Shown here piece after piece: positions 1 to 64,000 of a stretch of DNA of 64,000 bases (position 1 is the first letter of the stretch; the number at the start of each line of letters is the position of its first letter). This DNA comes from Betaproteobacteria bacterium (GTDB lineage Bacteria > Pseudomonadota > Gammaproteobacteria > Burkholderiales > SG8-41), in NCBI GenBank assembly GCA_021732605.1, contig JAKFUS010000010.1, forward strand, positions 62,001-126,000, written 5' to 3'. Under the pieces are notes generated by a model. It was not told where the DNA came from and did not search any database. It saw only the letters and a list, made by a program, of their open reading frames with translations. The position numbers and the translations under genes are program-made.

Positions 1-1
1 G

Positions 2-886
2 AAACCCGCCGACCTGTCGAGCTGGGAGCGGGTGGTAGCCGCGCTGGAAAACCCAAAGCAGGAGGTCAGCATTGCGCTGGTCGGCAAATATGTCGATCTG
101 ACCGAATCCTACAAGTCACTGTCGGAAGCGTTGATCCATGCCGGCATCCATACCGCATCGAAGATCCGCATTCATTACGTTGACTCGGAAAGCATCGAGA
201 AAAACGGCACTGCCTGCCTGCAAGGCATGGATGCAATTCTGGTCCCGGGCGGTTTCGGCAAACGCGGCGTCGAGGGCAAAATCGGTGCGATCCGCTTTGC
301 CCGTGAAAACGGTGTGCCGTACCTGGGCATCTGCCTCGGCATGCAGCTGGCGGTCATTGAATACGCGCGCGATCTGGCTGGACTTGAAGGTGCACACAGC
401 ACGGAATTTGATGCGGAAACGCCGCATCCGGTGGTGGCCTTGATCACCGAATGGCAGGACCGCGACGGCCAGGTTGAACGTCGCAATTCCACGTCCGACC
501 TCGGCGGTACGATGCGTCTCGGCGGTCAGGAATGCGAATTAAAAGTCGGATCATTGGTACGCAAGATTTACGGCGCTGATCGCATCACTGAACGTCATCG
601 CCATCGTTATGAAGTCAATAATCATTACCTGCCGCGGTTGCGCGAAGCGGGCATGAGCTTCAGCGGTCTGTCATTGACCGGTGAATTGTGCGAAATGGTG
701 GAAATACCCGGGCATCCGTGGTTTGTCGGTTGCCAGTTCCATCCCGAATTCACTTCGACGCCTCGCGGCGGACATCCCTTGTTCAAATCCTTTGTTGAAG
801 CTGCGCTGACGCGATCGCGTGTCGAGAGCAGCAGTGCACCGGTCCGTGCAGCGTCGCCGCAGCTTGCTGCCGGCGCCACCGGCTGA
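2..886 (+). CDS. pyrG: CTP synthase, C-terminal part (cut by window start)
   Basis: This is the C-terminal glutaminase part of CTP synthase, which aminates UTP to CTP using ammonia from glutamine. The reading frame is open from base 2, so the N-terminal synthetase domain lies outside the window. The class I amidotransferase triad is visible: the nucleophile in YLGICLGMQ (Cys codon at 332-334) and His/Glu in FHPEFTSTP near the end. The 17 or so residues after the domain (rich in Ala, Ser and Pro) are a variable tail. It is followed by kdsA and eno, the usual betaproteobacterial order. Identification is certain; only the missing 5' end limits the description. Confidence 0.97.
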
Positions 887-915
887 GCCGCAATTCCTAT
901 GAATACATTGCAGCC

Positions 916-1749
916 ATGAAGCTGTGCGGATTCGAAGCAGGGCTGGACCGGCCGATGTTCCTGATCGCTGGTCCCGATACCCTCGAAAGTGAGCAGATGT
1001 GCCTTGATGTCGCGGGCCATCTGATGGAACAGACTGCGAAGCTGGGTATGCCTTATGTCTTCAAAGGCTCCTTCGACAAGGCCAACCGCACTTCGGGCAA
1101 AAGTTACCGCGGCCCCGGCGTGGAAGAGGGGCTGCGTATTCTAGAGTCGGTCCAGCGCCAGATTGGCGTGCCGGTGCTGACTGATGTGCACGAGGACACG
1201 CCGCTCGCCGAAGTCGCGGCAGTGGTCGATGTGATCCAGACGCCGGCCTTTTTGTGCCGGCAGACCAATTTCATCCGCAGCGTGGCGAGCCAGCGCAAAC
1301 CGATGAACATCAAGAAAGGGCAGTTCCTGTCGCCCTGGGAGATGGCCAACGTGGTTGAAAAGGCCCGTAGCACCGGTAACGAGCAGATCATGGTCTGCGA
1401 GCGGGGCTTCAGCTTTGGCTACAACAATCTCGTCGTTGACATGCGCGGCCTGGCGGTCATGCGCAGCAGCGGGTGTCCGGTCGTGTTCGACGCGACCCAT
1501 TCGGTGCAGTTGCCGGGCGGGCAGGGCAACGCCAGCGGCGGTCAGCGCGAACACATTCCGGTACTGGCGCGCGCCGCCGTGGCCGCCGGCGTGTCGGGTG
1601 TGTTCATGGAAACCCATCCCAAGCCCGACGAAGCCCTGTGCGATGGTCCGAATTCCTGGCCGCTGTCGATGATGGGCGAACTGCTGGAAACGCTTCATGC
1701 CCTTGATGCAGCAGTCAAGAGCCGTCGTTTCGTAGAGCAGCATCTATAA
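916..1749 (+). CDS. kdsA: 3-deoxy-8-phosphooctulonate synthase (KDO-8-P synthase)
   Basis: Condenses phosphoenolpyruvate with arabinose 5-phosphate to KDO 8-phosphate for the inner core of lipopolysaccharide; cytoplasmic. The 277 residues match the family length. Family motifs are [35 protein letters not shown] and [12 protein letters not shown]. The His (ATHS), Glu (METHP) and Asp (near CDGPN) positions of the metal-binding form are present. The N-terminal position that is Cys in metal-dependent and Asn in metal-independent enzymes reads Asp (AGPDTLES). ATG 916 is chosen because an ATG at 900 in another frame stops after six codons. It lies 29 bp after pyrG and 24 bp before eno. Confidence 0.96.
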
Positions 1750-3057
<1,308 letters not shown>

Positions 3058-3083
3058 GCCGTTTCCTCGAGCCGCCTGACGCC

Positions 3084-3419
3084 ATGCGGCTGCTGGCCAT
3101 TGCTCTCACCGGATTGATCCTGCTGATCCAGTATCCCTTGTGGTTGGGCAAGGGGGGGCAGCTGCGCGTCTGGGAAATGGAACGCCAGATCGAATCGCAA
3201 CGGCAGATCAACAGCGGCCTGCAGGCACGTAATGCGGCGCTGGATGCCGAAGTGCGCGACCTGAAACAGGGACTGGAAGCGGTCGAGGAGCGAGCTCGCA
3301 ACGAACTGGGCATGATCAGGCGCGACGAAATATTTTTTCAGGTGCTGGAGGGCGTTCCGACCGGTTCCGCTGTCGCCGCACCAGCACCTGCACCGGCATC
3401 CGCACCGGTAAAAAAATAG
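3084..3419 (+). CDS. ftsB: Cell division protein FtsB (septum formation initiator)
   Basis: Small bitopic divisome protein that forms the FtsQ-FtsL-FtsB complex at midcell. The 111 residues show a short cytoplasmic N-terminus, one membrane segment (residues about 3-22, [20 protein letters not shown]) and a heptad-type coiled coil (about 30-75), then the family signature around [17 protein letters not shown] low-complexity Ala/Pro tail ([15 protein letters not shown]) follows and is not conserved. It lies 26 bp downstream of eno, its usual place, probably in the same transcript. Confidence 0.94.
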
Positions 3420-3461
3420 GGCACGGATGGCTACGGTTTCAACTCACTTGAATGGAGTGCG

Positions 3462-4313
3462 ATGAGCGCAATCATCATCGACGGTGTCGCCATGGCGAAA
3501 CAGGTTCTGGCGGAACAGAAGGCAAGGGCCGACAAACTGGCACAGCAAGCGCGGCCACCGGGTCTGGCCGTGGTGCTGGTCGGTGATGACCAGGCCTCTG
3601 CGGTCTATGTACGCAGCAAGGAGCGCGCCTGCCGTGATGCGGGAGTGCGCACCTTCGATACACGTTTGCCGGCAACAACAACGGAAGCCGAGTTGCTGCA
3701 AAAGGTGGATGCGCTCAATCGCGATCCACAGGTGCACGGTATCCTCGTGCAACTGCCGCTGCCGGCACATATCAATGCTGTCACTGTGTTGCAGCGGATT
3801 GCGCTGGCCAAGGACGTCGATGGTTTCACCTGGCGCAGCCTCGGCGCACTGCTCGATGGTCATCCCAACCTCGCGCCCTGCACACCCTCGGGCAGCATGC
3901 TGATGCTGGAGCGCTCCGGCGTACCCATTGCCGGCCGCCATGCTGTGGTGATCGGCCGCAGCAGCATCGTCGGCAAGCCGGCTGCGCTGATGCTGCTGGA
4001 ACGCAATGCCACAGTCACCATCTGTCATTCGCGTACCACGGATCTGGCGGCAATGACCCGTCAGGCTGATATCCTCATCTGCGCCATCGGCCGGTCACGC
4101 ATGGTCACTGCCGACATGATCAAGCCGGGTGCTGCCGTGGTCGATGTCGGCATTAACCGCAGCGCCGACGGCAAGTTGTGCGGTGACGTGGATTTCGACG
4201 CCGTGCGCGAGCGCGCGGGCTGGATCACGCCGGTGCCGGGGGGCGTCGGGCCGATGACGGTGGCCATGGTCATTGCCAACGTCATCACTGCTGCGGAACG
4301 CACTATCGGCTGA
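3462..4313 (+). CDS. folD: Bifunctional methylenetetrahydrofolate dehydrogenase/cyclohydrolase
   Basis: Converts 5,10-methylene-THF to 10-formyl-THF in two steps (NADP-dependent dehydrogenase and cyclohydrolase) for one-carbon metabolism. The 283 residues match the family. Seen motifs: YVRSKERACRDAG with the catalytic Lys, VQLPLP, the NADP-binding VIGRSSIVGKPAA, and the signature PVPGGVGPMTVAM near the C-terminus. GGAGTGCG precedes ATG 3462. It has its own 42-bp gap from ftsB and ends before a 238-bp intergenic stretch holding an AT-rich repeat. Confidence 0.97.
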   Translation: MSAIIIDGVAMAKQVLAEQKARADKLAQQARPPGLAVVLVGDDQASAVYVRSKERACRDAGVRTFDTRLPATTTEAELLQKVDALNRDPQVHGILVQLPLPAHINAVTVLQRIALAKDVDGFTWRSLGALLDGHPNLAPCTPSGSMLMLERSGVPIAGRHAVVIGRSSIVGKPAALMLLERNATVTICHSRTTDLAAMTRQADILICAIGRSRMVTADMIKPGAAVVDVGINRSADGKLCGDVDFDAVRERAGWITPVPGGVGPMTVAMVIANVITAAERTIG

Positions 4314-4390
4314 TTCGCAGGGTTGCTCCTGTGCGTGCCTGGGCGACATGCACTATTCGGGGGCGGAAGCCCGATGTTCCGTATCAGTAA

Positions 4391-4430
4391 ATTTTATATA
4401 AGTATTTGATTTTATTAATATTATTATAAA
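4391..4430 (+). repeat. AT-rich interspersed repeat, copy 1
   Basis: About 40 nt of almost pure A/T in a GC-rich chromosome, containing TATAAGTATTTGATTTTA. The same core recurs at 9178, 28676 and 41267 on this strand and, inverted, at 21557 and 54637. This copy lies between folD and the GntR regulator, 77 bp after folD. No inverted terminal repeats or target duplications are evident. Confidence 0.75.
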
Positions 4431-4551
4431 TCTCTGATCGCGGTGTGTTGGCACGGCTTGTGCAAGTTATGGCTACAAGTTTGATCATAGACGTTGCCCA
4501 ACCACCTTGAATCAGGCAGGCCAGACAGCGAATCACAGCGGGCAGTCCGCA

Positions 4552-5277
4552 ATGGCGGCAGGTCGTCGCGTGCCTTTGCACGAGCAGGTCTGCAACAGTC
4601 TGCGTGAACGCATCCTGTCCGGCGACCTGGCGCCGAATGCTCGGCTACCCAGCGAAGCCCGACTGATGCAGTCCTTCGGTGTCAGCCGTGTCACGGTGCG
4701 GCAGGGACTCAAGGATCTTGCGGCGGAAGGGCTGGTTTACAGCCAGCAGGGCAAGGGCAGTTTTGTCAGCGCACCGCATGCGACCTACAATCTCAGCGCC
4801 TTGCTCGGCTTCCACGAGGCAATGCAGGGCAAACCGTTTTCCGCCACCTCTCAACTGCGTTCCATCCGCGATGTCCCAGCTTCCCGGGAAATCGCCACGG
4901 CGCTGAATCTGAAACGTGGCGACGGCGTGTTCGAGGTCAAACGCATCCGCTGCCTCAACGCCCGACCGGTATCGGTGGACCTCAGTTATTTCCCGCCCGA
5001 TATTGGTGACCGGCTGCGCGATCAGGATCTGAACCAGGATATTTTTCCGCTGCTGGAAACCCGCGGTATCAGCCTCGGGCGTTCGCGGATGTGGATTGAG
5101 GCACAGACCTGTCCGACTGAATTTGCCGATGATCTGGCGGTTGCTGCCGGGGAGCCGGTGCTGCACCTGGCAAGGCTGACTTACAGTTCGTTTGACCGGC
5201 CGGTCGATTACGCACATCTCTACTGCCGCGGCGATTCATACCAGTACAAAGTTGAATTGCACCGGCGGCAGGGCTGA
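4552..5277 (+). CDS. GntR-family transcriptional regulator, HutC/UTRA type
   Basis: DNA-binding regulator. An N-terminal winged helix (residues about 5-75; PLHEQVCNSLRERILSG, LPSEARLMQSFGVSRVTVRQ) is followed by a UTRA ligand domain (about 90-240) of the HutC subfamily, which senses small metabolites. The start is uncertain: ATG 4552 gives 241 residues, normal for the family, while a TTG at 4507 adds 15 residues; neither has a clear ribosome-binding site. It stands alone between folD and the large oxidoreductase gene, so the effector and target are unknown. The nearby oxidoreductase is a possible target by position only. Confidence 0.88.
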   Translation: MAAGRRVPLHEQVCNSLRERILSGDLAPNARLPSEARLMQSFGVSRVTVRQGLKDLAAEGLVYSQQGKGSFVSAPHATYNLSALLGFHEAMQGKPFSATSQLRSIRDVPASREIATALNLKRGDGVFEVKRIRCLNARPVSVDLSYFPPDIGDRLRDQDLNQDIFPLLETRGISLGRSRMWIEAQTCPTEFADDLAVAAGEPVLHLARLTYSSFDRPVDYAHLYCRGDSYQYKVELHRRQG

Positions 5278-5325
5278 GCACCTGCCATTGAGGCTGCGGT
5301 TCTGCAGGATCGCGTTTTTTGGGTG

Positions 5326-5460
5326 TCAGCACGCAAAAGAGTTGGCAAAGCCCAGCAACAGATCCGGGTTAAGGTAGCCGCGAAAAATCAGGTATGTCAT
5401 CGCTGCGGCCAGCACCGATAACAGGGCCAACACCAGGATTTTCCAACGCCCGGCGATCAT
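5326..5460 (-). CDS. Small single-pass membrane protein (44 residues), unknown function
   Basis: A short gene in the 301-bp gap between the GntR gene and the large oxidoreductase, on the opposite strand. It encodes 44 residues starting MIAGRWKILVLALLSV, with one hydrophobic segment (about residues 7-25) followed by a polar tail containing RGYLNPDLLLGFAN. A good ribosome-binding site (GAGGAG, about 7 nt before the ATG at 5460) supports translation. Its end is 48 bp from the end of the convergent GntR gene. I do not recognise a named family; a function cannot be assigned. Confidence 0.68.
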   Translation of the reverse strand: MIAGRWKILVLALLSVLAAAMTYLIFRGYLNPDLLLGFANSFAC

Positions 5461-5578
5461 TCAGAAATCTCCTCTGTACAGTTCTGGATAGCTGGATTAT
5501 TGCACGGGCGGCTTCAGCAGCCCGAGCGTCAAGTGTTATCACCAAAAGCGCTAAGCAAATAACATCCTGATACAGGCC

Positions 5579-8500
5579 ATGGACACCCCAATTGATATAA
5601 TTTCGGTTTTGCCCGGCACCGGGAAAATCTTGAAACAATCCGCCGCAAACTCCCCGCAGCTCGGTTTCTCCTTCGAAGACTTTTACAATCGCGATGGCTT
5701 GATCCGTGTGGATCATGTTTTCCTGCGCGAACTGGAGCAGGCGGATGCCGTATTGCATGCACAATTGCTGGCAGCGCGCGCTGCCGCTGAGCCATTACCG
5801 GCTAAGGCTGAATCTGAGCTGCTGCTGGCGCTGACGCCGCATCTGGAAGACTTCATCGGTGAGCTGTTTGGCATTACTGCAGAAGTGCGTGCGCTGTCGG
5901 CCCAACATCATGAACTGGCGCCGCTGTACAGCGTCAAGCGCCTGTTCGTGCAGCGCAAGGCCATGCACAAATACAAGTCAGACGCGGCTGCTGCCATTGA
6001 CGGTGCGGCGGTGGGCGAAAAACTCGCGGCCTTGTTCGGCGAGCCGCTGACCGAACTGGCCTTTGCGAAACAGGTGACGGCCTGGCAGCAGGATGAAACG
6101 AATCATGCCGAAGCGCTGGAACTGGCGCTGCAGTACGCCGCCTGGTCAGCGCATACGGCGGCAGGGCATGAGCGGCATCACGCGGGGGTGTTGTTCAAAT
6201 CGCCGCACAAACTCGATATACAGAACCTGGTGCCGGTGCAGACCACAACGACGGCGGGGTATACCGAGCATCGTTTTGACGTGTCACGCCTGCGGCTGCG
6301 TCAGGGTTTCAAGCTGACCGACAAGGGTACCGACCTGACGGGAGCGCTGGACGAGGCGAATTACTGCATCTGGTGCCATGAGCAGGGCAAGGATTCCTGC
6401 TCCAAGGGTTTAAAAGAGAAGGGTGCCAGTGGCCGCGGTGCGCAATCTTTCAAGAAGTCGCCCTTCGGCATCACGCTGGCGGGTTGTCCGCTGGAAGAAA
6501 AAATCTCCGAATTCCACAAAGCCAAGACCGATGGCCTGGCGATCGGTGCCTTTGCGATCATCGTCGTCGATAATCCGATGGTTGCGGCAACCGGGCATCG
6601 CATCTGCAACGATTGCATGAAGGCCTGCATTTACCAGAAGCAGGAACCGGTCAACATTCCGCAGGCGGAGACGCGCACGCTGAAAGATGTGCTGGAACTG
6701 CCCTGGGGTTTCGAGATTTACAGTCTGCTGACACGCTGGAACCCGCTGAACCTGCGCAATCCTTATCCCAGGGCGCCCAGCGGCAAGCGGGTGCTGATTG
6801 CGGGCATGGGACCCGCCGGGTTCTCGCTTGCGCATTTCCTGATGAACGACGGCCACACCGTGATCGGCATCGACGGTCTGAAAATCGAACCCCTGCCGTC
6901 GGCATTGTCCGGTGTGGACATGGCCGGAGGGCGCGTGGCGTTCAAACCGATCCGCGATGTAACTGAACTCTATGAATCACTGGATGAACGGGCGATGGCT
7001 GGTTTCGGCGGTGTCGCGGAATACGGCATCACCGTGCGCTGGGACAAGAATTTCCTCAAAATCATCCGCCTGCTGCTGGAACGTCGCTCGCAGTTTGCGC
7101 TGTTCGGTGGCGTGCGTTTCGGCGGCACAATCACCGCCGAAAATGCGTTTGCCATGGGCTTCGACCACATCGCGCTGGCGATTGGTGCCGGCCGACCGAC
7201 GGTGCTCGACATGCCCAACGGCCTGGCGCGCGGCGTGCGCACGGCATCGGATTTCCTGATGGCGCTGCAGCTGACCGGTGCGGCGAAGACTGATTCCATC
7301 GCCAACATGCAATTGCGGTTGCCGGTGGTGGTGATCGGCGGCGGCCTGACTGCGGTTGATGCCGCCACCGAATCGCTGGCCTACTACCCGCTGCAGGTGG
7401 AGAAATTCCTGCTGCGCTACGAGCTGCTGGCGCGTGAACACGGCGAAGCCGCGGCGCGTATTGCGTGGAATCCGGAAGAGCGTGAAACCGCGGACGAATT
7501 CATTACCCATGCACGGGCGATCCGTGCCGAACGCGCTGCTGCAGCAAAAGAAGGTCGCGAGCCACGGGTGCTGCAGTTGCTGCAGTCATGGGGTGGCGCG
7601 ACCATCGCCTATCGCAAGCGGCTGGTCGACAGCCCGTCGTACACACTGAACCATGAAGAGGTGCACAAGGCGCTCGAAGAGGGCATCACTTTTGGCGAGT
7701 GCCTGACGCCGCTGGCGATCGAAGTGGACAGTTATGGCCATGCTCGCGCGCTGAAGGTTGCAGTACATGCCAAGGGTGAAGACGGTGAATGGCACGAAAC
7801 CGGCCGCGTGGAAATGCCGGCTCGGGCGATCCTGATTGCGGCCGGCACCCAGCCCAACACCGTGCTGGCCCGCGAAGACGCCGAACATTTTGTGCTCGAC
7901 GGCCGTTATTTCCGCGCCTGCGATGTTTCAGGTGAGCCGGTGGCGGCGGAAAAGGCGATTTCCAAACCCAACGCCGTAAATGTCTTGCTGTCGAAGAGCA
8001 ACGACGGGCGTTTCATCAGTTATTTCGGCGATGTGCATCCGTCCTTTTTCGGCAACGTGGTGAAAGCCATCGGCAGTGCCAAACAAGGTTACCCAGTGGT
8101 CAGCGGTGTGCTGGCGCAGATCAAGCCGGCTGCTGCAGTCGATGATGCGAGCTTCCTTGGCGCCTTGCAACGCGATTTGCGCGCGACAGTGCACGAAGTG
8201 AAACGCCTGACACCGCAGATCGTCGAAGTCGTGGTGCGTGCGCCGCTGGCGGCACGGCGTTTCCAGCCCGGACAGTTTTATCGCCTGCAGAATTTCGAAG
8301 CACTGGCGCCGCGCACCGAAGGCAGCACGCTGGCCATGGAAGGCCTGGCCTTGACGGGCGCCTGGGTGGACGCGGAGCAGGGCCTTCTGTCGACCATTGT
8401 GCTGGAGATGGGCGGTTCCAGCGATCTCTGCGTGGAACTGAAGCCCGGCGAGCCTATTGTGCTGATGGGGCCCACTGGCACGCCGACGGAAATCCCCAGC

Positions 8501-9160
8501 AACGAGACCGTGGTGCTGGTCGGCGGCGGGCTCGGCAATGCGGTGTTGTTCTCGATCGGCCAGGCGATGCGCAAGGCCGGCTGCCGGGTGTTGTATTTTG
8601 CCGGCTACAAACACATGATCGACCGTTACCGCATTGAGGATATTGAAGCCGCGAGTGACGTCGTGGTCTGGTGTTCCGATGACGAGCCGGGATTCATGCC
8701 GGCGCGTCCCGATGACCGGCGTTTTGTCGGCAATATCGTGCAGGCGATGAACGCCTATGCCTCGGGTGAACTGGGCGAACAAGCCATACCATTCAAGGAC
8801 GCCGATCGCATCATCGCTATCGGCTCCGACAAGATGATGGCGGCAGTGGCGCGGGCGCGGCACGAAGTGCTGAAGCCTTATTTGAAACCGCAGCACCATG
8901 CGATCGGTTCCATCAACTCGCCGATGCAGTGCATGATGAAAGAGGTTTGCGCGCAGTGCCTGCAGCCGCAGATTGATCCGCAAACCGGTAAAACGAGCTA
9001 TGTGTTTTCCTGCTTCAATCAGGATCAGCCGCTGGATTGTGTCGACTGGAAAGCGCTGGACCAGCGCCTGAAACAGAATTCGACCCAAGAGAAGCTGACG
9101 GCAGAGTGGCTGGACCATTGCCTGGTCAAGCTGGAGCTGCGGGATATTCAGCGGGTTTGA
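5579..9160 (+). CDS. Large fused FAD/NAD(P) and Fe-S oxidoreductase (GltD-like plus PyrK/FNR-like)
   Basis: A 1193-residue soluble redox protein. In order: an N-terminal helical region (1-250) of unknown role; a cysteine cluster (about 263-350, CIWCHEQGKDSC and CNDCMKAC) like the Fe-S region of glutamate synthase small subunits; two dinucleotide-binding folds (IAGMGPAG about 402, VVVIGGGLTAVDAA about 583); a ferredoxin-reductase-like FAD/NAD module (PGQFYRL about 898, LVGGGLGNAV about 981); and a C-terminal Cys cluster (about 1117-1145, CMMKEVCAQC) like the 2Fe-2S site of PyrK. It presumably passes electrons between NAD(P)H and a partner; the substrate is unknown. The start is unsure: the first codons overlap a TATAAT at 5596-5601, and a TTG at 5630 is possible. 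No partner subunit is adjacent. Confidence 0.85.
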   Translation: MDTPIDIISVLPGTGKILKQSAANSPQLGFSFEDFYNRDGLIRVDHVFLRELEQADAVLHAQLLAARAAAEPLPAKAESELLLALTPHLEDFIGELFGITAEVRALSAQHHELAPLYSVKRLFVQRKAMHKYKSDAAAAIDGAAVGEKLAALFGEPLTELAFAKQVTAWQQDETNHAEALELALQYAAWSAHTAAGHERHHAGVLFKSPHKLDIQNLVPVQTTTTAGYTEHRFDVSRLRLRQGFKLTDKGTDLTGALDEANYCIWCHEQGKDSCSKGLKEKGASGRGAQSFKKSPFGITLAGCPLEEKISEFHKAKTDGLAIGAFAIIVVDNPMVAATGHRICNDCMKACIYQKQEPVNIPQAETRTLKDVLELPWGFEIYSLLTRWNPLNLRNPYPRAPSGKRVLIAGMGPAGFSLAHFLMNDGHTVIGIDGLKIEPLPSALSGVDMAGGRVAFKPIRDVTELYESLDERAMAGFGGVAEYGITVRWDKNFLKIIRLLLERRSQFALFGGVRFGGTITAENAFAMGFDHIALAIGAGRPTVLDMPNGLARGVRTASDFLMALQLTGAAKTDSIANMQLRLPVVVIGGGLTAVDAATESLAYYPLQVEKFLLRYELLAREHGEAAARIAWNPEERETADEFITHARAIRAERAAAAKEGREPRVLQLLQSWGGATIAYRKRLVDSPSYTLNHEEVHKALEEGITFGECLTPLAIEVDSYGHARALKVAVHAKGEDGEWHETGRVEMPARAILIAAGTQPNTVLAREDAEHFVLDGRYFRACDVSGEPVAAEKAISKPNAVNVLLSKSNDGRFISYFGDVHPSFFGNVVKAIGSAKQGYPVVSGVLAQIKPAAAVDDASFLGALQRDLRATVHEVKRLTPQIVEVVVRAPLAARRFQPGQFYRLQNFEALAPRTEGSTLAMEGLALTGAWVDAEQGLLSTIVLEMGGSSDLCVELKPGEPIVLMGPTGTPTEIPSNETVVLVGGGLGNAVLFSIGQAMRKAGCRVLYFAGYKHMIDRYRIEDIEAASDVVVWCSDDEPGFMPARPDDRRFVGNIVQAMNAYASGELGEQAIPFKDADRIIAIGSDKMMAAVARARHEVLKPYLKPQHHAIGSINSPMQCMMKEVCAQCLQPQIDPQTGKTSYVFSCFNQDQPLDCVDWKALDQRLKQNSTQEKLTAEWLDHCLVKLELRDIQRV

Positions 9161-9177
9161 AAGTGCTTGCCGCGGCG

Positions 9178-9216
9178 TTATATAAGTTATTGATTTTAAA
9201 TGATATTTAAATGAAT
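9178..9216 (+). repeat. AT-rich interspersed repeat, copy 2
   Basis: TATAAGTTATTGATTTTAAA followed by more A/T, the same family as the copy at 4391 with one local shift (AGTTATTG for AGTATTTG). It fills the gap between the 3' ends of two convergent genes, starting 18 bp after the oxidoreductase stop codon. Confidence 0.7.
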
Positions 9217-9232
9217 TGCGGGATGAGGATCT

Positions 9233-9793
9233 TCAGCCGCGATCCTCAGTCTGCCACGTACTCCACTCCACGCGTGCCGGCACAAGACGCAAGCTCTCCA
9301 ACATCGCTTGCGGCAAGCCGGCACTCCCGGTTTCACAGAGCATGCGCGGCACGTTCGTCGCGCCTGAGATGAATTCAACAGCTTGAACGCGGCCCAGCGC
9401 TGCGCCTGCCGCAGCTCTGTCGGAGGCATCGCAATACACCCCATACAGCGCCATGGATTGTTGCGTATCATTGCCCGGTGGCGAATAGTGCTTGCTGCAG
9501 GGTGCATACAGCGGACGTTCAAAACGCCGGTAGAGTTGACGCATGCCATGACGGATGGCTTCGAATTCCAGACTCTCAGCCCGTGCTTTCATGTCAACGT
9601 CCTGTGCCGCCATGTTCGCGAAGTCCAGCCACCAGATCACATCCGGCCAATCATCGCCGCCTTCGAGCTTGCTGATGGTGCGTCCCCGCGGCAGACCGAG
9701 TTGTGCGCGGACGTCCGAGGCCAGGATCCGTTGCCGCAGCACGATGGCGGCATTGTCGGGACGGGCGTAGTAAAAATTGTACGAAACGATCAT
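9233..9793 (-). CDS. Hypothetical protein, possible DUF4936-like
   Basis: A 186-residue soluble protein starting MIVSYNFYYARPDNAA, with no signal peptide or membrane segment. The first half (strand, helix, Trp-rich strand VIWWLDF, helix, then FERPLYAP) has the look of a small dimeric alpha/beta-barrel domain. The second half carries YGVYCD and a C-terminal WSTWQ. The N-terminal pattern loosely recalls DUF4936-type betaproteobacterial proteins, but I cannot confirm this. It lies 29 bp downstream of the aminotransferase gene on the same strand, so the two may be cotranscribed. Confidence 0.7.
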   Translation of the reverse strand: MIVSYNFYYARPDNAAIVLRQRILASDVRAQLGLPRGRTISKLEGGDDWPDVIWWLDFANMAAQDVDMKARAESLEFEAIRHGMRQLYRRFERPLYAPCSKHYSPPGNDTQQSMALYGVYCDASDRAAAGAALGRVQAVEFISGATNVPRMLCETGSAGLPQAMLESLRLVPARVEWSTWQTEDRG

Positions 9794-9822
9794 CCGGACT
9801 TCGGGTGTTACGGCAACACCGC

Positions 9823-11148
9823 TCAGTTGCGTCCGACTTCACGCAGCGCGTCGCCCAGCTTGCCAATCAGTTCGTCGATCTGCGCCTTGCTGATGATCAG
9901 CGGTGGTGACAGCGCGATGATGTCGCCGGTGGTGCGGATCAGCACGCCGTTTTCGTAGCATTTCAGGAACGTTTCGAACGCGCGCGCGGTGGGCGCGCCC
10001 GGCCGCGGTTCAAGTTCGATGCCGGCGACCAGACCCATGTTGCGGACGTCGATCACGTGCGGCAGTTCGCGCAGTGACTGCACGGCCTGCTCGAAATAGG
10101 GCGTCAGTTCCTGCGCGCGCTGGAACAGGCCTTCCTCCTCGAAGGTGTCGAGGCTGGCCAGCGCTGCAGCCGTGGCCAGCGGGTGCCCGGAGTAGGTGTA
10201 GCCGTGGAAGAGTTCGATGCCTGGCGGCGCGTTGTTGACCACGGCGTCGTAAATGCCGCGGCTTGCGATCACAGCCCCCATCGGCACAGTGCCGTTGGTC
10301 AGGCCCTTGGCGACGATCATCATGTCGGGTACCACGCCCACTGCGTCTGCGCTAAAGCAGGGGCCGGTGCGGCCGAAGCCGGTGATGACTTCATCGAATA
10401 TCAGCAACAAGCCGTATTTGTCGCAGATCTGGCGCAGCCGTTCGAGGTAACCCTTGGGTGGCACCAGCACGCCGGTGGATCCGGCCAGCGGTTCGACAAT
10501 CACGGCGGCGATGTTGCTGGCGTCGTGCAGCGGGATGATGCGTTGTTCGAGCTCGTCGGCGAGATGCGCGCCCCAGGCCGGCTGGCCGCGGCTGAAGGCG
10601 TTCTCTTTCAGGTTGTGCGTGTGTGCGAGATGATCGACACGGAACAGCATGTTGCCGAAGGCCTTGCGGTTGGCGGGGATGCCGCCGACCGAAATGCCGC
10701 CGAAACCGGCGCCGTGATAACCGCGTTCGCGACCGATCAGCACATTGCGATGGCCTTCGCCGCGGGCACGATGATAGGCGAGTGCAATTTTGAGCGCGGT
10801 ATCAACACCTTCAGAACCGGAGTTGCAGTAGAACACGTGATCGAGGTCGCCCGGCGCCAGCGCCGCCAGACGTTCGGCGACGCGGAAGGCATCCGGGTGC
10901 CCCATCTGAAAAGCCGGTGCGTAGTCCATTGCCGCGACCTGTTTCTGCACGGCTTCGACAATACGCGGGCGGCAATGGCCGGCGTTGACACACCACAGGC
11001 CGGCGGTGCCGTCGAGGATCTGACGGCCGTCTTCGGTGGTGTAGTGCATGTCTTTGGCTGCGACCAGCATGCGCGGCGCCTGTTTGAACGCGCGATTCGC
11101 GGTGAACGGCATCCAGAACGATTCAAGATTTGTTTGGCGTGCAGTCAT
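9823..11148 (-). CDS. Omega-amino acid:pyruvate aminotransferase (class III, PLP)
   Basis: Class III pyridoxal-phosphate aminotransferase of the beta-alanine/omega-amino acid:pyruvate type, 441 residues. Seen: the subgroup-typical N-terminus (LESFWMPFTANR, LDGTAGLWCVNAGH), the cofactor-phosphate motif NSGSEGVDTA, FDEVITGFGRTG, and the PLP Lys in MIVAKGLTNG. ATG 11148 is chosen because the protein then starts as the family does (MTARQTNLESF) and AAAGG lies about 7 nt upstream; a longer frame upstream runs through intergenic sequence. It diverges from the OpuC-like gene and precedes the hypothetical gene at 9233-9793. The exact amine donor cannot be told from sequence. Confidence 0.93.
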   Translation of the reverse strand: MTARQTNLESFWMPFTANRAFKQAPRMLVAAKDMHYTTEDGRQILDGTAGLWCVNAGHCRPRIVEAVQKQVAAMDYAPAFQMGHPDAFRVAERLAALAPGDLDHVFYCNSGSEGVDTALKIALAYHRARGEGHRNVLIGRERGYHGAGFGGISVGGIPANRKAFGNMLFRVDHLAHTHNLKENAFSRGQPAWGAHLADELEQRIIPLHDASNIAAVIVEPLAGSTGVLVPPKGYLERLRQICDKYGLLLIFDEVITGFGRTGPCFSADAVGVVPDMMIVAKGLTNGTVPMGAVIASRGIYDAVVNNAPPGIELFHGYTYSGHPLATAAALASLDTFEEEGLFQRAQELTPYFEQAVQSLRELPHVIDVRNMGLVAGIELEPRPGAPTARAFETFLKCYENGVLIRTTGDIIALSPPLIISKAQIDELIGKLGDALREVGRN

Positions 11149-11231
11149 GTAAAAACCTTTGCTCAGGGATGATTGCGCGGGCTCTGGCGCTGCGCAGTTT
11201 GCAGTGCGCAGCATGCTACCATCTTCACGCC

Positions 11232-12791
11232 ATGATACGACACAGACGGGTAGCGAAATGCGGGGCTGCCGGATGCGCGGTTTTTTACGGGGTAACCCGC
11301 TGCTACGCACATTGGATTGCCGCCGCATTACTGTTTTGTGCCGTGCCTGCCATTGCCGGTGATGTGCTGCGTGTCGGCTCCAAACGGTTCACTGAATCCT
11401 ACATTCTGGGCGAGGTGATTGCGCGCAGCGCGCAGCGCGTTCCCGGCGTGCAGGCCGAGCATAAACCCGGTCTGGGCAATACCGCGATCCTGTTTGCCGC
11501 GCTGAAAAGCGGCGCCATTGATGTCTATCCCGATTACACCGGTACTATCGCGCTGGAACTGCTGGGCCTGTCGAGGGTGCCCGGGCTGGAGGAACTCAAC
11601 CGGCAACTCGCAGCGCATGGCCTGGAGGCGGGGATTTTTCTCGGTTTCGGCAATGCCTATGCACTGGCGATGCGGGAGGAACAGGCAGCTAAGCGCGACA
11701 TCCGGAACATTGCCGATTTAAAGGCGTTCGGAGCCGCCCGACTCGGCTTATCTCCGGAATTCCTCAATCGCAAGGACGGCTGGCCGGCTTTGCGTGAAGC
11801 CTACGATCTGGATGGTTTGCCGGTCCGTGGACTTGAACACGGGCTGGCGTATGAAGCGTTGAGCAAGGGACAGGTTGATGTGATCGATGTCTATACGACC
11901 GATCCGAAGATTGTCAGTAACGGCTTGCGTGTGCTCGACGACAATCAGCGGTTTTTCCCTGAGTATGAGGCGGTGCTGGTGTATCGCGCTGATCTGCCGC
12001 AGCGGCACCCGGCTGCCTGGGCTCAACTGACAAAATTGCAGGGGTCGATTACCGCTGCCGACATGATGGCGATGAATGCCGCAGTGGAATTGCAGGGGCG
12101 CAGTTTTGCAGCGGTCGCGACTGAACGGGTGCAGGCCAAACCCGGTGCGCCGAATACCGATGCTGCATCGGGGCTGGCTGCTGTGCTGTTCGGCCCCGAC
12201 CTGATGCGGCTGACACTGGAACACCTGCTGCTGGTCTGTGCATCGCTGCTGCTCAGTGTGGCGGTGGGTGTGCCACTGGGTATCTGGGCGCAGCGTGCGC
12301 CGCGTACCGGCGCCTGGATACTGGCTTTGACCGGCGTGCTGCAGACGGTACCCAGCCTGGCCTTGCTGGCATTCCTGATTACCGTCCTTGACCGGATCGG
12401 CGCGGTGCCGGCGATTCTGGCCTTGTTCCTGTATGCCTTGCTGCCGGTGGTGCGTGCCACCGAAACAGCGCTGGCGGGGGTCGGCAGCGACATGCGTGAT
12501 GCGGGACGCGCTTTGGGACTCGACAGCAGGCAGCTGATGCGTCTGATTGAATTGCCGCTGGCCATGCCCGGGGTTTTGGCCGGCATCAAGACCGCGGCGG
12601 TGATCAATGTCGGCACGGCGACGGTTGCTGCATTTATCGGTGCCGGCGGCTACGGCGAGCGCATCGTGGCGGGGCTGGCTGTCAATGACCATAAGCTGTT
12701 GCTGGCCGGAGCGATTCCTGCGGCGCTGCTCGCGTTGCTCCTGGAATGGGGGTTCCGCGGGCTTGACCGGCGCCTGTTGCGGCGCAATTAA
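11232..12791 (+). CDS. OpuC/OsmF-like ABC transporter: substrate-binding domain fused to permease
   Basis: A 519-residue fusion. Residues about 1-42 are a signal/anchor sequence (AHWIAAALLFCAVPAIA). Residues 43-310 are a periplasmic binding domain of the quaternary-amine type (VGSKRFTESYILGEV, DVYPDYTGTI, DVIDVYTTDP). Residues about 320-519 are a BPD permease with about five membrane segments and the ATPase-contact loop RALGLDSRQLMRLIELPLAMPG. Such systems import glycine betaine, choline or similar compounds; some bind other small molecules. No ATP-binding subunit is next to it: the neighbours are an aminotransferase and rpoE. ATG 11232 is taken because it starts just before the signal sequence. 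Confidence 0.9.
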   Translation: MIRHRRVAKCGAAGCAVFYGVTRCYAHWIAAALLFCAVPAIAGDVLRVGSKRFTESYILGEVIARSAQRVPGVQAEHKPGLGNTAILFAALKSGAIDVYPDYTGTIALELLGLSRVPGLEELNRQLAAHGLEAGIFLGFGNAYALAMREEQAAKRDIRNIADLKAFGAARLGLSPEFLNRKDGWPALREAYDLDGLPVRGLEHGLAYEALSKGQVDVIDVYTTDPKIVSNGLRVLDDNQRFFPEYEAVLVYRADLPQRHPAAWAQLTKLQGSITAADMMAMNAAVELQGRSFAAVATERVQAKPGAPNTDAASGLAAVLFGPDLMRLTLEHLLLVCASLLLSVAVGVPLGIWAQRAPRTGAWILALTGVLQTVPSLALLAFLITVLDRIGAVPAILALFLYALLPVVRATETALAGVGSDMRDAGRALGLDSRQLMRLIELPLAMPGVLAGIKTAAVINVGTATVAAFIGAGGYGERIVAGLAVNDHKLLLAGAIPAALLALLLEWGFRGLDRRLLRRN

Positions 12792-12855
12792 TGCATGCGG
12801 CGCACGTCCCTTTTCATATGTTGGAACTGCAACGGGGGTCTCTATGGCGCCGAGT

Positions 12856-12882
12856 GAACTTAATCGCTTGCGGCCGGTCTTT
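12856..12882 (+). promoter_or_regulatory. Possible sigma-E type promoter upstream of rpoE
   Basis: GAACTT at 12856-12861 matches the -35 core of sigma-E promoters, and TCTTT follows after 16 nt (12878-12882), a partial match to the usual TCTAA/TCTGA -10. Position is sensible: 124 bp before rpoE, a gene that commonly autoregulates. The weak -10 makes this tentative. Confidence 0.3.
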
Positions 12883-13005
12883 GCACTATCGCTGCAGTGG
12901 CACATTTCGCTTGTACTTACAGGCGGTTATACTGCGGCGCCTGCCCTGACGGCGGGCCCGTTGACCGGGGGCAGGGTAGCGGTATCAGGGAACGGACAAT
13001 AATTA

Positions 13006-13605
13006 ATGAGCGATCGCGAAGTCGATCAGCAGTTGGTAGAGCGCGTACAGCGTGGCGACAAACGTGCCTTCGACCTGCTGGTCGTCAAATACCAGCGCAA
13101 GCTGGGGCGTTTGCTGTCGCGTTTTATCCGTGATCCGAGTGAGGTGGAGGATGTGACCCAGGAAGCGTTTATCAAGGCCTATCGGGCTCTGCCAAATTTT
13201 CGCGGTGACAGCGCTTTTTATACGTGGCTGTACCGGATTGGCATCAATACCGCCAAGAACCATCTGGTGGCGATGGGGCGGCGGGCGCCGACCAGCACGG
13301 AAATGGATGCCGAAGAGGCGGAAAACATCGAGTCTGGCGACCAGTTGCGTGATCTGAACACGCCGGAGAACCAGATGATGAGCCGGCAGGTCGGGGATAC
13401 AGTGAACCAAACCCTGCAGGAGTTGCCTGAAGAGTTGAGAACGGCGCTGACCCTGCGCGAAATCGAGGGTTTGAGCTATGAGGAAATAGCCACCGCCATG
13501 CAATGTCCGGTGGGAACGGTACGGTCCCGGATCTTCCGGGCCCGCGAAGCGGTGGCAGCAAAATTGAAACCCTTGCTCGATACGGGCAAGGACAGGAGAT
13601 GGTGA
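13006..13605 (+). CDS. rpoE: RNA polymerase sigma factor RpoE/AlgU (ECF, sigma-24)
   Basis: Extracytoplasmic-function sigma factor for envelope stress. The 199 residues show region 2 (QRKLGRLLSRFIRDPSEVED, GDSAFYTWLYRIGINTAKN) and region 4 (LREIEGLSYEEIATAMQCPV), in the order of the RpoE/AlgU group. It is followed 1 bp later by rseA and then rseB and mucD, the full anti-sigma and protease module, so it is expected to be held at the membrane by RseA and freed by regulated proteolysis. Confidence 0.97.
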   Translation: MSDREVDQQLVERVQRGDKRAFDLLVVKYQRKLGRLLSRFIRDPSEVEDVTQEAFIKAYRALPNFRGDSAFYTWLYRIGINTAKNHLVAMGRRAPTSTEMDAEEAENIESGDQLRDLNTPENQMMSRQVGDTVNQTLQELPEELRTALTLREIEGLSYEEIATAMQCPVGTVRSRIFRAREAVAAKLKPLLDTGKDRRW

Positions 13606-13606
13606 T

Positions 13607-14137
13607 ATGGCAAACGAGATGAAAAATGAGATGGAAAAAATTTCAGTCCTGATGGACGGTGAAGCGGTCGGGCAGGAGGCACATCAGGCCATGCTCCGGC
13701 TCCAGGATACCGGGGAAGCCCGCGAGACCTGGGCAAGCTATCACTTGATCGGTGACGTGATGCGTGGCGAGGTGCTGCCGGCATTTGATGTATCGCAGCG
13801 TATAGCTGCGGCCCTTGCGCTGGAGCCGACGGTCATGGCGCCGCCGCGGTCGTTGCGGGCCAGCCCGCTGACTTATGCCTTGTCGGCTGCGGCTTCCATC
13901 TCTGCCATTGCCGTTGTCGGCTGGATGGCTTTTTCAACCAGCAATGTCATCAATCCGGCGGTGGAAGTTGCGCGGGCCCCGGTCGTGCAACCCGAAGCCC
14001 AGCTAAAGAGTTCTCCCAGCGATGGTCAGATGAACGAATATCTGCTGGCGCACCAGGGCGTGTCGCCGAGCACCAGCCTGCACGGCGTTGCGCCGTACAT
14101 CCGTACCATTTCCAGCGCTCCGGCTGCAGGCCGCTAA
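13607..14137 (+). CDS. rseA: Anti-sigma-E factor RseA/MucA
   Basis: Single-pass inner-membrane anti-sigma factor that sequesters RpoE. The 176 residues contain the N-terminal sigma-binding domain (about 8-75; ISVLMDGE, TWASYHLIGDVMRG), one membrane segment (about 89-105, LSAAASISAIAVVGWMAF) and a periplasmic tail with NEYLLAHQ, a motif common in this family. The ribosome-binding site AGGAGATGG overlaps the end of rpoE, indicating translational coupling. Confidence 0.94.
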   Translation: MANEMKNEMEKISVLMDGEAVGQEAHQAMLRLQDTGEARETWASYHLIGDVMRGEVLPAFDVSQRIAAALALEPTVMAPPRSLRASPLTYALSAAASISAIAVVGWMAFSTSNVINPAVEVARAPVVQPEAQLKSSPSDGQMNEYLLAHQGVSPSTSLHGVAPYIRTISSAPAAGR

Positions 14138-14143
14138 AACTTC

Positions 14144-15127
14144 ATGAAATTCTGGTGGATGGTTGTTCTCGTATTCCTGCCGGGTGTTGTGGTGGCAAAC
14201 GAGAATTCACGGGAAGTGCTGGCCATGCTGGAGAAAATGGCAGAGGCCAGCCGCAAGGTGAACTATTCCGGTACCTTCATGTTTCAGCATGGCGGGCAGG
14301 CTGAAACCTCCCGCATTGCGCATTTCGTCAATCCGGCCGGCGGCGTGCTGGAACGGCTGGAAACGCTGGACGGTCCGGCGCGCGAGGTGATCCGCACTAA
14401 TGATCAGGTGACTTGCTATCTGCCTGGCAGCAAGGTGGTGCTGGTTGATCCTCGGGGTTCCCGGCAATTCCCGATACAGGTCGAGCAGATCCAGGAAATC
14501 GTGCAGCACTACGGTGTTGTAAAAGGCGGCATGGATCGCGTGGCGGGCCACGAGTGCCGATGGGTGGCGTTGGTGCCGAAGGATGCATTGCGTTACACCC
14601 GCCGTTTCTGCGCTGAGGTCAATACCGGATTACCGCTGCGAGCGCGCACATTGAATGAAAAAGATGAAACTCTGGAGACATTCGCTTTTTCCACGTTGAA
14701 TATCGGCGGATCATTCCGCCGCGAACTGGTGCAGTCGAAATACGCCGTTGTCAGTGCCAAACAGAACTGGCGAGTGGATCGATCGGCATTGACGGCCGGG
14801 GACAGCGGGGATTCCGGCTGGGTGGTCAATAATCAGCCCGCAGGCTTCCGAAAGCAGATGGAGTTGCGGCGCTCAATGGTCGGCAAGAAAGGCACCGTTT
14901 CACACTTGGTATTTTCCGACGGGCTCGCTGCAGTGTCGATATTCATCGAACCCAACGCTGCGCAGGATAACAAGCCGGTGCTGAGGCATCAGGGCGCGGT
15001 GCATATTTACAGCCGCTCGGTCGCGGGCTATACAGTCACTGTGCTTGGTGAGACTCCGGCGGAAACGGTAATGCAGTTTGCGCGCGCGCTGGAACCCAGA
15101 AATACAGCCGCTGCCCTACAACGCTGA
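14144..15127 (+). CDS. rseB: Sigma-E regulatory protein RseB/MucB
   Basis: Periplasmic protein that binds the RseA periplasmic tail and protects it from cleavage until lipid or LPS signals arrive. The 327 residues start with a signal peptide (WWMVVLVFLPGVVVA, cut near residue 19). The mature part has the lipoprotein-carrier-like N-terminal domain (YSGTFMFQHGG, GHECRWVALVPKD) and the smaller C-terminal domain (LVFSDGLAAVSIFIE, VLGETPAETV). It starts 6 bp after rseA. Confidence 0.95.
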   Translation: MKFWWMVVLVFLPGVVVANENSREVLAMLEKMAEASRKVNYSGTFMFQHGGQAETSRIAHFVNPAGGVLERLETLDGPAREVIRTNDQVTCYLPGSKVVLVDPRGSRQFPIQVEQIQEIVQHYGVVKGGMDRVAGHECRWVALVPKDALRYTRRFCAEVNTGLPLRARTLNEKDETLETFAFSTLNIGGSFRRELVQSKYAVVSAKQNWRVDRSALTAGDSGDSGWVVNNQPAGFRKQMELRRSMVGKKGTVSHLVFSDGLAAVSIFIEPNAAQDNKPVLRHQGAVHIYSRSVAGYTVTVLGETPAETVMQFARALEPRNTAAALQR

Positions 15128-15205
15128 CCGCACGTTCCGCTGTTTGCAGTCCCCCGACGCAGTTAATCTTATCGATCATTCATGCATTTCCAGGAAAGGC
15201 TGAAC

Positions 15206-16645
15206 ATGTTCAGATATCTGGTTGTGGCGTTGTGCCTGCCGTTTTACCTGCTTGCGCCGTTGCAATCCGCAGCCCAGCTTCCCGATTTCACCGAACTGGT
15301 GGAAAAACAGGGCCCCGCGGTGGTCAACATCAGTACCACCCAGACGGCGTCCCGTAACGCACTGTCGCAGCAATTGCCGCAACTCGACGAGAACGATCCG
15401 TTATACGAATTTTTCCGCCGCTTCATGCCGAATCCGAATCAACCGAATCCCGGTCAGATTCCCGGTCAGCCAAACCCCGCTCCGCGGGAATTCCAGGCCC
15501 AGTCTCTGGGCTCGGGCTTCATCATTTCGGCTGATGGTTACATCTTGACCAACGCCCATGTCATCGATTCCGCGGATGAGGTTACTGTGCGCCTGACCGA
15601 TAAACGAGAATTCAAGGCCAAGGTCATTGGTGCCGACCGGCGGACAGACGTGGCGCTGATCAAGATCGAGGCGGGTGCGCTGCCGATCGTGCGTTTTGGC
15701 GATCCGGGCAAGCTCAAGGTCGGCGAATGGGTGGTGGCCATTGGCTCCCCTTTTGGTTTTGACAATACAGTGACGGCGGGCATTGTCAGTGCCAAGGGCA
15801 GGTCGCTGCCGCAGGAAAATTTTGTGCCGTTCATCCAGACTGACGTTGCGGTGAATCCCGGCAATTCCGGCGGGCCGCTGTTCAACCTCAGGGGCGAGGT
15901 GGTCGGCATCAATTCACAGATATACAGCCGCACCGGCGGTTTCATGGGCTTGTCTTTTGCGATTCCAATCGACGTCGCCAACAACATCGCCCAGCAGTTG
16001 CGTACTACCGGCAAGGTGACGCGCGGGCGAATCGGCGTGGTGATCCAGCCGGTGACCAAGGAACTGGCTGACGGTTTTGGACTGGCCAAGGCGCAGGGCG
16101 CACTGGTTAACTCGGTCGAGAAGGGCGGCCCTGCTGACAAGGCCGGCATCGAAGCCGGCGACGTAATCCTGCGTTTTGACGGCAAACCGGTGGAGGCATC
16201 CGAGGACCTGCCGCGCGTGGTCGGAGGCAGCAAGCCCGGCAGCAAGATCACGATCCAGGTGTGGCGCAACAAGGCGGCGCGTGATTTGCAGGTGGACGTC
16301 GCCGAGTTGTCTGACGAACGTCCCGGCCGGCAGGCGCGCAGCAGCAAGCCGCAGCCGCCGGCGGCGACCCAGTTCGGAATGGGTCTCGCCGACCTGACCG
16401 ATGCGCAAAAGAAGGAACTCAAAGTCGAAGGCGGTGTTTTTGTCGATAGCGCCCAGGGTGCTGCGGCCCGTGCCGGTATCCGGCGCGGCGACGTCATTCT
16501 CGGCGTGAACAACCAGGATGTGAAATCCGTCGAGCAATTCCGCCAGTTGATGGCCGGCATGGAAAAAGGGCGGATCGTCGCGCTGCTGGTACGGCGTGGG
16601 GCCAATTCGCTGTACATCCCGTTCCGTACTGACGGGAATGGCTGA
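15206..16645 (+). CDS. mucD: Periplasmic serine protease DegP/MucD (HtrA family)
   Basis: Periplasmic chaperone-protease for misfolded envelope proteins, 479 residues. Signal peptide (MFRYLVVALCLPFYLLAPLQ, cut near AQ), then a trypsin-like domain with the triad His (TNAHVID), Asp (RRTDVALIK) and Ser (NPGNSGGPLFN), then two PDZ domains (about 270-370 and 390-475). ATG 15206 is preferred over an ATG at 15182 because AGGAAAGG lies 7 nt upstream and the signal peptide then starts properly. Last member of the rpoE-rseA-rseB-mucD group; expected to belong to the sigma-E response. Confidence 0.95.
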   Translation: MFRYLVVALCLPFYLLAPLQSAAQLPDFTELVEKQGPAVVNISTTQTASRNALSQQLPQLDENDPLYEFFRRFMPNPNQPNPGQIPGQPNPAPREFQAQSLGSGFIISADGYILTNAHVIDSADEVTVRLTDKREFKAKVIGADRRTDVALIKIEAGALPIVRFGDPGKLKVGEWVVAIGSPFGFDNTVTAGIVSAKGRSLPQENFVPFIQTDVAVNPGNSGGPLFNLRGEVVGINSQIYSRTGGFMGLSFAIPIDVANNIAQQLRTTGKVTRGRIGVVIQPVTKELADGFGLAKAQGALVNSVEKGGPADKAGIEAGDVILRFDGKPVEASEDLPRVVGGSKPGSKITIQVWRNKAARDLQVDVAELSDERPGRQARSSKPQPPAATQFGMGLADLTDAQKKELKVEGGVFVDSAQGAAARAGIRRGDVILGVNNQDVKSVEQFRQLMAGMEKGRIVALLVRRGANSLYIPFRTDGNG

Positions 16646-16895
16646 TTCCGGGCGGATCACGCTGACGCTGTACAGCCGTACCTGGTGCCATCTTTGTGAC
16701 GACATGCTGGCGGGCCTGCAGATTTTGCAGGCCCGCCAGTCTTTTGAACTGTGCATTATTGATGTCGACAGTCAAACTGCGCTGGAGCAGCGTTTTGGTG
16801 AATGGGTACCGGTATTGATGCACGGCGAGCGCGAACTCTGTCATTACCACCTGGATACGGCGGCGGTTACAGATTACTTGCGGGATTTCCGCTAA
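16638..16895 (+). CDS. Glutaredoxin-like thioredoxin-fold protein (DUF836 type)
   Basis: An 85-residue glutaredoxin-fold protein with the redox motif WCHLCDDM near residue 16, followed by a helix, the strand FELCIIDVDS and the cis-Pro strand VPVLMHGE. It overlaps the end of mucD by 8 bp (ATGGCTGA), so it is translationally coupled to it. This small family often sits between mucD and lepA in betaproteobacteria. The substrate is not known. Confidence 0.88.
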   Translation: MADSGRITLTLYSRTWCHLCDDMLAGLQILQARQSFELCIIDVDSQTALEQRFGEWVPVLMHGERELCHYHLDTAAVTDYLRDFR

Positions 16896-16920
16896 AATAC
16901 GCGACCTTACGAACGGAACG

Positions 16921-16952
16921 GGGCACTCCGGGATACCTTGAGTGCCCTTTTT
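16921..16952 (+). terminator. Rho-independent terminator after the sigma-E operon
   Basis: Perfect 8-bp stem GGGCACTC/GAGTGCCC (16921-16928 with 16940-16947), an 11-nt loop, and TTTTT at 16948-16952. It lies 26 bp after the glutaredoxin gene and 56 bp before the lepA start, so it separates the rpoE transcript from lepA. Confidence 0.8.
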
Positions 16953-17008
16953 GTTGACGCTAGTTGGCCCCGTTGACTCATGATGGACCTGGCTGGACCG
17001 CACACCAC

Positions 17009-18799
17009 ATGCAGCACATTCGCAATTTTTCCATCATCGCGCATATCGATCACGGCAAATCGACGCTGGCGGATCGTTTTATCCAGCATTGCGGCGGCTT
17101 GTCCGATCGCGAGATGGAATCCCAGGTACTCGATTCGATGGATCTGGAGCGTGAGCGCGGTATTACCATCAAGGCGCAGACCGCATCACTGGTCTATCTC
17201 GCCCGCAACGGACAAACCTATCAGTTGAACCTGATCGATACGCCCGGTCACGTCGATTTTTCCTACGAGGTCTCGCGGTCACTGGCGGCCTGTGAAGGCG
17301 CGTTACTGGTAGTGGATGCCTCGCAGGGCGTGGAAGCGCAGACGGTCGCCAACTGCTACACGGCCATTGAGCAGGGCGTCGAAGTGGTGCCGGTGCTGAA
17401 CAAAATGGATTTGCCGCAGGTCGAGCCCGAGCGCGTGGCCCTGGAAATTGAAGACATCATCGGCATCCCGGCGAAAGATGCCGTCCGGGTCAGTGCCAAG
17501 AGCGGGGAAGGGATCACCGATGTCCTCGAAGCGGTGGTGCACCAGATGCCGCCGCCGAAAGGGGATCCCGCGGCGCCGCTTAAGGCGCTGATCATCGACT
17601 CCTGGTTCGACAACTATGTGGGCGTGGTGATGCTGGTGCGGGTGGTCGACGGCGAACTGAAACCCAAGGACCGCATCCTGCTGATGGCCGGCGGCGGCAA
17701 TTTTCTCTGCGAGCAGGTCGGCAAGTTCACGCCAAAATCACAATCGATGGAACGTCTGGCTGCCGGCGAGGTGGGATTTGTCATTGCCGGCATCAAAGAG
17801 CTGCAGGCGGCCAAGGTCGGCGATACGCTGACGCTGCTGAACAAGCCGGCGGCTGCGGCATTGCCGGGATTCAAGGAAATCAAGCCGCAGGTGTTTGCCG
17901 GGCTGTATCCGGTGGAGTCGAATGAGTACGAGGCGCTGCGCGATGCCCTGGAGAAACTGCACCTGAATGATTCCTCGCTGCGCTTCGAACCCGAATCGTC
18001 ACAGGCACTGGGTTTCGGTTTTCGTTGCGGATTCCTCGGTTTGCTGCACATGGATATTGTGCAGGAGCGCCTCGAACGCGAATACAACATGTCGTTGATC
18101 ACCACCGCGCCCACGGTGGTCTATCAGGTCGCAACGCGCGACGGCAAGGTGATTGAAATCGAGAATCCGTCGCGGCTGCCCGATGTGTCCCAGATCGAGG
18201 AAATCCGCGAGCCGATCATTACCGCTTCGATACTGGTGCCCGGCGATTACGTGGGGCCGGTGATGACGCTGTGCACTGAAAAACGCGGCGCGCAGCGCAA
18301 CATGCAGTACCTGGGTCGGCAGGTCATGCTGACCTATGAGTTGCCGCTGAATGAGGTGGTCATGGACTTTTTTGACCGCCTGAAATCGGTGTCGCGCGGT
18401 TATGCTTCACTCGACTACGACTTCCTCGAATATCGCGCCGGCGATCTGGTGCGTCTGGACATCCTCATCAACAGTGAACGGGTTGATGCGTTGTCGCTGA
18501 TCGTGCACCGGGCCAATGCGCTGTACCGCGGCCGGGATGTGGCGTCGAGGATGCGCAAGCTGATTCCGCGTCAGATGTTCGACATCGCGATTCAGGCGGC
18601 AATTGGCGCACAGATCATTTCCCGTGAAACCGTCAAGGCGATGCGTAAAAACGTGCTCGCCAAATGTTACGGTGGTGATATTTCGCGCAAGAAAAAGTTG
18701 CTGGAGAAACAGAAGGCTGGCAAGAAGCGCATGAAGCAGGTTGGTACTGTCGAAATACCGCAGGAGGCTTTCCTCGCCATCCTGCAGGTTGATAAATAA
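17009..18799 (+). CDS. lepA: Elongation factor 4 (LepA), back-translocating GTPase
   Basis: Ribosome-binding GTPase related to EF-G. The 596 residues contain G1 ([10 protein letters not shown]), G2 (RGITIKAQ), G3 (DTPGHVDF) and G4 (NKMDLP), domain 2, and the LepA-specific C-terminus ([20 protein letters not shown]). ATG 17009 gives the family N-terminus [17 protein letters not shown]; an upstream in-frame TTG at 16964 would add 15 unrelated residues. It begins a group with lepB, the DUF4845 gene, rnc and era. Confidence 0.97.
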
Positions 18800-18809
18800 C
18801 GGGGGCGTC

Positions 18810-19613
18810 TTGAATTTTGCGCTGATCATGCTGATCCTGCTGCTGGTGACCGGTGTCGTATGGCTGGCTGAGTCACTGTATTTCCGCAAACACCGCTCTG
18901 CAGGCGCGCTGCAACCCTGGTGGATCGAATATCCGGTCAGTTTTTTCCCGGTGATCCTGGTGGTGTTTGTGCTGCGTTCATTTCTGGTCGAACCGTTCAA
19001 GATTCCCTCCGGGTCGATGCTGCCCACACTGCTGGTGGGCGATTTCATCCTCGTCAACAAATTCACCTATGGCATCCGGCTGCCGGTCATCAATACCCGT
19101 TTGATTGCTGTCAATGAACCGCAGCGCGGCGAGGTCATGGTGTTCCGTTATCCGGAAAATCAGGCGCTGGATTACATCAAGCGGGTGGTTGGCCTGCCGG
19201 GCGACGAAATCGTCTACGCCAACAAGCGCCTGACCATCAATGGCAGGGAAGTGCCGCTGAAAGCGAACGGCGAGTTCAATTACCTTGAAGGTGGACTCAA
19301 TTTTGTCGCCACCAGCCGTTTCCAGGAGCAACTCGGTGCACACGCGCACTCGGTGCTGGTGCAGGCAGCTGCACCTTCAGTGCAACTGAGCGGGGTGCAG
19401 CGCTTTCCCTTCCGTGACAATTGTGCATACAATGAGTCGGGTTTCCGGTGCAAAGTCCCCGCGCAGCATTATTTCCTGATGGGTGACAACCGGGACAGCA
19501 GCAGCGACAGCCGCTATTGGGGTTTCGTGCCGGAACAGAACATTGTCGGCAAGGCATTTCTGATTTGGTGGAATTTCGACAACCTGAAGCGCGTAGGGAA
19601 CTCGATCAACTGA
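18810..19613 (+). CDS. lepB: Signal peptidase I
   Basis: Inner-membrane serine protease that removes signal peptides, 267 residues. Two N-terminal membrane segments (about 2-22 and 42-60), then the periplasmic domain with the Ser/Lys dyad: nucleophile Ser in PSGSMLPT (about residue 69) and general-base Lys in DYIKRVVGLPGD (about 123), plus GDNRDSSSDSRYWG. The start is a TTG at 18810, preceded by GGGGG; it gives LNFALIMLILL, the usual N-terminus, with no suitable ATG before the first membrane helix. It lies 10 bp after lepA. Confidence 0.93.
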   Translation: MNFALIMLILLLVTGVVWLAESLYFRKHRSAGALQPWWIEYPVSFFPVILVVFVLRSFLVEPFKIPSGSMLPTLLVGDFILVNKFTYGIRLPVINTRLIAVNEPQRGEVMVFRYPENQALDYIKRVVGLPGDEIVYANKRLTINGREVPLKANGEFNYLEGGLNFVATSRFQEQLGAHAHSVLVQAAAPSVQLSGVQRFPFRDNCAYNESGFRCKVPAQHYFLMGDNRDSSSDSRYWGFVPEQNIVGKAFLIWWNFDNLKRVGNSIN

Positions 19614-19632
19614 TATGGACTTGGAGGTCAAG

Positions 19633-19989
19633 ATGCATAAGCAGCGCGGAATTACGCTCACGGGTTTTCTGGTATTCGCGGTTATCGCGATTGCGGCCAT
19701 GTTGCTCGGCTTCAAGATAGGCCCGGCTTACATGGAATACCTGACCATCCAGAAAACGCTGCGTAATCTGGCCGCTGAGCCGGCCATGAAAACGGTGTCA
19801 CGCGGCGAGTTCAACAGTGCCTGGAATGCCCGTGCGGGCGTCGACAACATCAAGGCCATTGGCTACGACGACATCCAGATTGAGAAAGACGGTTCGGGCG
19901 TCGTGCTGAGTGCGGAGTATTCGGTGCGCGTGCCGTTGTTCTACAACCTCAGCGCGCTGATGGAATTCAAGCCCCGGTCCGATCAGTAA
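19633..19989 (+). CDS. DUF4845 small membrane-anchored protein
   Basis: A 118-residue protein with one N-terminal membrane segment (GITLTGFLVFAVIAIAAMLL, about residues 6-25), followed by a small periplasmic domain (GPAYMEYLTIQKTL, VRVPLFYNLSALMEF). The N-terminus resembles type IV pilin-like sequences but lacks a clear prepilin site. Genes of this type lie between lepB and rnc in many betaproteobacteria; their function is unknown. ATG 19633 is chosen because TTGGAGG lies 6 nt upstream; an ATG at 19615 adds six residues. Confidence 0.85.
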   Translation: MHKQRGITLTGFLVFAVIAIAAMLLGFKIGPAYMEYLTIQKTLRNLAAEPAMKTVSRGEFNSAWNARAGVDNIKAIGYDDIQIEKDGSGVVLSAEYSVRVPLFYNLSALMEFKPRSDQ

Positions 19990-19990
19990 G

Positions 19991-20680
19991 TTGAGCGCAT
20001 CGCCCGCTGTGGACCCGGACACTGTCAGCGGGAGAATCGGGCATCGTTTCCTCGATCCCGGATTGCTGCGGCGGGCGCTGACCCATCGCTCCTACGGTGC
20101 CGACCACAACGAACGCCTGGAATATCTGGGCGACAGTATCGTCAACTGCGTCATAGCGCTGGAACTCTATGAGCGGTTTCCCGGCTTGAGTGAAGGTGAG
20201 CTTTCCCGCCTCCGCGCCAATCTGGTCAATCAGCAATCGCTGCTCGGCATTGCGCAGCACATGGGTATCGGCGACCATCTGCTGCTCGGCGAAGGGGAGA
20301 TCAAAAGCGGTGGCGCACAACGTCCATCGATACTCGCCGACAGCGTGGAAGCTTTACTCGGCGCTGTCATGCTGGACGGCGGATTTGCGGCAGCACAGGG
20401 CGTCGTGCGCCGGCTTTTTGCCGGCAGCCTCGCAGCGATCAATCCCAATGTCAGCGGCAAGGACGCCAAAACCATGTTGCAGGAATTTACCCAGGGCAAA
20501 GGCATCGCATTGCCGGTGTATACGCTGCTCGGCACCCAGGGCCATGCCCATGCCCAGATTTTCCAGGTGCAGTGCGCGATTGATGAACTGGGTATCCGCA
20601 CCGAAGGCCAGGGTGCCAGCCGGCGCGCCGCGGAGCAGGACGCGGCGGGCAAGGCCTGCGCGCTGGTGGTCCGGGCATGA
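19991..20680 (+). CDS. rnc: Ribonuclease III
   Basis: Double-strand RNA endonuclease for rRNA and mRNA processing, 229 residues. The nuclease domain carries the signature ERLEYLGDS and the second acidic pair in ILADSVEALLGA. A C-terminal double-stranded RNA-binding domain follows (KTMLQEFTQGKG to GASRRAAEQDAAGKA). The start is a TTG at 19991, 1 bp after the DUF4845 stop; no ATG lies near the expected N-terminus. The end overlaps the era start by 4 bp (ATGA), coupling the two RNA/ribosome genes as in E. coli. Confidence 0.94.
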   Translation: MSASPAVDPDTVSGRIGHRFLDPGLLRRALTHRSYGADHNERLEYLGDSIVNCVIALELYERFPGLSEGELSRLRANLVNQQSLLGIAQHMGIGDHLLLGEGEIKSGGAQRPSILADSVEALLGAVMLDGGFAAAQGVVRRLFAGSLAAINPNVSGKDAKTMLQEFTQGKGIALPVYTLLGTQGHAHAQIFQVQCAIDELGIRTEGQGASRRAAEQDAAGKACALVVRA

Positions 20681-21561
20681 CCGGCCATCGCTCCGGGTAT
20701 GTCGCCATCATCGGCCGCCCCAACGTCGGCAAATCGACCTTGCTTAACCGTCTGGTCGGCCAGAAAATCAGTATCACTTCGCGGCGTCCCCAGACCACGC
20801 GCCAGCGCATCATCGGCATCGTGACCCGGCCTGATGCCCAGTATGTTTTCGTGGATACCCCTGGTTTTCAGAATCGACACGGCACTGCGATGAACCGCCT
20901 GATGAACCGCAGCGTGTCGCGCAGCATAGCCGACGTCAATGTGATCGTATGGGTGGTTGAGGCGCGGCATCTGAACGCGGAAGACAAGGCTGTGCTGACT
21001 TTGCTGCAGGACTGCGCGCCGGTGGTGATTGCCGTCAACAAGATTGACGAACTGTCCAACAAGAATGAACTGTTGCCGTTCATGCAGGAGCTGGAGACGC
21101 TGGCGCATCCGGCCGCCATCGTGCCGGTTTCCGCCAAAAACGGCGTCGGTGCGGACAACCTGCTGGAGGCCATTGCTGGATTCCTCCCGCAGCAGGAACG
21201 GCTCTACGCGGAAGATGAAATCACCACGGCCAGCGAACGCACACTGGCCGCGGAACTGGTGCGGGAAAAACTGTTCCGGCTGCTGGGCGAGGAATTGCCG
21301 TATTCGACGGCGGTGGAGATTGAGAAATTCGAAGTCGTCGATGGCCTGCGCCGCATCAATGCCTGCATCCTTGTCGACAAGTCCGGGCAGAAGGGCATCG
21401 TGATCGGCAAGGGCGGCGAAAAGCTGAAGCAGATTGGAACCCAGGCGCGGCTGGACATGGAGCGCCTGTTTGGCGGCAAGGTGTTTCTCGAAGTCTGGGT
21501 CAAGGTGAAGTCGGGCTGGGCAGATGACGATGCGGTGCTTAAACGCACCGGTATAGAATAA
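20677..21561 (+). CDS. era: GTPase Era
   Basis: Ras-like GTPase that binds 16S rRNA near its 3' end and takes part in 30S maturation. The 294 residues show G1 (GRPNVGKST), G3 (DTPGFQ), G4 (NKID) and a C-terminal KH RNA-binding domain (KGIVIGKGGEKLKQIG). Overlaps rnc by 4 bp. The stop codon (21559-21561) lies inside the start of an AT-rich repeat. Confidence 0.97.
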   Translation: MTGHRSGYVAIIGRPNVGKSTLLNRLVGQKISITSRRPQTTRQRIIGIVTRPDAQYVFVDTPGFQNRHGTAMNRLMNRSVSRSIADVNVIVWVVEARHLNAEDKAVLTLLQDCAPVVIAVNKIDELSNKNELLPFMQELETLAHPAAIVPVSAKNGVGADNLLEAIAGFLPQQERLYAEDEITTASERTLAAELVREKLFRLLGEELPYSTAVEIEKFEVVDGLRRINACILVDKSGQKGIVIGKGGEKLKQIGTQARLDMERLFGGKVFLEVWVKVKSGWADDDAVLKRTGIE

Positions 21562-21600
21562 AATAATTAATAAAAACAATATGTTATACAACTTAATTAA
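21557..21600 (-). repeat. AT-rich interspersed repeat, inverted copy
   Basis: A 44-nt stretch with almost no G/C. On the minus strand it reads ATATTGTTTTTATTAATTATT, close to the TATTTGATTTTATTAATATT of the copy at 4391. It begins at the era stop codon and ends 29 bp before recO. Confidence 0.6.
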
Positions 21601-21629
21601 AGTCACGCCGGGATTGGATTCAGCACGGT

Positions 21630-22361
21630 ATGGCCATGGCTGAACGCGCCCGCCGTGACGGCCAGCCGGCGTACTTGCTGCACACCTACCCGTACCGGGA
21701 AACCAGCCTGGTCGCCGAAATCTACACCCGGGATACCGGACGGGTGGCGCTGATTGCCCGGGGGGCGCGGCGGCCGCGGTCAGCGTTGCGCGGCGTGCTG
21801 ATGGCCTTTCAGCCACTGCTGCTCGCCTGGTCGGGCAAATCCGAACTCAAAACTCTGTACAAGGCTGAGTGGCAGGGCGGTTACGTGCCGCTGCGTGGCC
21901 TGAGCCTGATCTGCGGGTTTTACCTCAATGAACTGCTGCTGAAACTGCTGCCGCGGGAGGATCCCCACGAGCAATTGTTTGAGGCTTATGCCACAGCGCT
22001 TGGACAATTGCCGACGGCGCAGGATCACGCTGCGGTACTGCGTCGTTTCGAACGCGTGCTGCTGCGGGAATTGGGTTACGGCCTGGTGCTTGATCACGAT
22101 GTCGCCGGCGGCCATCCCATCGAACCGGGGGCGCGCTATCGCTATGTCCCCGAGCGCGGGCCGTTGCCGGCGCGTGAAGGCGGTGAACAAAGCGGCGTAG
22201 AATTGACGGGACAGACGCTGATCGACATGGCCGTCGATCACTACGCGGACCCCCGGACGGTGCAGCAGAGCAAGGCGCTGATGCGCGCCCTGATCAACCA
22301 TTGCCTGGGTCAGCAGACGCTGCATACGCGACAATTGCTGCGCGACTTGCAGCAGTTGTAA
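21630..22361 (+). CDS. recO: DNA repair protein RecO
   Basis: RecO loads RecA onto SSB-coated gaps with RecR. The 243 residues hold the N-terminal OB fold (PAYLLHTYPYRETSLVAEIY, RVALIARGARRPRS) and the helical C-terminal domain (FYLNELLLKLLPREDPHEQLF, FERVLLRELGYG). An in-frame ATG at 21636 is an alternative start. It follows era after an AT-rich repeat and precedes pdxJ, a normal order in this group. Confidence 0.93.
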   Translation: MAMAERARRDGQPAYLLHTYPYRETSLVAEIYTRDTGRVALIARGARRPRSALRGVLMAFQPLLLAWSGKSELKTLYKAEWQGGYVPLRGLSLICGFYLNELLLKLLPREDPHEQLFEAYATALGQLPTAQDHAAVLRRFERVLLRELGYGLVLDHDVAGGHPIEPGARYRYVPERGPLPAREGGEQSGVELTGQTLIDMAVDHYADPRTVQQSKALMRALINHCLGQQTLHTRQLLRDLQQL

Positions 22362-22405
22362 TGTTGTAGCGATTGTGGCGTTCAAAATTATTTGCAATCG
22401 ATGTG

Positions 22406-23146
22406 ATGACCAGACTCAGCGTCAACCTTAACAAAGTCGCGTTGCTGCGCAATTCGCGCAGCCTCGGCATCCCCAATGTCACCCGGGCGGCGCGTATCGC
22501 GCTGGAGGCGGGGGCCCACGGCATCACCGTGCATCCGCGGCCGGATGCGCGGCACATCCGCAGTGCAGATGTGCACGATCTGGCGCAGTTGCTCAAGTCT
22601 TCGCAGGCGGCTGAATTCAATATCGAAGGCAATCCCTTTGAGCCGCCGCTGCTCGAACTGGCGCGCGCCGTCAGGCCGCAGCAATGCACGCTGGTGCCGG
22701 ATACTCCCGGCGCATTTACATCGGATCACGGCTGGAATATTGAACGTGATGCGTCACTGCTGCGACCGGTAGTGGACGAATTGAAAAAACTGGGCATCCG
22801 CGTCAGCCTGTTCATGGATCCGTTGCCGGAGATGATGGCGGCGGCCGCAGCCACCGGTGCGCATCGCGTCGAACTGTATACCGAACCTTATGCACAAGCC
22901 TTCGGCACAGGCGATGAGTCGACGATGGTCGAGCGGTATGCCGCAGCGGCGCGCAGCGCGCAGGCCGCAGGACTGGGTGTCAACGCCGGCCATGACCTCA
23001 ATCGCGATAATTTGCCACGGTTTCTGGCGGCGGTACCCGGCGTTGCCGAAGTGTCAATTGGCCACGCGCTGATTTCCGATGCGCTGGAACTGGGACTGGC
23101 CGCCACGGTGCGCGATTATCTGCGGGTGATGGGAGAGGCGGCATGA
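22406..23146 (+). CDS. pdxJ: Pyridoxine 5'-phosphate synthase
   Basis: Closes the pyridine ring of vitamin B6 from 1-deoxyxylulose 5-phosphate and 3-amino-2-oxopropyl phosphate. A 246-residue TIM barrel with the family start LSVNLNKVALLRNSR, GITVHPRPDARHI (catalytic His), EFNIEG (catalytic Glu) and AGHDLN near the end. ATG 22406 gives the standard N-terminus; an in-frame TTG at 22373 would add 11 residues. The 4-bp overlap with acpS (ATGA) shows coupling, as in E. coli pdxJ-acpS. Confidence 0.95.
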   Translation: MTRLSVNLNKVALLRNSRSLGIPNVTRAARIALEAGAHGITVHPRPDARHIRSADVHDLAQLLKSSQAAEFNIEGNPFEPPLLELARAVRPQQCTLVPDTPGAFTSDHGWNIERDASLLRPVVDELKKLGIRVSLFMDPLPEMMAAAAATGAHRVELYTEPYAQAFGTGDESTMVERYAAAARSAQAAGLGVNAGHDLNRDNLPRFLAAVPGVAEVSIGHALISDALELGLAATVRDYLRVMGEAA

Positions 23147-23520
23147 TTTACGGCATAGGTATTGATGTGATCCAGCCACATCGCGTGGCGCGGCTGCTGG
23201 AAAAATATGGCAACCGTTTTGTTCAGCGGGTACTGACTCCATTGGAGCGTCCCCGTTATGAAAAGACAAAAAAACAGGTTTTGTTTCTTGCCAACCGGTT
23301 TGCCGCCAAGGAGGCTTTTTCCAAAGCCATGGGCACCGGCTTCCGTTATCCGGTGACCCTGCAATGCATCAGCGTGGTCCAGAACAGCGCCGGCAAGCCC
23401 AGCCTTGCTTTCAACGAAGCGCTGACGGAGCTGGTGAAAAGCCGGGGCATCAACGGGCATCATCTGACCATCAGTGACGAATCCAACCTGGCCTGCGCCT
23501 GCGTGGTGCTTGAACAATGA
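23143..23520 (+). CDS. acpS: Holo-[acyl-carrier-protein] synthase
   Basis: Transfers 4'-phosphopantetheine from CoA to apo-ACP. The 125 residues hold the two signature metal/CoA sites: Asp in GIGIDVIQ (about residue 7) and Glu in [11 protein letters not shown] (about residue 58), with the expected spacing. Overlaps pdxJ and nagZ by 4 bp at each end (ATGA), so the three genes form a tightly coupled operon. Confidence 0.95.
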
Positions 23521-24578
23521 ACAAATCAATCCCCTTGGGCCCCGTGATGCTGGATGTGGCGGGAACAACCTTGACTAGTGAAGACCGGCAACGGCTGCAA
23601 CATCCTTTGGTCGGCGGTGTCATCCTTTTTTCGCGTAATTTCGAATCCTGCGCACAACTGGCTCAGTTGACTGCTGAAATCCATGCGCTGCGCAGCCCGC
23701 AGCTGATCATCGCGGTGGATCATGAAGGCGGGCGGGTGCAGCGCTTCCGCGAGGGATTCACGCAACTGCCGCCGATGCGTGAGCTGGGTCTGGTTTGGGA
23801 CCGTGACCGGCGCAAGGCGGTGGCGCTGGCCCAGTCACTGGGGCTTGTGCTGGCGGCGGAACTGCGGGTGCACGGCGTCGATCTGTCATTCACTCCCGTG
23901 CTTGATGTCGATTACGGCAACAGCAGCGTCATCGGCGACCGTGCCTTTCATGCCAAACCGGAGGCGATCGCTGAACTGGCGATCGGCCTGATGCACGGCC
24001 TGCGCGATGGTGGCATGGCGGCGGTAGGCAAGCATTTCCCCGGCCACGGCCATGTGCGTGCCGATTCTCATCATGAGGTACCGGTGGACGAGCGGTCACT
24101 TGACGATATCCAGGGCGAAGACCTGATTCCGTTCCGCCGCATGGTCGAGGCCGGCATGGGTGGGGTGATGCCGGCGCATGTGATCTATCCCAGTGTGGAT
24201 GCTGCACCCGCAGGATTTTCTGAAATCTGGATCAAGCGCATCCTGCGCGGCGAGCTCGGCTTTGACGGCGTGATTTTCAGCGATGACCTGAGCATGGAAG
24301 GCGCCAGCGTTGCCGGCGGGGTGGTGAATCGCGCCATGGCGGCATTGCAGGCCGGGTGCGACATGGTGCTGGTCTGCAACAATACGCACTCGGCCGATGA
24401 ATTGCTGGGCGGCTTGCAGTACATCATGCCGGCAGCAGCACTGGCGCGCATGGCACGCATCCACGGCCGCGCGCATGCGGCGGATGCCGTCAAGCTGCGT
24501 GAAGATGCACATTATGTTGCTGCGCTGCATGCGATCAGCGGGCTCGGTGCGCACAATCGTGAATTGCCGCTGGCCTGA
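23517..24578 (+). CDS. nagZ: Beta-N-acetylhexosaminidase NagZ (GH3)
   Basis: Cytoplasmic glycosidase that removes N-acetylglucosamine from muropeptides during cell-wall recycling. The 353 residues have the GH3 features: [10 protein letters not shown], the NagZ-type loop [16 protein letters not shown] with the catalytic His, and the nucleophile Asp in [10 protein letters not shown]. No signal peptide, as expected for a recycling enzyme. Last gene of the tightly packed pdxJ-acpS-nagZ group. Confidence 0.96.
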
Positions 24579-24601
24579 CCGGGCTGCACCGGGGTGACGG
24601 C

Positions 24602-25270
24602 ATGAGTCGGTCGCGTACTGTGGTGACGACATTGCCACAACCATTTTCCCTGGACTGCACGCGCTGTTCGCGTCTGGCCACGCATCTGGCCGGCGTGCGC
24701 GTCGAACATCCGGATTATCACGCGCGTCCGGTCGCAGCTTTCGGAGACCGTAAACCCGGCTTGCTGATTGTCGGCCTCGCACCGGGCATGCACGGCGCCA
24801 ACCGCACCGGACGGCCATTTACCGGTGACCATGCCGGAATCCTGCTCTACGAGACCCTGCACCGTTACGGTTTCGGCAGCAAGGCCATTGCGATTGATCC
24901 CGATGATGGACTGGTACTGCACGGCTGTCGCATCACCAATGCCGTCAAATGCCTGCCGCCGGAGAACAAACCACTGCCGGCTGAGATCCGCGAATGCAAC
25001 GGTTACCTGCGTACTGAACTGCAGGCGCTGGCGCCGGCCGCGATACTGGCGCTGGGCACGGTGGCGCACCAGGCGGTGCTGCGCGCGCTGGATCAACGTA
25101 TTGCTGATTATCCGTTTGCACACGGCGCCCGGCACAAGCTCGACAGCCATGCCTGGCTGTTCGACAGTTATCACTGCAGTCGTTACAACACCAATACGCG
25201 ACGCTTGACCCCGGAGATGTTCCGCCAGGTTTTTGCGGATATCAGGAAATATCTGGACCAGCAAAAATGA
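24602..25270 (+). CDS. Uracil-DNA glycosylase, family 5 (UDGb type)
   Basis: DNA base-excision enzyme of the Fe-S family 5, 222 residues. Motif 1 reads GLAPGMHGANRTGRPFTGD and motif 2 SYHCSRYNTNTRRLT, where thermophile homologues have Pro (SYHPS). Cysteines at CTRCSRL near the N-terminus and KCLPPENK further on fit the 4Fe-4S cluster. It overlaps uvrC by 4 bp (ATGA), so base excision and nucleotide excision genes are translated together. Family 5 enzymes remove uracil and often deaminated purines; exact specificity is not visible. Confidence 0.9.
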   Translation: MSRSRTVVTTLPQPFSLDCTRCSRLATHLAGVRVEHPDYHARPVAAFGDRKPGLLIVGLAPGMHGANRTGRPFTGDHAGILLYETLHRYGFGSKAIAIDPDDGLVLHGCRITNAVKCLPPENKPLPAEIRECNGYLRTELQALAPAAILALGTVAHQAVLRALDQRIADYPFAHGARHKLDSHAWLFDSYHCSRYNTNTRRLTPEMFRQVFADIRKYLDQQK

Positions 25271-27093
25271 GCGAACCTGTCGAGGTCGCGGCCGGATTGC
25301 CCCATCTGCCGGGCGTGTACCGGATGCTCGGCAAGGAGGGTGAAGTGCTTTATGTTGGCAAGGCACTGGATTTGCGCAAACGCGTCAGTTCCTATTTCCA
25401 GCGCACCGAGACGCTGTCGCCGCGGATCCGCCTGATGGTGGCGCAGATCGTGAATATCGAAACCACGGTGACGCGTTCGGAGGGCGAGGCGCTGCTGCTC
25501 GAAAACAACCTGATCAAGTCGCTGGCGCCGCGCTACAACATCCTGTTCCGCGACGACAAGTCCTATCCCTATCTGATGCTGACCGGCCACCGTTATCCGC
25601 GTCTGGGCTTTTTTCGCGGCAACCCCGACAAGCGCCATCATTATTTTGGTCCATTCCCCGATTCCGGTGCAGTGCGCGAAAGCATGCAGTTGCTGCAGAA
25701 GGTGTTCCGACTGCGTACCTGCGAGGACAGTGTATTCACGCATCGTTCGCGACCCTGTTTGCTGCATCAAATCCACCGCTGCACGGCGCCGTGCGTGGCA
25801 TTGATCAGCGATGCCGATTATGCGGAGGACGTACGCAGTGCCGAACTGTTCCTCAATGGCCAGGAGGATGCGGTGTCTGAACGACTTGATGCGCGCATGA
25901 CTGCCGCTGCGGAGGGGCTGCGCTACGAGGAGGCAGCGGTATACCGCGACCAGATCGGCGCGCTGCGCAAAGTGCGCGAGCGGCAGTATGTCAGTGATGA
26001 ATCCGGGCGCGACACCGACGTCATCGCCTGCGGCATCGCGGCCGGAATCTGCTGCGTCAATTTGGTGATGATCCGCGGCGGCCGCCACCTCGGCGACAAG
26101 AATTTTTTTCCGCAGAACGCGGATGAAGTGGACTCCGCGCAGATCATTGAAGCCTTCATTGCCCAGCATTACCTGGCACATCAGGTTCCGCCGCAGCTGG
26201 TCGTCGGGGAGGCGGTTCCAGTCGCGGTGCTGCAGGAGACGCTGTCCGAGCACGCCGGACGCCGTATCCAGATCAGTGCCAATCCGATCGGCAGCCGCCG
26301 TGCCTGGCTGCAAATGGCCACCAAAAACGCCGAGCTCGGCGCCGCGCAGCGCAAGGTGCAGCACATGGGCGATGCGGCGAAGCTGATCGCCCTGCAGCAA
26401 GGGCTGGGATTACCGGAGACCGTGCAGCGTATTGAATGTTTCGACATCAGCCATACCCAGGGTGAGGCCACGGTTGCGTCCTGCGTGATCTATGACCGGG
26501 GGGCGATGCAGAATGGTGAATACCGTCACTTCAACATGCAGGATGTGGCTCCCGGTGATGATTACGGCGCGATGCGCGAGGTATTGACGCGACGCTATCG
26601 CAGGGTAGTCGCCGGACTAGGGAACACTAGAAGCGGAGCAGAGGGTAAGATGCCTGATCTGGTAATGATCGACGGCGGGCAGGGGCAACTGGGCGTGGCG
26701 ATTGAAGTGCTGACGGAACTGGGGCTGAGTGACGTGCCTTTGCTCGGCGTGGCGAAGGGCGCGTCACGAAAACCAGGCATGGAGCAGTTGCTGATGCCCG
26801 GGCGCGAGGCTGCATTCCGACTCAGCACCGATGATCCTGGCCTGCACCTGATCCAGCAGATCCGTGACGAAGCCCACCGTTTTGCGATTGAAGGACACAG
26901 GGCGCGACGGGCGCGAGCGCGCAATACATCACCGCTGGAAGGTATTCCCGGCGTGGGCGCCAAGCGCCGCCAGCGCCTGCTCACTCGTTTCGGCGGGTTG
27001 CGCGGACTGGTGGCGGCCAGCATCGACGAACTGGCGCAGGTCGACGGCATCAGCCCGGCGCTGGCGGAACGGATTTACGATGAACTGCATTAA
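25267..27093 (+). CDS. uvrC: Excinuclease ABC subunit C
   Basis: Makes the two incisions in nucleotide excision repair with UvrB. The 608 residues contain the GIY-YIG nuclease domain (PGVYRMLGKEGEVLYVGKA), the UVR/UvrB-binding helix pair (about 200-235), the RNase H-like nuclease (ECFDISHTQGE, DLVMIDGGQGQ) and two C-terminal HhH motifs (LEGIPGVGAKRR, DGISPALAERI). Residues about 449-458 (AGLGNTRSGA; DNA 26611-26640) look like an extra loop with unusual codons next to the conserved DLVMIDGG strand. Followed by pgsA, as in E. coli. Confidence 0.96.
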   Translation: MSEPVEVAAGLPHLPGVYRMLGKEGEVLYVGKALDLRKRVSSYFQRTETLSPRIRLMVAQIVNIETTVTRSEGEALLLENNLIKSLAPRYNILFRDDKSYPYLMLTGHRYPRLGFFRGNPDKRHHYFGPFPDSGAVRESMQLLQKVFRLRTCEDSVFTHRSRPCLLHQIHRCTAPCVALISDADYAEDVRSAELFLNGQEDAVSERLDARMTAAAEGLRYEEAAVYRDQIGALRKVRERQYVSDESGRDTDVIACGIAAGICCVNLVMIRGGRHLGDKNFFPQNADEVDSAQIIEAFIAQHYLAHQVPPQLVVGEAVPVAVLQETLSEHAGRRIQISANPIGSRRAWLQMATKNAELGAAQRKVQHMGDAAKLIALQQGLGLPETVQRIECFDISHTQGEATVASCVIYDRGAMQNGEYRHFNMQDVAPGDDYGAMREVLTRRYRRVVAGLGNTRSGAEGKMPDLVMIDGGQGQLGVAIEVLTELGLSDVPLLGVAKGASRKPGMEQLLMPGREAAFRLSTDDPGLHLIQQIRDEAHRFAIEGHRARRARARNTSPLEGIPGVGAKRRQRLLTRFGGLRGLVAASIDELAQVDGISPALAERIYDELH

Positions 27094-27111
27094 GCACTGA
27101 CACGAACTTAA

Positions 27112-27681
27112 ATGATTTTCAACTGGCCCAATTTGCTGACCTGGCTGCGGATCGTGATGATCCCGCTGTTTGTCGGCGTTTTCTATTTTGAGCAGCACTG
27201 GATTTCGCACACCACCCAGAACCTGATCGCGATGGCGATTTTTACTGCAGCGGCGATCACCGACTGGCTGGACGGCTGGCTGGCGCGAAGGTTGAACCAG
27301 ACTTCCGCATTCGGCGCTTTCCTCGATCCGGTGGCGGACAAGCTGATGGTTGCTGCGGCGCTGGTCATTCTGGTGCAACTGGGGCGGATCGACGCGGTCG
27401 TTGCGCTGATCATCATCGGCCGCGAAATCGCCATTTCAGCCTTGCGGGAATGGATGGCCTCCATCGGGCAGGGCAAAAGTGTTGCGGTATCGATGGTCGG
27501 CAAAATCAAGACGGCCGCGCAGATGATCGCAATTCCCATGCTGCTTTATCACGACATGATCGGCGCTTTTGACCCGCAGTACTGGGGCACCTGGCTGATC
27601 TGGGGAGCGGCCGTACTGACCCTGATCTCGATGGGGTATTACCTGAAGATGGCATGGCGTGCGGCCAAAGAAGGCGGCTAG
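27112..27681 (+). CDS. pgsA: CDP-diacylglycerol-glycerol-3-phosphate 3-phosphatidyltransferase
   Basis: Makes phosphatidylglycerol phosphate, the committed step to phosphatidylglycerol and cardiolipin, in the inner membrane. The 189 residues have several membrane helices and the CDP-alcohol phosphotransferase signature TDWLDGWLARRLNQTSAFG, continuing into FLDPVADK. It lies between uvrC and tRNA-Gly-Cys-Leu, the same arrangement as E. coli uvrC-pgsA-glyW-cysT-leuZ. Confidence 0.95.
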   Translation: MIFNWPNLLTWLRIVMIPLFVGVFYFEQHWISHTTQNLIAMAIFTAAAITDWLDGWLARRLNQTSAFGAFLDPVADKLMVAAALVILVQLGRIDAVVALIIIGREIAISALREWMASIGQGKSVAVSMVGKIKTAAQMIAIPMLLYHDMIGAFDPQYWGTWLIWGAAVLTLISMGYYLKMAWRAAKEGG

Positions 27682-27699
27682 TGCGGGTGGAGTTGCGGG

Positions 27700-27729
27700 T
27701 TGCAGGGCGTGGAGGGGTTGAACTATAAT
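27700..27729 (+). promoter_or_regulatory. Sigma-70 promoter for the tRNA cluster
   Basis: TTGCAG (27700-27705), 18-nt spacer, and a perfect TATAAT (27724-27729). It lies 72 bp before the mature tRNA-Gly, just after pgsA, and would give the three tRNA genes their own transcript. Confidence 0.7.
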
Positions 27730-27801
27730 GCGCGGCTGATGTGTGGCAAAAAGCAGTAAAAGAACCAGCCAAAATGTGGCAGTAACCATGAAAACAGCAA
27801 T

Positions 27802-27877
27802 GCGGGAATAGCTCAGCTGGTAGAGCGCAACCTTGCCAAGGTTGAGGTCGGGAGTTCGAACCTCCTTTCCCGCTCCA
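27802..27877 (+). tRNA. tRNA-Gly (GCC)
   Basis: 76-nt cloverleaf with acceptor stem GCGGGAA/TTCCCGC, anticodon loop TTGCCAA (anticodon GCC), GTTCGAA T-loop and encoded CCA at 27875-27877. First of a Gly-Cys-Leu cluster after pgsA, as in E. coli glyW-cysT-leuZ. Confidence 0.97.
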
Positions 27878-27884
27878 GATCCCT

Positions 27885-27924
27885 GGGGAAAACGGTTGAG
27901 AGTAGCCAGCCGTTTTCCCCTTTT
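27885..27924 (+). terminator. Strong hairpin with short T-run between tRNA-Gly and tRNA-Cys
   Basis: Perfect 11-bp stem GGGGAAAACGG/CCGTTTTCCCC (27885-27895 with 27910-27920), extendable by further pairs (27896-27898 with 27907-27909, one G-T), then TTTTAG. It looks like an intrinsic terminator or a processing hairpin. Since tRNA-Cys starts 10 nt later, termination would have to be partial or tRNA-Cys would need its own promoter. Confidence 0.55.
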
Positions 27925-27933
27925 AGTTACAAT

Positions 27934-28007
27934 GGCGCGGTAGCAAAGCGGTTATGCAGAGGACTGCAAATCCTTGTAGGGCGGTTCGACTCCGCCCCGC
28001 GCCTCCA
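27934..28007 (+). tRNA. tRNA-Cys (GCA)
   Basis: 74-nt cloverleaf with acceptor GGCGCGG/CCGCGCC, anticodon loop CTGCAAA (anticodon GCA), GTTCGAC T-loop and encoded CCA at 28005-28007. Second gene of the Gly-Cys-Leu cluster. Confidence 0.96.
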
Positions 28008-28059
28008 GCATGCGGCAGACTGTGGCGAGGCCCGGTCCCGGAAGCGAGCAATACACACG

Positions 28060-28144
28060 GGGCGAGTGGTGGAATTGGTATACACAAGGGACTTAAAATC
28101 CCTCGGCGCAAGCCATGCCGGTTCAAGTCCGGCCTCGCCCACCA
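28060..28144 (+). tRNA. tRNA-Leu (UAA)
   Basis: 85-nt type II tRNA with a long variable arm (CTCGGCGCAAGCC region), acceptor GGGCGAG/CTCGCCC, anticodon loop CTTAAAA (anticodon TAA), GTTCAAG T-loop and encoded CCA at 28142-28144. Third gene of the cluster. Confidence 0.97.
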
Positions 28145-28182
28145 TCCCGCCGTGATTTACGGCGCCTGTGACACAATAATCC

Positions 28183-28635
28183 ATGATTGTTTTTGATCTC
28201 GGCTGCGACAATGACCATCGGTTTGAGGGCTGGTTTGCCTCGAGCGAGGATTTTGAGCGCCAGCAAAAGGAAAACCTGCTGAGCTGCCCACTGTGCGGCA
28301 GCCTGCATATCAACCGGCTGCTCACTGCCGCGCGGCTCAATACCGGGCGCGCCGAAGCGCCCGCGGGTGAGCAAGCGGAACCGGCAGCCGGAGCCGTGCA
28401 ATACGCCAACTTCGATGCCGCGCGCATGCTCAAGCTGATTTCGCACATCGTCGACAATACTGATGATGTCGGCAAGGCGTTTCCAGAAGAGGCACGGAAG
28501 ATTCATTACAAGGAATCCCCGGAGCGCCATATCCGTGGCACAGCATCGCCGCGGGAAGTCGATGCCTTGCGTGATGAAGGCATCGAAATCGTTGCGCTGC
28601 CGCTGCCTGGGCATCTCGCCAACAAATCGCATTAA
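28183..28635 (+). CDS. DUF1178 family protein
   Basis: A 150-residue soluble protein of the DUF1178 family, function unknown. It starts MIVFDLGCDNDHRFEGWF and has a zinc-ribbon-like set of cysteines (Cys8 and CPLCGS near residue 37). The C-terminal conserved part is EEARKIHYKESPERHIRGTA and EVDALRDEGIE. It starts 38 bp after tRNA-Leu and is followed by a regulatory region with an AT-rich repeat and an FNR-type box. Confidence 0.9.
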   Translation: MIVFDLGCDNDHRFEGWFASSEDFERQQKENLLSCPLCGSLHINRLLTAARLNTGRAEAPAGEQAEPAAGAVQYANFDAARMLKLISHIVDNTDDVGKAFPEEARKIHYKESPERHIRGTASPREVDALRDEGIEIVALPLPGHLANKSH

Positions 28636-28675
28636 GGCCGGACCCCGGTGTTGGGTAATAGCCTCTAAAACTTCA

Positions 28676-28710
28676 CAAGTATTTGATTTTATTGTAATTT
28701 TTAAGTAATT
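28676..28710 (+). repeat. AT-rich interspersed repeat, copy 3
   Basis: Contains CAAGTATTTGATTTTATTG, identical over AAGTATTTGATTTTATT to the copy at 4391. It starts 40 bp after the DUF1178 stop and ends 28 bp before the FNR-type box. Confidence 0.72.
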
Positions 28711-28737
28711 CCCGCGCAGCTCCATGCAGCTGCACTG

Positions 28738-28780
28738 ACTTGATCCCGATCAAGTCCGGCATTTTCCCGCGTGCTATTCT
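28738..28780 (+). promoter_or_regulatory. FNR/Anr-type box with -10 element (class II promoter)
   Basis: ACTTGATCCCGATCAAGT at 28738-28755 is a perfect 8-bp inverted repeat around two bases and matches the FNR/Anr consensus TTGAT-N4-ATCAA exactly. A -10-like TATTCT lies at 28775-28780. A start about 7 nt after it puts the box centre close to -41, the class II activator position. It would drive the CAP-CBS-DUF294 gene and those behind it in response to low oxygen. The match is seen; the regulator is inferred. Confidence 0.72.
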
Positions 28781-28858
28781 GGAAAAATCCGGCGCGCCAT
28801 GATCGGGACGTGCCGTCCATGTGCTCATTCACAGACCGCGGTTCCGGGGAGAAGTCGC

Positions 28859-28930
28859 ATGTCCAAGCCTGCCCAGCTGGCCGCACGCGTTTGCAGCATG
28901 CCCGCCGTGCATCCGCTCCTTGAACAATGA
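28859..28930 (+). CDS. Possible 23-residue upstream ORF coupled to the CAP-CBS-DUF294 gene
   Basis: ATG 28859 follows GGGGAGAA with an 8-nt gap, a far better ribosome-binding site than that of the next gene. It encodes MSKPAQLAARVCSMPAVHPL plus three residues and ends in a TGA that overlaps the ATG at 28927 (ATGA). The arrangement suggests a short leader whose translation feeds ribosomes into the downstream gene. No similarity is known to me; it may only serve coupling, or be chance. Confidence 0.4.
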   Translation: MSKPAQLAARVCSMPAVHPLLEQ

Positions 28931-30834
28931 CTGACCCCGCCGCCCGCAGCACTGCGGTGATCGCCGATGCGGTAACGAAGTTCCTGCGCCGCTACCTGCC
29001 GTTTGCACAGATGGAAGAGGCCGCACTGCAGTATCTCGCGGCCAATCTCGATCTCGGTTATTACCCCAAAGGTACTGTGATCATCGATCCGGCGCAGGCT
29101 GAGCCCCGGGTCTTGTGCATCATTCAACGCGGGACTGTGCAGGTGGTTCCGTTCAACGCGATGCACGGCGGCGATACCCAGCCAGTAAGCCTGGGTGCCG
29201 GTGAGTGCTTCTCGGTCAGTGCGCTGCTGGAGAAGCGTGCGGTGATGGCGCCCTATACCGCCACAGCGGATACCTTCTGTTATGAATTGCCAGCAGGCCG
29301 GTTTCCTGAGCTGCTGAATCGCAGCCCTGTATTCCGCGAATTCGCAACGCGTTATCTGACCAGCATGCTGCAGGAATCACGGCGACAGATGCAACTTGAT
29401 CACGCGTCGGCTGCCGGGGAGCAGCAGGCGATGAGCCGGTCATTGCGCTCGCTGGTGGCGCGCGGGGCGGTGACCTGTTTGCCACAAACACCGGTCGGCG
29501 AGGTGTTGCGCCGCATGCGGGACAGCAAGATCGGCTCCATGCTGGTCGTCAACGATGGCGGCCAGGCGGCGGGTATTTTTACCCGGCACGACGTACTCGA
29601 CCGTGTTGCTCTGGAGCAATGCAATCTGGCGCGTCCGATCAGCGACATCATGACGCCGGATCCGCTGACCTTGCCGGCGGAAGCCAGCGCGTATGACGCT
29701 GCGCTGCTGATCGCCCATCGCGGCATCCGCCATATCCCGGTGTGCGATGAGGGCCGGGTGATCGGCGTTGTCACTGAGCGCGATCTGTTTGCGCTGCAGC
29801 GCGTCAGCGTGCGTGCCATCAACCAAACCATCGCCGATGCGGCTTCCATCGGTGGCCTGCAGTTCGCGGCCTCCGATATTCGCCGGTTGGCCCGCAGCCT
29901 GCTCGGTCAGGGCGTGGCTGCAGAGCAGCTGACGCTGATCATTTCAACGCTGAACGATGCGCTGGTGCGACGGGTGCTGGAAATTGAACAGGCGGAATTT
30001 GCGGTCGCCGACATTCGCTGGTGCTGGCTGGCGTTCGGCAGCGAAGGCCGCTACGAGCAGAGCATCAGCACCGATCAGGACAATGGCCTGATTTTCGATG
30101 CCGGTGATGCGGACCCACGGCCATTGCGTGAGCGCCTGCTGCCGTTTGCGCAGGCGGTCAACCGCGATCTCGACGCCTGTGGTTTCCCGTTGTGCAAGGG
30201 CAACATCATGGCTGGCAATCCGCAGTGGTGCCTGAGCCTGGGCGAATGGCGCGAACAGTTCGACTCCTGGATCACCGATACCGATCCGCAGGCGCTGCTC
30301 AACGCGGTGATTTTTTTTGATTTTCGGCCGCTGCATGGTGACGAGGCGCCGGCCCGGATGCTGCGCAGCCATCTGTCCGGACTGGCGCAGGGTAATTCCC
30401 GGTTCCAGCACCAGCTGGCGCAATACGCGCTCGAAACGCGGCCGCCACTGGGCAGGATCAGTGATTTTGTAACGGATGACGGTGAGTTCAATGGCACCAT
30501 TGATCTGAAAAAATCCGGCGCCCGGCTGTTCATTGACGGGGCGCGTGTGCTCGCGCTGGCGACGGGGGTGCTGCATACCAATACTGCGCAGCGGTTGCGC
30601 CAAGCCGGATTGCGGCTGCACATGCCGCCGGAGGAGATTGCGTCCATCAGTGATGGATTTTTTTTCCTGCAGGCACTGCGTCTGCGCGGGCAGATGGCCG
30701 CGGATAGTGCGATGGGAGCCGCAAACCGGATCAATCCGGCGGACCTGAACGAAGTGGACCGGCGCATCCTCAAGGAAAGTTTTCGCCAGGCGCGCAAGCT
30801 GCAGAGCCGGATCGCGCTGGACTACCAGTTATGA
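28927..30834 (+). CDS. Predicted signal-transduction protein: cNMP-binding, CBS pair and DUF294 nucleotidyltransferase
   Basis: A 635-residue cytoplasmic protein. Domains: a CAP-like cyclic-nucleotide-binding fold (about 20-145), two CBS domains that bind adenine nucleotides (about 178-300; MLVVNDGGQAAGIFTRHD, IGVVTERDLF), a GlnD-like nucleotidyltransferase core (about 330-460; FGSEGRYEQSISTDQD, giving the GS and acidic motifs), and the DUF294 C-terminal helical domain (about 480-630). The acidic pair suggests an active transferase; the target is unknown. Partner of the DnaQ-like gene 10 bp downstream, a pairing often seen near acetate/acyl-CoA genes. Preceded by an FNR-type box. Confidence 0.92.
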   Translation: MTDPAARSTAVIADAVTKFLRRYLPFAQMEEAALQYLAANLDLGYYPKGTVIIDPAQAEPRVLCIIQRGTVQVVPFNAMHGGDTQPVSLGAGECFSVSALLEKRAVMAPYTATADTFCYELPAGRFPELLNRSPVFREFATRYLTSMLQESRRQMQLDHASAAGEQQAMSRSLRSLVARGAVTCLPQTPVGEVLRRMRDSKIGSMLVVNDGGQAAGIFTRHDVLDRVALEQCNLARPISDIMTPDPLTLPAEASAYDAALLIAHRGIRHIPVCDEGRVIGVVTERDLFALQRVSVRAINQTIADAASIGGLQFAASDIRRLARSLLGQGVAAEQLTLIISTLNDALVRRVLEIEQAEFAVADIRWCWLAFGSEGRYEQSISTDQDNGLIFDAGDADPRPLRERLLPFAQAVNRDLDACGFPLCKGNIMAGNPQWCLSLGEWREQFDSWITDTDPQALLNAVIFFDFRPLHGDEAPARMLRSHLSGLAQGNSRFQHQLAQYALETRPPLGRISDFVTDDGEFNGTIDLKKSGARLFIDGARVLALATGVLHTNTAQRLRQAGLRLHMPPEEIASISDGFFFLQALRLRGQMAADSAMGAANRINPADLNEVDRRILKESFRQARKLQSRIALDYQL

Positions 30835-30844
30835 GCAGGCGGCA

Positions 30845-31540
30845 ATGAACTGGTTGCGCCGGCTGTTCGGGTTCAGACCGCGGCTGGGCACGGATCAGTT
30901 ACTCGCACTGGCCGCACATGAAGCACGGCCGGCGCCACCTCCAGCCACTCCACTGGCCACGTTGCGCTTTGTGGTGGTTGACGTTGAAACCTCCGGCCTT
31001 AACCCGTTCAGTGACCGGCTGATCGCGATTGGCGCATTGACGGTAGAGGACTGCACGGTTCGGCTCAACAGTGGTTTTGAGGTGGTGCTGTGCCAGCCGC
31101 AGGCCAGTACCCGTGCGAATATCCTGATCCACGGTATCGACGGCACCACGCAGCTGGGCGGACTGGCGCCGGCAACAGCACTCATCCACTTCCTTGATTA
31201 TGCAGAGCGCGCGCCGCTGGTCGGATTTCATGCCGATTTTGATCGCGTGATGATCGACCGTGCCGCCAGGGAGGCGCTGGGGCAAACGCCATCGACCGTC
31301 TGGCTGGATCTGGCGTATCTGGCGCCTGCAGTATTCCCGGGTTTGGCGTTGCAGGGGCTGGATGCATGGACGCAGCACTTTGACATCGAAAACCATGCGC
31401 GGCACAACGCACTGGCTGACGCGCTGGCGACGGCGCAATTGCTGCAAATCGTGCTGGCGCGGGCCATTGCAACAGGGATCACGACTCTGGGCGATCTGCA
31501 GCGTATCGAAAGCGATCAGCGCTGGCTCAGTCGATGCTGA
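30845..31540 (+). CDS. DnaQ-like 3'-5' exonuclease (DEDDh)
   Basis: A 231-residue exonuclease of the DNA polymerase III epsilon type. Exo I reads VDVETSGLNP (Asp, Glu), Exo II GFHADFDRVM (Asp), Exo III RHNALADALAT (His, Asp), so the active site is complete. The first 40 residues are a basic leader and Pro-rich linker, unlike replicative DnaQ. It follows the DUF294 gene by 10 bp and is likely cotranscribed; such pairs are probably accessory, not the replisome proofreader. Confidence 0.92.
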   Translation: MNWLRRLFGFRPRLGTDQLLALAAHEARPAPPPATPLATLRFVVVDVETSGLNPFSDRLIAIGALTVEDCTVRLNSGFEVVLCQPQASTRANILIHGIDGTTQLGGLAPATALIHFLDYAERAPLVGFHADFDRVMIDRAAREALGQTPSTVWLDLAYLAPAVFPGLALQGLDAWTQHFDIENHARHNALADALATAQLLQIVLARAIATGITTLGDLQRIESDQRWLSRC

Positions 31541-31637
31541 TCAGGGTACCTGACGGTTTGCCCGGATGTGTTGTAATTCAGGCAGGCTGTGAGATAGTGA
31601 CATGCAGCCTGCTGCCCGCAATTTCACAATACGAACA

Positions 31638-33725
31638 ATGAACGAATTACAGGCGCTACTCAGTCCCCGTACGATTGCCATCCTTGGTGCCTCCGCCGAC
31701 CTGAACAAAGTCAATGGACGCACACTGCGTTTTTTGCAGGAGAAGGGATACGCAGGTCGTATTTATCCGGTCAATCCGAAATATGAAACGATTGCCGGCC
31801 TGCGCTGTTATCCCGCTATTGCGGCATTGCCCGAGGCGCCGGATCTTGCGGTGATCGCCGTGCCTGCGGCGCAGGTGCTGGCATCGGTGCGCGAACTGGT
31901 GCAACGCGGCGCGCGCACTGCGGTGATTTTCAGTTCGGGTTTCGCCGAGATGGGCGAGGCGGGGCGCCAATTGGAGCGTGAAGTCGCCGCGGCGGCGCGC
32001 GTCGGTGGTCTGCGTCTGTGCGGTCCCAATTGCCTGGGATTGATTAATGCGTTTGACAATGTCATTGCCACTTTCGGCCAGTTTGCAGAGGGTGCAACGC
32101 CGCCGGGTCCGGTGGGATTCGTCACCCAGTCGGGCGCGTTCGGTACCGCCATCGCAGCGCTGGCACGAAGGCGTGCGCTGGGCTTGGGCTATTTCATCAA
32201 CACCGGCAACGAGTGCGATGTTGATTTTGTGCAGATGATGCGCGCAGTGCTAGACGATGACCGTATCCACGTCGGTGCTGGTTATCTTGAGGGGGTTCGC
32301 GATGGCACAGGGCTGCGCGCACTGGCTGAACATGCCCTCGGCCTCGGCAAACCGCTGGCGCTGACCAAAGTCGGGCGCACCGCCGCCGGCGCCAAAGCCG
32401 CTGCATCGCATACCGGCGCAATCGCTGGCGCCGACTCGGTGTTCGATGGTGTGATCCGCGGCCTGGGCATCGCCCGCGCTCGCAATGAAGAACACATGCT
32501 CGACATCGTCGAAGTGCTGGGCGCCTGCAAACTGCCGGCAGGGCAAGGCATCGCCATCGTCACCCAGTCCGGTGGCGCCGGCGTTCTGATGGCGGATCGT
32601 GCGGAGGAGATGGGCTTGCAGGTCGCCGAACTTCAAGGGCAGACGCGCGCAGCATTGAGTAAAGTCATTCCGGGATTCGGCACCACTGGAAATCCGGTGG
32701 ATGTGACCGGTCAGTTTGTTGCGGATCCCCGCCTGTTGTTCGACAGCGTGCGCATTGTGATGGACGACCCGCAGGTGCATGTCGGTATCGTTTGGTTGCA
32801 GCTGATGGATGGACACGTTGACCGCCTTATAAAAATATTCTTTGAAATCAAAGAGATAGTTAATAAGCCTTGGGTGGTGTGCTGGGTGGCCGCGCCCGAT
32901 GACGCGTTGGCAAAACTGCGCGCCGCCGGCATCCCGGTATTGCGCGGCGCCGAGCCCGCGGTCGATGCCGTTGCCGCGCTGGTGCGTTACGCCGAGGTCC
33001 GGCGCAACTGGTTGAGCGAGGCGCCTGCCCGCGCAGCGTTGCCGTCACCCAAACCCGTGTTACCTGCCAAGGCGGGGGCGATCGGCAGTATGGAAGGTCA
33101 AGCACTGCTGCAATCATTCAATGTACCGACTGCCGCCGCACGGCTGGCGAGAACTGCCGATGAAGCGGTGGCCGCAGCCCAGACGCTGGGTTATCCGGTG
33201 GTGCTGAAAATCGAATCGCCGGATATCCTGCACAAGACTGAAGCCAAAGGTGTTGCGCTGAATCTGGGCGATGACTCTGCAGTAAGCGCTGCGTTTTCCG
33301 TTTTGATCGCCAACGCCAAACAGCATAAAAGCGATGCCCGCATCGCCGGTGTATTGGTGCAGGCGATGGTGAAGGGTGACATTGAACTCGTGATCGGTTT
33401 GAAGCGTGATCCGACCTTCGGCCCGGTGGTGATGGTCGGGCTGGGCGGGGTGCTGATCGAAGTATTCAAGGACGTGGTGTTCCGTGTAGCACCGGTGACC
33501 GAAGCCGAGGCGCTGCGCATGCTAGGTGAACTCAAAAGCAAGGTGATCCTCGAAGGTGTGCGCGGCAAACCGCCGGTCAATAAAGCAGCGCTGGCACAGA
33601 TGATCAGCGCGGTATCGCGTTTCGGCGCAGCGGCGGGACCACGGCTGGCCGAGCTTGATCTCAACCCGGTGCTGGCCGGACCGCAGGGTGCAACTGCCGT
33701 CGATTGGCTGATGGTGCTGGATTGA
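31638..33725 (+). CDS. Acetate/acyl-CoA ligase (ADP-forming), fused alpha-beta type
   Basis: A 695-residue NDP-forming acyl-CoA synthetase. It has an N-terminal CoA-binding Rossmann domain (ILGASADLNKVNGRTLRFL), a succinyl-CoA-ligase-like middle with the phospho-His motif ASHTGAIAG, and a C-terminal ATP-grasp domain (GYPVVLKIESPDILHKTEA, VMVGLGGVLIEVFKD). It makes acyl-CoA from acid, ATP and CoA, or the reverse. ATG 31638 gives the family start MNELQALLSPRTIAILG; an upstream in-frame ATG at 31602 adds 12 residues. Codons 32827-32869 are strikingly AT-rich and match the intergenic repeat. It overlaps the MFS gene by 4 bp. Confidence 0.92.
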   Translation: MNELQALLSPRTIAILGASADLNKVNGRTLRFLQEKGYAGRIYPVNPKYETIAGLRCYPAIAALPEAPDLAVIAVPAAQVLASVRELVQRGARTAVIFSSGFAEMGEAGRQLEREVAAAARVGGLRLCGPNCLGLINAFDNVIATFGQFAEGATPPGPVGFVTQSGAFGTAIAALARRRALGLGYFINTGNECDVDFVQMMRAVLDDDRIHVGAGYLEGVRDGTGLRALAEHALGLGKPLALTKVGRTAAGAKAAASHTGAIAGADSVFDGVIRGLGIARARNEEHMLDIVEVLGACKLPAGQGIAIVTQSGGAGVLMADRAEEMGLQVAELQGQTRAALSKVIPGFGTTGNPVDVTGQFVADPRLLFDSVRIVMDDPQVHVGIVWLQLMDGHVDRLIKIFFEIKEIVNKPWVVCWVAAPDDALAKLRAAGIPVLRGAEPAVDAVAALVRYAEVRRNWLSEAPARAALPSPKPVLPAKAGAIGSMEGQALLQSFNVPTAAARLARTADEAVAAAQTLGYPVVLKIESPDILHKTEAKGVALNLGDDSAVSAAFSVLIANAKQHKSDARIAGVLVQAMVKGDIELVIGLKRDPTFGPVVMVGLGGVLIEVFKDVVFRVAPVTEAEALRMLGELKSKVILEGVRGKPPVNKAALAQMISAVSRFGAAAGPRLAELDLNPVLAGPQGATAVDWLMVLD

Positions 33726-34984
33726 GCGCGCCCGCGCGGGTCTCCGCACTCGCACCTTTCAGCGTACGCAGTTTCCGTTTTCAATGGCCGGCGGATCTGG
33801 CGACGTCATGGGCCTTCGAAATGGAAACACTGATCCTCGGCTGGTACGTGCTGGTCGAAACCAAATCAGTGCTGATGCTGACCATCTACGCATCGCTGCA
33901 GTATGTCGGCACGCTGCTGGCGCCGATGTTCGGTGTCATGGGCGACAGGGTGGGCCACCGCAATGTGCTGTGTGCCATGCGCGCACTGTATGCGGTGCTG
34001 GCTACGCTGCTGATGTCACTGGCGTTCATGGATGCCGTGACCCCGATGATCGTACTCGCCATTGCCGCCATGCTCGGCCTGGTGCGGCCGTCGGACATCG
34101 GCATGCGCACAGCACTGGTCGGCGAGACCATGCCGTCATCGCAACTGATGGGGGCCATGAGCATCCAGCGCACCACCCAGGACACGGCGCGTATCGCCGG
34201 CGCGCTGACCGGCGCGGGATTGGTCGCGATGCTGGGTATGGGGGCGGCTTATGCCGCAGTGGTCTGTTTTTACTTGATTAGTTTGTTACTGACGTGGCAG
34301 GCCGGCAGTACGCAGGGCGGCCAGCCGTCTGCAGTGAAGGCAAGCACTGTGCAACGCGCTTCACCATGGCGTGAACTGCGGGAAGGGTTGTCTTATGTCT
34401 GGCATGCACCGCAACTGCGCGCGGCCATGTTGTTCGCATTCCTGCTCAACCTCACGGCGTTTCCGCTCTTTACCGGCTTGATGCCGTACGTGGCCAAGGA
34501 GGTTTACGGCGCCGACCAGACCACTCTGGGCACCTTGGTGGCATCGGCTGCGACGGGTGCGCTGATAGGTTCGATCATCATGACCCGTTTTGGCGGCATG
34601 TTCCAGCCGGCGCGCGCCATGATCGTGTTCGGCATCGCGTGGCTGGCGATGCTGCTGGTGTTCGTGCAGACCCAAAGTCCCGCAACCGGCATCCCGGTGC
34701 TGATGGTCGCAGGCTGTATGCAGACTATGGGTTTGATTCCCAATAATGCGCTGTTGCTGCGCAATTCCGATGAGCGTTATCGCGGACGCATCATGGGCAT
34801 CCGGATGATGGCGATTTACGGCAATCTGCCGGGACTGCTGCTGGCCGGACCGTTGATCGCCACTTTCGGCTATACGAAGATGGCCATGGGTTATTCCCTG
34901 TTCGGCATCGTATTTGCCGTGCTGATTGCGCTGACTTGGCGCCGGCATCTCTGGCAAAGCGGGGCAGAAGCGAATCTGCGCTAA
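33722..34984 (+). CDS. MFS transporter
   Basis: A 420-residue major facilitator with about 12 membrane segments. It has the loop 2-3 motif GVMGDRVGHRNVL and a second-half counterpart GRIMGIRMM. The overall form is like the MFS_3/enterobactin-exporter group. The likely start is TTG 33722, whose last bases overlap the stop of the acyl-CoA ligase gene (TTGA), implying cotranscription; a TTG at 33704 is an alternative. The substrate is unknown. By position it may move an acid linked to the acyl-CoA ligase. Confidence 0.88.
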   Translation: MSAPARVSALAPFSVRSFRFQWPADLATSWAFEMETLILGWYVLVETKSVLMLTIYASLQYVGTLLAPMFGVMGDRVGHRNVLCAMRALYAVLATLLMSLAFMDAVTPMIVLAIAAMLGLVRPSDIGMRTALVGETMPSSQLMGAMSIQRTTQDTARIAGALTGAGLVAMLGMGAAYAAVVCFYLISLLLTWQAGSTQGGQPSAVKASTVQRASPWRELREGLSYVWHAPQLRAAMLFAFLLNLTAFPLFTGLMPYVAKEVYGADQTTLGTLVASAATGALIGSIIMTRFGGMFQPARAMIVFGIAWLAMLLVFVQTQSPATGIPVLMVAGCMQTMGLIPNNALLLRNSDERYRGRIMGIRMMAIYGNLPGLLLAGPLIATFGYTKMAMGYSLFGIVFAVLIALTWRRHLWQSGAEANLR

Positions 34985-35013
34985 GGTGTTGCCGGGTCGT
35001 TCTCGGCGTGCTG

Positions 35014-36030
35014 TCAGTCGCGCTTCAGGCCGGCGGATTGAATCATTTTTGCGTTTTTGTCGAGTTCCAGGCGGAGGAAGGCGGCGAATTGCGCCGGCGT
35101 GCCCGGGGCAAATGCACCGCCTTCGATCTGCACGTGTTTTTTCACGTCCGGGTCTTCCATTGATTTCAGCAGTGCGCCGTGCAATATGCTGACGATATCG
35201 CCGGGTACTTTTGCCGGCGTGAGCAGCGCGTACCACTGGGTGAATTCGTAGCCAGGCAGTCCGGACTCATTCAACGTGGGGATGTTGGGCACAAGCTCGG
35301 AACGTACCGTACTGGTGATGGCGATGCCGCGCATGCGTCCTGTTTTGAGGTGGGGCAGCGTGGTGGTCGGACCGGCGAAGGCGATATCCACCTGACCGGC
35401 AATGAGTTCGGTGGCGAATAGTGACGTACCCTTGTATGGGACGTGCAGCAGATCGAGTTTGCCCATCGACTTGAACAATTCCCCGGCCAAGTGTGAGGTG
35501 CCGCCGATGCCCGATGAGGCGTAGGTAAGTTTTCCAGGCTGGGCTCTGACCACAGTGAGCAGTTGTTTCAGATGGGTGGCGGGCACCGAAGGATGCACGA
35601 CCAGGATGAACGGGATCTTGGCGAACACGCTGACCGGTGTGAAATCGCGCAAAGTATCGTAAGGTGATTTGCCTTCGCCCCACACCGGACTGATCACCAG
35701 AGGGCCGGAACTGCCCCACAGCAGCGTATAACCATCAGCTGCCGCGCGCGCGACGAAATCAGTGCCGATGCGGCCTGAGGCTCCCGAACGGTTATCGATA
35801 ATGAATTGCTGGCCCAGCAGCTCGCTCATGCGTTTGCCGGCGGCGCGGGCAAACGAATCGGTGGCGGCGCCCGGCGGGAACGGCACCACGATGGTGACTG
35901 GGCGGCGGGGATAGGTCTGTGCATGGACGTTGATGGAGGGCAGCAAGGCGGCCGAGACCAGTACGGTGATGCTTGCCGATACCAGCAGCCATCGGGATGT
36001 ATAAATATAATCTTTTGATTTAATTGACAT
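35014..36030 (-). CDS. Bug/TctC-family periplasmic solute-binding protein (1)
   Basis: Tripartite tricarboxylate transporter receptor family (Bug), binding small carboxylates or amides in the periplasm. The 338 residues have a signal peptide (about 13-36, ending NVHA-QTYP), then RPVTIVVPFPPGAATDSFAR, GQQFIIDNRSGASG and GYTLLWGSSGPL, all typical. It starts 1 bp after the stop of the CocE-like gene and so follows it in an operon. ATG 36030 has GGAAA about 6 nt upstream. The first ten codons (SIKSKDYIYT) are nearly all A/T and resemble the intergenic repeat. No TctA/TctB membrane genes are in the window. Confidence 0.92.
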   Translation of the reverse strand: MSIKSKDYIYTSRWLLVSASITVLVSAALLPSINVHAQTYPRRPVTIVVPFPPGAATDSFARAAGKRMSELLGQQFIIDNRSGASGRIGTDFVARAAADGYTLLWGSSGPLVISPVWGEGKSPYDTLRDFTPVSVFAKIPFILVVHPSVPATHLKQLLTVVRAQPGKLTYASSGIGGTSHLAGELFKSMGKLDLLHVPYKGTSLFATELIAGQVDIAFAGPTTTLPHLKTGRMRGIAITSTVRSELVPNIPTLNESGLPGYEFTQWYALLTPAKVPGDIVSILHGALLKSMEDPDVKKHVQIEGGAFAPGTPAQFAAFLRLELDKNAKMIQSAGLKRD

Positions 36031-36031
36031 A

Positions 36032-38053
36032 TCAGTTTCCATTGCGCTTGATGCGCTCTGCGAATTCGCGTTCGAATACCCGCCGATTGCCTTCATAAGC
36101 TTCGAGCCTTGCGGTAACGATGAAGTCACGTTTGTCGCAAGCCACTTTCGTCCGCATTTCCGTGCGTACGTTCCAGTCTCCGCGCTCAAACATCCAGGTC
36201 CAGGTGACTTCGGCCTCGCAGGACAGCGGATCGCCCTCAACGATGCGATAACGCTCCGTGGAACGCGCTTCGGCGATGAGATCAATGTCGTCATAGCGGC
36301 CACGCCCGCTGCCATCGGTGACCTCGACCACAGTTTCGTTTTTGCCCATGTCGGTGCGCACCACGCGATTGCGCCCGCCGGCCGCAAGAGCGGTGCGTTT
36401 GAAAGCCGGAGCGGCTTCCACCGGTTTGAATTTTATTTTTGCGTCTTCCTTGCGCGGTGGGCGTACTGGCAGTTCCAGCGCGCTTTTGCCGGCATGCAGC
36501 GTCAGGGTCACCGGTTCGGGCGAAGGCCAGATCAGCGGCCAGTAGGTGGTGGATGCGGCCACGCGTATGCGGTGTCCTTTGGCGAAGGAATAACCGGTAT
36601 CCGCCAGCGGTACACTAACAGTGTAAGGTTTGCCGGGCGTCAGTTTTACCGGTTTATCGGCGCCATTGATGTGCGTCAGGTTGAGGATGCCGTAGGTAAC
36701 GCGCGTCGAGGCCCCATCGGGTGCCACGTCGCACAAACGCAGGCATATCAAAGCTGTGGGCCGATCGACGGAGAGTGTCAGAGTGGCCACGGGTGTTCCG
36801 AGAATTTCCAGCGTTTTCGCCAGCGGCACACTGTCAAAGCATACGGATTTGCCGTCATCGGCACGCTGGTCGCCGGGCATTTCGGGACTGGGCCCGTGCT
36901 GGAACCAGGGCATCAGTTCGCCACAGTCCAGGCCCAGCGTCTGTGGGGATTGTGCCACCACTTTGGTGGCCTTGGCGGCGCGTTCCGCCAGCCTGCCGCC
37001 TTCGTTCAGCCAATAACGTTTCAGCTTGATGCGCCTGGAAGGCCAGACCGGTTCTCCGACCCAGCGACCCGGAGATTCCGGATAGTAATTTTTTGCCGGT
37101 ACTGCCTGCGGCATCCAGGCGGTCAGCATCGGTTCATTCATGATTCCAGTATCTTTGCCACGCATCCAGTGATCAAACCAGCGCAGCGTCTCCTGCAGGA
37201 AGCCGATGGCCGGACCGGGCACGCCGAGGTACGGAAAACGATGCCCCCATGGACCGATCAGACCTTTGCGCGGCACTTTCAACCGGGTCAATGACGCGCC
37301 GACCGCGCCGACGTAAGAACTGTCGGCCCAGCCGCTGACGGCATAAAACGGGCAGCGGATGCGGTCGAAATCGATGGCGCGGCTTTTCCAGTAGGCGCTG
37401 TAATTCTGATGCTGCAGTGCCGAGATGATCTGCGGCGCGTTGTGTTCCAATCGTTCCATCCACAGCGAACGCCATTTGGCGCCGACCAGCTGCGGATCGG
37501 GCGGCCGTGATTTATAGCCAAACATCTGTGTTGACCAGCGGATTGAACGCAGCAGCACGGAACCGCCGCGGAACACCTGGCTGTAGGTATAACGGTCGGG
37601 TGCGAATGAGCAGGGGACTATGGCTTTCAGTTCCTTGGGCGCGCGATATGCGGTCTGAATGGCCTGAAAGCCGCCCCAGGAGATGCCGAACATACCCACC
37701 TGGCCGTCACTCCACGGCTGTGCCGCGATCCATTTCAAAACCTCCAGCGTGTCGTCTTGTTCCTGCTTCATCGCAAACACGCCCTGATGGCCGTCGGAAT
37801 CACCGGAGCCGCGGATATCCACCCGCATGCACGCATAGCCGTGGCCGGCGAAGTAACGGTGATGCATTGCGTCGCGCGGCGCATAGATGTCGCGCTTGCG
37901 GTACGGCAGGACCTCGATGATCGTCGGCACTGGCTTGGCGACAGCACTGTCCGGCAGCCACAGCTTCGCGGCAAGTCGCACCCCGTCAGGCATGGGAATC
38001 CAGCAGTCTTCGGTTTCAGTCCAGCGGTTGGGGAAATCCGTGATGGTTTTCAT
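36032..38053 (-). CDS. CocE/NonD-family hydrolase (X-Pro dipeptidyl-peptidase type)
   Basis: A 673-residue alpha/beta hydrolase of peptidase family S15 type. Nucleophile elbow GISWGGFQA (Ser about 122), acid in SGWADSSYVG, His in GPWGHRFPY, and the PepX C-terminal jelly-roll domain (VATLTLSVDRPTALICLRL, KGHRIRVAAS). No signal peptide, so cytoplasmic. Relatives cleave esters, amides or X-Pro peptides. Cotranscribed with a Bug binding protein 1 bp downstream, which suggests that the imported compound is its substrate; that is inference. Confidence 0.9.
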   Translation of the reverse strand: MKTITDFPNRWTETEDCWIPMPDGVRLAAKLWLPDSAVAKPVPTIIEVLPYRKRDIYAPRDAMHHRYFAGHGYACMRVDIRGSGDSDGHQGVFAMKQEQDDTLEVLKWIAAQPWSDGQVGMFGISWGGFQAIQTAYRAPKELKAIVPCSFAPDRYTYSQVFRGGSVLLRSIRWSTQMFGYKSRPPDPQLVGAKWRSLWMERLEHNAPQIISALQHQNYSAYWKSRAIDFDRIRCPFYAVSGWADSSYVGAVGASLTRLKVPRKGLIGPWGHRFPYLGVPGPAIGFLQETLRWFDHWMRGKDTGIMNEPMLTAWMPQAVPAKNYYPESPGRWVGEPVWPSRRIKLKRYWLNEGGRLAERAAKATKVVAQSPQTLGLDCGELMPWFQHGPSPEMPGDQRADDGKSVCFDSVPLAKTLEILGTPVATLTLSVDRPTALICLRLCDVAPDGASTRVTYGILNLTHINGADKPVKLTPGKPYTVSVPLADTGYSFAKGHRIRVAASTTYWPLIWPSPEPVTLTLHAGKSALELPVRPPRKEDAKIKFKPVEAAPAFKRTALAAGGRNRVVRTDMGKNETVVEVTDGSGRGRYDDIDLIAEARSTERYRIVEGDPLSCEAEVTWTWMFERGDWNVRTEMRTKVACDKRDFIVTARLEAYEGNRRVFEREFAERIKRNGN

Positions 38054-38190
38054 GTTTATGCTCGTGTGTTTGAGCGATTCTTCTGATTGGTGGACAGCGC
38101 AACTGCAGATTGCCGGTTTCTCATCGGAATAAAGCGATGCCAGGGTAATTTTAGGCGAGTTGGGTTAAAATTTGTCCATTAAATCCAGTA

Positions 38191-38226
38191 ATTTTCCGAA
38201 CGATTTTCCGAACGATTTCTGAACAA
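38191..38226 (+). repeat. Three 12-bp tandem repeats before the cyclase gene
   Basis: ATTTTCCGAACG occurs at 38191-38202 and again at 38203-38214, and a degenerate third unit ATTTCTGAACAA at 38215-38226. They end 7 bp before the start codon at 38234, where a ribosome-binding site would be. They may be operator sites or a replication-slippage tract. Confidence 0.65.
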
Positions 38227-38233
38227 TTTACTC

Positions 38234-39226
38234 ATGGCTGACAGTTCCAGTCACACGTTGGTGTGCAGTGTTATTTTTCTCGATATCCGGGGCTATTCCA
38301 AGCTTACCGTTTCCGAGCAATTGGCCGTGAAGCGTGAGTTCAACGCCATGCTGGCAAGCGCGCTCGAGGCTGTGGAGCAGCAGGACCGCATACTGCTGGA
38401 TACCGGTGACGGCGCAGCAGTAACATTTTTAGGGCCGCCGGAGGATGCTCTGTTTGTCGGACTTGATATGCGTGAGCATCAGCAAGGCATGCCCGTGCGC
38501 ATGGGCATCAATCTGGGGCCTGTGCGATTGCTTAATGATCTTAATGGCCAGCTCAATATCGTCGGCGATGGCATCAATGTCGCGCAGCGGATCATGGATT
38601 TTTCTGAGCCGGGACAGTTGCTGGTTTCGCGCTCGTTTTACGAGGTGGTGTCGCGGTTGTCCAAAGAATATGGAGCTCTCTTCAAATTCGAGGGGCAACG
38701 GGATGACAAGCACCAGCGTGCACATGAGTTTTATTCCGTCGTTGCTGAAGCACATTCCGGTTTACGCACATCGGAGACGGAAATCCGCTTGCGTACCCGG
38801 CGCGATTTTGTGGCGAAGGTGGTGGATGAGGTCGCGATAACATCCGGTTTTTCGATTGAACCGCCGGATCCGGAGCTGGAGGGGCAGCCTGCCAATGTTT
38901 TTGACGCGGGAACCAATCTGATTATTTCCGGTTATACCGAACGCAGCGTGCGCGAGGCGCTGGACAAGCTGGTGGCGGAGGGGGCGACGACCACGTCGCC
39001 CATCGCCCGGGTCAATAACAAATGGCTGGCCAGCTGTGAACATCCCAAGGCTCGCGTGACAGCCTGTACGGTGGTGGATCTGGGCAGCAGCCGCATCATT
39101 ACCGGGCCCACGCGCGAGGCTGTCGCCGCCAAACTCAACGAACTTGCAGGCTTGGGATACAAGCCGGTGCGCGATGTAGAGGCGGCTGGCGGAGTGTGGA
39201 CGGCGGTGTGTGAAACGGATCGTTGA
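38234..39226 (+). CDS. Class III adenylate/guanylate cyclase-like protein with duplicated C-terminal module
   Basis: A 330-residue soluble protein. Residues about 8-180 form a class III cyclase domain: first metal Asp in FLDIRGYSKL, second in LDTGDGAAVTF, and NIVGDGINVAQRIM carrying the Asn/Arg pair of the active site. The catalytic residues therefore appear complete. Residues about 220-330 contain two copies of a roughly 55-residue module: LIISGYTERSVREALDKL...W.ASCE and RIITGPTREAVAAKLNEL...W.AVCE. I do not recognise this module. It lies between the divergent CocE gene and a Bug gene. No membrane or sensor domain precedes the cyclase. Confidence 0.85.
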   Translation: MADSSSHTLVCSVIFLDIRGYSKLTVSEQLAVKREFNAMLASALEAVEQQDRILLDTGDGAAVTFLGPPEDALFVGLDMREHQQGMPVRMGINLGPVRLLNDLNGQLNIVGDGINVAQRIMDFSEPGQLLVSRSFYEVVSRLSKEYGALFKFEGQRDDKHQRAHEFYSVVAEAHSGLRTSETEIRLRTRRDFVAKVVDEVAITSGFSIEPPDPELEGQPANVFDAGTNLIISGYTERSVREALDKLVAEGATTTSPIARVNNKWLASCEHPKARVTACTVVDLGSSRIITGPTREAVAAKLNELAGLGYKPVRDVEAAGGVWTAVCETDR

Positions 39227-39331
39227 TTCGAATCGGTGGTATTCGCTGTTATTACCGCTTCAAGCTTCGCATTGCCTGGGCCATAGCTGATTTCCCATAC
39301 ATAAAAATAAAACAATAGAGGGGTCATTGCG

Positions 39332-40309
39332 ATGTTGAAATTTGGAAAAATAGCCACGGTAAGTGGTGCTCTCATGGCCTGCGCTGGGATTGCTGATATT
39401 GCTTACGCCCAGACCTATCCATCCAGACCGGTGCGCCTGATCGTGGCGTCTTCGCCGGGAAGCGGTGTAGACATTGTTGCGCGCCTGGTGGCGCCGAAGC
39501 TTTCTGAAACATTGGGACAGCAAGTCATCGTAGACAATCGTGCGGGTGCCGGCGGCAATCTCGGCGCTGCATTTGCGGCACGTCTGGCGCCGGATGGTTA
39601 CGGCCTGTTCATGGCGACTCCCGCCCATGCAATCAGCGGCAGCATGCCGGGCAAGCCAGGTTACGACCTGACACGTGATTTCGCGCCGATCAGTGTATTG
39701 ACCACCGGGCACTACATGCTGGTGGTGCATGTGTCGGTTCCGGTGAAATCGGTCAAGGAGCTGATTGTTTTGGCCAAAGCCCGTCCCGGCCAGCTCAACT
39801 ATGCTTCTGCCGGCAATGGCAATGCGACACATCTGGCCGGTGAACTGTTCAACATGATGGCCAATGTGAAAACCGTTCATGTCCCGTACAAGGGCGGCGG
39901 TCATGCGCGGACCGAACTGCTGGGCGGGCAGGTGGATTTCATGTTTCACAACATCACTGCCGTGCTCGGGGATGTCAGACTCGGCAGGTTGCGGGCGCTG
40001 GCGGTAACGGGGTCAAGCCGGGCTTTGGCTGCGCCGGAGATTCCCACGGTTGCTGAAGCTGCACTGCGCGGCTACAACATCACGTCGTGGTTCGGCGTTA
40101 TGACGCCGACGGGCACTGCGCCGGAAATTATTGCCAGACTCAATCGCGATTTTGTGAAAGTCATGCAGCTTGCAGATGTTCGGGAAAAACTGGAAGTACT
40201 GGGATCGGAGGCGCTGGGTGGTTCTCCCGGCGATTTTGCTGCGCACCTGCGGGGTGAGCATGACAAATGGAGCAAGGTGGTCAAGCAGGCCGCAATCACC
40301 ATGGATTGA
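39332..40309 (+). CDS. Bug/TctC-family periplasmic solute-binding protein (2)
   Basis: A 325-residue periplasmic binding protein. Signal peptide (SGALMACAGIADIAYA-QTYP), then RPVRLIVASSPGSGVDIVAR, GQQVIVDNRAGAGGN and the lobe-2 motif HVPYKGGGHARTELLGGQV. GAGGGGTC before the ATG is a good ribosome-binding site. The next gene, a polysaccharide-deacetylase-fold hydrolase, follows after 60 bp, so the pair may import and hydrolyse one compound. It belongs to a different subgroup from the three Bug proteins on the other strand. No cognate membrane subunits nearby. Confidence 0.92.
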   Translation: MLKFGKIATVSGALMACAGIADIAYAQTYPSRPVRLIVASSPGSGVDIVARLVAPKLSETLGQQVIVDNRAGAGGNLGAAFAARLAPDGYGLFMATPAHAISGSMPGKPGYDLTRDFAPISVLTTGHYMLVVHVSVPVKSVKELIVLAKARPGQLNYASAGNGNATHLAGELFNMMANVKTVHVPYKGGGHARTELLGGQVDFMFHNITAVLGDVRLGRLRALAVTGSSRALAAPEIPTVAEAALRGYNITSWFGVMTPTGTAPEIIARLNRDFVKVMQLADVREKLEVLGSEALGGSPGDFAAHLRGEHDKWSKVVKQAAITMD

Positions 40310-40369
40310 ACTGCCGCAGCTGATCGTGCTCGCTTGGCTGTTGAAACTGCATGTTAAGATTTCAATATC

Positions 40370-41221
40370 ATGGGACGACGACATCTTGCCTGCCTGACGT
40401 TTGATTTCGATGCGATCTCGGGATGGATCGCGCGGGGCATGACCTCGCCATCGCCGATTTCCCGCGGAGAGTTTGGCCCGAACGTGGCATTGCCGCGCAT
40501 CCTGGATCTGCTGAATAAATACGATGTGACCACTTCCTGGTATGTGCCAGGGCATACGCTGGAAACCTACCCTGATCAGTGCAAACAGGTGTTCGATGCG
40601 GGGCATGAAATCGGCCATCACGGCTGGACGCACCGCCCGCCCGCAGGGTTATCGCGCGCAGAGGAAGAAGCTGAACTGGTGCGCGCCAATGACACTATCA
40701 AGCAACTGACGGGGCGTGGCGCACGTGGCTACCGCTCTCCGTCGTGGGATCTGTCGCAGCATTCGGTGGCATTGCTGCTTAAACACGGATTTATTTACGA
40801 CAGCAGCATGATGGGCGACGATTACACGCCGTACCGGGTACGCAACGGCGACATCATCGAACTGGAAAAACCGGCGGTATTCGGCCTCGAAACAAAACTG
40901 ATCGAAATGCCGGTGAGCTGGACGCTGGATGATTTTCCGCATTTTGAATTCATCCGCACGCCGACCTGGATCCTGCCGGGCAACATGAACGCCAACCGTG
41001 TGCTTGACAATTGGATCAACGATTTTGTCTACCTGCGTGACAACCTTGAATGGGGTGTCATTACCTATACCTTCCATCCGTTCGTGATCGGCCGCGGCCA
41101 CCGCATGCTGGCGCTGGAAAAACTGATCCGCACGCTGAAGGAGGGCGGTGCGGTGTTTACGACGCTCGAGGCTGCGGCAGCCGAATACGGGCAGCGGGCG
41201 CCGTTCACAGCACCGGTTTAG
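40370..41221 (+). CDS. Polysaccharide-deacetylase-fold (NodB) hydrolase, PuuE/HpPgdA-like (1)
   Basis: A 283-residue NodB-fold metal hydrolase without signal peptide. Metal and catalytic sites: LTFDFDA (Asp pair), GHEIGHHGWTHRPP (two His), GYRSPSWDLS, and the subgroup motif SSMMGDDYTPY. This subgroup contains allantoinase PuuE, H. pylori PgdA and cyclic-imide hydrolases. A cytoplasmic role on an imide or amide is more likely than cell-wall deacetylation, but this is inference. A close paralogue is at 46283-47116. Probably cotranscribed with the Bug gene upstream. Confidence 0.88.
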   Translation: MGRRHLACLTFDFDAISGWIARGMTSPSPISRGEFGPNVALPRILDLLNKYDVTTSWYVPGHTLETYPDQCKQVFDAGHEIGHHGWTHRPPAGLSRAEEEAELVRANDTIKQLTGRGARGYRSPSWDLSQHSVALLLKHGFIYDSSMMGDDYTPYRVRNGDIIELEKPAVFGLETKLIEMPVSWTLDDFPHFEFIRTPTWILPGNMNANRVLDNWINDFVYLRDNLEWGVITYTFHPFVIGRGHRMLALEKLIRTLKEGGAVFTTLEAAAAEYGQRAPFTAPV

Positions 41222-41266
41222 CCATTTTCTGCGGGAAGTGCTGCGATTGCCGCAGCGTCACGCGAT

Positions 41267-41304
41267 ACAATTAATATAAGTATTTGATTTTAAATAATAT
41301 TTAG
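41267..41304 (+). repeat. AT-rich interspersed repeat, copy 4
   Basis: Contains TATAAGTATTTGATTTTA, identical over 18 nt to the copy at 4391, then AATAATATTTA. It sits between the convergent deacetylase-like and Gfo/Idh genes. Confidence 0.75.
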
Positions 41305-41348
41305 TTTGGCCATGAGAGCGCTGCGGGCTGTCGCCAGCGTCGATCCGA

Positions 41349-42434
41349 TTATTTGCGAGTCGTTTTTTTCTTTTTACTGGCAGGCTTGCGCGGGGTCGTG
41401 GATTTTTTTGCCGGCACAGCGCGTTTGCCGACCTTCACCGGTTTTGCTGTGCGCGCCGACTCGAGAATGGCTTCCAGTACGGTGACACCGTGAATTTCAT
41501 CGCCGCCGGCGACGGCCAGAGCTTGTTTGCGGGCTACTGCTTTCGCGAAATGTTCAAGCTCCGCGCGTTCGGTGCTGGTGTCCGGGAATGACATGAGCTT
41601 CGGGGGTTTGCGTTCGCGCAGATTGTCGGGGTTGAGCAGGCATACGCGCAGTTGCCAGGTGGCCAGGTGCTCGACGTCGCCGACCTCGACCCAGCCGTTT
41701 GACCCGAACACCTGCATGCGCCAGGTTTCAGCGGTGGCGATGAATGTCCCGAGATAACCGCTGGCACCGTCTTTGAACCGGAACAGCATCGACGTGGTGT
41801 CGTCAATGCCGTAATCGAGCGCGCGGCGAAAACTTTGCGCATAAACCGTGTCGACGTGGCCGGCAAGGTAGAGCATCGCATCCACGACATGCACGCCGCG
41901 ACCGGTCATGCCGCCGCCGGGGCCTTCATCGGGTCTTTGCCGCCAGTGGTCCTTTGGGTACCAGTAAACGCTGGGTCCGCAGAAATTGCCTTCGATATGC
42001 AGCAGCTTGCCGAGACGGCCGTCATCGAGCATGCGGCGGATTTCCTGCAACGCGGGCTGGAAGCGCCAGTTGTAGCCGACGGCGAGGGTCACGCCTTTTT
42101 TGGCGCAGGCACGTACCGCTTCTTTTGCCGACTCGGTGGTCATCGTAAACGGTTTTTCAGTGAACACATGTTTGCCGGCACTGGCGGCGGCGATGATCAG
42201 TTCCGCGTGTACGCTGTGCGGTGTCGCCAGCACGATGGCGTCGACAGCGGGATCGGCAAGCATTTTCCGGTAATCGTCATAGAGCCGGATACCCTGACGA
42301 TCCGCGTATTCCTGCACTTTTGACGGCGTGCGCACCGCACCCGCGACGAAACGGATCTGCTTGCTTTTGCCCTGCACGCTGTTGACCAGATTCTGTCCCC
42401 AGCGGCCGAGCCCGATGATTGCGGCGTTGATCAT
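41349..42434 (-). CDS. Gfo/Idh/MocA-family oxidoreductase with Lys-rich tail
   Basis: A 361-residue NAD(P)-dependent sugar or polyol dehydrogenase-type enzyme. N-terminal Rossmann fold (AIIGLGRWGQNL), the signature TEKPFTMT with the catalytic Lys, and the C-terminal alpha/beta domain (GGGMTGRGVHVVDAMLYLAG with the His). The last 25 or so residues (from about 336) are a basic tail of Lys, Pro, Thr and Arg ending SKKKKTTRK, outside the catalytic fold and unusual for this family. It appears to be the last gene of a minus-strand group starting with the GGT-family gene. The substrate is unknown. Confidence 0.9.
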   Translation of the reverse strand: MINAAIIGLGRWGQNLVNSVQGKSKQIRFVAGAVRTPSKVQEYADRQGIRLYDDYRKMLADPAVDAIVLATPHSVHAELIIAAASAGKHVFTEKPFTMTTESAKEAVRACAKKGVTLAVGYNWRFQPALQEIRRMLDDGRLGKLLHIEGNFCGPSVYWYPKDHWRQRPDEGPGGGMTGRGVHVVDAMLYLAGHVDTVYAQSFRRALDYGIDDTTSMLFRFKDGASGYLGTFIATAETWRMQVFGSNGWVEVGDVEHLATWQLRVCLLNPDNLRERKPPKLMSFPDTSTERAELEHFAKAVARKQALAVAGGDEIHGVTVLEAILESARTAKPVKVGKRAVPAKKSTTPRKPASKKKKTTRK

Positions 42435-42506
42435 GAATGTCCTCTCTCTGACTGTCTTTTTTTCATTTTGGTTGTATCAACAGGCGACGCGATGCACGGC
42501 GCTGTG

Positions 42507-43484
42507 CTACTGGACCTTGATGCCCGCATCCTTGATCACCTTGGTCCACAGCTTCTTTTCCGCCAGCACTACGGCATTGAGCTGTTCGGGGGTGCTGCTG
42601 CCCGGTTCCACGCCGTCCCGCGTCAGACGTTCCTTCACGTCGGGCAGGGCCATCACGCGCACCAGCTCCTTGTTGAGACGGGCTACGATGGGCTTGGGTG
42701 TTTGGGACGGCACGAACACCCCGTACCACGAGTTCACCTCGAATCCTGGCAGCCCCTGTTCGGCAATGGTGGGGATATCGGGCGCGCCGGTGGAGCGTTT
42801 GAGTCCGCTCACCCCCAGCGCCTTGAGTCGCCCGGCCTTGACGTGGGGGATCGCCGGCAGCAGCGGACCAAAGCCGAGCTTGACCTCGCCGCTGATCAAA
42901 GCCGGCAGCGCAGCACCACTGCCTCTGAAGGGAATATGCGTGAGCTTGATGCCGGCCATCGAGGACAGCAGTTCCGCCGCCAGATGGTTCGCGGTACCGA
43001 TTCCCGATGAGGCATAGTTGATGTCGCCCGGTTTGGCCTTGGCGAGTGCGACCAGATCCCGGATTGAATTTGCCGTTAACGATGGATGTGCCGAGAGAAT
43101 GCTCATCGAGTCGCCCAACTTGGATACTGCAGCAAAGTCTTTGTCGGCATCAAAGCCCACTTTCTGGCCGATCACGGGCGCGATGACGAGGGGGCCGCCG
43201 GTGCCGAGCAGGATGGTATGGCCGTCGGGCTGAGCGTCGGCCACGATCTCGGCACTGACATTGCCGCCGGCGCCGGCACGATTGTCCACCACGACCTGCT
43301 GGCTCAAGCCCTCGGCGAGCTTGTTGCCCACCACCCGGGCGATGGTGTCACTGGGGCCGCCGGGCAGAAAGCCCACGACAAAACGCACGGGGCGGGTTGG
43401 GTAGGTGTCTGCACTCCATGCGGGGCCCGCAAATGTGCAGGTCAGTACGCTGGCGGCGAACATGGCGTACCTGAAGGAAGTCAT
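42507..43484 (-). CDS. Bug/TctC-family periplasmic solute-binding protein (3)
   Basis: A 325-residue periplasmic receptor. Signal peptide (AMFAASVLTCTFAGPAWS-ADTYP), then RPVRFVVGFLPGGPSDTIAR, SQQVVVDNRAGAGGN and NYASSGIGTANHLAAELL. ATG 43484 is chosen because AGGAGA lies 6 nt upstream; an ATG at 43514 would add ten polar residues before the signal peptide. It is related to the Bug protein 54 bp upstream on the same strand, so the two may have arisen by tandem duplication. Confidence 0.93.
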   Translation of the reverse strand: MTSFRYAMFAASVLTCTFAGPAWSADTYPTRPVRFVVGFLPGGPSDTIARVVGNKLAEGLSQQVVVDNRAGAGGNVSAEIVADAQPDGHTILLGTGGPLVIAPVIGQKVGFDADKDFAAVSKLGDSMSILSAHPSLTANSIRDLVALAKAKPGDINYASSGIGTANHLAAELLSSMAGIKLTHIPFRGSGAALPALISGEVKLGFGPLLPAIPHVKAGRLKALGVSGLKRSTGAPDIPTIAEQGLPGFEVNSWYGVFVPSQTPKPIVARLNKELVRVMALPDVKERLTRDGVEPGSSTPEQLNAVVLAEKKLWTKVIKDAGIKVQ

Positions 43485-43538
43485 GTTGGTTCTCCTGGTC
43501 GGGTTGGGATTCATTGTTAGTTCGGGATGGATGCGGCT

Positions 43539-44507
43539 TCAGTCCAGAACGACGCCGGATTGTTTGACCAGCTTTGCCCAGCGCGCAGCATCTTCTTTGA
43601 TGAGTCTGGCGAACTCGGGAACCGTGGTGTATTCAACGTCGATGCCGTTGTTCGTCAGTCGGTCGATCACGGATTGCAGCTCCAATGCTTTCTTGATTTC
43701 AAGATTAAGCTTGGTGATGATCGGCTTGGGGGTTGCCGCCGGCGCCATCAGACCGTACCACACCGGCACTTCGTACCCGGGCAGGGTTTCTCCAATCGTC
43801 GGTATGTTAGGTGCGGCTTGAGCACGTTTGGCGCCGGTGACACCCAAGGCCCGCAGTTTGCCCACCTTGACCTGAGGCAGGGCGGCCAGCACCGGAAGAA
43901 AACTGATTTGCACCTCTCCCTGCAGGGTGGCCAGGATGTTTAACGCCGCGCCCTTGTAAGCGACGGCTGTGAGCTGAACGCCGCTCATCACTGAAAACAG
44001 CTCCCCTGCAAGGTGGTTGGTCGATCCCTGTCCGGAGTGCCCAAACAGCAATTTACCCGGCGGCTGTGTTTTGCCGTAGGCGATCAGTTCCCTGACAGTG
44101 GTGGCGGGAATCGAGGGATTGATCATCATCATCGTCGCCCCCATGCCGATGACCGACAACGGGGCGAACGCCTTCAGCGGGTCGTAGGCGGGTTTGCGTT
44201 TGAAGTTGGGACTGATGGTGATGACCGGCTGGCCCATGAACAGCGTATACCCGTCGGGGGTCGCGCTGGCCGCGATGTCCATGGCGAGCGCGCCACCGGC
44301 ACCAGGACGTCCGTCGATGACGATACGTTGGCCAAGTTGCTCACCCAGTTGGGTGGCCATGACGCGGGCGATGGTGTCACTGACACCACCGGGCAGATAA
44401 CCGGTAATGATGCGCATCGGACGGGTCGGGTAGGGGGGCTCTGCTGCAACGGCAGTGATGCAGGTCATGGCCAGCAAGGCAGTCAGAGAAAGCCAAAGAA
44501 TGTGCAT
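43539..44507 (-). CDS. Bug/TctC-family periplasmic solute-binding protein (4)
   Basis: A 322-residue periplasmic receptor. Signal peptide (MHILWLSLTALLAMTCITAV), then RPMRIITGYLPGGVSDTIAR, GQRIVIDGRPGAGGALAMD and FGHSGQGSTNHLAGEL. It shares the LPGG.SDTIAR pattern with the receptor at 42507-43484. ATG 44507 has GGAG 8 nt upstream and starts directly at the signal peptide. It lies 83 bp after the GGT-family gene, presumably in the same operon. Confidence 0.93.
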   Translation of the reverse strand: MHILWLSLTALLAMTCITAVAAEPPYPTRPMRIITGYLPGGVSDTIARVMATQLGEQLGQRIVIDGRPGAGGALAMDIAASATPDGYTLFMGQPVITISPNFKRKPAYDPLKAFAPLSVIGMGATMMMINPSIPATTVRELIAYGKTQPPGKLLFGHSGQGSTNHLAGELFSVMSGVQLTAVAYKGAALNILATLQGEVQISFLPVLAALPQVKVGKLRALGVTGAKRAQAAPNIPTIGETLPGYEVPVWYGLMAPAATPKPIITKLNLEIKKALELQSVIDRLTNNGIDVEYTTVPEFARLIKEDAARWAKLVKQSGVVLD

Positions 44508-44590
44508 GTTGAAACTCCGCGGGAGCAAGAACAGGTTAACCGACATTTGTGCAATTTCCGTGCCGCCGCATTTAAGCCTCGTGTTCCCGT

Positions 44591-46159
44591 TTATATTTCC
44601 GCAACCGCGCCGGACCATGGCGACATGACATCCGAGATGCCGTAATGTTCGCCCGATTTCGGGTCACGAAGCACCGCACTGGGGCATGCGAAGTTAGTGG
44701 GGTAAACCACCAGCTCGCTCAGGTTGACGGGAAATTTTCCGGACAGCGCAGCCTGCACGTCCTCAGCATGACGGGGGTCAACGCCGACAGCATCACCACC
44801 GCTGGCGTCAATACGTGGCTGATGGAATGCATCGGCCAGCGTCATGCCGTGGTCTATCAGGAAGGAGCTGATCTGATACACCGCAGGCAGAATCTTGCGG
44901 CCGCCCGACGCACCGATGGCGAACCAGGGTTTGCCGTCGCGCCGGGCAATCAGGGGGCACATATTCGACAATGCACGTTTGCCCGGCGCGAGACCGTTGG
45001 GGGAATCCGGGCGGGGATCGAACCACATGATGCCGTTGTTCATCAGCACGCCACTGGAAGGCAGTACGACCTTGGAGCCGAATACCGAGAGCAGGGTCTG
45101 TGTCAGGGCGACCATGTTGCCGTGCCGGTCGATGACATTGAGGTGGGTCGTCGTCGAAGGGTCGCGCCGGTCGCTGGTGTCACCCATCGTGGTCAGTCGC
45201 TCGGCGTAGGCGTTGCGCAATGCATCGGCGTAGGCGACAAAGGTATCAGCATGCGGCCCGCCGGATCTGAAACGCTGCTCCCGCAGCGGAGCGAGGGCTC
45301 GCAGCATGGTGGGACCGGCGGTCAGTTCCGGCGCCAGCGCCAGCTGTGCATTGCCGTAGCGGGTTTCGATGGGGGCCACGATGCGGGCATGGAAGTTTTT
45401 CAGGTCTGCGGCCGACAGATTGCCGCCCATGGCTTTCAGGTCACGGATGATGCTGGAAGCAACATCGCCCTCGTAAAAATCACGGGGCCCCGCATCCGCC
45501 AGCCTGCGCATGGTTGCGGCAAGGCCGGTGAGTTTGAGCCGCTGCAGCGGCGCGCCCGCGGCAGTGACCGGTGGAAAACCGCCCGGGAGCCAGATCTCGC
45601 GCGTGGACGGATAACGCGCCAGTTCCTTCGCCATGGTCGCTGCCTTGAGCGTCAGATACCAATCGACGGCAATGCCCTCATCAGCCAGACCGATTGCGGG
45701 TTGCATCACAGCGCTGAAGGGCATGGTGCCGAATTTGTCGAGGGCAGTGCTCAAACCGTCGATATGGCCCGGGATGGCGATCGACATCGGGCCGTGCACA
45801 TTGCGGTCATCCTGCACCGTCGGCCAGGTGAACAGATCGCTGGTGTAACCGCCGGTCATGGGATAGTCGGCGGGATTCAGTCCGTACGGCGAAATCGGCC
45901 CGAAATCGACGACGTGAACGCGATCTTCTTTCGCCAGGTAGACCAGCATGAAGCCGACACCGCCCAGCCCGCTGTTCCAGGGCTCTACGGCTGCGAGCGC
46001 GAAGCCGGTTGCCACGGCTGCATCAACCGCGTTGCCGCCGGCAGCGAGGATTTGTGCGCCGGCCTTGCTGGCGATGCGGTTCTGTGACGCGACAATGCCG
46101 CCACGGGTGCGGGCGACCGGTTTGCTGACGTTCCAGTTTTGTGCGAAATGAGTGCTCAT
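44591..46159 (-). CDS. Gamma-glutamyltransferase-family Ntn-hydrolase
   Basis: A 522-residue member of the gamma-glutamyltranspeptidase family, which self-cleaves to expose a Thr nucleophile. The autocleavage site reads STTTHLNVIDRHGNMVALTQ, the large-subunit start GGIVASQNRIASKAGAQIL, and the small subunit has NNGIMWFDP and GASGGRKILPAV. Unlike classical periplasmic enzymes, the N-terminus (MSTHFAQNWNVSKPV) has no signal peptide, so it probably acts in the cytoplasm. It heads a minus-strand group with two Bug receptors and a Gfo/Idh enzyme; its substrate may be what they import. Confidence 0.9.
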   Translation of the reverse strand: MSTHFAQNWNVSKPVARTRGGIVASQNRIASKAGAQILAAGGNAVDAAVATGFALAAVEPWNSGLGGVGFMLVYLAKEDRVHVVDFGPISPYGLNPADYPMTGGYTSDLFTWPTVQDDRNVHGPMSIAIPGHIDGLSTALDKFGTMPFSAVMQPAIGLADEGIAVDWYLTLKAATMAKELARYPSTREIWLPGGFPPVTAAGAPLQRLKLTGLAATMRRLADAGPRDFYEGDVASSIIRDLKAMGGNLSAADLKNFHARIVAPIETRYGNAQLALAPELTAGPTMLRALAPLREQRFRSGGPHADTFVAYADALRNAYAERLTTMGDTSDRRDPSTTTHLNVIDRHGNMVALTQTLLSVFGSKVVLPSSGVLMNNGIMWFDPRPDSPNGLAPGKRALSNMCPLIARRDGKPWFAIGASGGRKILPAVYQISSFLIDHGMTLADAFHQPRIDASGGDAVGVDPRHAEDVQAALSGKFPVNLSELVVYPTNFACPSAVLRDPKSGEHYGISDVMSPWSGAVAEI

Positions 46160-46282
46160 GATGTGGATCGGGAGGGAAAAGTTGACGATATAATCGCCTG
46201 AATGCTAATCGAAAGCATCAGAGACGCATAGCACCGATGAAGCTCCTCTCTGTTCCCCAATAATTTTTCCTGTCACAGCAAA

Positions 46283-47116
46283 ATGCCCAAGCACATCGTC
46301 TGCCTGACTTTTGATTTTGATGCGATCTCCGGTTTTATCGCGCGGGGGCAGACCACGGCGAGCTGGCGGTCACGCGGGGAATTCGGTCCTCGCGTCGGGG
46401 CGCCGAGGCTGCTCGCACTGTTTCAAAAATACGATATACGTACTTCATGGTATGTCCCCGGTCATACCATAGAGACTTTCCCCGACGCGGTGGGCAAGGT
46501 GGTGGAGGCCGGCCATGAGATCGGCCATCATGGCTGGACACACCGGCCGCCGGCCAGCCTGCCGCGTGAGCAGGAGGAGGCGGAACTGGTGCGCGGCAAT
46601 GAATCCATAAAGCGCATCTGCGGACGTTATGCGCGCGGATACCGTTCTCCGTCCTGGGATCTGTCTCCGCATTCCGTTGAACTGATGCTCAAACACGGCT
46701 TTGATTACGACAGCAGCATGATGGGCGACGATTACACGCCTTATTTTGCGCGGCAGAACGACGACATCACCCTTGAGCGCAAGGCCGAGTTCGGCAAACC
46801 AAGTTCGCTGGTTGAAATGCCAATTCACTGGTCCACCGACGATTCTCCCCATTTCGAATTCGTGCGTATGGAAACCAGCCTGCGCCAAGGCCTGCAGAAT
46901 GCCGGGGATGTGCTGGACAACTGGGTCCAGGATTTTCTGTACATGAAGCAAACCGTCGAATGGGGGGTGCTGACCTACACCTGTCACCCGTTCATCATCG
47001 GCCGCGGCCATCGCATCATGATGCTGGAAAAACTCATTCTGCGAATCATTGAAGAGGGCGGCGTTTTCCAGCGCGTTGATGAAACAGTGGACGAATACAA
47101 GGCGCGCGCCTCCTGA
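46283..47116 (+). CDS. Polysaccharide-deacetylase-fold (NodB) hydrolase, PuuE/HpPgdA-like (2)
   Basis: A 277-residue paralogue of the gene at 40370-41221. It shares LTFDFDAISG, GHEIGHHGWTHRPPA, GYRSPSWDLSPHSV, SSMMGDDYTPY and FIIGRGHRI, so the active site is kept. No signal peptide. It diverges from the GGT-family gene (123-bp gap holding a TATAAT at 46189-46194) and is followed 78 bp later by the UxaA-type dehydratase. Likely substrates are cyclic imides, ureides or amides; inference only. Confidence 0.88.
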   Translation: MPKHIVCLTFDFDAISGFIARGQTTASWRSRGEFGPRVGAPRLLALFQKYDIRTSWYVPGHTIETFPDAVGKVVEAGHEIGHHGWTHRPPASLPREQEEAELVRGNESIKRICGRYARGYRSPSWDLSPHSVELMLKHGFDYDSSMMGDDYTPYFARQNDDITLERKAEFGKPSSLVEMPIHWSTDDSPHFEFVRMETSLRQGLQNAGDVLDNWVQDFLYMKQTVEWGVLTYTCHPFIIGRGHRIMMLEKLILRIIEEGGVFQRVDETVDEYKARAS

Positions 47117-47194
47117 GCGGGGCCGGCGGTACGGTTTTGATGCGGTTGGCGCATTCCTTATAGAATGGCGCCTGCTTACCCAGGAGGCATGGCC

Positions 47195-48751
47195 ATGGAC
47201 GACGGTGTTATTACCATCAAGGACAAACCCGCAGCGGGACTCGCGATCCGGCTGCATGAAATTGACAATGTGCTGATCGCGCGCAGCGACATCGCGATCG
47301 GCGCCAAACTCGAAGGCGGACTGACTTGCAAAAGCCAGGTGCCGGCCGGCCACAAGATTGCTTCGCGCGCGATCAAGCTGGGCGAGCCTATCCTCAAATA
47401 CGCGGTGACCATCGGTTTTGCATCGGCGGATATTCCTGCAGGCACTTATGTGCATTCGCATAACCTCGAGTTCCGTGAGTTCGACCGTGATTACGCTTAT
47501 GCCCGCGATTACAAAGCGGTGGAAATGCTTCCGGAGGCTGAACGTGCGAGTTTCATGGGCATCGTCCGTCCCAACGGCCAGGTGGCGACACGCAATTACC
47601 TGGGCATTCTGGCGACGGTGAACTGCTCTGCGACGGTCGCGCACAAGATCGCAGAATACTTCACGCCGGAGCGGCTGGCGGATTATCCGAATATCGACGG
47701 CGTCTGCGCCTTTGCCCACGGCACCGGCTGCGGCATGGAAATGACCGGCGAACCGATGGACCTGTTGCGGCGGACCATGGCGGGTTATGCGCGCCATGCC
47801 AATCTGGCCGGTGCGCTGATTGTCGGCCTCGGCTGTGAGCGCAACCAGATCAAGGGGCTGATGAAGGAAGAGGGGCTCGACGTCAGCCCAAGGCTGAAGA
47901 CCTTTGTCATGCAGGAGTCTGGCGGCACGCGCAAAACCATCGAAGCCGGCATCGCCGCGCTGAAGGAAATGCTGCCCGAAGCGAACAAGGTGGTGCGCCA
48001 GCGCGTGCCGGCCAGTCACCTGATGATGGGCCTGCAGTGTGGCGGTTCGGATGGTTTTTCGTCGATCACCGCAAACCCGGCGCTGGGTGCGGCGATGGAT
48101 CTGCTGGCGCGCCATGGCGGCACTTTCATCCTGTCGGAGACGCCGGAAATCTACGGCGTTGAACACACGCTGACGCGCCGCGCACGCAGCCGAGAAGTCG
48201 GTGAAAAGCTGATTGAGCGCATCCGCTGGTGGAAGGATGTCTACACTGTCGGCCGCGACACACAGATCAACGGCGTGGTCAGTCCCGGCAATCAGACGGG
48301 CGGACTGGCGAACATCTTCGAAAAATCGCTGGGTTCGTCAATGAAGGGCGGCACCGGACCGCTGAATGCAGTGTACCGTTATGCCGAGCCGGTGACGGAG
48401 AAGGGCTTCGTGTTCATGGACACGCCGGGCTTTGATCCGACCTCAGCCACCGGGCAGATCGCCGGCGGTGCCAACATGATCATGTTCACGACCGGCCGCG
48501 GTTCAATGTTCGGCGCGAAACCGGTGCCATCGATCAAGCTGGCAACGAATACGCCCATGTTCAACCGTCTGAGCGAGGACATGGACATCAACTGCGGCGA
48601 GATCCTCGAAGGCACCGCGACACTGACCGACGTTGCGCAGAAGATTTTTGATCTGATGCTGCGCACAGCTTCAGGTGAAAAAACCAAGAGCGAGCTGCTG
48701 GGCTTGGGCGATCACGAATACGTGCCCTGGAACATCGGCGTCACTGGTTAG
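47195..48751 (+). CDS. UxaA-family (altronate/galactarate-type) hydro-lyase
   Basis: A 518-residue dehydratase of the altronate/galactarate family, which removes water from sugar acids with an iron or Fe-S site. An N-terminal SAF domain (about 20-95; IGAKLEGGLTCKSQVPAGHK) is followed by the UxaA domain (RPNGQVATRNYLGILATVNCS, AHGTGCGM, GLGCERNQIKGL, QCGGSDGFSSIT). ATG 47195 is preferred since AGGAGG lies 7 nt before it; ATG 47189 is also in frame. It lies with the deacetylase-like gene upstream; the acid acted on is unknown. Confidence 0.9.
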   Translation: MDDGVITIKDKPAAGLAIRLHEIDNVLIARSDIAIGAKLEGGLTCKSQVPAGHKIASRAIKLGEPILKYAVTIGFASADIPAGTYVHSHNLEFREFDRDYAYARDYKAVEMLPEAERASFMGIVRPNGQVATRNYLGILATVNCSATVAHKIAEYFTPERLADYPNIDGVCAFAHGTGCGMEMTGEPMDLLRRTMAGYARHANLAGALIVGLGCERNQIKGLMKEEGLDVSPRLKTFVMQESGGTRKTIEAGIAALKEMLPEANKVVRQRVPASHLMMGLQCGGSDGFSSITANPALGAAMDLLARHGGTFILSETPEIYGVEHTLTRRARSREVGEKLIERIRWWKDVYTVGRDTQINGVVSPGNQTGGLANIFEKSLGSSMKGGTGPLNAVYRYAEPVTEKGFVFMDTPGFDPTSATGQIAGGANMIMFTTGRGSMFGAKPVPSIKLATNTPMFNRLSEDMDINCGEILEGTATLTDVAQKIFDLMLRTASGEKTKSELLGLGDHEYVPWNIGVTG

Positions 48752-48760
48752 GCACTCTAG

Positions 48761-49153
48761 ATGGGGGGCATGAGCGCAGCGGGATTTGCCGCCGTAGGTG
48801 CCGGCGCGGTGCTCGGTGCGTGGTTACGCTGGGGTTTCGCGGCCGCCTTCAATCACATCCTGCCGACGCTGCCGCTGGGTACGCTGGCGGTCAACCTGAT
48901 CGGCGGCTTCCTCATCGGCGCGGCGCTGGAATTTTTTGTGCAGCACATGACGCTGCCGGTTGAATACCGGCTGTTTTTCATCACCGGTTTTCTCGGCAGC
49001 CTGACCACGTTCTCGGCGTTTTCGCTGGAAACCGTACTACTGCTGCAGGAAGAGAACTACGGCTGGGCGATGGCGCTGATCAGCACCCACCTGTTTGGGT
49101 CGCTGGCGATGACGCTGCTGGGTTTTGCCGTGGTGCGCGCGATAAGCACGTAA
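48761..49153 (+). CDS. crcB: Fluoride channel FluC (CrcB)
   Basis: Inner-membrane dimeric fluoride exporter. The 130 residues have four membrane segments and the family signatures GAWLRWGFA, GTLAVNLIGGFLIG (with the pore Asn) and GFLGSLTTFSAFSLET. ATG 48761 is 9 bp after the dehydratase stop; ATG 48770 is an alternative. No fluoride riboswitch is visible in the short gap. Convergent with nnrD, 14 bp apart. Confidence 0.95.
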   Translation: MGGMSAAGFAAVGAGAVLGAWLRWGFAAAFNHILPTLPLGTLAVNLIGGFLIGAALEFFVQHMTLPVEYRLFFITGFLGSLTTFSAFSLETVLLLQEENYGWAMALISTHLFGSLAMTLLGFAVVRAIST

Positions 49154-49167
49154 TAATCAACGAGTAA

Positions 49168-50655
49168 TCAACGGCGATTGAGCAGGGCGCGCGCGGCGTC
49201 GATGATTTCGCCGGCGGTCAGGCCGATCGGGCCAAGACCGTTTTTCACTAGCTGGTCCGCAGCAGCGCCATGCAGGTAAACCCCCGTAGTCAATGCATGC
49301 CGCTCATCCACGCCCTGCGCCAGCAGCGCGACGATGATGCCGGTCAGCACATCGCCCATGCCGGCCGCTGCCATGCCCGGGTTACCCGAGGTGTTGATGG
49401 CCCAGTGACCATCGGGCCAGGCGCAAATGCTGCCTGCGCCCTTGAGTACCACACCGGCGTTGTATTCCCGTGCGAGTTGTAATGCTGCGGCCACGCGATC
49501 CTGATGCACCTTGCTGATTGCGCAGCCGAGCAGGCGCGCCGCTTCAGTCGGGTGGGGCGTCAGGATTGTTGATGTAACCCTTTGTTTTAATTTGCTTTTT
49601 AGCGCGACTGTAGAAGCGATCTGATTCAGTGCATCTGCATCAAGCACCAGCGGTATAGCGCTTTCCAGTGCCCAATCCAGGTATTCGGCAGCATCCGGTG
49701 TATCACCGAGGCCCGGACCGATGGCCAGGGCACTCAGGTGATCCAAACGCAATACCGCATCGGCCGGACGCAGCATCAGTTCGGGTTGATGCATATCGAC
49801 CAGCGTTGCATCGCCGGCAAGCAGTCCTGCATAGACGCGACCGGCACCGCATTTCAGTGCAGCGCGTGCGGCAAGCAAAGCGGCACCGACCATGCCCTGC
49901 GCGCCGCCGATGATGCCGACGCTGCCGTAGGTGCCCTTGTGCGAATTGCGCGGTCGCGATGGCAGGACATGCGCCAGCACACCGGTGCCGATCAGCACGC
50001 CATGGGGTGCGGCATCAACCTCAGCTTTCAATCCGAGATCGACGTCATGGATGGTGCCGCAGTGATCGGGGCCGTCCAGCGTCAGCAACCCGGGTTTCAG
50101 TGCGATGAAGGTGATTGTGTGATCAGCCTGTACCGCGCAACCCAGAACGCGGCCGCTGTCGGCATCGAGTCCGCTGGGAATATCCAGCGCCAGCACCGAT
50201 GCATCCAGCGCGTTGACCTGCTCGACCAATGCGGCATAAGCGCCGTCGAGGTCGCGTTTAAGACCGATGCCGAACAGACCGTCAATGACCAGTGCCCAGT
50301 CCTGCGCGGGTGGAATTTCAGTCACGAGTTCACCGCCGGCTTTGCGCCAGGCCTGTAATGCCGCGGCGGCATCGGCGGAATACTGCTGCGGATTACCGGT
50401 ACAGACCACGCTGACTTTGTAGCACCATTGTTTGAGATGACGGGCTACCACCAATGCATCGCCGCCGTTGTTGCCGGGGCCGGCGATGATCAGCACAGGC
50501 TTGCCGCTGTCGCCGGCCAGTGTGCGGGCGAGTTCTGCTGCCGCCAGACCGGCGCGCTCCATCAGTGCTGGAGGATTACGGCCAGTAAGGGCGGCCTGCT
50601 CGACCCGACGCAGGTTGGCAGTCAGCAATATCGGTGCGGTATGCGGCATATTCAT
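49168..50655 (-). CDS. nnrD: Bifunctional NAD(P)H-hydrate epimerase/dehydratase
   Basis: Repairs damaged NAD(P)H hydrates: the N-terminal YjeF_N domain epimerises, the C-terminal kinase-fold domain (NnrD) dehydrates with ADP. The 495 residues show [47 protein letters not shown] and [19 protein letters not shown] 50655 gives the family start ([20 protein letters not shown]); the frame runs further upstream without support. Codons near 49573-49596 are AT-rich and resemble the intergenic repeat. Divergent from purL, 82 bp apart. Confidence 0.93.
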
Positions 50656-50737
50656 GGTGGCCGCAAGTTTAACGCATGGGCTTCTGCGGAACGGGGCAGG
50701 TACGGGTAAAATTGCGCTTTCCGAACAGCCATTGATC

Positions 50738-53700
50738 ATGCCGCATTTCCTACGCCTGAGAGGGCGCGACGCTCTCTCTGCATTTCGCAGGAAAAAACTT
50801 CTCCAGGCCGCTGCCGCAGACATTCCCGGCCTGCAGATTGCCGCTGAATACTGGCATTTCATCAGCATGAACCGTGAGCTGGACGCAGCGGGGCGGCAAC
50901 AACTCGATCGTTTGCTCAGTTATGGTTCTGCCTCGGCGCCCGTGGCGCAGGACGGCACGCTGTTACTGACAACACCGCGCCTAGGTACTATTTCCCCCTG
51001 GTCATCCAAAGCAACTGATATTGCCAAGCACTGCGGCCTTCCCGCGGTGGAACGCATCGAACGCGGCGTGGCGTGGTGGTGTTCAGTCGGCGGCAAACCC
51101 TTGAACGCAATGCAACGCAAGGCGCTGCTGCCGCATGTCCATGACCGGATGACGGAATCAGTATTGGCTAATCTGGATGAGGCCGAAGCGCTGTTCCGGC
51201 GCGTCGCGCCCAAACCGCTGGCCACGGTCGATATGCTGGCGAGGGGGCGGGATGCGCTGGCGCAGGCCAATGTCGCAATGGGTCTGGCCCTGTCGCCGGA
51301 CGAAATCGACTACCTGTTCGACAATTTCAAGCGCATGGGCCGCAATCCGACCGATGTCGAGCTGATGATGTTCGCGCAGGCGAATTCCGAACATTGCCGG
51401 CACAAGATTTTCAACGCCGACTGGGTCATCGATGGCGACAAGCAGGATCATTCCTTGTTCGGCATGATCCGCACCACGCACCAGAAGCATCCGCAGGGCA
51501 CCGTGGTGGCGTACTCCGACAATTCATCGGTGATCGAAGGCGCGACGGTGCAACGGTTTTATCCGGGTGCTGCGCAGGGCTACCGCTACAGTGAGGAACT
51601 TACGCACATTCTGATGAAGGTCGAGACCCACAACCACCCGACGGCGATTTCACCATTCCCCGGCGCATCCACCGGATCCGGCGGCGAAATCCGTGACGAA
51701 GGTGCGACCGGTCGTGGCGCGAAACCCAAAGCCGGGTTGAGCGGATTTTCGGTCTCCAATCTGCGCATACCCGGTTTCGAGCAGCCCTGGGAAGCCAATC
51801 CCGTCGGCAAACCCGGACGCATCGCTTCAGCCTTGCGGATTATGCTCGATGGGCCGATCGGCGGCGCGTCATTCAATAATGAATTCGGCCGGCCAAACCT
51901 GACGGGTTATTTCCGCAGCTACGAAATGCGTGTCGGTAATGAAGTGCGCGGTTATCACAAGCCGATCATGATTGCCGGCGGGCTGGGTAACATCGCCGCG
52001 CAACACACGGACAAACATGCTTTGCCGGAAGGCGCATTGCTGATCCAGCTCGGTGGGCCGGGCATGCTGATTGGTCTCGGTGGCGGCGCCGCTTCAAGCA
52101 TGGATACCGGAGCCAATCAGGAAGACCTCGATTTTGATTCGGTGCAGCGCGGCAATCCGGAAATCGAGCGTCGCGCGCAGGAAGTTATCGATCGCTGCTG
52201 GGGGCTGGGCAAAAACAATCCTGTGCTGTCGATCCATGACGTTGGCGCCGGCGGCCTGTCGAATGCGCTGCCGGAGCTGGTGCATGGCGCGCAGCGCGGC
52301 GGACACTTCCAGTTGCGCGATGTGCCCAGCGAAGAACCGGGCATGTCGCCGATGCAGATCTGGTGCAACGAGGCGCAGGAACGGTATGTGCTGGCAATTG
52401 CGCCGCAGGATCTTGAAATTTTTCGTGCGATCTGCGAGCGCGAGCGTTGTCCTTTTGCCGTGGTCGGCACTGCGACTGGCGATGGCCGGCTGAAAGTCGG
52501 CGACACCGTGTTCAGCAACAACCCGGTAGACATGGAACTCTCGGTGCTGCTCGGCAAGCCGCCGAAAATGACCCGTGACGTGAAACGCCTGGTGCGCGAA
52601 GGGCAGGTGTTCGACGCTGCAGGTATCGATATCCGCGAGGCCTTATACCGCGTGCTGCGTTTGCCGACGGTGGCTGACAAGACTTTCCTGATCAGCATCA
52701 GCGACCGCACAGTCGGCGGCATGACCGCACGCGACCAGATGGTCGGGCCGTGGCAGGTGCCAGTGGCGGATGTTGCGGTAACGCTGATGGGCTTCAACAC
52801 CCACTGTGGCGAAGCGATGACGATGGGTGAACGCACACCGCTGGCCGTGCTGAATCCGGAGGCCTCGGGACGCATGGCGCTGGGCGAGGCGCTTACCAAT
52901 ATTGCGGCTGCAAGTATCGCGAAACTCGGCGATGTGAAGCTGTCGGCGAACTGGATGGCTGCAGCCGGGCATCCTGGTGAAGATGCAGCGTTGTTTGATA
53001 CCGTGCATGCGGTGGCGATGGCGCTGTGTCCGCAATTGGGGATCAGCATCCCGGTGGGCAAGGATTCGCTTTCAATGAAGACTAGCTGGAGCGATAAGGA
53101 CGGGCGCAAGGAAGTCGTTGCGCCGCTGTCGCTGATTGTCTCGGCCTTCGCGCCGGTGAGTGACGCGCGCAAGACGCTGACCCCCCTGCTGCGTAACGAT
53201 TGCGGTGATACCGATCTGCTGCTGATCGACCTTGGACGCGGCTTGAACCGGCTGGGTGGATCGGCGTTGGCGCAGGTCTATGGCGCGGTCGGCAATGTGA
53301 CGCCTGATGTGGTGGATGCCGCCGACCTGAAGCATTTTTTCGCGGCCATCCAGCAACTGAACCAGCAGGGCCTGTTGTTGGCATACCACGACCGCTCCGA
53401 TGGTGGCCTGCTGACGACCGTTTGCGAAATGCTCTTTGCTGCACGTTGCGGAGCGCAGATTGAGTTGCAGGGCGATGCAGCTGCGCTGTTCAGCGAAGAG
53501 CTGGGCGCGCTGGTGCAGATCAAGCGCAGCGACCGTGATGTGGTTATGACAGTGCTGAAGATAAACGGACTTGCGCAACACAGCGCGGTCATTGGCAGCG
53601 TCAATAGCGGATCGCAGCTGGTGGTCAAAGTTGGCGACAACACCGTGCTCGACGAAGCGCGCATCGACTTGCACCGCGCCTGGTCTGAAACCACCTACCG

Positions 53701-54610
53701 GATGCAGCTGCTGCGCGACAACCCGGAGTGCGCGCAGCAGGAATATGACCGCTTGCTCGATGTGACTGATCCCGGCATCACACCGAAGCTGACATTTGAC
53801 CCGAATGAGGACATCGCCGCGCCGTTCATCAATCGAGGCGCCAAACCACGAGTCGCGATTCTCCGCGAACAGGGTGTCAACGGACAGATTGAAATGGCGG
53901 CAGCCTTCGACCGCGCCGGTTTCGCCGCAGTCGATGTACACATGAGCGATATCATCACCGGGCGCAGCAGCCTTAAGGATTTCCGCGGTTTTGCCGCCTG
54001 CGGCGGTTTTTCCTACGGCGATGTGCTGGGTGCGGGCGAGGGCTGGGCCAAATCCATCCTGTTCAATGCCCGCGCCCGCGATGAGTTCGAGGCCTTCTTC
54101 AAACGCGCTGACAGTTTCGCCCTGGGTGTCTGCAATGGCTGCCAGATGATGAGCAACCTGCATGAGCTGATCCCGGGGGCGGAGCGCTGGCCGCATTTTG
54201 TGCGCAACAAGTCGGAACAGTTCGAAGCGCGTTTTGTGACGCTCGAGGTGCAGAAATCGCCGTCACTGTTTTTCGAGGATATGGCGGGCAGCCGTATTCC
54301 GGTGGCGGTGGCGCATGGCGAGGGTTACGCCGAGTTCGCCGATGCCGCTGCGCTGGCGGCGGCGCAGCCTTTGGTGGCGCTGCGTTTTGTCGACAACCGC
54401 GGTGCGGTCACTGAACAATATCCGCTGAATTCGAATGGTTCACCGCAGGGCATCACCGGCATGACCACAGCAGATGGACGATTTACCATCCTGATGCCGC
54501 ATCCCGAACGCGTATTCCGCACGGCGCAGAATTCCTGGCATCCGGCAGACTGGGCAGAGGACGGTCCCTGGCTGCGCATGTTCCGCAATGCCAGGCGGAG
54601 TGTTGCTTAG
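50738..54610 (+). CDS. purL: Phosphoribosylformylglycinamidine synthase, single-chain
   Basis: ATP- and glutamine-dependent fourth step of purine synthesis (FGAR to FGAM). The 1290 residues are the large proteobacterial form: N-terminal PurS-like domain ([18 protein letters not shown]), synthetase core ([44 protein letters not shown]-like [14 protein letters not shown]), and a C-terminal glutaminase with Cys in [10 protein letters not shown] and His/Glu in [11 protein letters not shown] 50738 gives [14 protein letters not shown], the usual N-terminus. The frame upstream of it overlaps the nnrD 5' end on the other strand and is not coding. Confidence 0.97.
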
Positions 54611-54636
54611 GCTGGTTTTTTATGCGGCAGGACTGA

Positions 54637-54670
54637 CTAAAATAGTAAATTAAAACAAATACTTATACTA
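54637..54670 (-). repeat. AT-rich interspersed repeat, inverted copy 2
   Basis: On the minus strand it reads AGTATAAGTATTTGTTTTAA followed by TTTACTATTTTAG, matching the family core with one change. It lies between the convergent purL and transglutaminase genes. The TAG stop of the latter (54668-54670) lies in the repeat edge. Confidence 0.7.
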
Positions 54671-57600
54671 TTCCTTCGGTGTCGCCTGCCAGCGCAGATC
54701 CAAGGTCATTGGAAATGCCGGATTCAGCGCTTCAGGCGCGACATCCATCGGGCCAGGTGTATGGCCATGTTCCCAGAAGCGTGCGACACGTCGCGCTTCC
54801 GCTTCGTTGGCATTGACCGGGAAGGTGCTGTAGCTGCGGCCCCCCGGATGCGACACATGGTAAGTGCAGCCGCCGATCGAACGTTTGCTCCAGGTATCAA
54901 TGACATCGAACACCAGCGGTGCATGCACGCCGATGGTCGGATGCAGGGCTGACGGCGGATTCCACGCACAGTAACGCAGGCCCGCGACAAATTCACCCGG
55001 GGTGCCGGTCGAAACCATCGGCAGTGCACGACCGTTGCAGGCAATCAGGTGGCGCGATTCGGTCAAGCCGCGGGCGCGCACCTGCAGCCGTTCCACCGAT
55101 GAATCGACGTAACGCGCGGTGGCATTGAGGCCGATTTCCTCGCCGAGTACGTTCCACGGTTCGATCGCCTGGCGCAGTTCGAGTTCGATGCCGTTGTAGG
55201 ACACTGTGCCGTAACGCGGGAAACGGAATTCGTGGAACGGCGCATACCAGGCATCGTCGAAAGCATAACCGGCGCGGCGCAGGTCGCCCAGCACGTCGTG
55301 GAAATCGGTGGCAATGAAATGCGGCAGCATGAAGCGGTCGTGGAGTTGCGTGCCCCAGCGCACCAGCTTCGACTGGTAGGGCTTTTCCCAGAACCACGCC
55401 ACCAATCCACGAAGCAGCAGCATCTGCGCAAGACTCATCTGCGGATGCGGCGGCATTTCAAAGCCGCGGAATTCGACCAGGCCGAGCCGGCCCGTGCCGC
55501 CGTGTCCGGCATAGAGCTTGTCGATGCAGAATTCGGCGCGATGAGTATTGCCGGTAAGGTCGACCAGAAAATTGCGCAACAGCCGGTTGGTGGTTTCCGG
55601 GGGCAGCGCGGCGCCGTGTTTTTCCTGAAGTGCCGCCATCTGCTGGAACGCGATTTCCAGTTCGTACAGGTTGTCATCGCGCGCTTCATCGACGCGCGGT
55701 GCCTGGCTGGTCGGACCGATGAACATGCCGGAGAACAGGTACGACAGCGAGGGATGGTTCTGCCAGTAGGTGATCAGACTGCGCAGCAGGTCGGGCCGGC
55801 GCAGCAGCGGGCTGCTGGCGGCTTTGGCGCCGCCAAGAGTGATGTGATTACCGCCGCCGCTGCCGGTATGGCGGCCGTCGAGCATGAACTTTTCAGTGCC
55901 CAGTCGCGCCGCCCGTGCTTCTTCATAAAGTGCGTTGGTATTGGCGACGAGTTGCTTCCAACTGGCCGCGGGATGGATGTTAACTTCAATGACACCCGGA
56001 TCCGGCGTCACGTTCAGCACCGTCACCAAGGGATCGATGGGGGGGCCGTAACCTTCCAGCCGGATGCGCAGATTCAGTTGTGCCGCAACGCCTTCGATGG
56101 CGGCCAGCAGGTCAATATAAGGCTTGATGGCTTCAAACGGCGGCAGAAAGATGTGCAGCCGGCCATCGCGTGCTTCTACGCACAATGCGGTACGTACGAT
56201 TTTGCCGCCTGCCGGCAGGGTTTCCGGCAAAGCCGATAACGGCAGGCGGTAGCCGATGGATGAATCGCCATTGATCAGGATCAATTGGTCATCGGGCAAC
56301 GGCCACGGTGAGCTGACCCAGCCAGCTTCAGTGGCGCCCAATGGCAGTACATGGCCGGTGGGCTGTGCGCTGCCCGGCACGCGCAGCGCTTTTTCGGGTG
56401 AAAGATGTGTGAGCGGATCTTCCCAGGCCGGCAGCAGCCGTTCCGGTGCCAGGCCCAGTGCGGTGGTCAGTGCGACAACAAAACGTTGCGCATCCACGGC
56501 ACGTGAGTCTGCTGGTGTCGCTGCGGCGGCAATCAGCGCCGGATGGCGCCATAGCATTTGACCGTCATTGCGCCATTGAATGCCGAGCGCCCAGCGTGGC
56601 AGCGGCTCACCTGGATACCATTTGCCCTGGCCGTAGAACACCACACCGCCAGGGGCGAAACGTTCCTTGAGCCGCCAGGTCAGTTGTTCGGCGAGCAGCC
56701 ATTTTTTTTCCGACAGTGCAGCGGTATTCCATTCCTCGCCTTCCATGTCGTCGATCGAGACGAATGTAGGTTCTCCGCCCTGGGTCAGGCGCACGTCCTT
56801 TGTGGCCAGTGTGGTGTCGATCTGCTGGCCCAGCGCGTCCATGGCCAACCACTGTGCCTCATCGTATGGTTTGGTGACACGCGGGTCCTCGTGGATGCGC
56901 GTGACGTTCATCGCGAATTCGAATCGCGTTTCGCAGGGGTCGACGCCACCACTGACCGGCGCGGCACTGGCGGGCGACGGCGTGCAGGCGAGGGGAATGT
57001 GACCTTCGCCGGCGAGCAGGCCTGAGGTCGGGTCCAGACCCACCCAGCCGGCACCGGGGATGTAGGCTTCAGCCCAGGCGTGCAGATCGGTGAAATCAAC
57101 TTCGGTGCCTGAGGGGCCATCCAGGGCTTTCTGGTCGGCCTTCAGCTGGATCAGGTAGCCGGAAACAAAGCGTGCAGCGAGGCCGCAATGGCGCAGGATC
57201 TGCACCATCAGCCAACCGCTGTCACGGCAGGATCCGCTGCGGTTGCCCAGCGTCTGTTCGCAGGTCTGCACACCGGGTTCCATGCGCACCAGGTAACGGA
57301 TATCGCGCTGCAACTGCTGGTTGACGGCGATCAGGAAATCGATGGTGGCGACCGGACCGGCATTTGCTGCGCGGAAGTCAGCCAGCCATTTTTGCAGCAT
57401 TGATCCCTGTTCGTCGATCGCCAGGTACGGCGTCAGGTCGCGCATCAGCTCGGGCCGATAGGCGAACGGGAATTTGTCGGCGTAGGACTCGATGAAAAAA
57501 TCGAAGGGATTGATCACCGTCATGTCGGCGACGAGGTCGACATTGATTTCCAGTTCACGCGTTTTTTCCGGAAAGACGAAGCGGCCGATGTAATTGCCGA

Positions 57601-57775
57601 ATATGTCCTGCTGCCAGTTGATGAAGTGCTCTGCAGGCTTGACGTTCAGCGAATATGACAGGATTGGCGTGCGGCAATGGGGGGCGGGACGCAGGCGCAC
57701 CTCATGCGGCGACAGGCTGACGTCGCGGTCGTAACGGTAGCGGGTCTGGTGATGCAGCGCGACGCGGATGCTCAT
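54668..57775 (-). CDS. Transglutaminase-like/DUF2126 protein of the Anbu operon
   Basis: A 1035-residue cytoplasmic protein. Residues about 1-270 form a bacterial transglutaminase-like domain with a complete triad: Cys in GSCRDSGWLM (about 184), His in FTDLHAWAEAY and Asp in GLDPTSGLL. The rest is DUF2126 (TQGGEPTFVSIDD, LDGRHTGSGGGNHITLGG, FLVDLTGNTHRAEFCIDKLY), whose fold recalls glutamine synthetase/ATP-dependent carboxylate-amine ligases. It follows the Anbu gene by 33 bp and is the last gene of the four-gene operon. A role in making or breaking an amide bond in an unknown peptide is inferred. Confidence 0.92.
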   Translation of the reverse strand: MSIRVALHHQTRYRYDRDVSLSPHEVRLRPAPHCRTPILSYSLNVKPAEHFINWQQDIFGNYIGRFVFPEKTRELEINVDLVADMTVINPFDFFIESYADKFPFAYRPELMRDLTPYLAIDEQGSMLQKWLADFRAANAGPVATIDFLIAVNQQLQRDIRYLVRMEPGVQTCEQTLGNRSGSCRDSGWLMVQILRHCGLAARFVSGYLIQLKADQKALDGPSGTEVDFTDLHAWAEAYIPGAGWVGLDPTSGLLAGEGHIPLACTPSPASAAPVSGGVDPCETRFEFAMNVTRIHEDPRVTKPYDEAQWLAMDALGQQIDTTLATKDVRLTQGGEPTFVSIDDMEGEEWNTAALSEKKWLLAEQLTWRLKERFAPGGVVFYGQGKWYPGEPLPRWALGIQWRNDGQMLWRHPALIAAAATPADSRAVDAQRFVVALTTALGLAPERLLPAWEDPLTHLSPEKALRVPGSAQPTGHVLPLGATEAGWVSSPWPLPDDQLILINGDSSIGYRLPLSALPETLPAGGKIVRTALCVEARDGRLHIFLPPFEAIKPYIDLLAAIEGVAAQLNLRIRLEGYGPPIDPLVTVLNVTPDPGVIEVNIHPAASWKQLVANTNALYEEARAARLGTEKFMLDGRHTGSGGGNHITLGGAKAASSPLLRRPDLLRSLITYWQNHPSLSYLFSGMFIGPTSQAPRVDEARDDNLYELEIAFQQMAALQEKHGAALPPETTNRLLRNFLVDLTGNTHRAEFCIDKLYAGHGGTGRLGLVEFRGFEMPPHPQMSLAQMLLLRGLVAWFWEKPYQSKLVRWGTQLHDRFMLPHFIATDFHDVLGDLRRAGYAFDDAWYAPFHEFRFPRYGTVSYNGIELELRQAIEPWNVLGEEIGLNATARYVDSSVERLQVRARGLTESRHLIACNGRALPMVSTGTPGEFVAGLRYCAWNPPSALHPTIGVHAPLVFDVIDTWSKRSIGGCTYHVSHPGGRSYSTFPVNANEAEARRVARFWEHGHTPGPMDVAPEALNPAFPMTLDLRWQATPKE

Positions 57776-57808
57776 TGGCCGTGCCTTGATGCAGGATGCG
57801 GAATCGCC

Positions 57809-58555
57809 CTACTGCTCGAAGCCGACATTCCAATCCGGGTTGGGTAACTCGGTAAAGACCTTGCGCAGGCCTTCACCCCAGCGCTGATGCACCATGTTGA
57901 AATAGGCATCGCTTTCAGTGATCTGATGCTGGAATGCAACACGCAGGGTGTCCGCGCGGTAGATGAGCAGGTCAATCGGCAAGCCGACGGAGATGTTGCT
58001 GCGCATGGTCGAGTCGAACGAAACCAGCAGACACTTGGTCGCTTCGAGCAGGCTGGTGTCCGGAGTGACAACCCGGTCGATGACTGGCTTGCCGTATTTG
58101 CTTTCGCCGATCTGGAAGTAAGTGGTCTCGGCGGTCGATTCAATGAAGTTACCTTCGCTGTAGACGTGGAACAGCCGCTGTCGTCCGCCGGCAATCTGGC
58201 CGCCGACGATGAAAGAAGCGCTGGCGCTAACATTGGACTGCTCGAGGTAAGGCGCGTCGCGTTGACGCACTTCGCGCAAGGCCTTGCCAACCATTTCCGC
58301 AACTTCGTACATCGAGCGCGCGTCGTACAGCGTACGGCTCTTGCCGTCTTCCCGCTGTTCTTCCTGCAGCAGGTTGATCGCATTTTGAGTGATCGACAGA
58401 TTGCCCGAACTCAGAATAACGATAACGCGGTCGCCTTCGCGGCTGAACACCCGCATCTTTCGGTAACTGGCGATATGATCCACTCCGGCATTGGTACGCG
58501 AATCGGATGCGAACACCATGCCGGCTTTGAGAGTAATAGCAACGCAATACGTCAT
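57809..58555 (-). CDS. Anbu, proteasome-type self-compartmentalising protease
   Basis: A 248-residue bacterial homologue of the proteasome beta subunit (Anbu, also called BPH). It starts MTYCVAITLKAGMVFASDSR: Thr2 would be the N-terminal nucleophile after Met removal, with Asp18 and Lys33 (SYRKMRVF) in the expected 20S positions. There is no propeptide. Known Anbu proteins assemble into ring- or lock-washer-like oligomers without a clear protease substrate. It lies between the alpha-E gene (117-bp gap) and the transglutaminase/DUF2126 gene (33 bp). No HslV, 20S alpha or ATPase ring genes are nearby. Confidence 0.94.
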   Translation of the reverse strand: MTYCVAITLKAGMVFASDSRTNAGVDHIASYRKMRVFSREGDRVIVILSSGNLSITQNAINLLQEEQREDGKSRTLYDARSMYEVAEMVGKALREVRQRDAPYLEQSNVSASASFIVGGQIAGGRQRLFHVYSEGNFIESTAETTYFQIGESKYGKPVIDRVVTPDTSLLEATKCLLVSFDSTMRSNISVGLPIDLLIYRADTLRVAFQHQITESDAYFNMVHQRWGEGLRKVFTELPNPDWNVGFEQ

Positions 58556-58672
58556 GTTGATCTTGTGCGGATAGCGGAAAAATGATGGGGCGAAGCATAG
58601 GGGAAGCGGGGGGTGCTGACAAGCAAGGTTTAACGGCGGCAGTCGATTGACAGTTTGCGGCGAATCTGTGCA

Positions 58673-59674
58673 TCACGCGCCCTGGGACTGCACAGCCACG
58701 GGAGCCGTTTCCGGCTTGTAGACCGGAGTCAGAAAATGGTCGTTCAGTTCGTCGTCCAGTGTGTGAAGTTTCTCGAGGAATTCCATCAGGTGTTCATGCA
58801 GGCCAATTTCCATGATCTGATCTACCTGCCCGTAGTGCAGCTGTGCATGCAGTTCACCGGCGAGGCGTTCCGGTTCCATGGATTCGCGTTTGCACAGGTA
58901 ACGGAGAATTTCGTAGATTTCGTTCATGCAGGCGTGCAGCGAGCGTGGCAGGTCGTCGCGCAGTACCAGCAGTTCGGCGACGCGTCTCGGCGTGATGAGA
59001 TCGCGGTAAATGCGGCGATAGGAACTCAAGGCGCTGACGGATCGCAACAGCGCGCTCCATTGATAGTAGTCCACCGCGCCACCGACTTCAGCGGCGCTGG
59101 GCAGCAGCGTATGGTATTTCACATCCAGCAGGCGCGCGGTGTTATCGGCGCGTTCCATGAACGTGCCGAGGCGGATGAACTGGTAGGCCTCGTCACGCAG
59201 CATGGTGCCAAAAGTGACGCCGCGGAACTGGTGAGACTGGGTTTTGACCCATTCAAAAAATTCGTTGATGCCGCCATTGTTCAGCGCGGCTTCACTGCGG
59301 CCACGCAATTCAAGCCACATCGCATTCAGATCCTCATACATCTCGCTGGTCATCACGCCGCGCATGCTGCGGCCGTTCTCGCGGGCCGCATGCATCAGCG
59401 AATAAATGCTGGACGGGTTGGTGCTGTCGAGAACCATGAAGCGCAGCACCTTGTCCGAGGCCACAGGTCCGGGATAGCGCTCGTAATATGTCTTTGCCAG
59501 TCCATTGATGACAAGAGGCAAAGCCCAGGGTTCCGCCCATGACTGTGCGGCGTCGGTGATGCGATAGGGCAAAAGCGACATCTGGTAGGTCACGTCAAGC
59601 AGGCGTGCGGTGTTTTCGGCGCGCTCGATCTGCCGCGACATCCAGTACAGGTTGTTGGCGTGCCGGCTCAGCAT
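58673..59674 (-). CDS. Alpha-E domain protein (DUF403) of the Anbu operon
   Basis: A 333-residue all-helical protein of the alpha-E (DUF403) family, starting MLSRHANNLYWMSRQIERAE. Glu/Arg-rich helices (ERAENTARLLDV, occurring near residue 15 and again as ERADNTARLLDV near 180) show an internal repeat. Its partner in sequence and genomes is the circularly permuted ATP-grasp enzyme encoded 13 bp upstream. The start at 59674 is fixed by GGGAGG 8 nt upstream. This ribosome-binding site and start lie in a 19-bp tandem duplication of the end of the preceding gene. Confidence 0.92.
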   Translation of the reverse strand: MLSRHANNLYWMSRQIERAENTARLLDVTYQMSLLPYRITDAAQSWAEPWALPLVINGLAKTYYERYPGPVASDKVLRFMVLDSTNPSSIYSLMHAARENGRSMRGVMTSEMYEDLNAMWLELRGRSEAALNNGGINEFFEWVKTQSHQFRGVTFGTMLRDEAYQFIRLGTFMERADNTARLLDVKYHTLLPSAAEVGGAVDYYQWSALLRSVSALSSYRRIYRDLITPRRVAELLVLRDDLPRSLHACMNEIYEILRYLCKRESMEPERLAGELHAQLHYGQVDQIMEIGLHEHLMEFLEKLHTLDDELNDHFLTPVYKPETAPVAVQSQGA

Positions 59675-59705
59675 TGCAGGTCCTCCCTCAGCACTGCAGG
59701 TCCTC
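59667..59705 (-). repeat. 19-bp tandem duplication at the ATP-grasp/alpha-E gene junction
   Basis: CTCAGCACTGCAGGTCCTC (plus-strand reading, 59687-59705) is repeated with one change (T for C) at 59667-59685, period 20. The upstream copy holds the last codons and stop of the ATP-grasp gene. The downstream copy supplies the ribosome-binding site and ATG of the alpha-E gene, the single change turning GTG into ATG on the minus strand. Confidence 0.85.
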
Positions 59706-61115
59706 AAGTACCCAGGTGTCCTTGGTGCCGCCGCCCTGGGATGAGTTGACCACCAGCGAACCCTCGCTCAGGGCAACCCGGGTCAGGCCGCCCGGCACCA
59801 GCGTGACTTCACGACCGGACAGCACATAGGGCCTCAGATCGACATGCCGCGGCACTATGTCTGAATCGCGGAAGGTCGGGCAGGTCGAGAGTGCCAACGT
59901 CGGCTGGGCGATGTAGTTCGCCGGATTCGCTTCGATGCGTTTGCGAAATTCAGCGATTTGCTCTTTGGTCGAGGTCGGACCGACCAGCATGCCGTAACCG
60001 CCGGAACCCTGAACTTCCTTGACTACCAGTTCCGCCAGATGCGCCAGCGTGTAGGCGAGATCGTCGGCATTGCCCAGCCGGTACGTGGGTACATTGGAAA
60101 GGATCGGTTTTTCACCGAGGTAGAAATCGATCATTTGCGGAACGTATAAATAGGTGGATTTGTCATCGGCCACGCCGGTACCGATGGCATTGGCCAAGGT
60201 GACGTTACCGGCGCGGTAGGCGGCAAAGACGCCCGGCACACCGAGGGTGGAATCCGCTCTGAAGGCCAGCGGGTCGATGTAATCGTCGTCGATGCGGCGG
60301 TAAATCACGTCTACTCGCTGCGGGCCGGTGGTAGTACGCATATAGACATAATTATTGGCGACGAACAGATCCTGGCCCTCAACCAGTTCGACGCCCATTT
60401 GCTGCGCCAGGAACGCGTGCTCAAAGTAGGCGCTGTTATAAGAGCCCGGCGTCATCACCACCACCGTCGGCTGACTGACATGTTCGGGGGCGACAGCGCG
60501 CAGGTTGTCGAGCAGGACGTCGGTGTAATGGTCGACCGGGGCCACGGGGATGCGGCCAAACAAGTCGGGAAACAAGCGCATCATCATCTTGCGGTTTTCC
60601 AGCATATACGACACGCCGGAGGGCGTTCGCAGGTTGTCTTCCAATACGTAGAACTCACCGGTCCCGGTTTTGACGATATCCACGCCGGCAATGTGCACAT
60701 ACACATCTCCCGCCACGTGAATGCCGTGCATTTCCGGTCGGTAGGCTGGGTTGTTCAGCACCTGTTCGGCGGGAATGATGCCGGCCTTGAGGATTTCCTG
60801 ATCGTGGTAAATGTCTTTGAGGAAGGCGTTCAGTGCACGCACACGCTGGCAAGCGCCATCGCTGATCATCTTCCACGCCTCCGGGCGAATGATGCGCGGA
60901 ATAATGTCGAACGGGATCGAGCGCTCAGTACCGGATTCGTCACCGTAAACGGCGAAAGTGATGCCTAGCCGCGTGTACAGCGCGTTGGCTTCGCGTTGTT
61001 TTTGAGGCAGAAAGTCGGCCGGTTTGTCGGCCAGCCATTCATTGTGCTCGCGATAATGCGGACGTATCGTACCGTCCGCAGCACGCATTTCGTCATACGG
61101 ACGCGTAGTGCTCAT
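59688..61115 (-). CDS. Circularly permuted ATP-grasp protein of the Anbu operon
   Basis: A 475-residue ATP-grasp type 2 (CP_ATPgrasp, DUF404/DUF407) enzyme. Conserved parts: RPYDEM near the start, LGITFAVYGDESGTERSIPFD (given here in pieces: FAVYGDESG, TERSIPFD), FYVLEDNLRTPSGVSYMLEN with the Asp/Asn ligands, RRIDDDYIDPL, and KEVQGSGGYGMLVGP with a Gly-rich loop. It presumably makes an amide bond by an acyl-phosphate. First gene of the Anbu operon, diverging from relA across 222 bp. ATG 61115 gives the family start; an upstream in-frame start adds 16 residues. Confidence 0.92.
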   Translation of the reverse strand: MSTTRPYDEMRAADGTIRPHYREHNEWLADKPADFLPQKQREANALYTRLGITFAVYGDESGTERSIPFDIIPRIIRPEAWKMISDGACQRVRALNAFLKDIYHDQEILKAGIIPAEQVLNNPAYRPEMHGIHVAGDVYVHIAGVDIVKTGTGEFYVLEDNLRTPSGVSYMLENRKMMMRLFPDLFGRIPVAPVDHYTDVLLDNLRAVAPEHVSQPTVVVMTPGSYNSAYFEHAFLAQQMGVELVEGQDLFVANNYVYMRTTTGPQRVDVIYRRIDDDYIDPLAFRADSTLGVPGVFAAYRAGNVTLANAIGTGVADDKSTYLYVPQMIDFYLGEKPILSNVPTYRLGNADDLAYTLAHLAELVVKEVQGSGGYGMLVGPTSTKEQIAEFRKRIEANPANYIAQPTLALSTCPTFRDSDIVPRHVDLRPYVLSGREVTLVPGGLTRVALSEGSLVVNSSQGGGTKDTWVLEDLQC

Positions 61116-61337
61116 GAGGATTTTCTGTTTGCCACAGTTGACCTGCAGATTGATTTGTAACACAACCGATAAGCAACCGGTGTGCCACCGCGATCATGCA
61201 GCCTCTTCACTCTAGGTTTCATGGCCGGGGAATACCTGCTCTTGATGCGGACGCACCAATTTAGGGCGGACAACGGTGACCATACTGCCAAAGTACAATG
61301 CCATGGTTTTATTGGGTTTTGCAGAATAAAGTCGCGC

Positions 61338-63530
61338 ATGATCAGGAAAAATTCATCACATCGGACGGTGCCTGCAAGCTCCGGCGGGGAGTCATGGCTC
61401 GACGCGGTGGCGGTGCGTTTTGACGAACCTGCGCGTGATCTGCTGCGCAGAGTGGCTGCGCATGTGGCTGGGACGCCGGAGCAAGCGGTCCCGGCTGACG
61501 CCGGGACCGCATGGACCCATGCGCTCGCCATGGCCGAGATCGTTCTGGCGCTGGATCTTGATCACGAGTCGGTGGCGGCAGCCCTGCTGGTGCCCTTGCT
61601 GACCGCAAACCCCAGTGCTGCAAGGGAAATCCGCGAAAAATTCGGTGCGCCGATTACCCTTCTGGCTGAAGGCGTGGTGCATATGGGGGAGATTGGCGCA
61701 CTATCGAACCGGGCGGTGGCGCCGCTGCGCGCCGAGGCGCAGGCGGCACAACTGGAAGTGCTGCGCAAAATGCTGCTGGCGATGGTGCAGGATGTGCGTG
61801 TGGTGCTGATCAAGCTCGCCGACCATCTGCAGGATCTGCGTACGGCGGTCAAATCCACTGACGCGCGGCGCATGACGGAGATTGCAGAACTAACGCGGGA
61901 TATTTTCGCTCCACTGGCGAACCGCCTGGGGGTTTGGCAGATCAAGTGGGAACTGGAAGACCTGGCGCTGCGGGTGCTCGATCCCGACAGCTACAAACGC
62001 ATCGCACGCCTGCTTGATGAAAAGCGCTTCGACCGCGAGCGTTATATCGGGAATGTGGTGACGTTGCTGCAAGGCGAAACGGCCCGCTTCGGTATTGCTG
62101 CCGAAGTCAGTGGCAGGCCCAAGCACATTGCAAGTATTCACCGTAAGATGAATCAAAAAGCCATTGATTTTGAAGGACTTTATGATGTTCGCGCAGTGCG
62201 GGTTCTGGTCGCAGACGTCAAGGATTGTTATGCCGTGCTGGGTATCGTGCACAGTCTTTGGTCGCCGCTGCCCCGGGAATTTGACGATTACATCGCCAAG
62301 CCCAAGGCCAACAACTATCGATCGCTGCATACCGCGGTGACCGGCCCCGAGGGTAAATCAGTGGAAGTGCAGATTCGCACTCATGAAATGCATCAGCATT
62401 CCGAGCTCGGTGTGGCAGCGCACTGGCAATACAAGGAAGGCAGGCGCCAGGACCGGGGTTATCAGGAAAAAATCGCCTGGCTGCGGCAGGTGCTGGAATG
62501 GAAGGACGAAGTACGGGATACCCGCGAATTTGCCGAACAGTTTCGCACCGGAATGTTCGAGGAATCGGTTTATGTCTTCACGCCGCAGGGGCGGGTGGTC
62601 GATTTGCCGAAAGGTTCGACACCAATCGATTTTGCCTATCACGTGCACACCGAACTTGGCCATCGTTGCCGCGGTGCCAAGGTTGACGGCGCAATGGTGC
62701 CGCTCAGTACGCCCCTGGCCAACGGTCAGCAGGTGGAGATCATGACGACCAAGCAAGGCGGGCCCAGCCGCGACTGGCTCAATCCGCAGTTGGGGTTTCT
62801 GAAAAGCCAGGGCGCGCGCGGCAAGGTGCGCCAGTGGTTCAATCGCCAGAATCTGGAAATCGACATTGCCCAGGGCCGCACCGTGCTGGAGAAGGAATTG
62901 CAGCGCAGCGGCATGAGCAAAATGAATCTCGACCAATTGGCTGCAGAAATGGGTTTCGACAAGCTGAATGACCTGCTGTCGGGACTCGGGCGCGGCGAAG
63001 TGGGACCCAAGGCTTTGCGCGATGCAATGACTCAGGAAGAAAAAACGCCTGCAGTCACCGCGGATGCCGGCATCGTGGCGCGCAAACCAGCGCGTGCGGG
63101 TGGGGGTGTGCTGGTGGTTGGCGTGGATAAATTGCTGACCACGCCGGCCAAGTGCTGCCGTCCGGCGCCGCCGGATCCCATTGTCGGTTTTGTCACTCGC
63201 GGTCGCGGTGTCAGCGTGCATCGCGCGAACTGCGCCAATCTGGGGCGGCTGGATCCTGAGCGGCGGATTGCCGCGCAATGGGGTGCGCCGGGCACCACTA
63301 CGTTTCCGGTCGAGATCGTGGTTGATGCGGTGGACCGTACCGGACTGCTGCGCGATATTTCTGAAGTTCTGTCGCGCGAGCGCATCAATGTTACGGCGAC
63401 ACGTTCGACATCAACCGATCTCAGTGCGCGCATGCGCTTTACCGTGGAAATACGGGATCTTGATCAGTTGCAGCGGATCCTGGGACTGATCCGCGAAGTG
63501 CGCGGCGTGCTGGGCGCAGTGCGGCGCTGA
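61338..63530 (+). CDS. relA: GTP pyrophosphokinase RelA
   Basis: Ribosome-associated (p)ppGpp synthetase of the stringent response, 730 residues. The N-terminal hydrolase domain is degenerate: where SpoT has an HD pair the sequence reads AALLVPLLTA, so no hydrolysis is expected. The synthetase domain keeps the RelA-type acidic motif (REFDDYIAKPKANNYRSLHT) and the catalytic Glu in VEVQIRTHEMH. TGS (VYVFTPQGRVVDLPKGSTPI) and C-terminal ACT domains follow. ATG 61338 lacks a clear ribosome-binding site but fits the family length. Divergent from the Anbu operon. Confidence 0.95.
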   Translation: MIRKNSSHRTVPASSGGESWLDAVAVRFDEPARDLLRRVAAHVAGTPEQAVPADAGTAWTHALAMAEIVLALDLDHESVAAALLVPLLTANPSAAREIREKFGAPITLLAEGVVHMGEIGALSNRAVAPLRAEAQAAQLEVLRKMLLAMVQDVRVVLIKLADHLQDLRTAVKSTDARRMTEIAELTRDIFAPLANRLGVWQIKWELEDLALRVLDPDSYKRIARLLDEKRFDRERYIGNVVTLLQGETARFGIAAEVSGRPKHIASIHRKMNQKAIDFEGLYDVRAVRVLVADVKDCYAVLGIVHSLWSPLPREFDDYIAKPKANNYRSLHTAVTGPEGKSVEVQIRTHEMHQHSELGVAAHWQYKEGRRQDRGYQEKIAWLRQVLEWKDEVRDTREFAEQFRTGMFEESVYVFTPQGRVVDLPKGSTPIDFAYHVHTELGHRCRGAKVDGAMVPLSTPLANGQQVEIMTTKQGGPSRDWLNPQLGFLKSQGARGKVRQWFNRQNLEIDIAQGRTVLEKELQRSGMSKMNLDQLAAEMGFDKLNDLLSGLGRGEVGPKALRDAMTQEEKTPAVTADAGIVARKPARAGGGVLVVGVDKLLTTPAKCCRPAPPDPIVGFVTRGRGVSVHRANCANLGRLDPERRIAAQWGAPGTTTFPVEIVVDAVDRTGLLRDISEVLSRERINVTATRSTSTDLSARMRFTVEIRDLDQLQRILGLIREVRGVLGAVRR

Positions 63531-63583
63531 GAAGCCGTCCGGGGTAGCCTGGGGAAACCCAAGGTGCAAGTTCCTGATTGTGT

Positions 63584-63612
63584 TTGATAGGGTACCCTGA
63601 TTCGGCTAGAAT
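63584..63612 (+). promoter_or_regulatory. Sigma-70 promoter for tRNA-Val
   Basis: TTGATA (63584-63589), exactly 17 nt, then TAGAAT (63607-63612). The expected start, about 63619, is 5 nt before the mature tRNA-Val. Transcription may run on into thrS. Confidence 0.75.
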
Positions 63613-63623
63613 CCTGCCCTTTC

Positions 63624-63700
63624 AGGCGCGTAGCTCAGCTGGTTAGAGCACCACCTTGACATGGTGGGGGTCGTTGGTTCGAGTCCAATCGCGCCTACCA
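63624..63700 (+). tRNA. tRNA-Val (GAC)
   Basis: 77-nt cloverleaf with acceptor AGGCGCG/CGCGCCT, anticodon loop TTGACAT (anticodon GAC), GTTCGAG T-loop and encoded CCA at 63698-63700. It lies between relA and thrS, a frequent betaproteobacterial arrangement. Confidence 0.97.
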
Positions 63701-63748
63701 ATTTTTGAAATGCGTATTGTTGCCGGCGGAATACAGGAAGAGAGCGTT

Positions 63749-63790
63749 ATGACACCGCGAACTTGCAAGGCTTCTGAACCCCGGCGATAG
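63749..63790 (+). CDS. Possible 13-residue leader peptide of thrS
   Basis: ATG 63749 follows AGGAAGAG, a good ribosome-binding site, and encodes MTPRTCKASEPRR before a TAG. It contains two Thr codons (ACA, ACT) and is followed 36 nt later by an intrinsic terminator that lies before thrS. This is the layout of transcription attenuation. Two Thr codons are few for a classical leader, so the role is uncertain. Confidence 0.4.
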   Translation: MTPRTCKASEPRR

Positions 63791-63826
63791 CTGCGTCATT
63801 TCTTTGGTAGTTGAGATAGAAACTGG

Positions 63827-63855
63827 AAAAAGTGCGGCTGGCCCGCACTTTTTTT
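63827..63855 (+). terminator. Intrinsic terminator/attenuator in the thrS leader
   Basis: Stem AGTGCGG/CCGCACT (63831-63837 with 63843-63849), 5-nt loop, flanked by AAAA upstream (pairing with the T-run) and a run of seven T at 63849-63855. It ends 24 bp before the thrS start codon. It can end the tRNA-Val transcript or attenuate thrS. Confidence 0.8.
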
Positions 63856-63879
63856 ATTGGTGTTTACGGAATACACAAC

Positions 63880-64000
63880 ATGATCAACATCAAGCTGCCT
63901 GATGGTTCGCTGAAATCCTTCGATCGCCCGGTGACGGTGGCAGAGGTTGCCGCTGCAATCGGCGCCGGCCTGGCCAAGGCTGCACTGGCCGGTCGCGTTG
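63880..64000 (+). CDS. thrS: Threonyl-tRNA synthetase, N-terminal part (cut by window end)
   Basis: The first 40 codons are visible: [20 protein letters not shown] then [20 protein letters not shown]. This is the TGS domain with which threonyl-tRNA synthetase begins. ATG 63880 has no strong ribosome-binding site close by. The rest of the enzyme lies beyond the window. The terminator just upstream suggests control by attenuation. Confidence 0.93.

Follow-up and report, generated by a model that had tools for sequence, protein, structure and literature searches.

Class II FNR/Anr promoters carry a box of the TTGAT-N4-ATCAA type centred near −41.5, keep a −10 element and have no recognisable −35 element. 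Passages of one study place FNR boxes at −41.5 before uspA and ccoN and at −42.5 before hemN2, and regard positions from −40.5 to −42.5 as slightly displaced class II sites (PMC7713065). In those parts of a second study on which we draw, the predicted core regulon of FNR in alpha-proteobacteria includes UspA, FNR, hemN and oxidase genes, and fnr adjoins the cbb3 genes in many species (PMC2908626). A table there also assigns a signal-transduction protein with CBS domains to the predicted FixK regulon, an entry comparable with the gene studied here in that a CBS-domain protein is listed as the target of an FNR-family regulator (PMC2908626). According to an excerpt of a third study, universal stress proteins are up-regulated in anr mutants of Pseudomonas aeruginosa (PMC8087004), and control of usp genes by the FNR/Anr family is therefore not uniform.

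We describe a promoter of this kind in the window, the whole 64,000-nucleotide stretch of DNA analysed here, which comes from the draft genome of a Betaproteobacteria bacterium (G000). It shares the box type, the want of a recognisable −35 and the kept −10 with class II promoters, has a box centre close to −41.5 by a predicted start, and differs from them in that no FNR was detected in its genome. In relatives the promoter precedes uspA, and its geometry is almost that of the uspA promoter of Sphingopyxis granuli (box at −41.5, in passages of PMC7713065), whereas the window has a CAP-CBS-DUF294 gene where uspA was deleted. The ancestral gene of the promoter is thus a known kind of FNR target in the portions of both sources used (PMC7713065, PMC2908626). 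No publication on an FNR box ahead of a DUF294 gene came up in our literature searches, which is no proof of absence. We consider it probable that the promoter was inherited as one of the class II FNR type and then orphaned by the loss first of uspA and later of fnr.

Promoter geometry and the DUF294 operon

The FNR/Anr-type box TTGATCCCGATCAA lies at 28740-28753 on the plus strand, within the 18-mer ACTTGATCCCGATCAAGT that spans 28738-28755. Its arms, GACTTGAT and ATCAAGTC, form a perfect palindrome over 8 bp around an inner CCCG that is not palindromic, so that the exact TTGAT-N4-ATCAA palindrome reported in the earlier note is indeed present and fits the TTGAY-N4-RTCAA pattern of class II FNR promoters. 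An extended −10 element, TG-C-TATTCT (28772-28780, plus strand; TG at 28772-28773, TATTCT at 28775-28780), lies downstream, its hexamer 28.5 nt from the centre of the box (28746.5). From geometry only, with the hexamer taken as −12 to −7, transcription is predicted to start at 28787 on the plus strand, which would put the box centre at −40.5 (class II reference about −41.5), near the class II position, about 41 nt before the predicted start, that the same note had assigned to it. A generic sigma-70 scan called no promoter at the box and TATTCT region, as would be expected if the box replaces the −35 element. Upstream, a DUF1178 gene recognised by Pfam (28183-28635, plus strand) marks the boundary of the unit, and DUF1178 sequence is recognised upstream in several other loci of the genus as well.

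The first large gene of the operon (28927-30834, plus strand) encodes a 635-aa protein with CAP-like, two CBS, DUF294 and DUF294_C regions (Pfam E values of 6.8e-48 for DUF294, 5.3e-36 for DUF294_C and 2.1e-27 for CBS); its cNMP_binding match (3.5e-6, 27.3 bits) is slightly under the cut-off of 27.5. This combination of domains suggests a nucleotide-sensing nucleotidyltransferase, and DUF294_C has been classed with GlnD/GlnE-type C-terminal domains (in an extract of PMC3710099). On the same strand follow a DnaQ-like 3'-5' exonuclease of 231 aa (30845-31540; RNase_T, 8.7e-15), an ADP-forming acyl-CoA ligase of the acetate-CoA type of 707 aa (31602-33725; recognised by Pfam, under the NCBIfam equivalog cut-offs) and an MFS transporter of 426 aa (33704-34984; Pfam), whose start overlaps the end of the ligase gene. 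Pfam thereby confirms the gene run read earlier from the translations. The ligase and MFS genes also follow the DUF294 gene in L014, L015 and L020, with the exonuclease displayed in L020.

Conservation of the promoter and loss of uspA

Sequence searches with the DUF294 protein retrieved its relatives, giving 68 loci and, separately, 61 genomes. Those in L015, L035, L046 and L050 come from assemblies of metagenomes under the titles Bordetella parapertussis or Chitinophaga pinensis, which look wrong. A near full-length DUF294 protein is found in 18 of the 21 genomes of the genus, G000 counted. Seventeen of these can be tested for the promoter, G012 being left out with only 563 nt upstream on a contig that ends before the box position. 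The box with a TA...T hexamer at exactly 28.5 nt precedes the DUF294 operon in 14 of the 17. The other three, G009 (784 nt upstream available), G016 and G017, have neither box nor uspA at the DUF294 locus, though they bear FNR, a point against the reading of an orphaned promoter. Outside the genus, G026 and G032, which share another genus, show the same arrangement, for 16 promoters in total. Distant DUF294 loci among the 68 show no consistent box, and in L023, L024 and L062 matches at 9 of 10 box positions are found, over 500 nt upstream. Exact FNR-type boxes also occur before the DUF294 genes of three distant relatives, L028 (4938-4989), L101 (G028) and L105 (G034); these do not have the 28.5-nt arrangement and were excluded from the conserved count.

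Across the 16 aligned promoters, which were selected on TTGA, TCAA, TA...T and their spacing, these elements are invariant, as is the TG, which lay outside the selection; the spacer and flanks vary. The second half-site reads RTCAA in 15 promoters and CTCAA in G007. Mean information is 1.80 bits over the ten arm positions and 2.0 for the TG, against 0.53 for the spacer and 0.35 for the flank. All 16 hexamers still land at 28.5 nt in a looser scan that permitted distances of 27.5 to 31.5 nt, and the −10 is thus kept in relatives at matching distance, as in class II FNR promoters.

These data bear on the reading of the palindrome as a functionless chance match, to which we give practically no credence. 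In its favour, four of the five exact boxes in G000 (3.48 Mb, 75 contigs) have no −10 at the 28.5-nt spacing, and three of those four fall in reading frames. Shuffles and conservation rule it out: only 0.0008 exact boxes are expected by chance in the 291-nt intergenic stretch, and the box is kept at fixed spacing in 16 genomes. The window as a whole contains two exact boxes, versus 0.07 per dinucleotide shuffle (200 shuffles), and seven with one mismatch allowed, versus a shuffle mean of 1.49; a box with TG-N-TANNNT at the same spacing occurs once in the window and in none of 200 dinucleotide shuffles. The second exact box, TTGATCAGGATCAA at 56271-56284, lies within a minus-strand coding sequence of 1035 aa and lacks a −10 at 26.5-32.5 nt; being intragenic, it was set aside as a further promoter. 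The looser pattern TTGAYN4RTCAA occurs 14 times in G000, versus 4 for the reversed control pattern, and 18 to 56 times in six relatives that all bear FNR, versus 1 to 5 for the controls. Among the 14 sites of G000, the DUF294 box alone has TANNNT at 28.5 nt; four others, including both of the oxalate-gene sites discussed below, have it at 29.5 or 30.5 nt.

Eleven of the 18 DUF294-bearing genomes of the genus have uspA between the box and the DUF294 gene (ten by script and G006 separately; G012 is among the 11). In L016-L019 and L025 a gene for a universal stress protein of 148-150 aa intervenes, so that some 600 nt separate the box from the DUF294 gene; the copy in L017 matches Pfam Usp (PF00582) at 2.2e-30. 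The locus is without uspA in the box-bearing G000, G005, G007 and G020 and in the box-less G009, G016 and G017. In the protein tree the four box-bearing genomes without uspA form one clade (support 1.000), with the uspA-bearing G011 next (support 0.906), so that a single loss of uspA suffices for these four.

Traces of the lost gene remain in the leader of the window (28781-28926, plus strand), where similarity to uspA 5' regions reveals a remnant of the uspA start region with its Shine-Dalgarno sequence and first codons. When the leaders were compared with the uspA start region, none of 200 two-base-block shuffles reached the score of G000, G005 or G007, and one reached that of G020. The uspA 3' end is clear in G007 only (0 of 200 shuffles), with 59 shuffles reaching the score in G005 and 15 in G020; that it is not recognisable in the leader of the window (13 of 200) counts against the reading of an orphaned promoter. 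With uspA gone and its start region kept as a leader remnant, the DUF294 gene has inherited the promoter of uspA. This origin and the TG extension of the −10 go beyond what the earlier note contained. The remnant includes an ORF of 23 codons read from the sequence (MSKPAQLAARVCSMPAVHPLLEQ, 28859-28930, plus strand), which follows a GGGGAGA and matches nothing in Pfam at E 0.01. Its TGA overlaps the ATG of the DUF294 gene (ATGA), and no GGGGAGA-like site lies close to that ATG, suggesting that the remnant ORF may be translationally coupled to the DUF294 start.

Absence of fnr from the assembly

Sixteen of the 21 genomes of the genus (16 of 20 besides G000) have a protein that passes the cut-off of the FNR model NF008365; G000, G002, G003, G010 and G018 do not. 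The sole match of the model in G000 is a CRP-like protein (E 1.6e-8). A cognate FNR, as would be expected in a genome with a class II FNR promoter, was found neither by profile nor by DNA searches of the draft contigs. The DNA of the fnr region of G005, compared with G000, recovered the left flank in contig C23 and not fnr (40 of 334 first-look candidates scored). Six proteins of G000 exceed the cut-off of the HTH model PF13545; five of them have a helix of the GVRRE type that lacks S-R, and the sixth is CRP-like. The model misses the oxalate-gene regulator and is therefore not exhaustive. That an fnr had been overlooked by this model was considered and rejected, for the FNR-specific model, the search with the G005 region and the cNMP-domain proteins gave none: among 13 cNMP-domain matches in G000 no FNR was seen (12 read over their last 260 residues; the remaining one is the DUF294 protein). 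The FNR cysteine cluster, which in the FNR of G005 reads CSSCSLHELC, is found in none of the Crp-family proteins read from G000, and two of these have an E-x2-S-R helix.

The gene order at the corresponding place supports a deletion. In G005, an SOD gene is followed by TauE-like, hemN, fnr, ccoG, ccoPON, ccoI and ompW-like genes and then by aat. In G000, contig C23 runs from SOD through an outer-membrane-type gene (Phenol_MetA_deg) to aat, and the hemN-fnr-cco block is absent (names in block and flanks were read from translations, except fnr by NCBIfam and ccoN by model). Both flanks lie on the same single contig, with DNA identities to G005 of 74-83% on the left and 85-87% on the right. The contig is continuous there, which rules out a contig end at the place of fnr.

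The earlier note had proposed that the operon is induced by oxygen limitation. An FNR-type promoter stands; control by FNR in G000 is not supported, no FNR being found and the block being absent within a continuous contig. We regard it as improbable that FNR is present in the organism and merely missing from the assembly, in which case oxygen regulation would be right as first read. The assembly is a draft in 75 contigs and 96.5% complete, so that fnr could sit on a contig that was not recovered or be carried by other cells in the population, and fnr occurs in most other members of the genus; against this stand the continuous syntenic place with both flanks matching G005 and the joint absence of fnr and ccoN from G000.

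The ccoN model scores over cut-off in 13 of the 21 genomes of the genus, the best that G000 offers being a 29.7-bit match, and ccoN is absent or fragmentary in the FNR-bearing G009, G013 and G016. Loss of every high-affinity oxidase is ruled out for G000, which keeps cytochrome bd. The five genomes without FNR are also without a proper ccoN, and three of the five lack the DUF294 gene as well. Conversely, the genomes of the genus without DUF294 (G003, G010 and G018) are all without FNR, which is missing from 2 of the 18 carriers (G000 and G002). The hypergeometric probability of this co-absence is 10/1330 = 0.0075, uncorrected for relatedness and with G003 and G010 being 74% and 84% complete and G002 in 430 contigs.

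The block itself carries FNR-type boxes in G005, around the starts of fnr/hemN, ccoN/usp and ccoI. Among the 15 readable sites of G005 (of 18), a TG-extended −10 at 28.5 nt is found at DUF294 alone, and the ccoN/usp site has a plain TA...T at 28.5 nt. For the relatives it is plausible that FNR induces transcription when oxygen is limiting, and there it would drive this promoter; in G000 the operon would be free of FNR control.

Candidate readers of the box and a probable history of the promoter

The box in G000 may be either a recently orphaned relic or a site read by another Crp-family protein with E-x2-S-R. Two such proteins are encoded, an oxalate-gene regulator (G000:C21:43852-44457, helix SPETLSR) and a CRP-like protein (G000:C7:8815-9504, helix SREMVSR); FNR of G005 has KLETVSR, and passages of PMC7713065 indicate that the E-x2-S-R residues matter for recognition of FNR boxes. 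Neither has the N-terminal cysteine cluster of an Fe-S protein, the oxalate-gene regulator being free of cysteine altogether. In the region G000:C21:43674-44558 (L149, L150 and L166), the regulator gene lies between genes named from their translations as formyl-CoA transferase and oxalyl-CoA decarboxylase. It is flanked by TTGACCGGAGTCAA, before the formyl-CoA transferase gene and 29.5 nt from TATAGT, and by TTGACCGGGGTCAA, before the oxalyl-CoA decarboxylase gene, both sites also occurring in G005 and G007.

That the box of G000 is still used through one of these proteins is unlikely in our estimate, albeit the most serious of the alternatives. The box is fully kept, both candidates carry the helix residues of FNR, and all 21 genomes of the genus have the oxalate-gene regulator, at 74-100% identity. 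The presumed sites of that regulator have TTGAC/GTCAA arms, however, as against TTGAT/ATCAA in the DUF294 box, and the CRP-like protein has an arginine before the glutamate of its helix, as in E. coli CRP. Both kinds of regulator coexist with FNR in relatives, so a takeover is not required. As a lead and not a result, the cysteine-free oxalate-gene regulator would rank best as candidate for one. We think it improbable that, after loss of FNR and the cbb3 oxidase, this regulator captured the box and rewired the operon from oxygen to C2/oxalate metabolism with the promoter unchanged. A precedent for FNR-type targets kept without FNR is Caulobacter, where a takeover of FNR targets by FixK has been proposed (in the portion of PMC2908626 used); unlike there, no FixK-type replacement was identified in G000.

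The age of the loss can be gauged from the branch of G000, whose length at fourfold sites is half of 0.48 + 0.54 − 0.37, or about 0.32 substitutions per site. Had FNR been lost at the start of the branch, the probability that 13 key positions stayed unchanged without constraint over its whole length would be about 0.015. An intact box at this divergence implies that FNR was lost late or that the box is still used.

Returning to the reading that we prefer, of an inherited and orphaned promoter, FNR in the ancestor would have occupied the box, some 41 nt ahead of the start, and taken the place of the −35 contact, together with the extended −10. Under oxygen limitation this promoter would have driven uspA and, behind it, the CAP-CBS-DUF294 gene with its partner genes. 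An internal deletion in the ancestor shared by G000 and its three nearest relatives would then have removed uspA, leaving promoter, leader, Shine-Dalgarno sequence and short ORF, and making the DUF294 gene first in the operon. Later, on the branch of G000, the hemN-fnr-cco (cbb3 oxidase) block would have been deleted, and with it FNR and the FNR-type boxes of the block. The operon of G000 would since have stood outside FNR control, relying on basal activity of the extended −10 or on another Crp-family protein.

The case warns against taking a perfect box in a single genome as evidence of the regulator itself. On this history, the promoter would have outlived both the gene that it served and its regulator, in steps that can be placed on a tree of close genomes. 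Within the genus, the shared uspA promoter and the tendency to co-absence tie the CAP-CBS-DUF294 operon to the FNR regulon.
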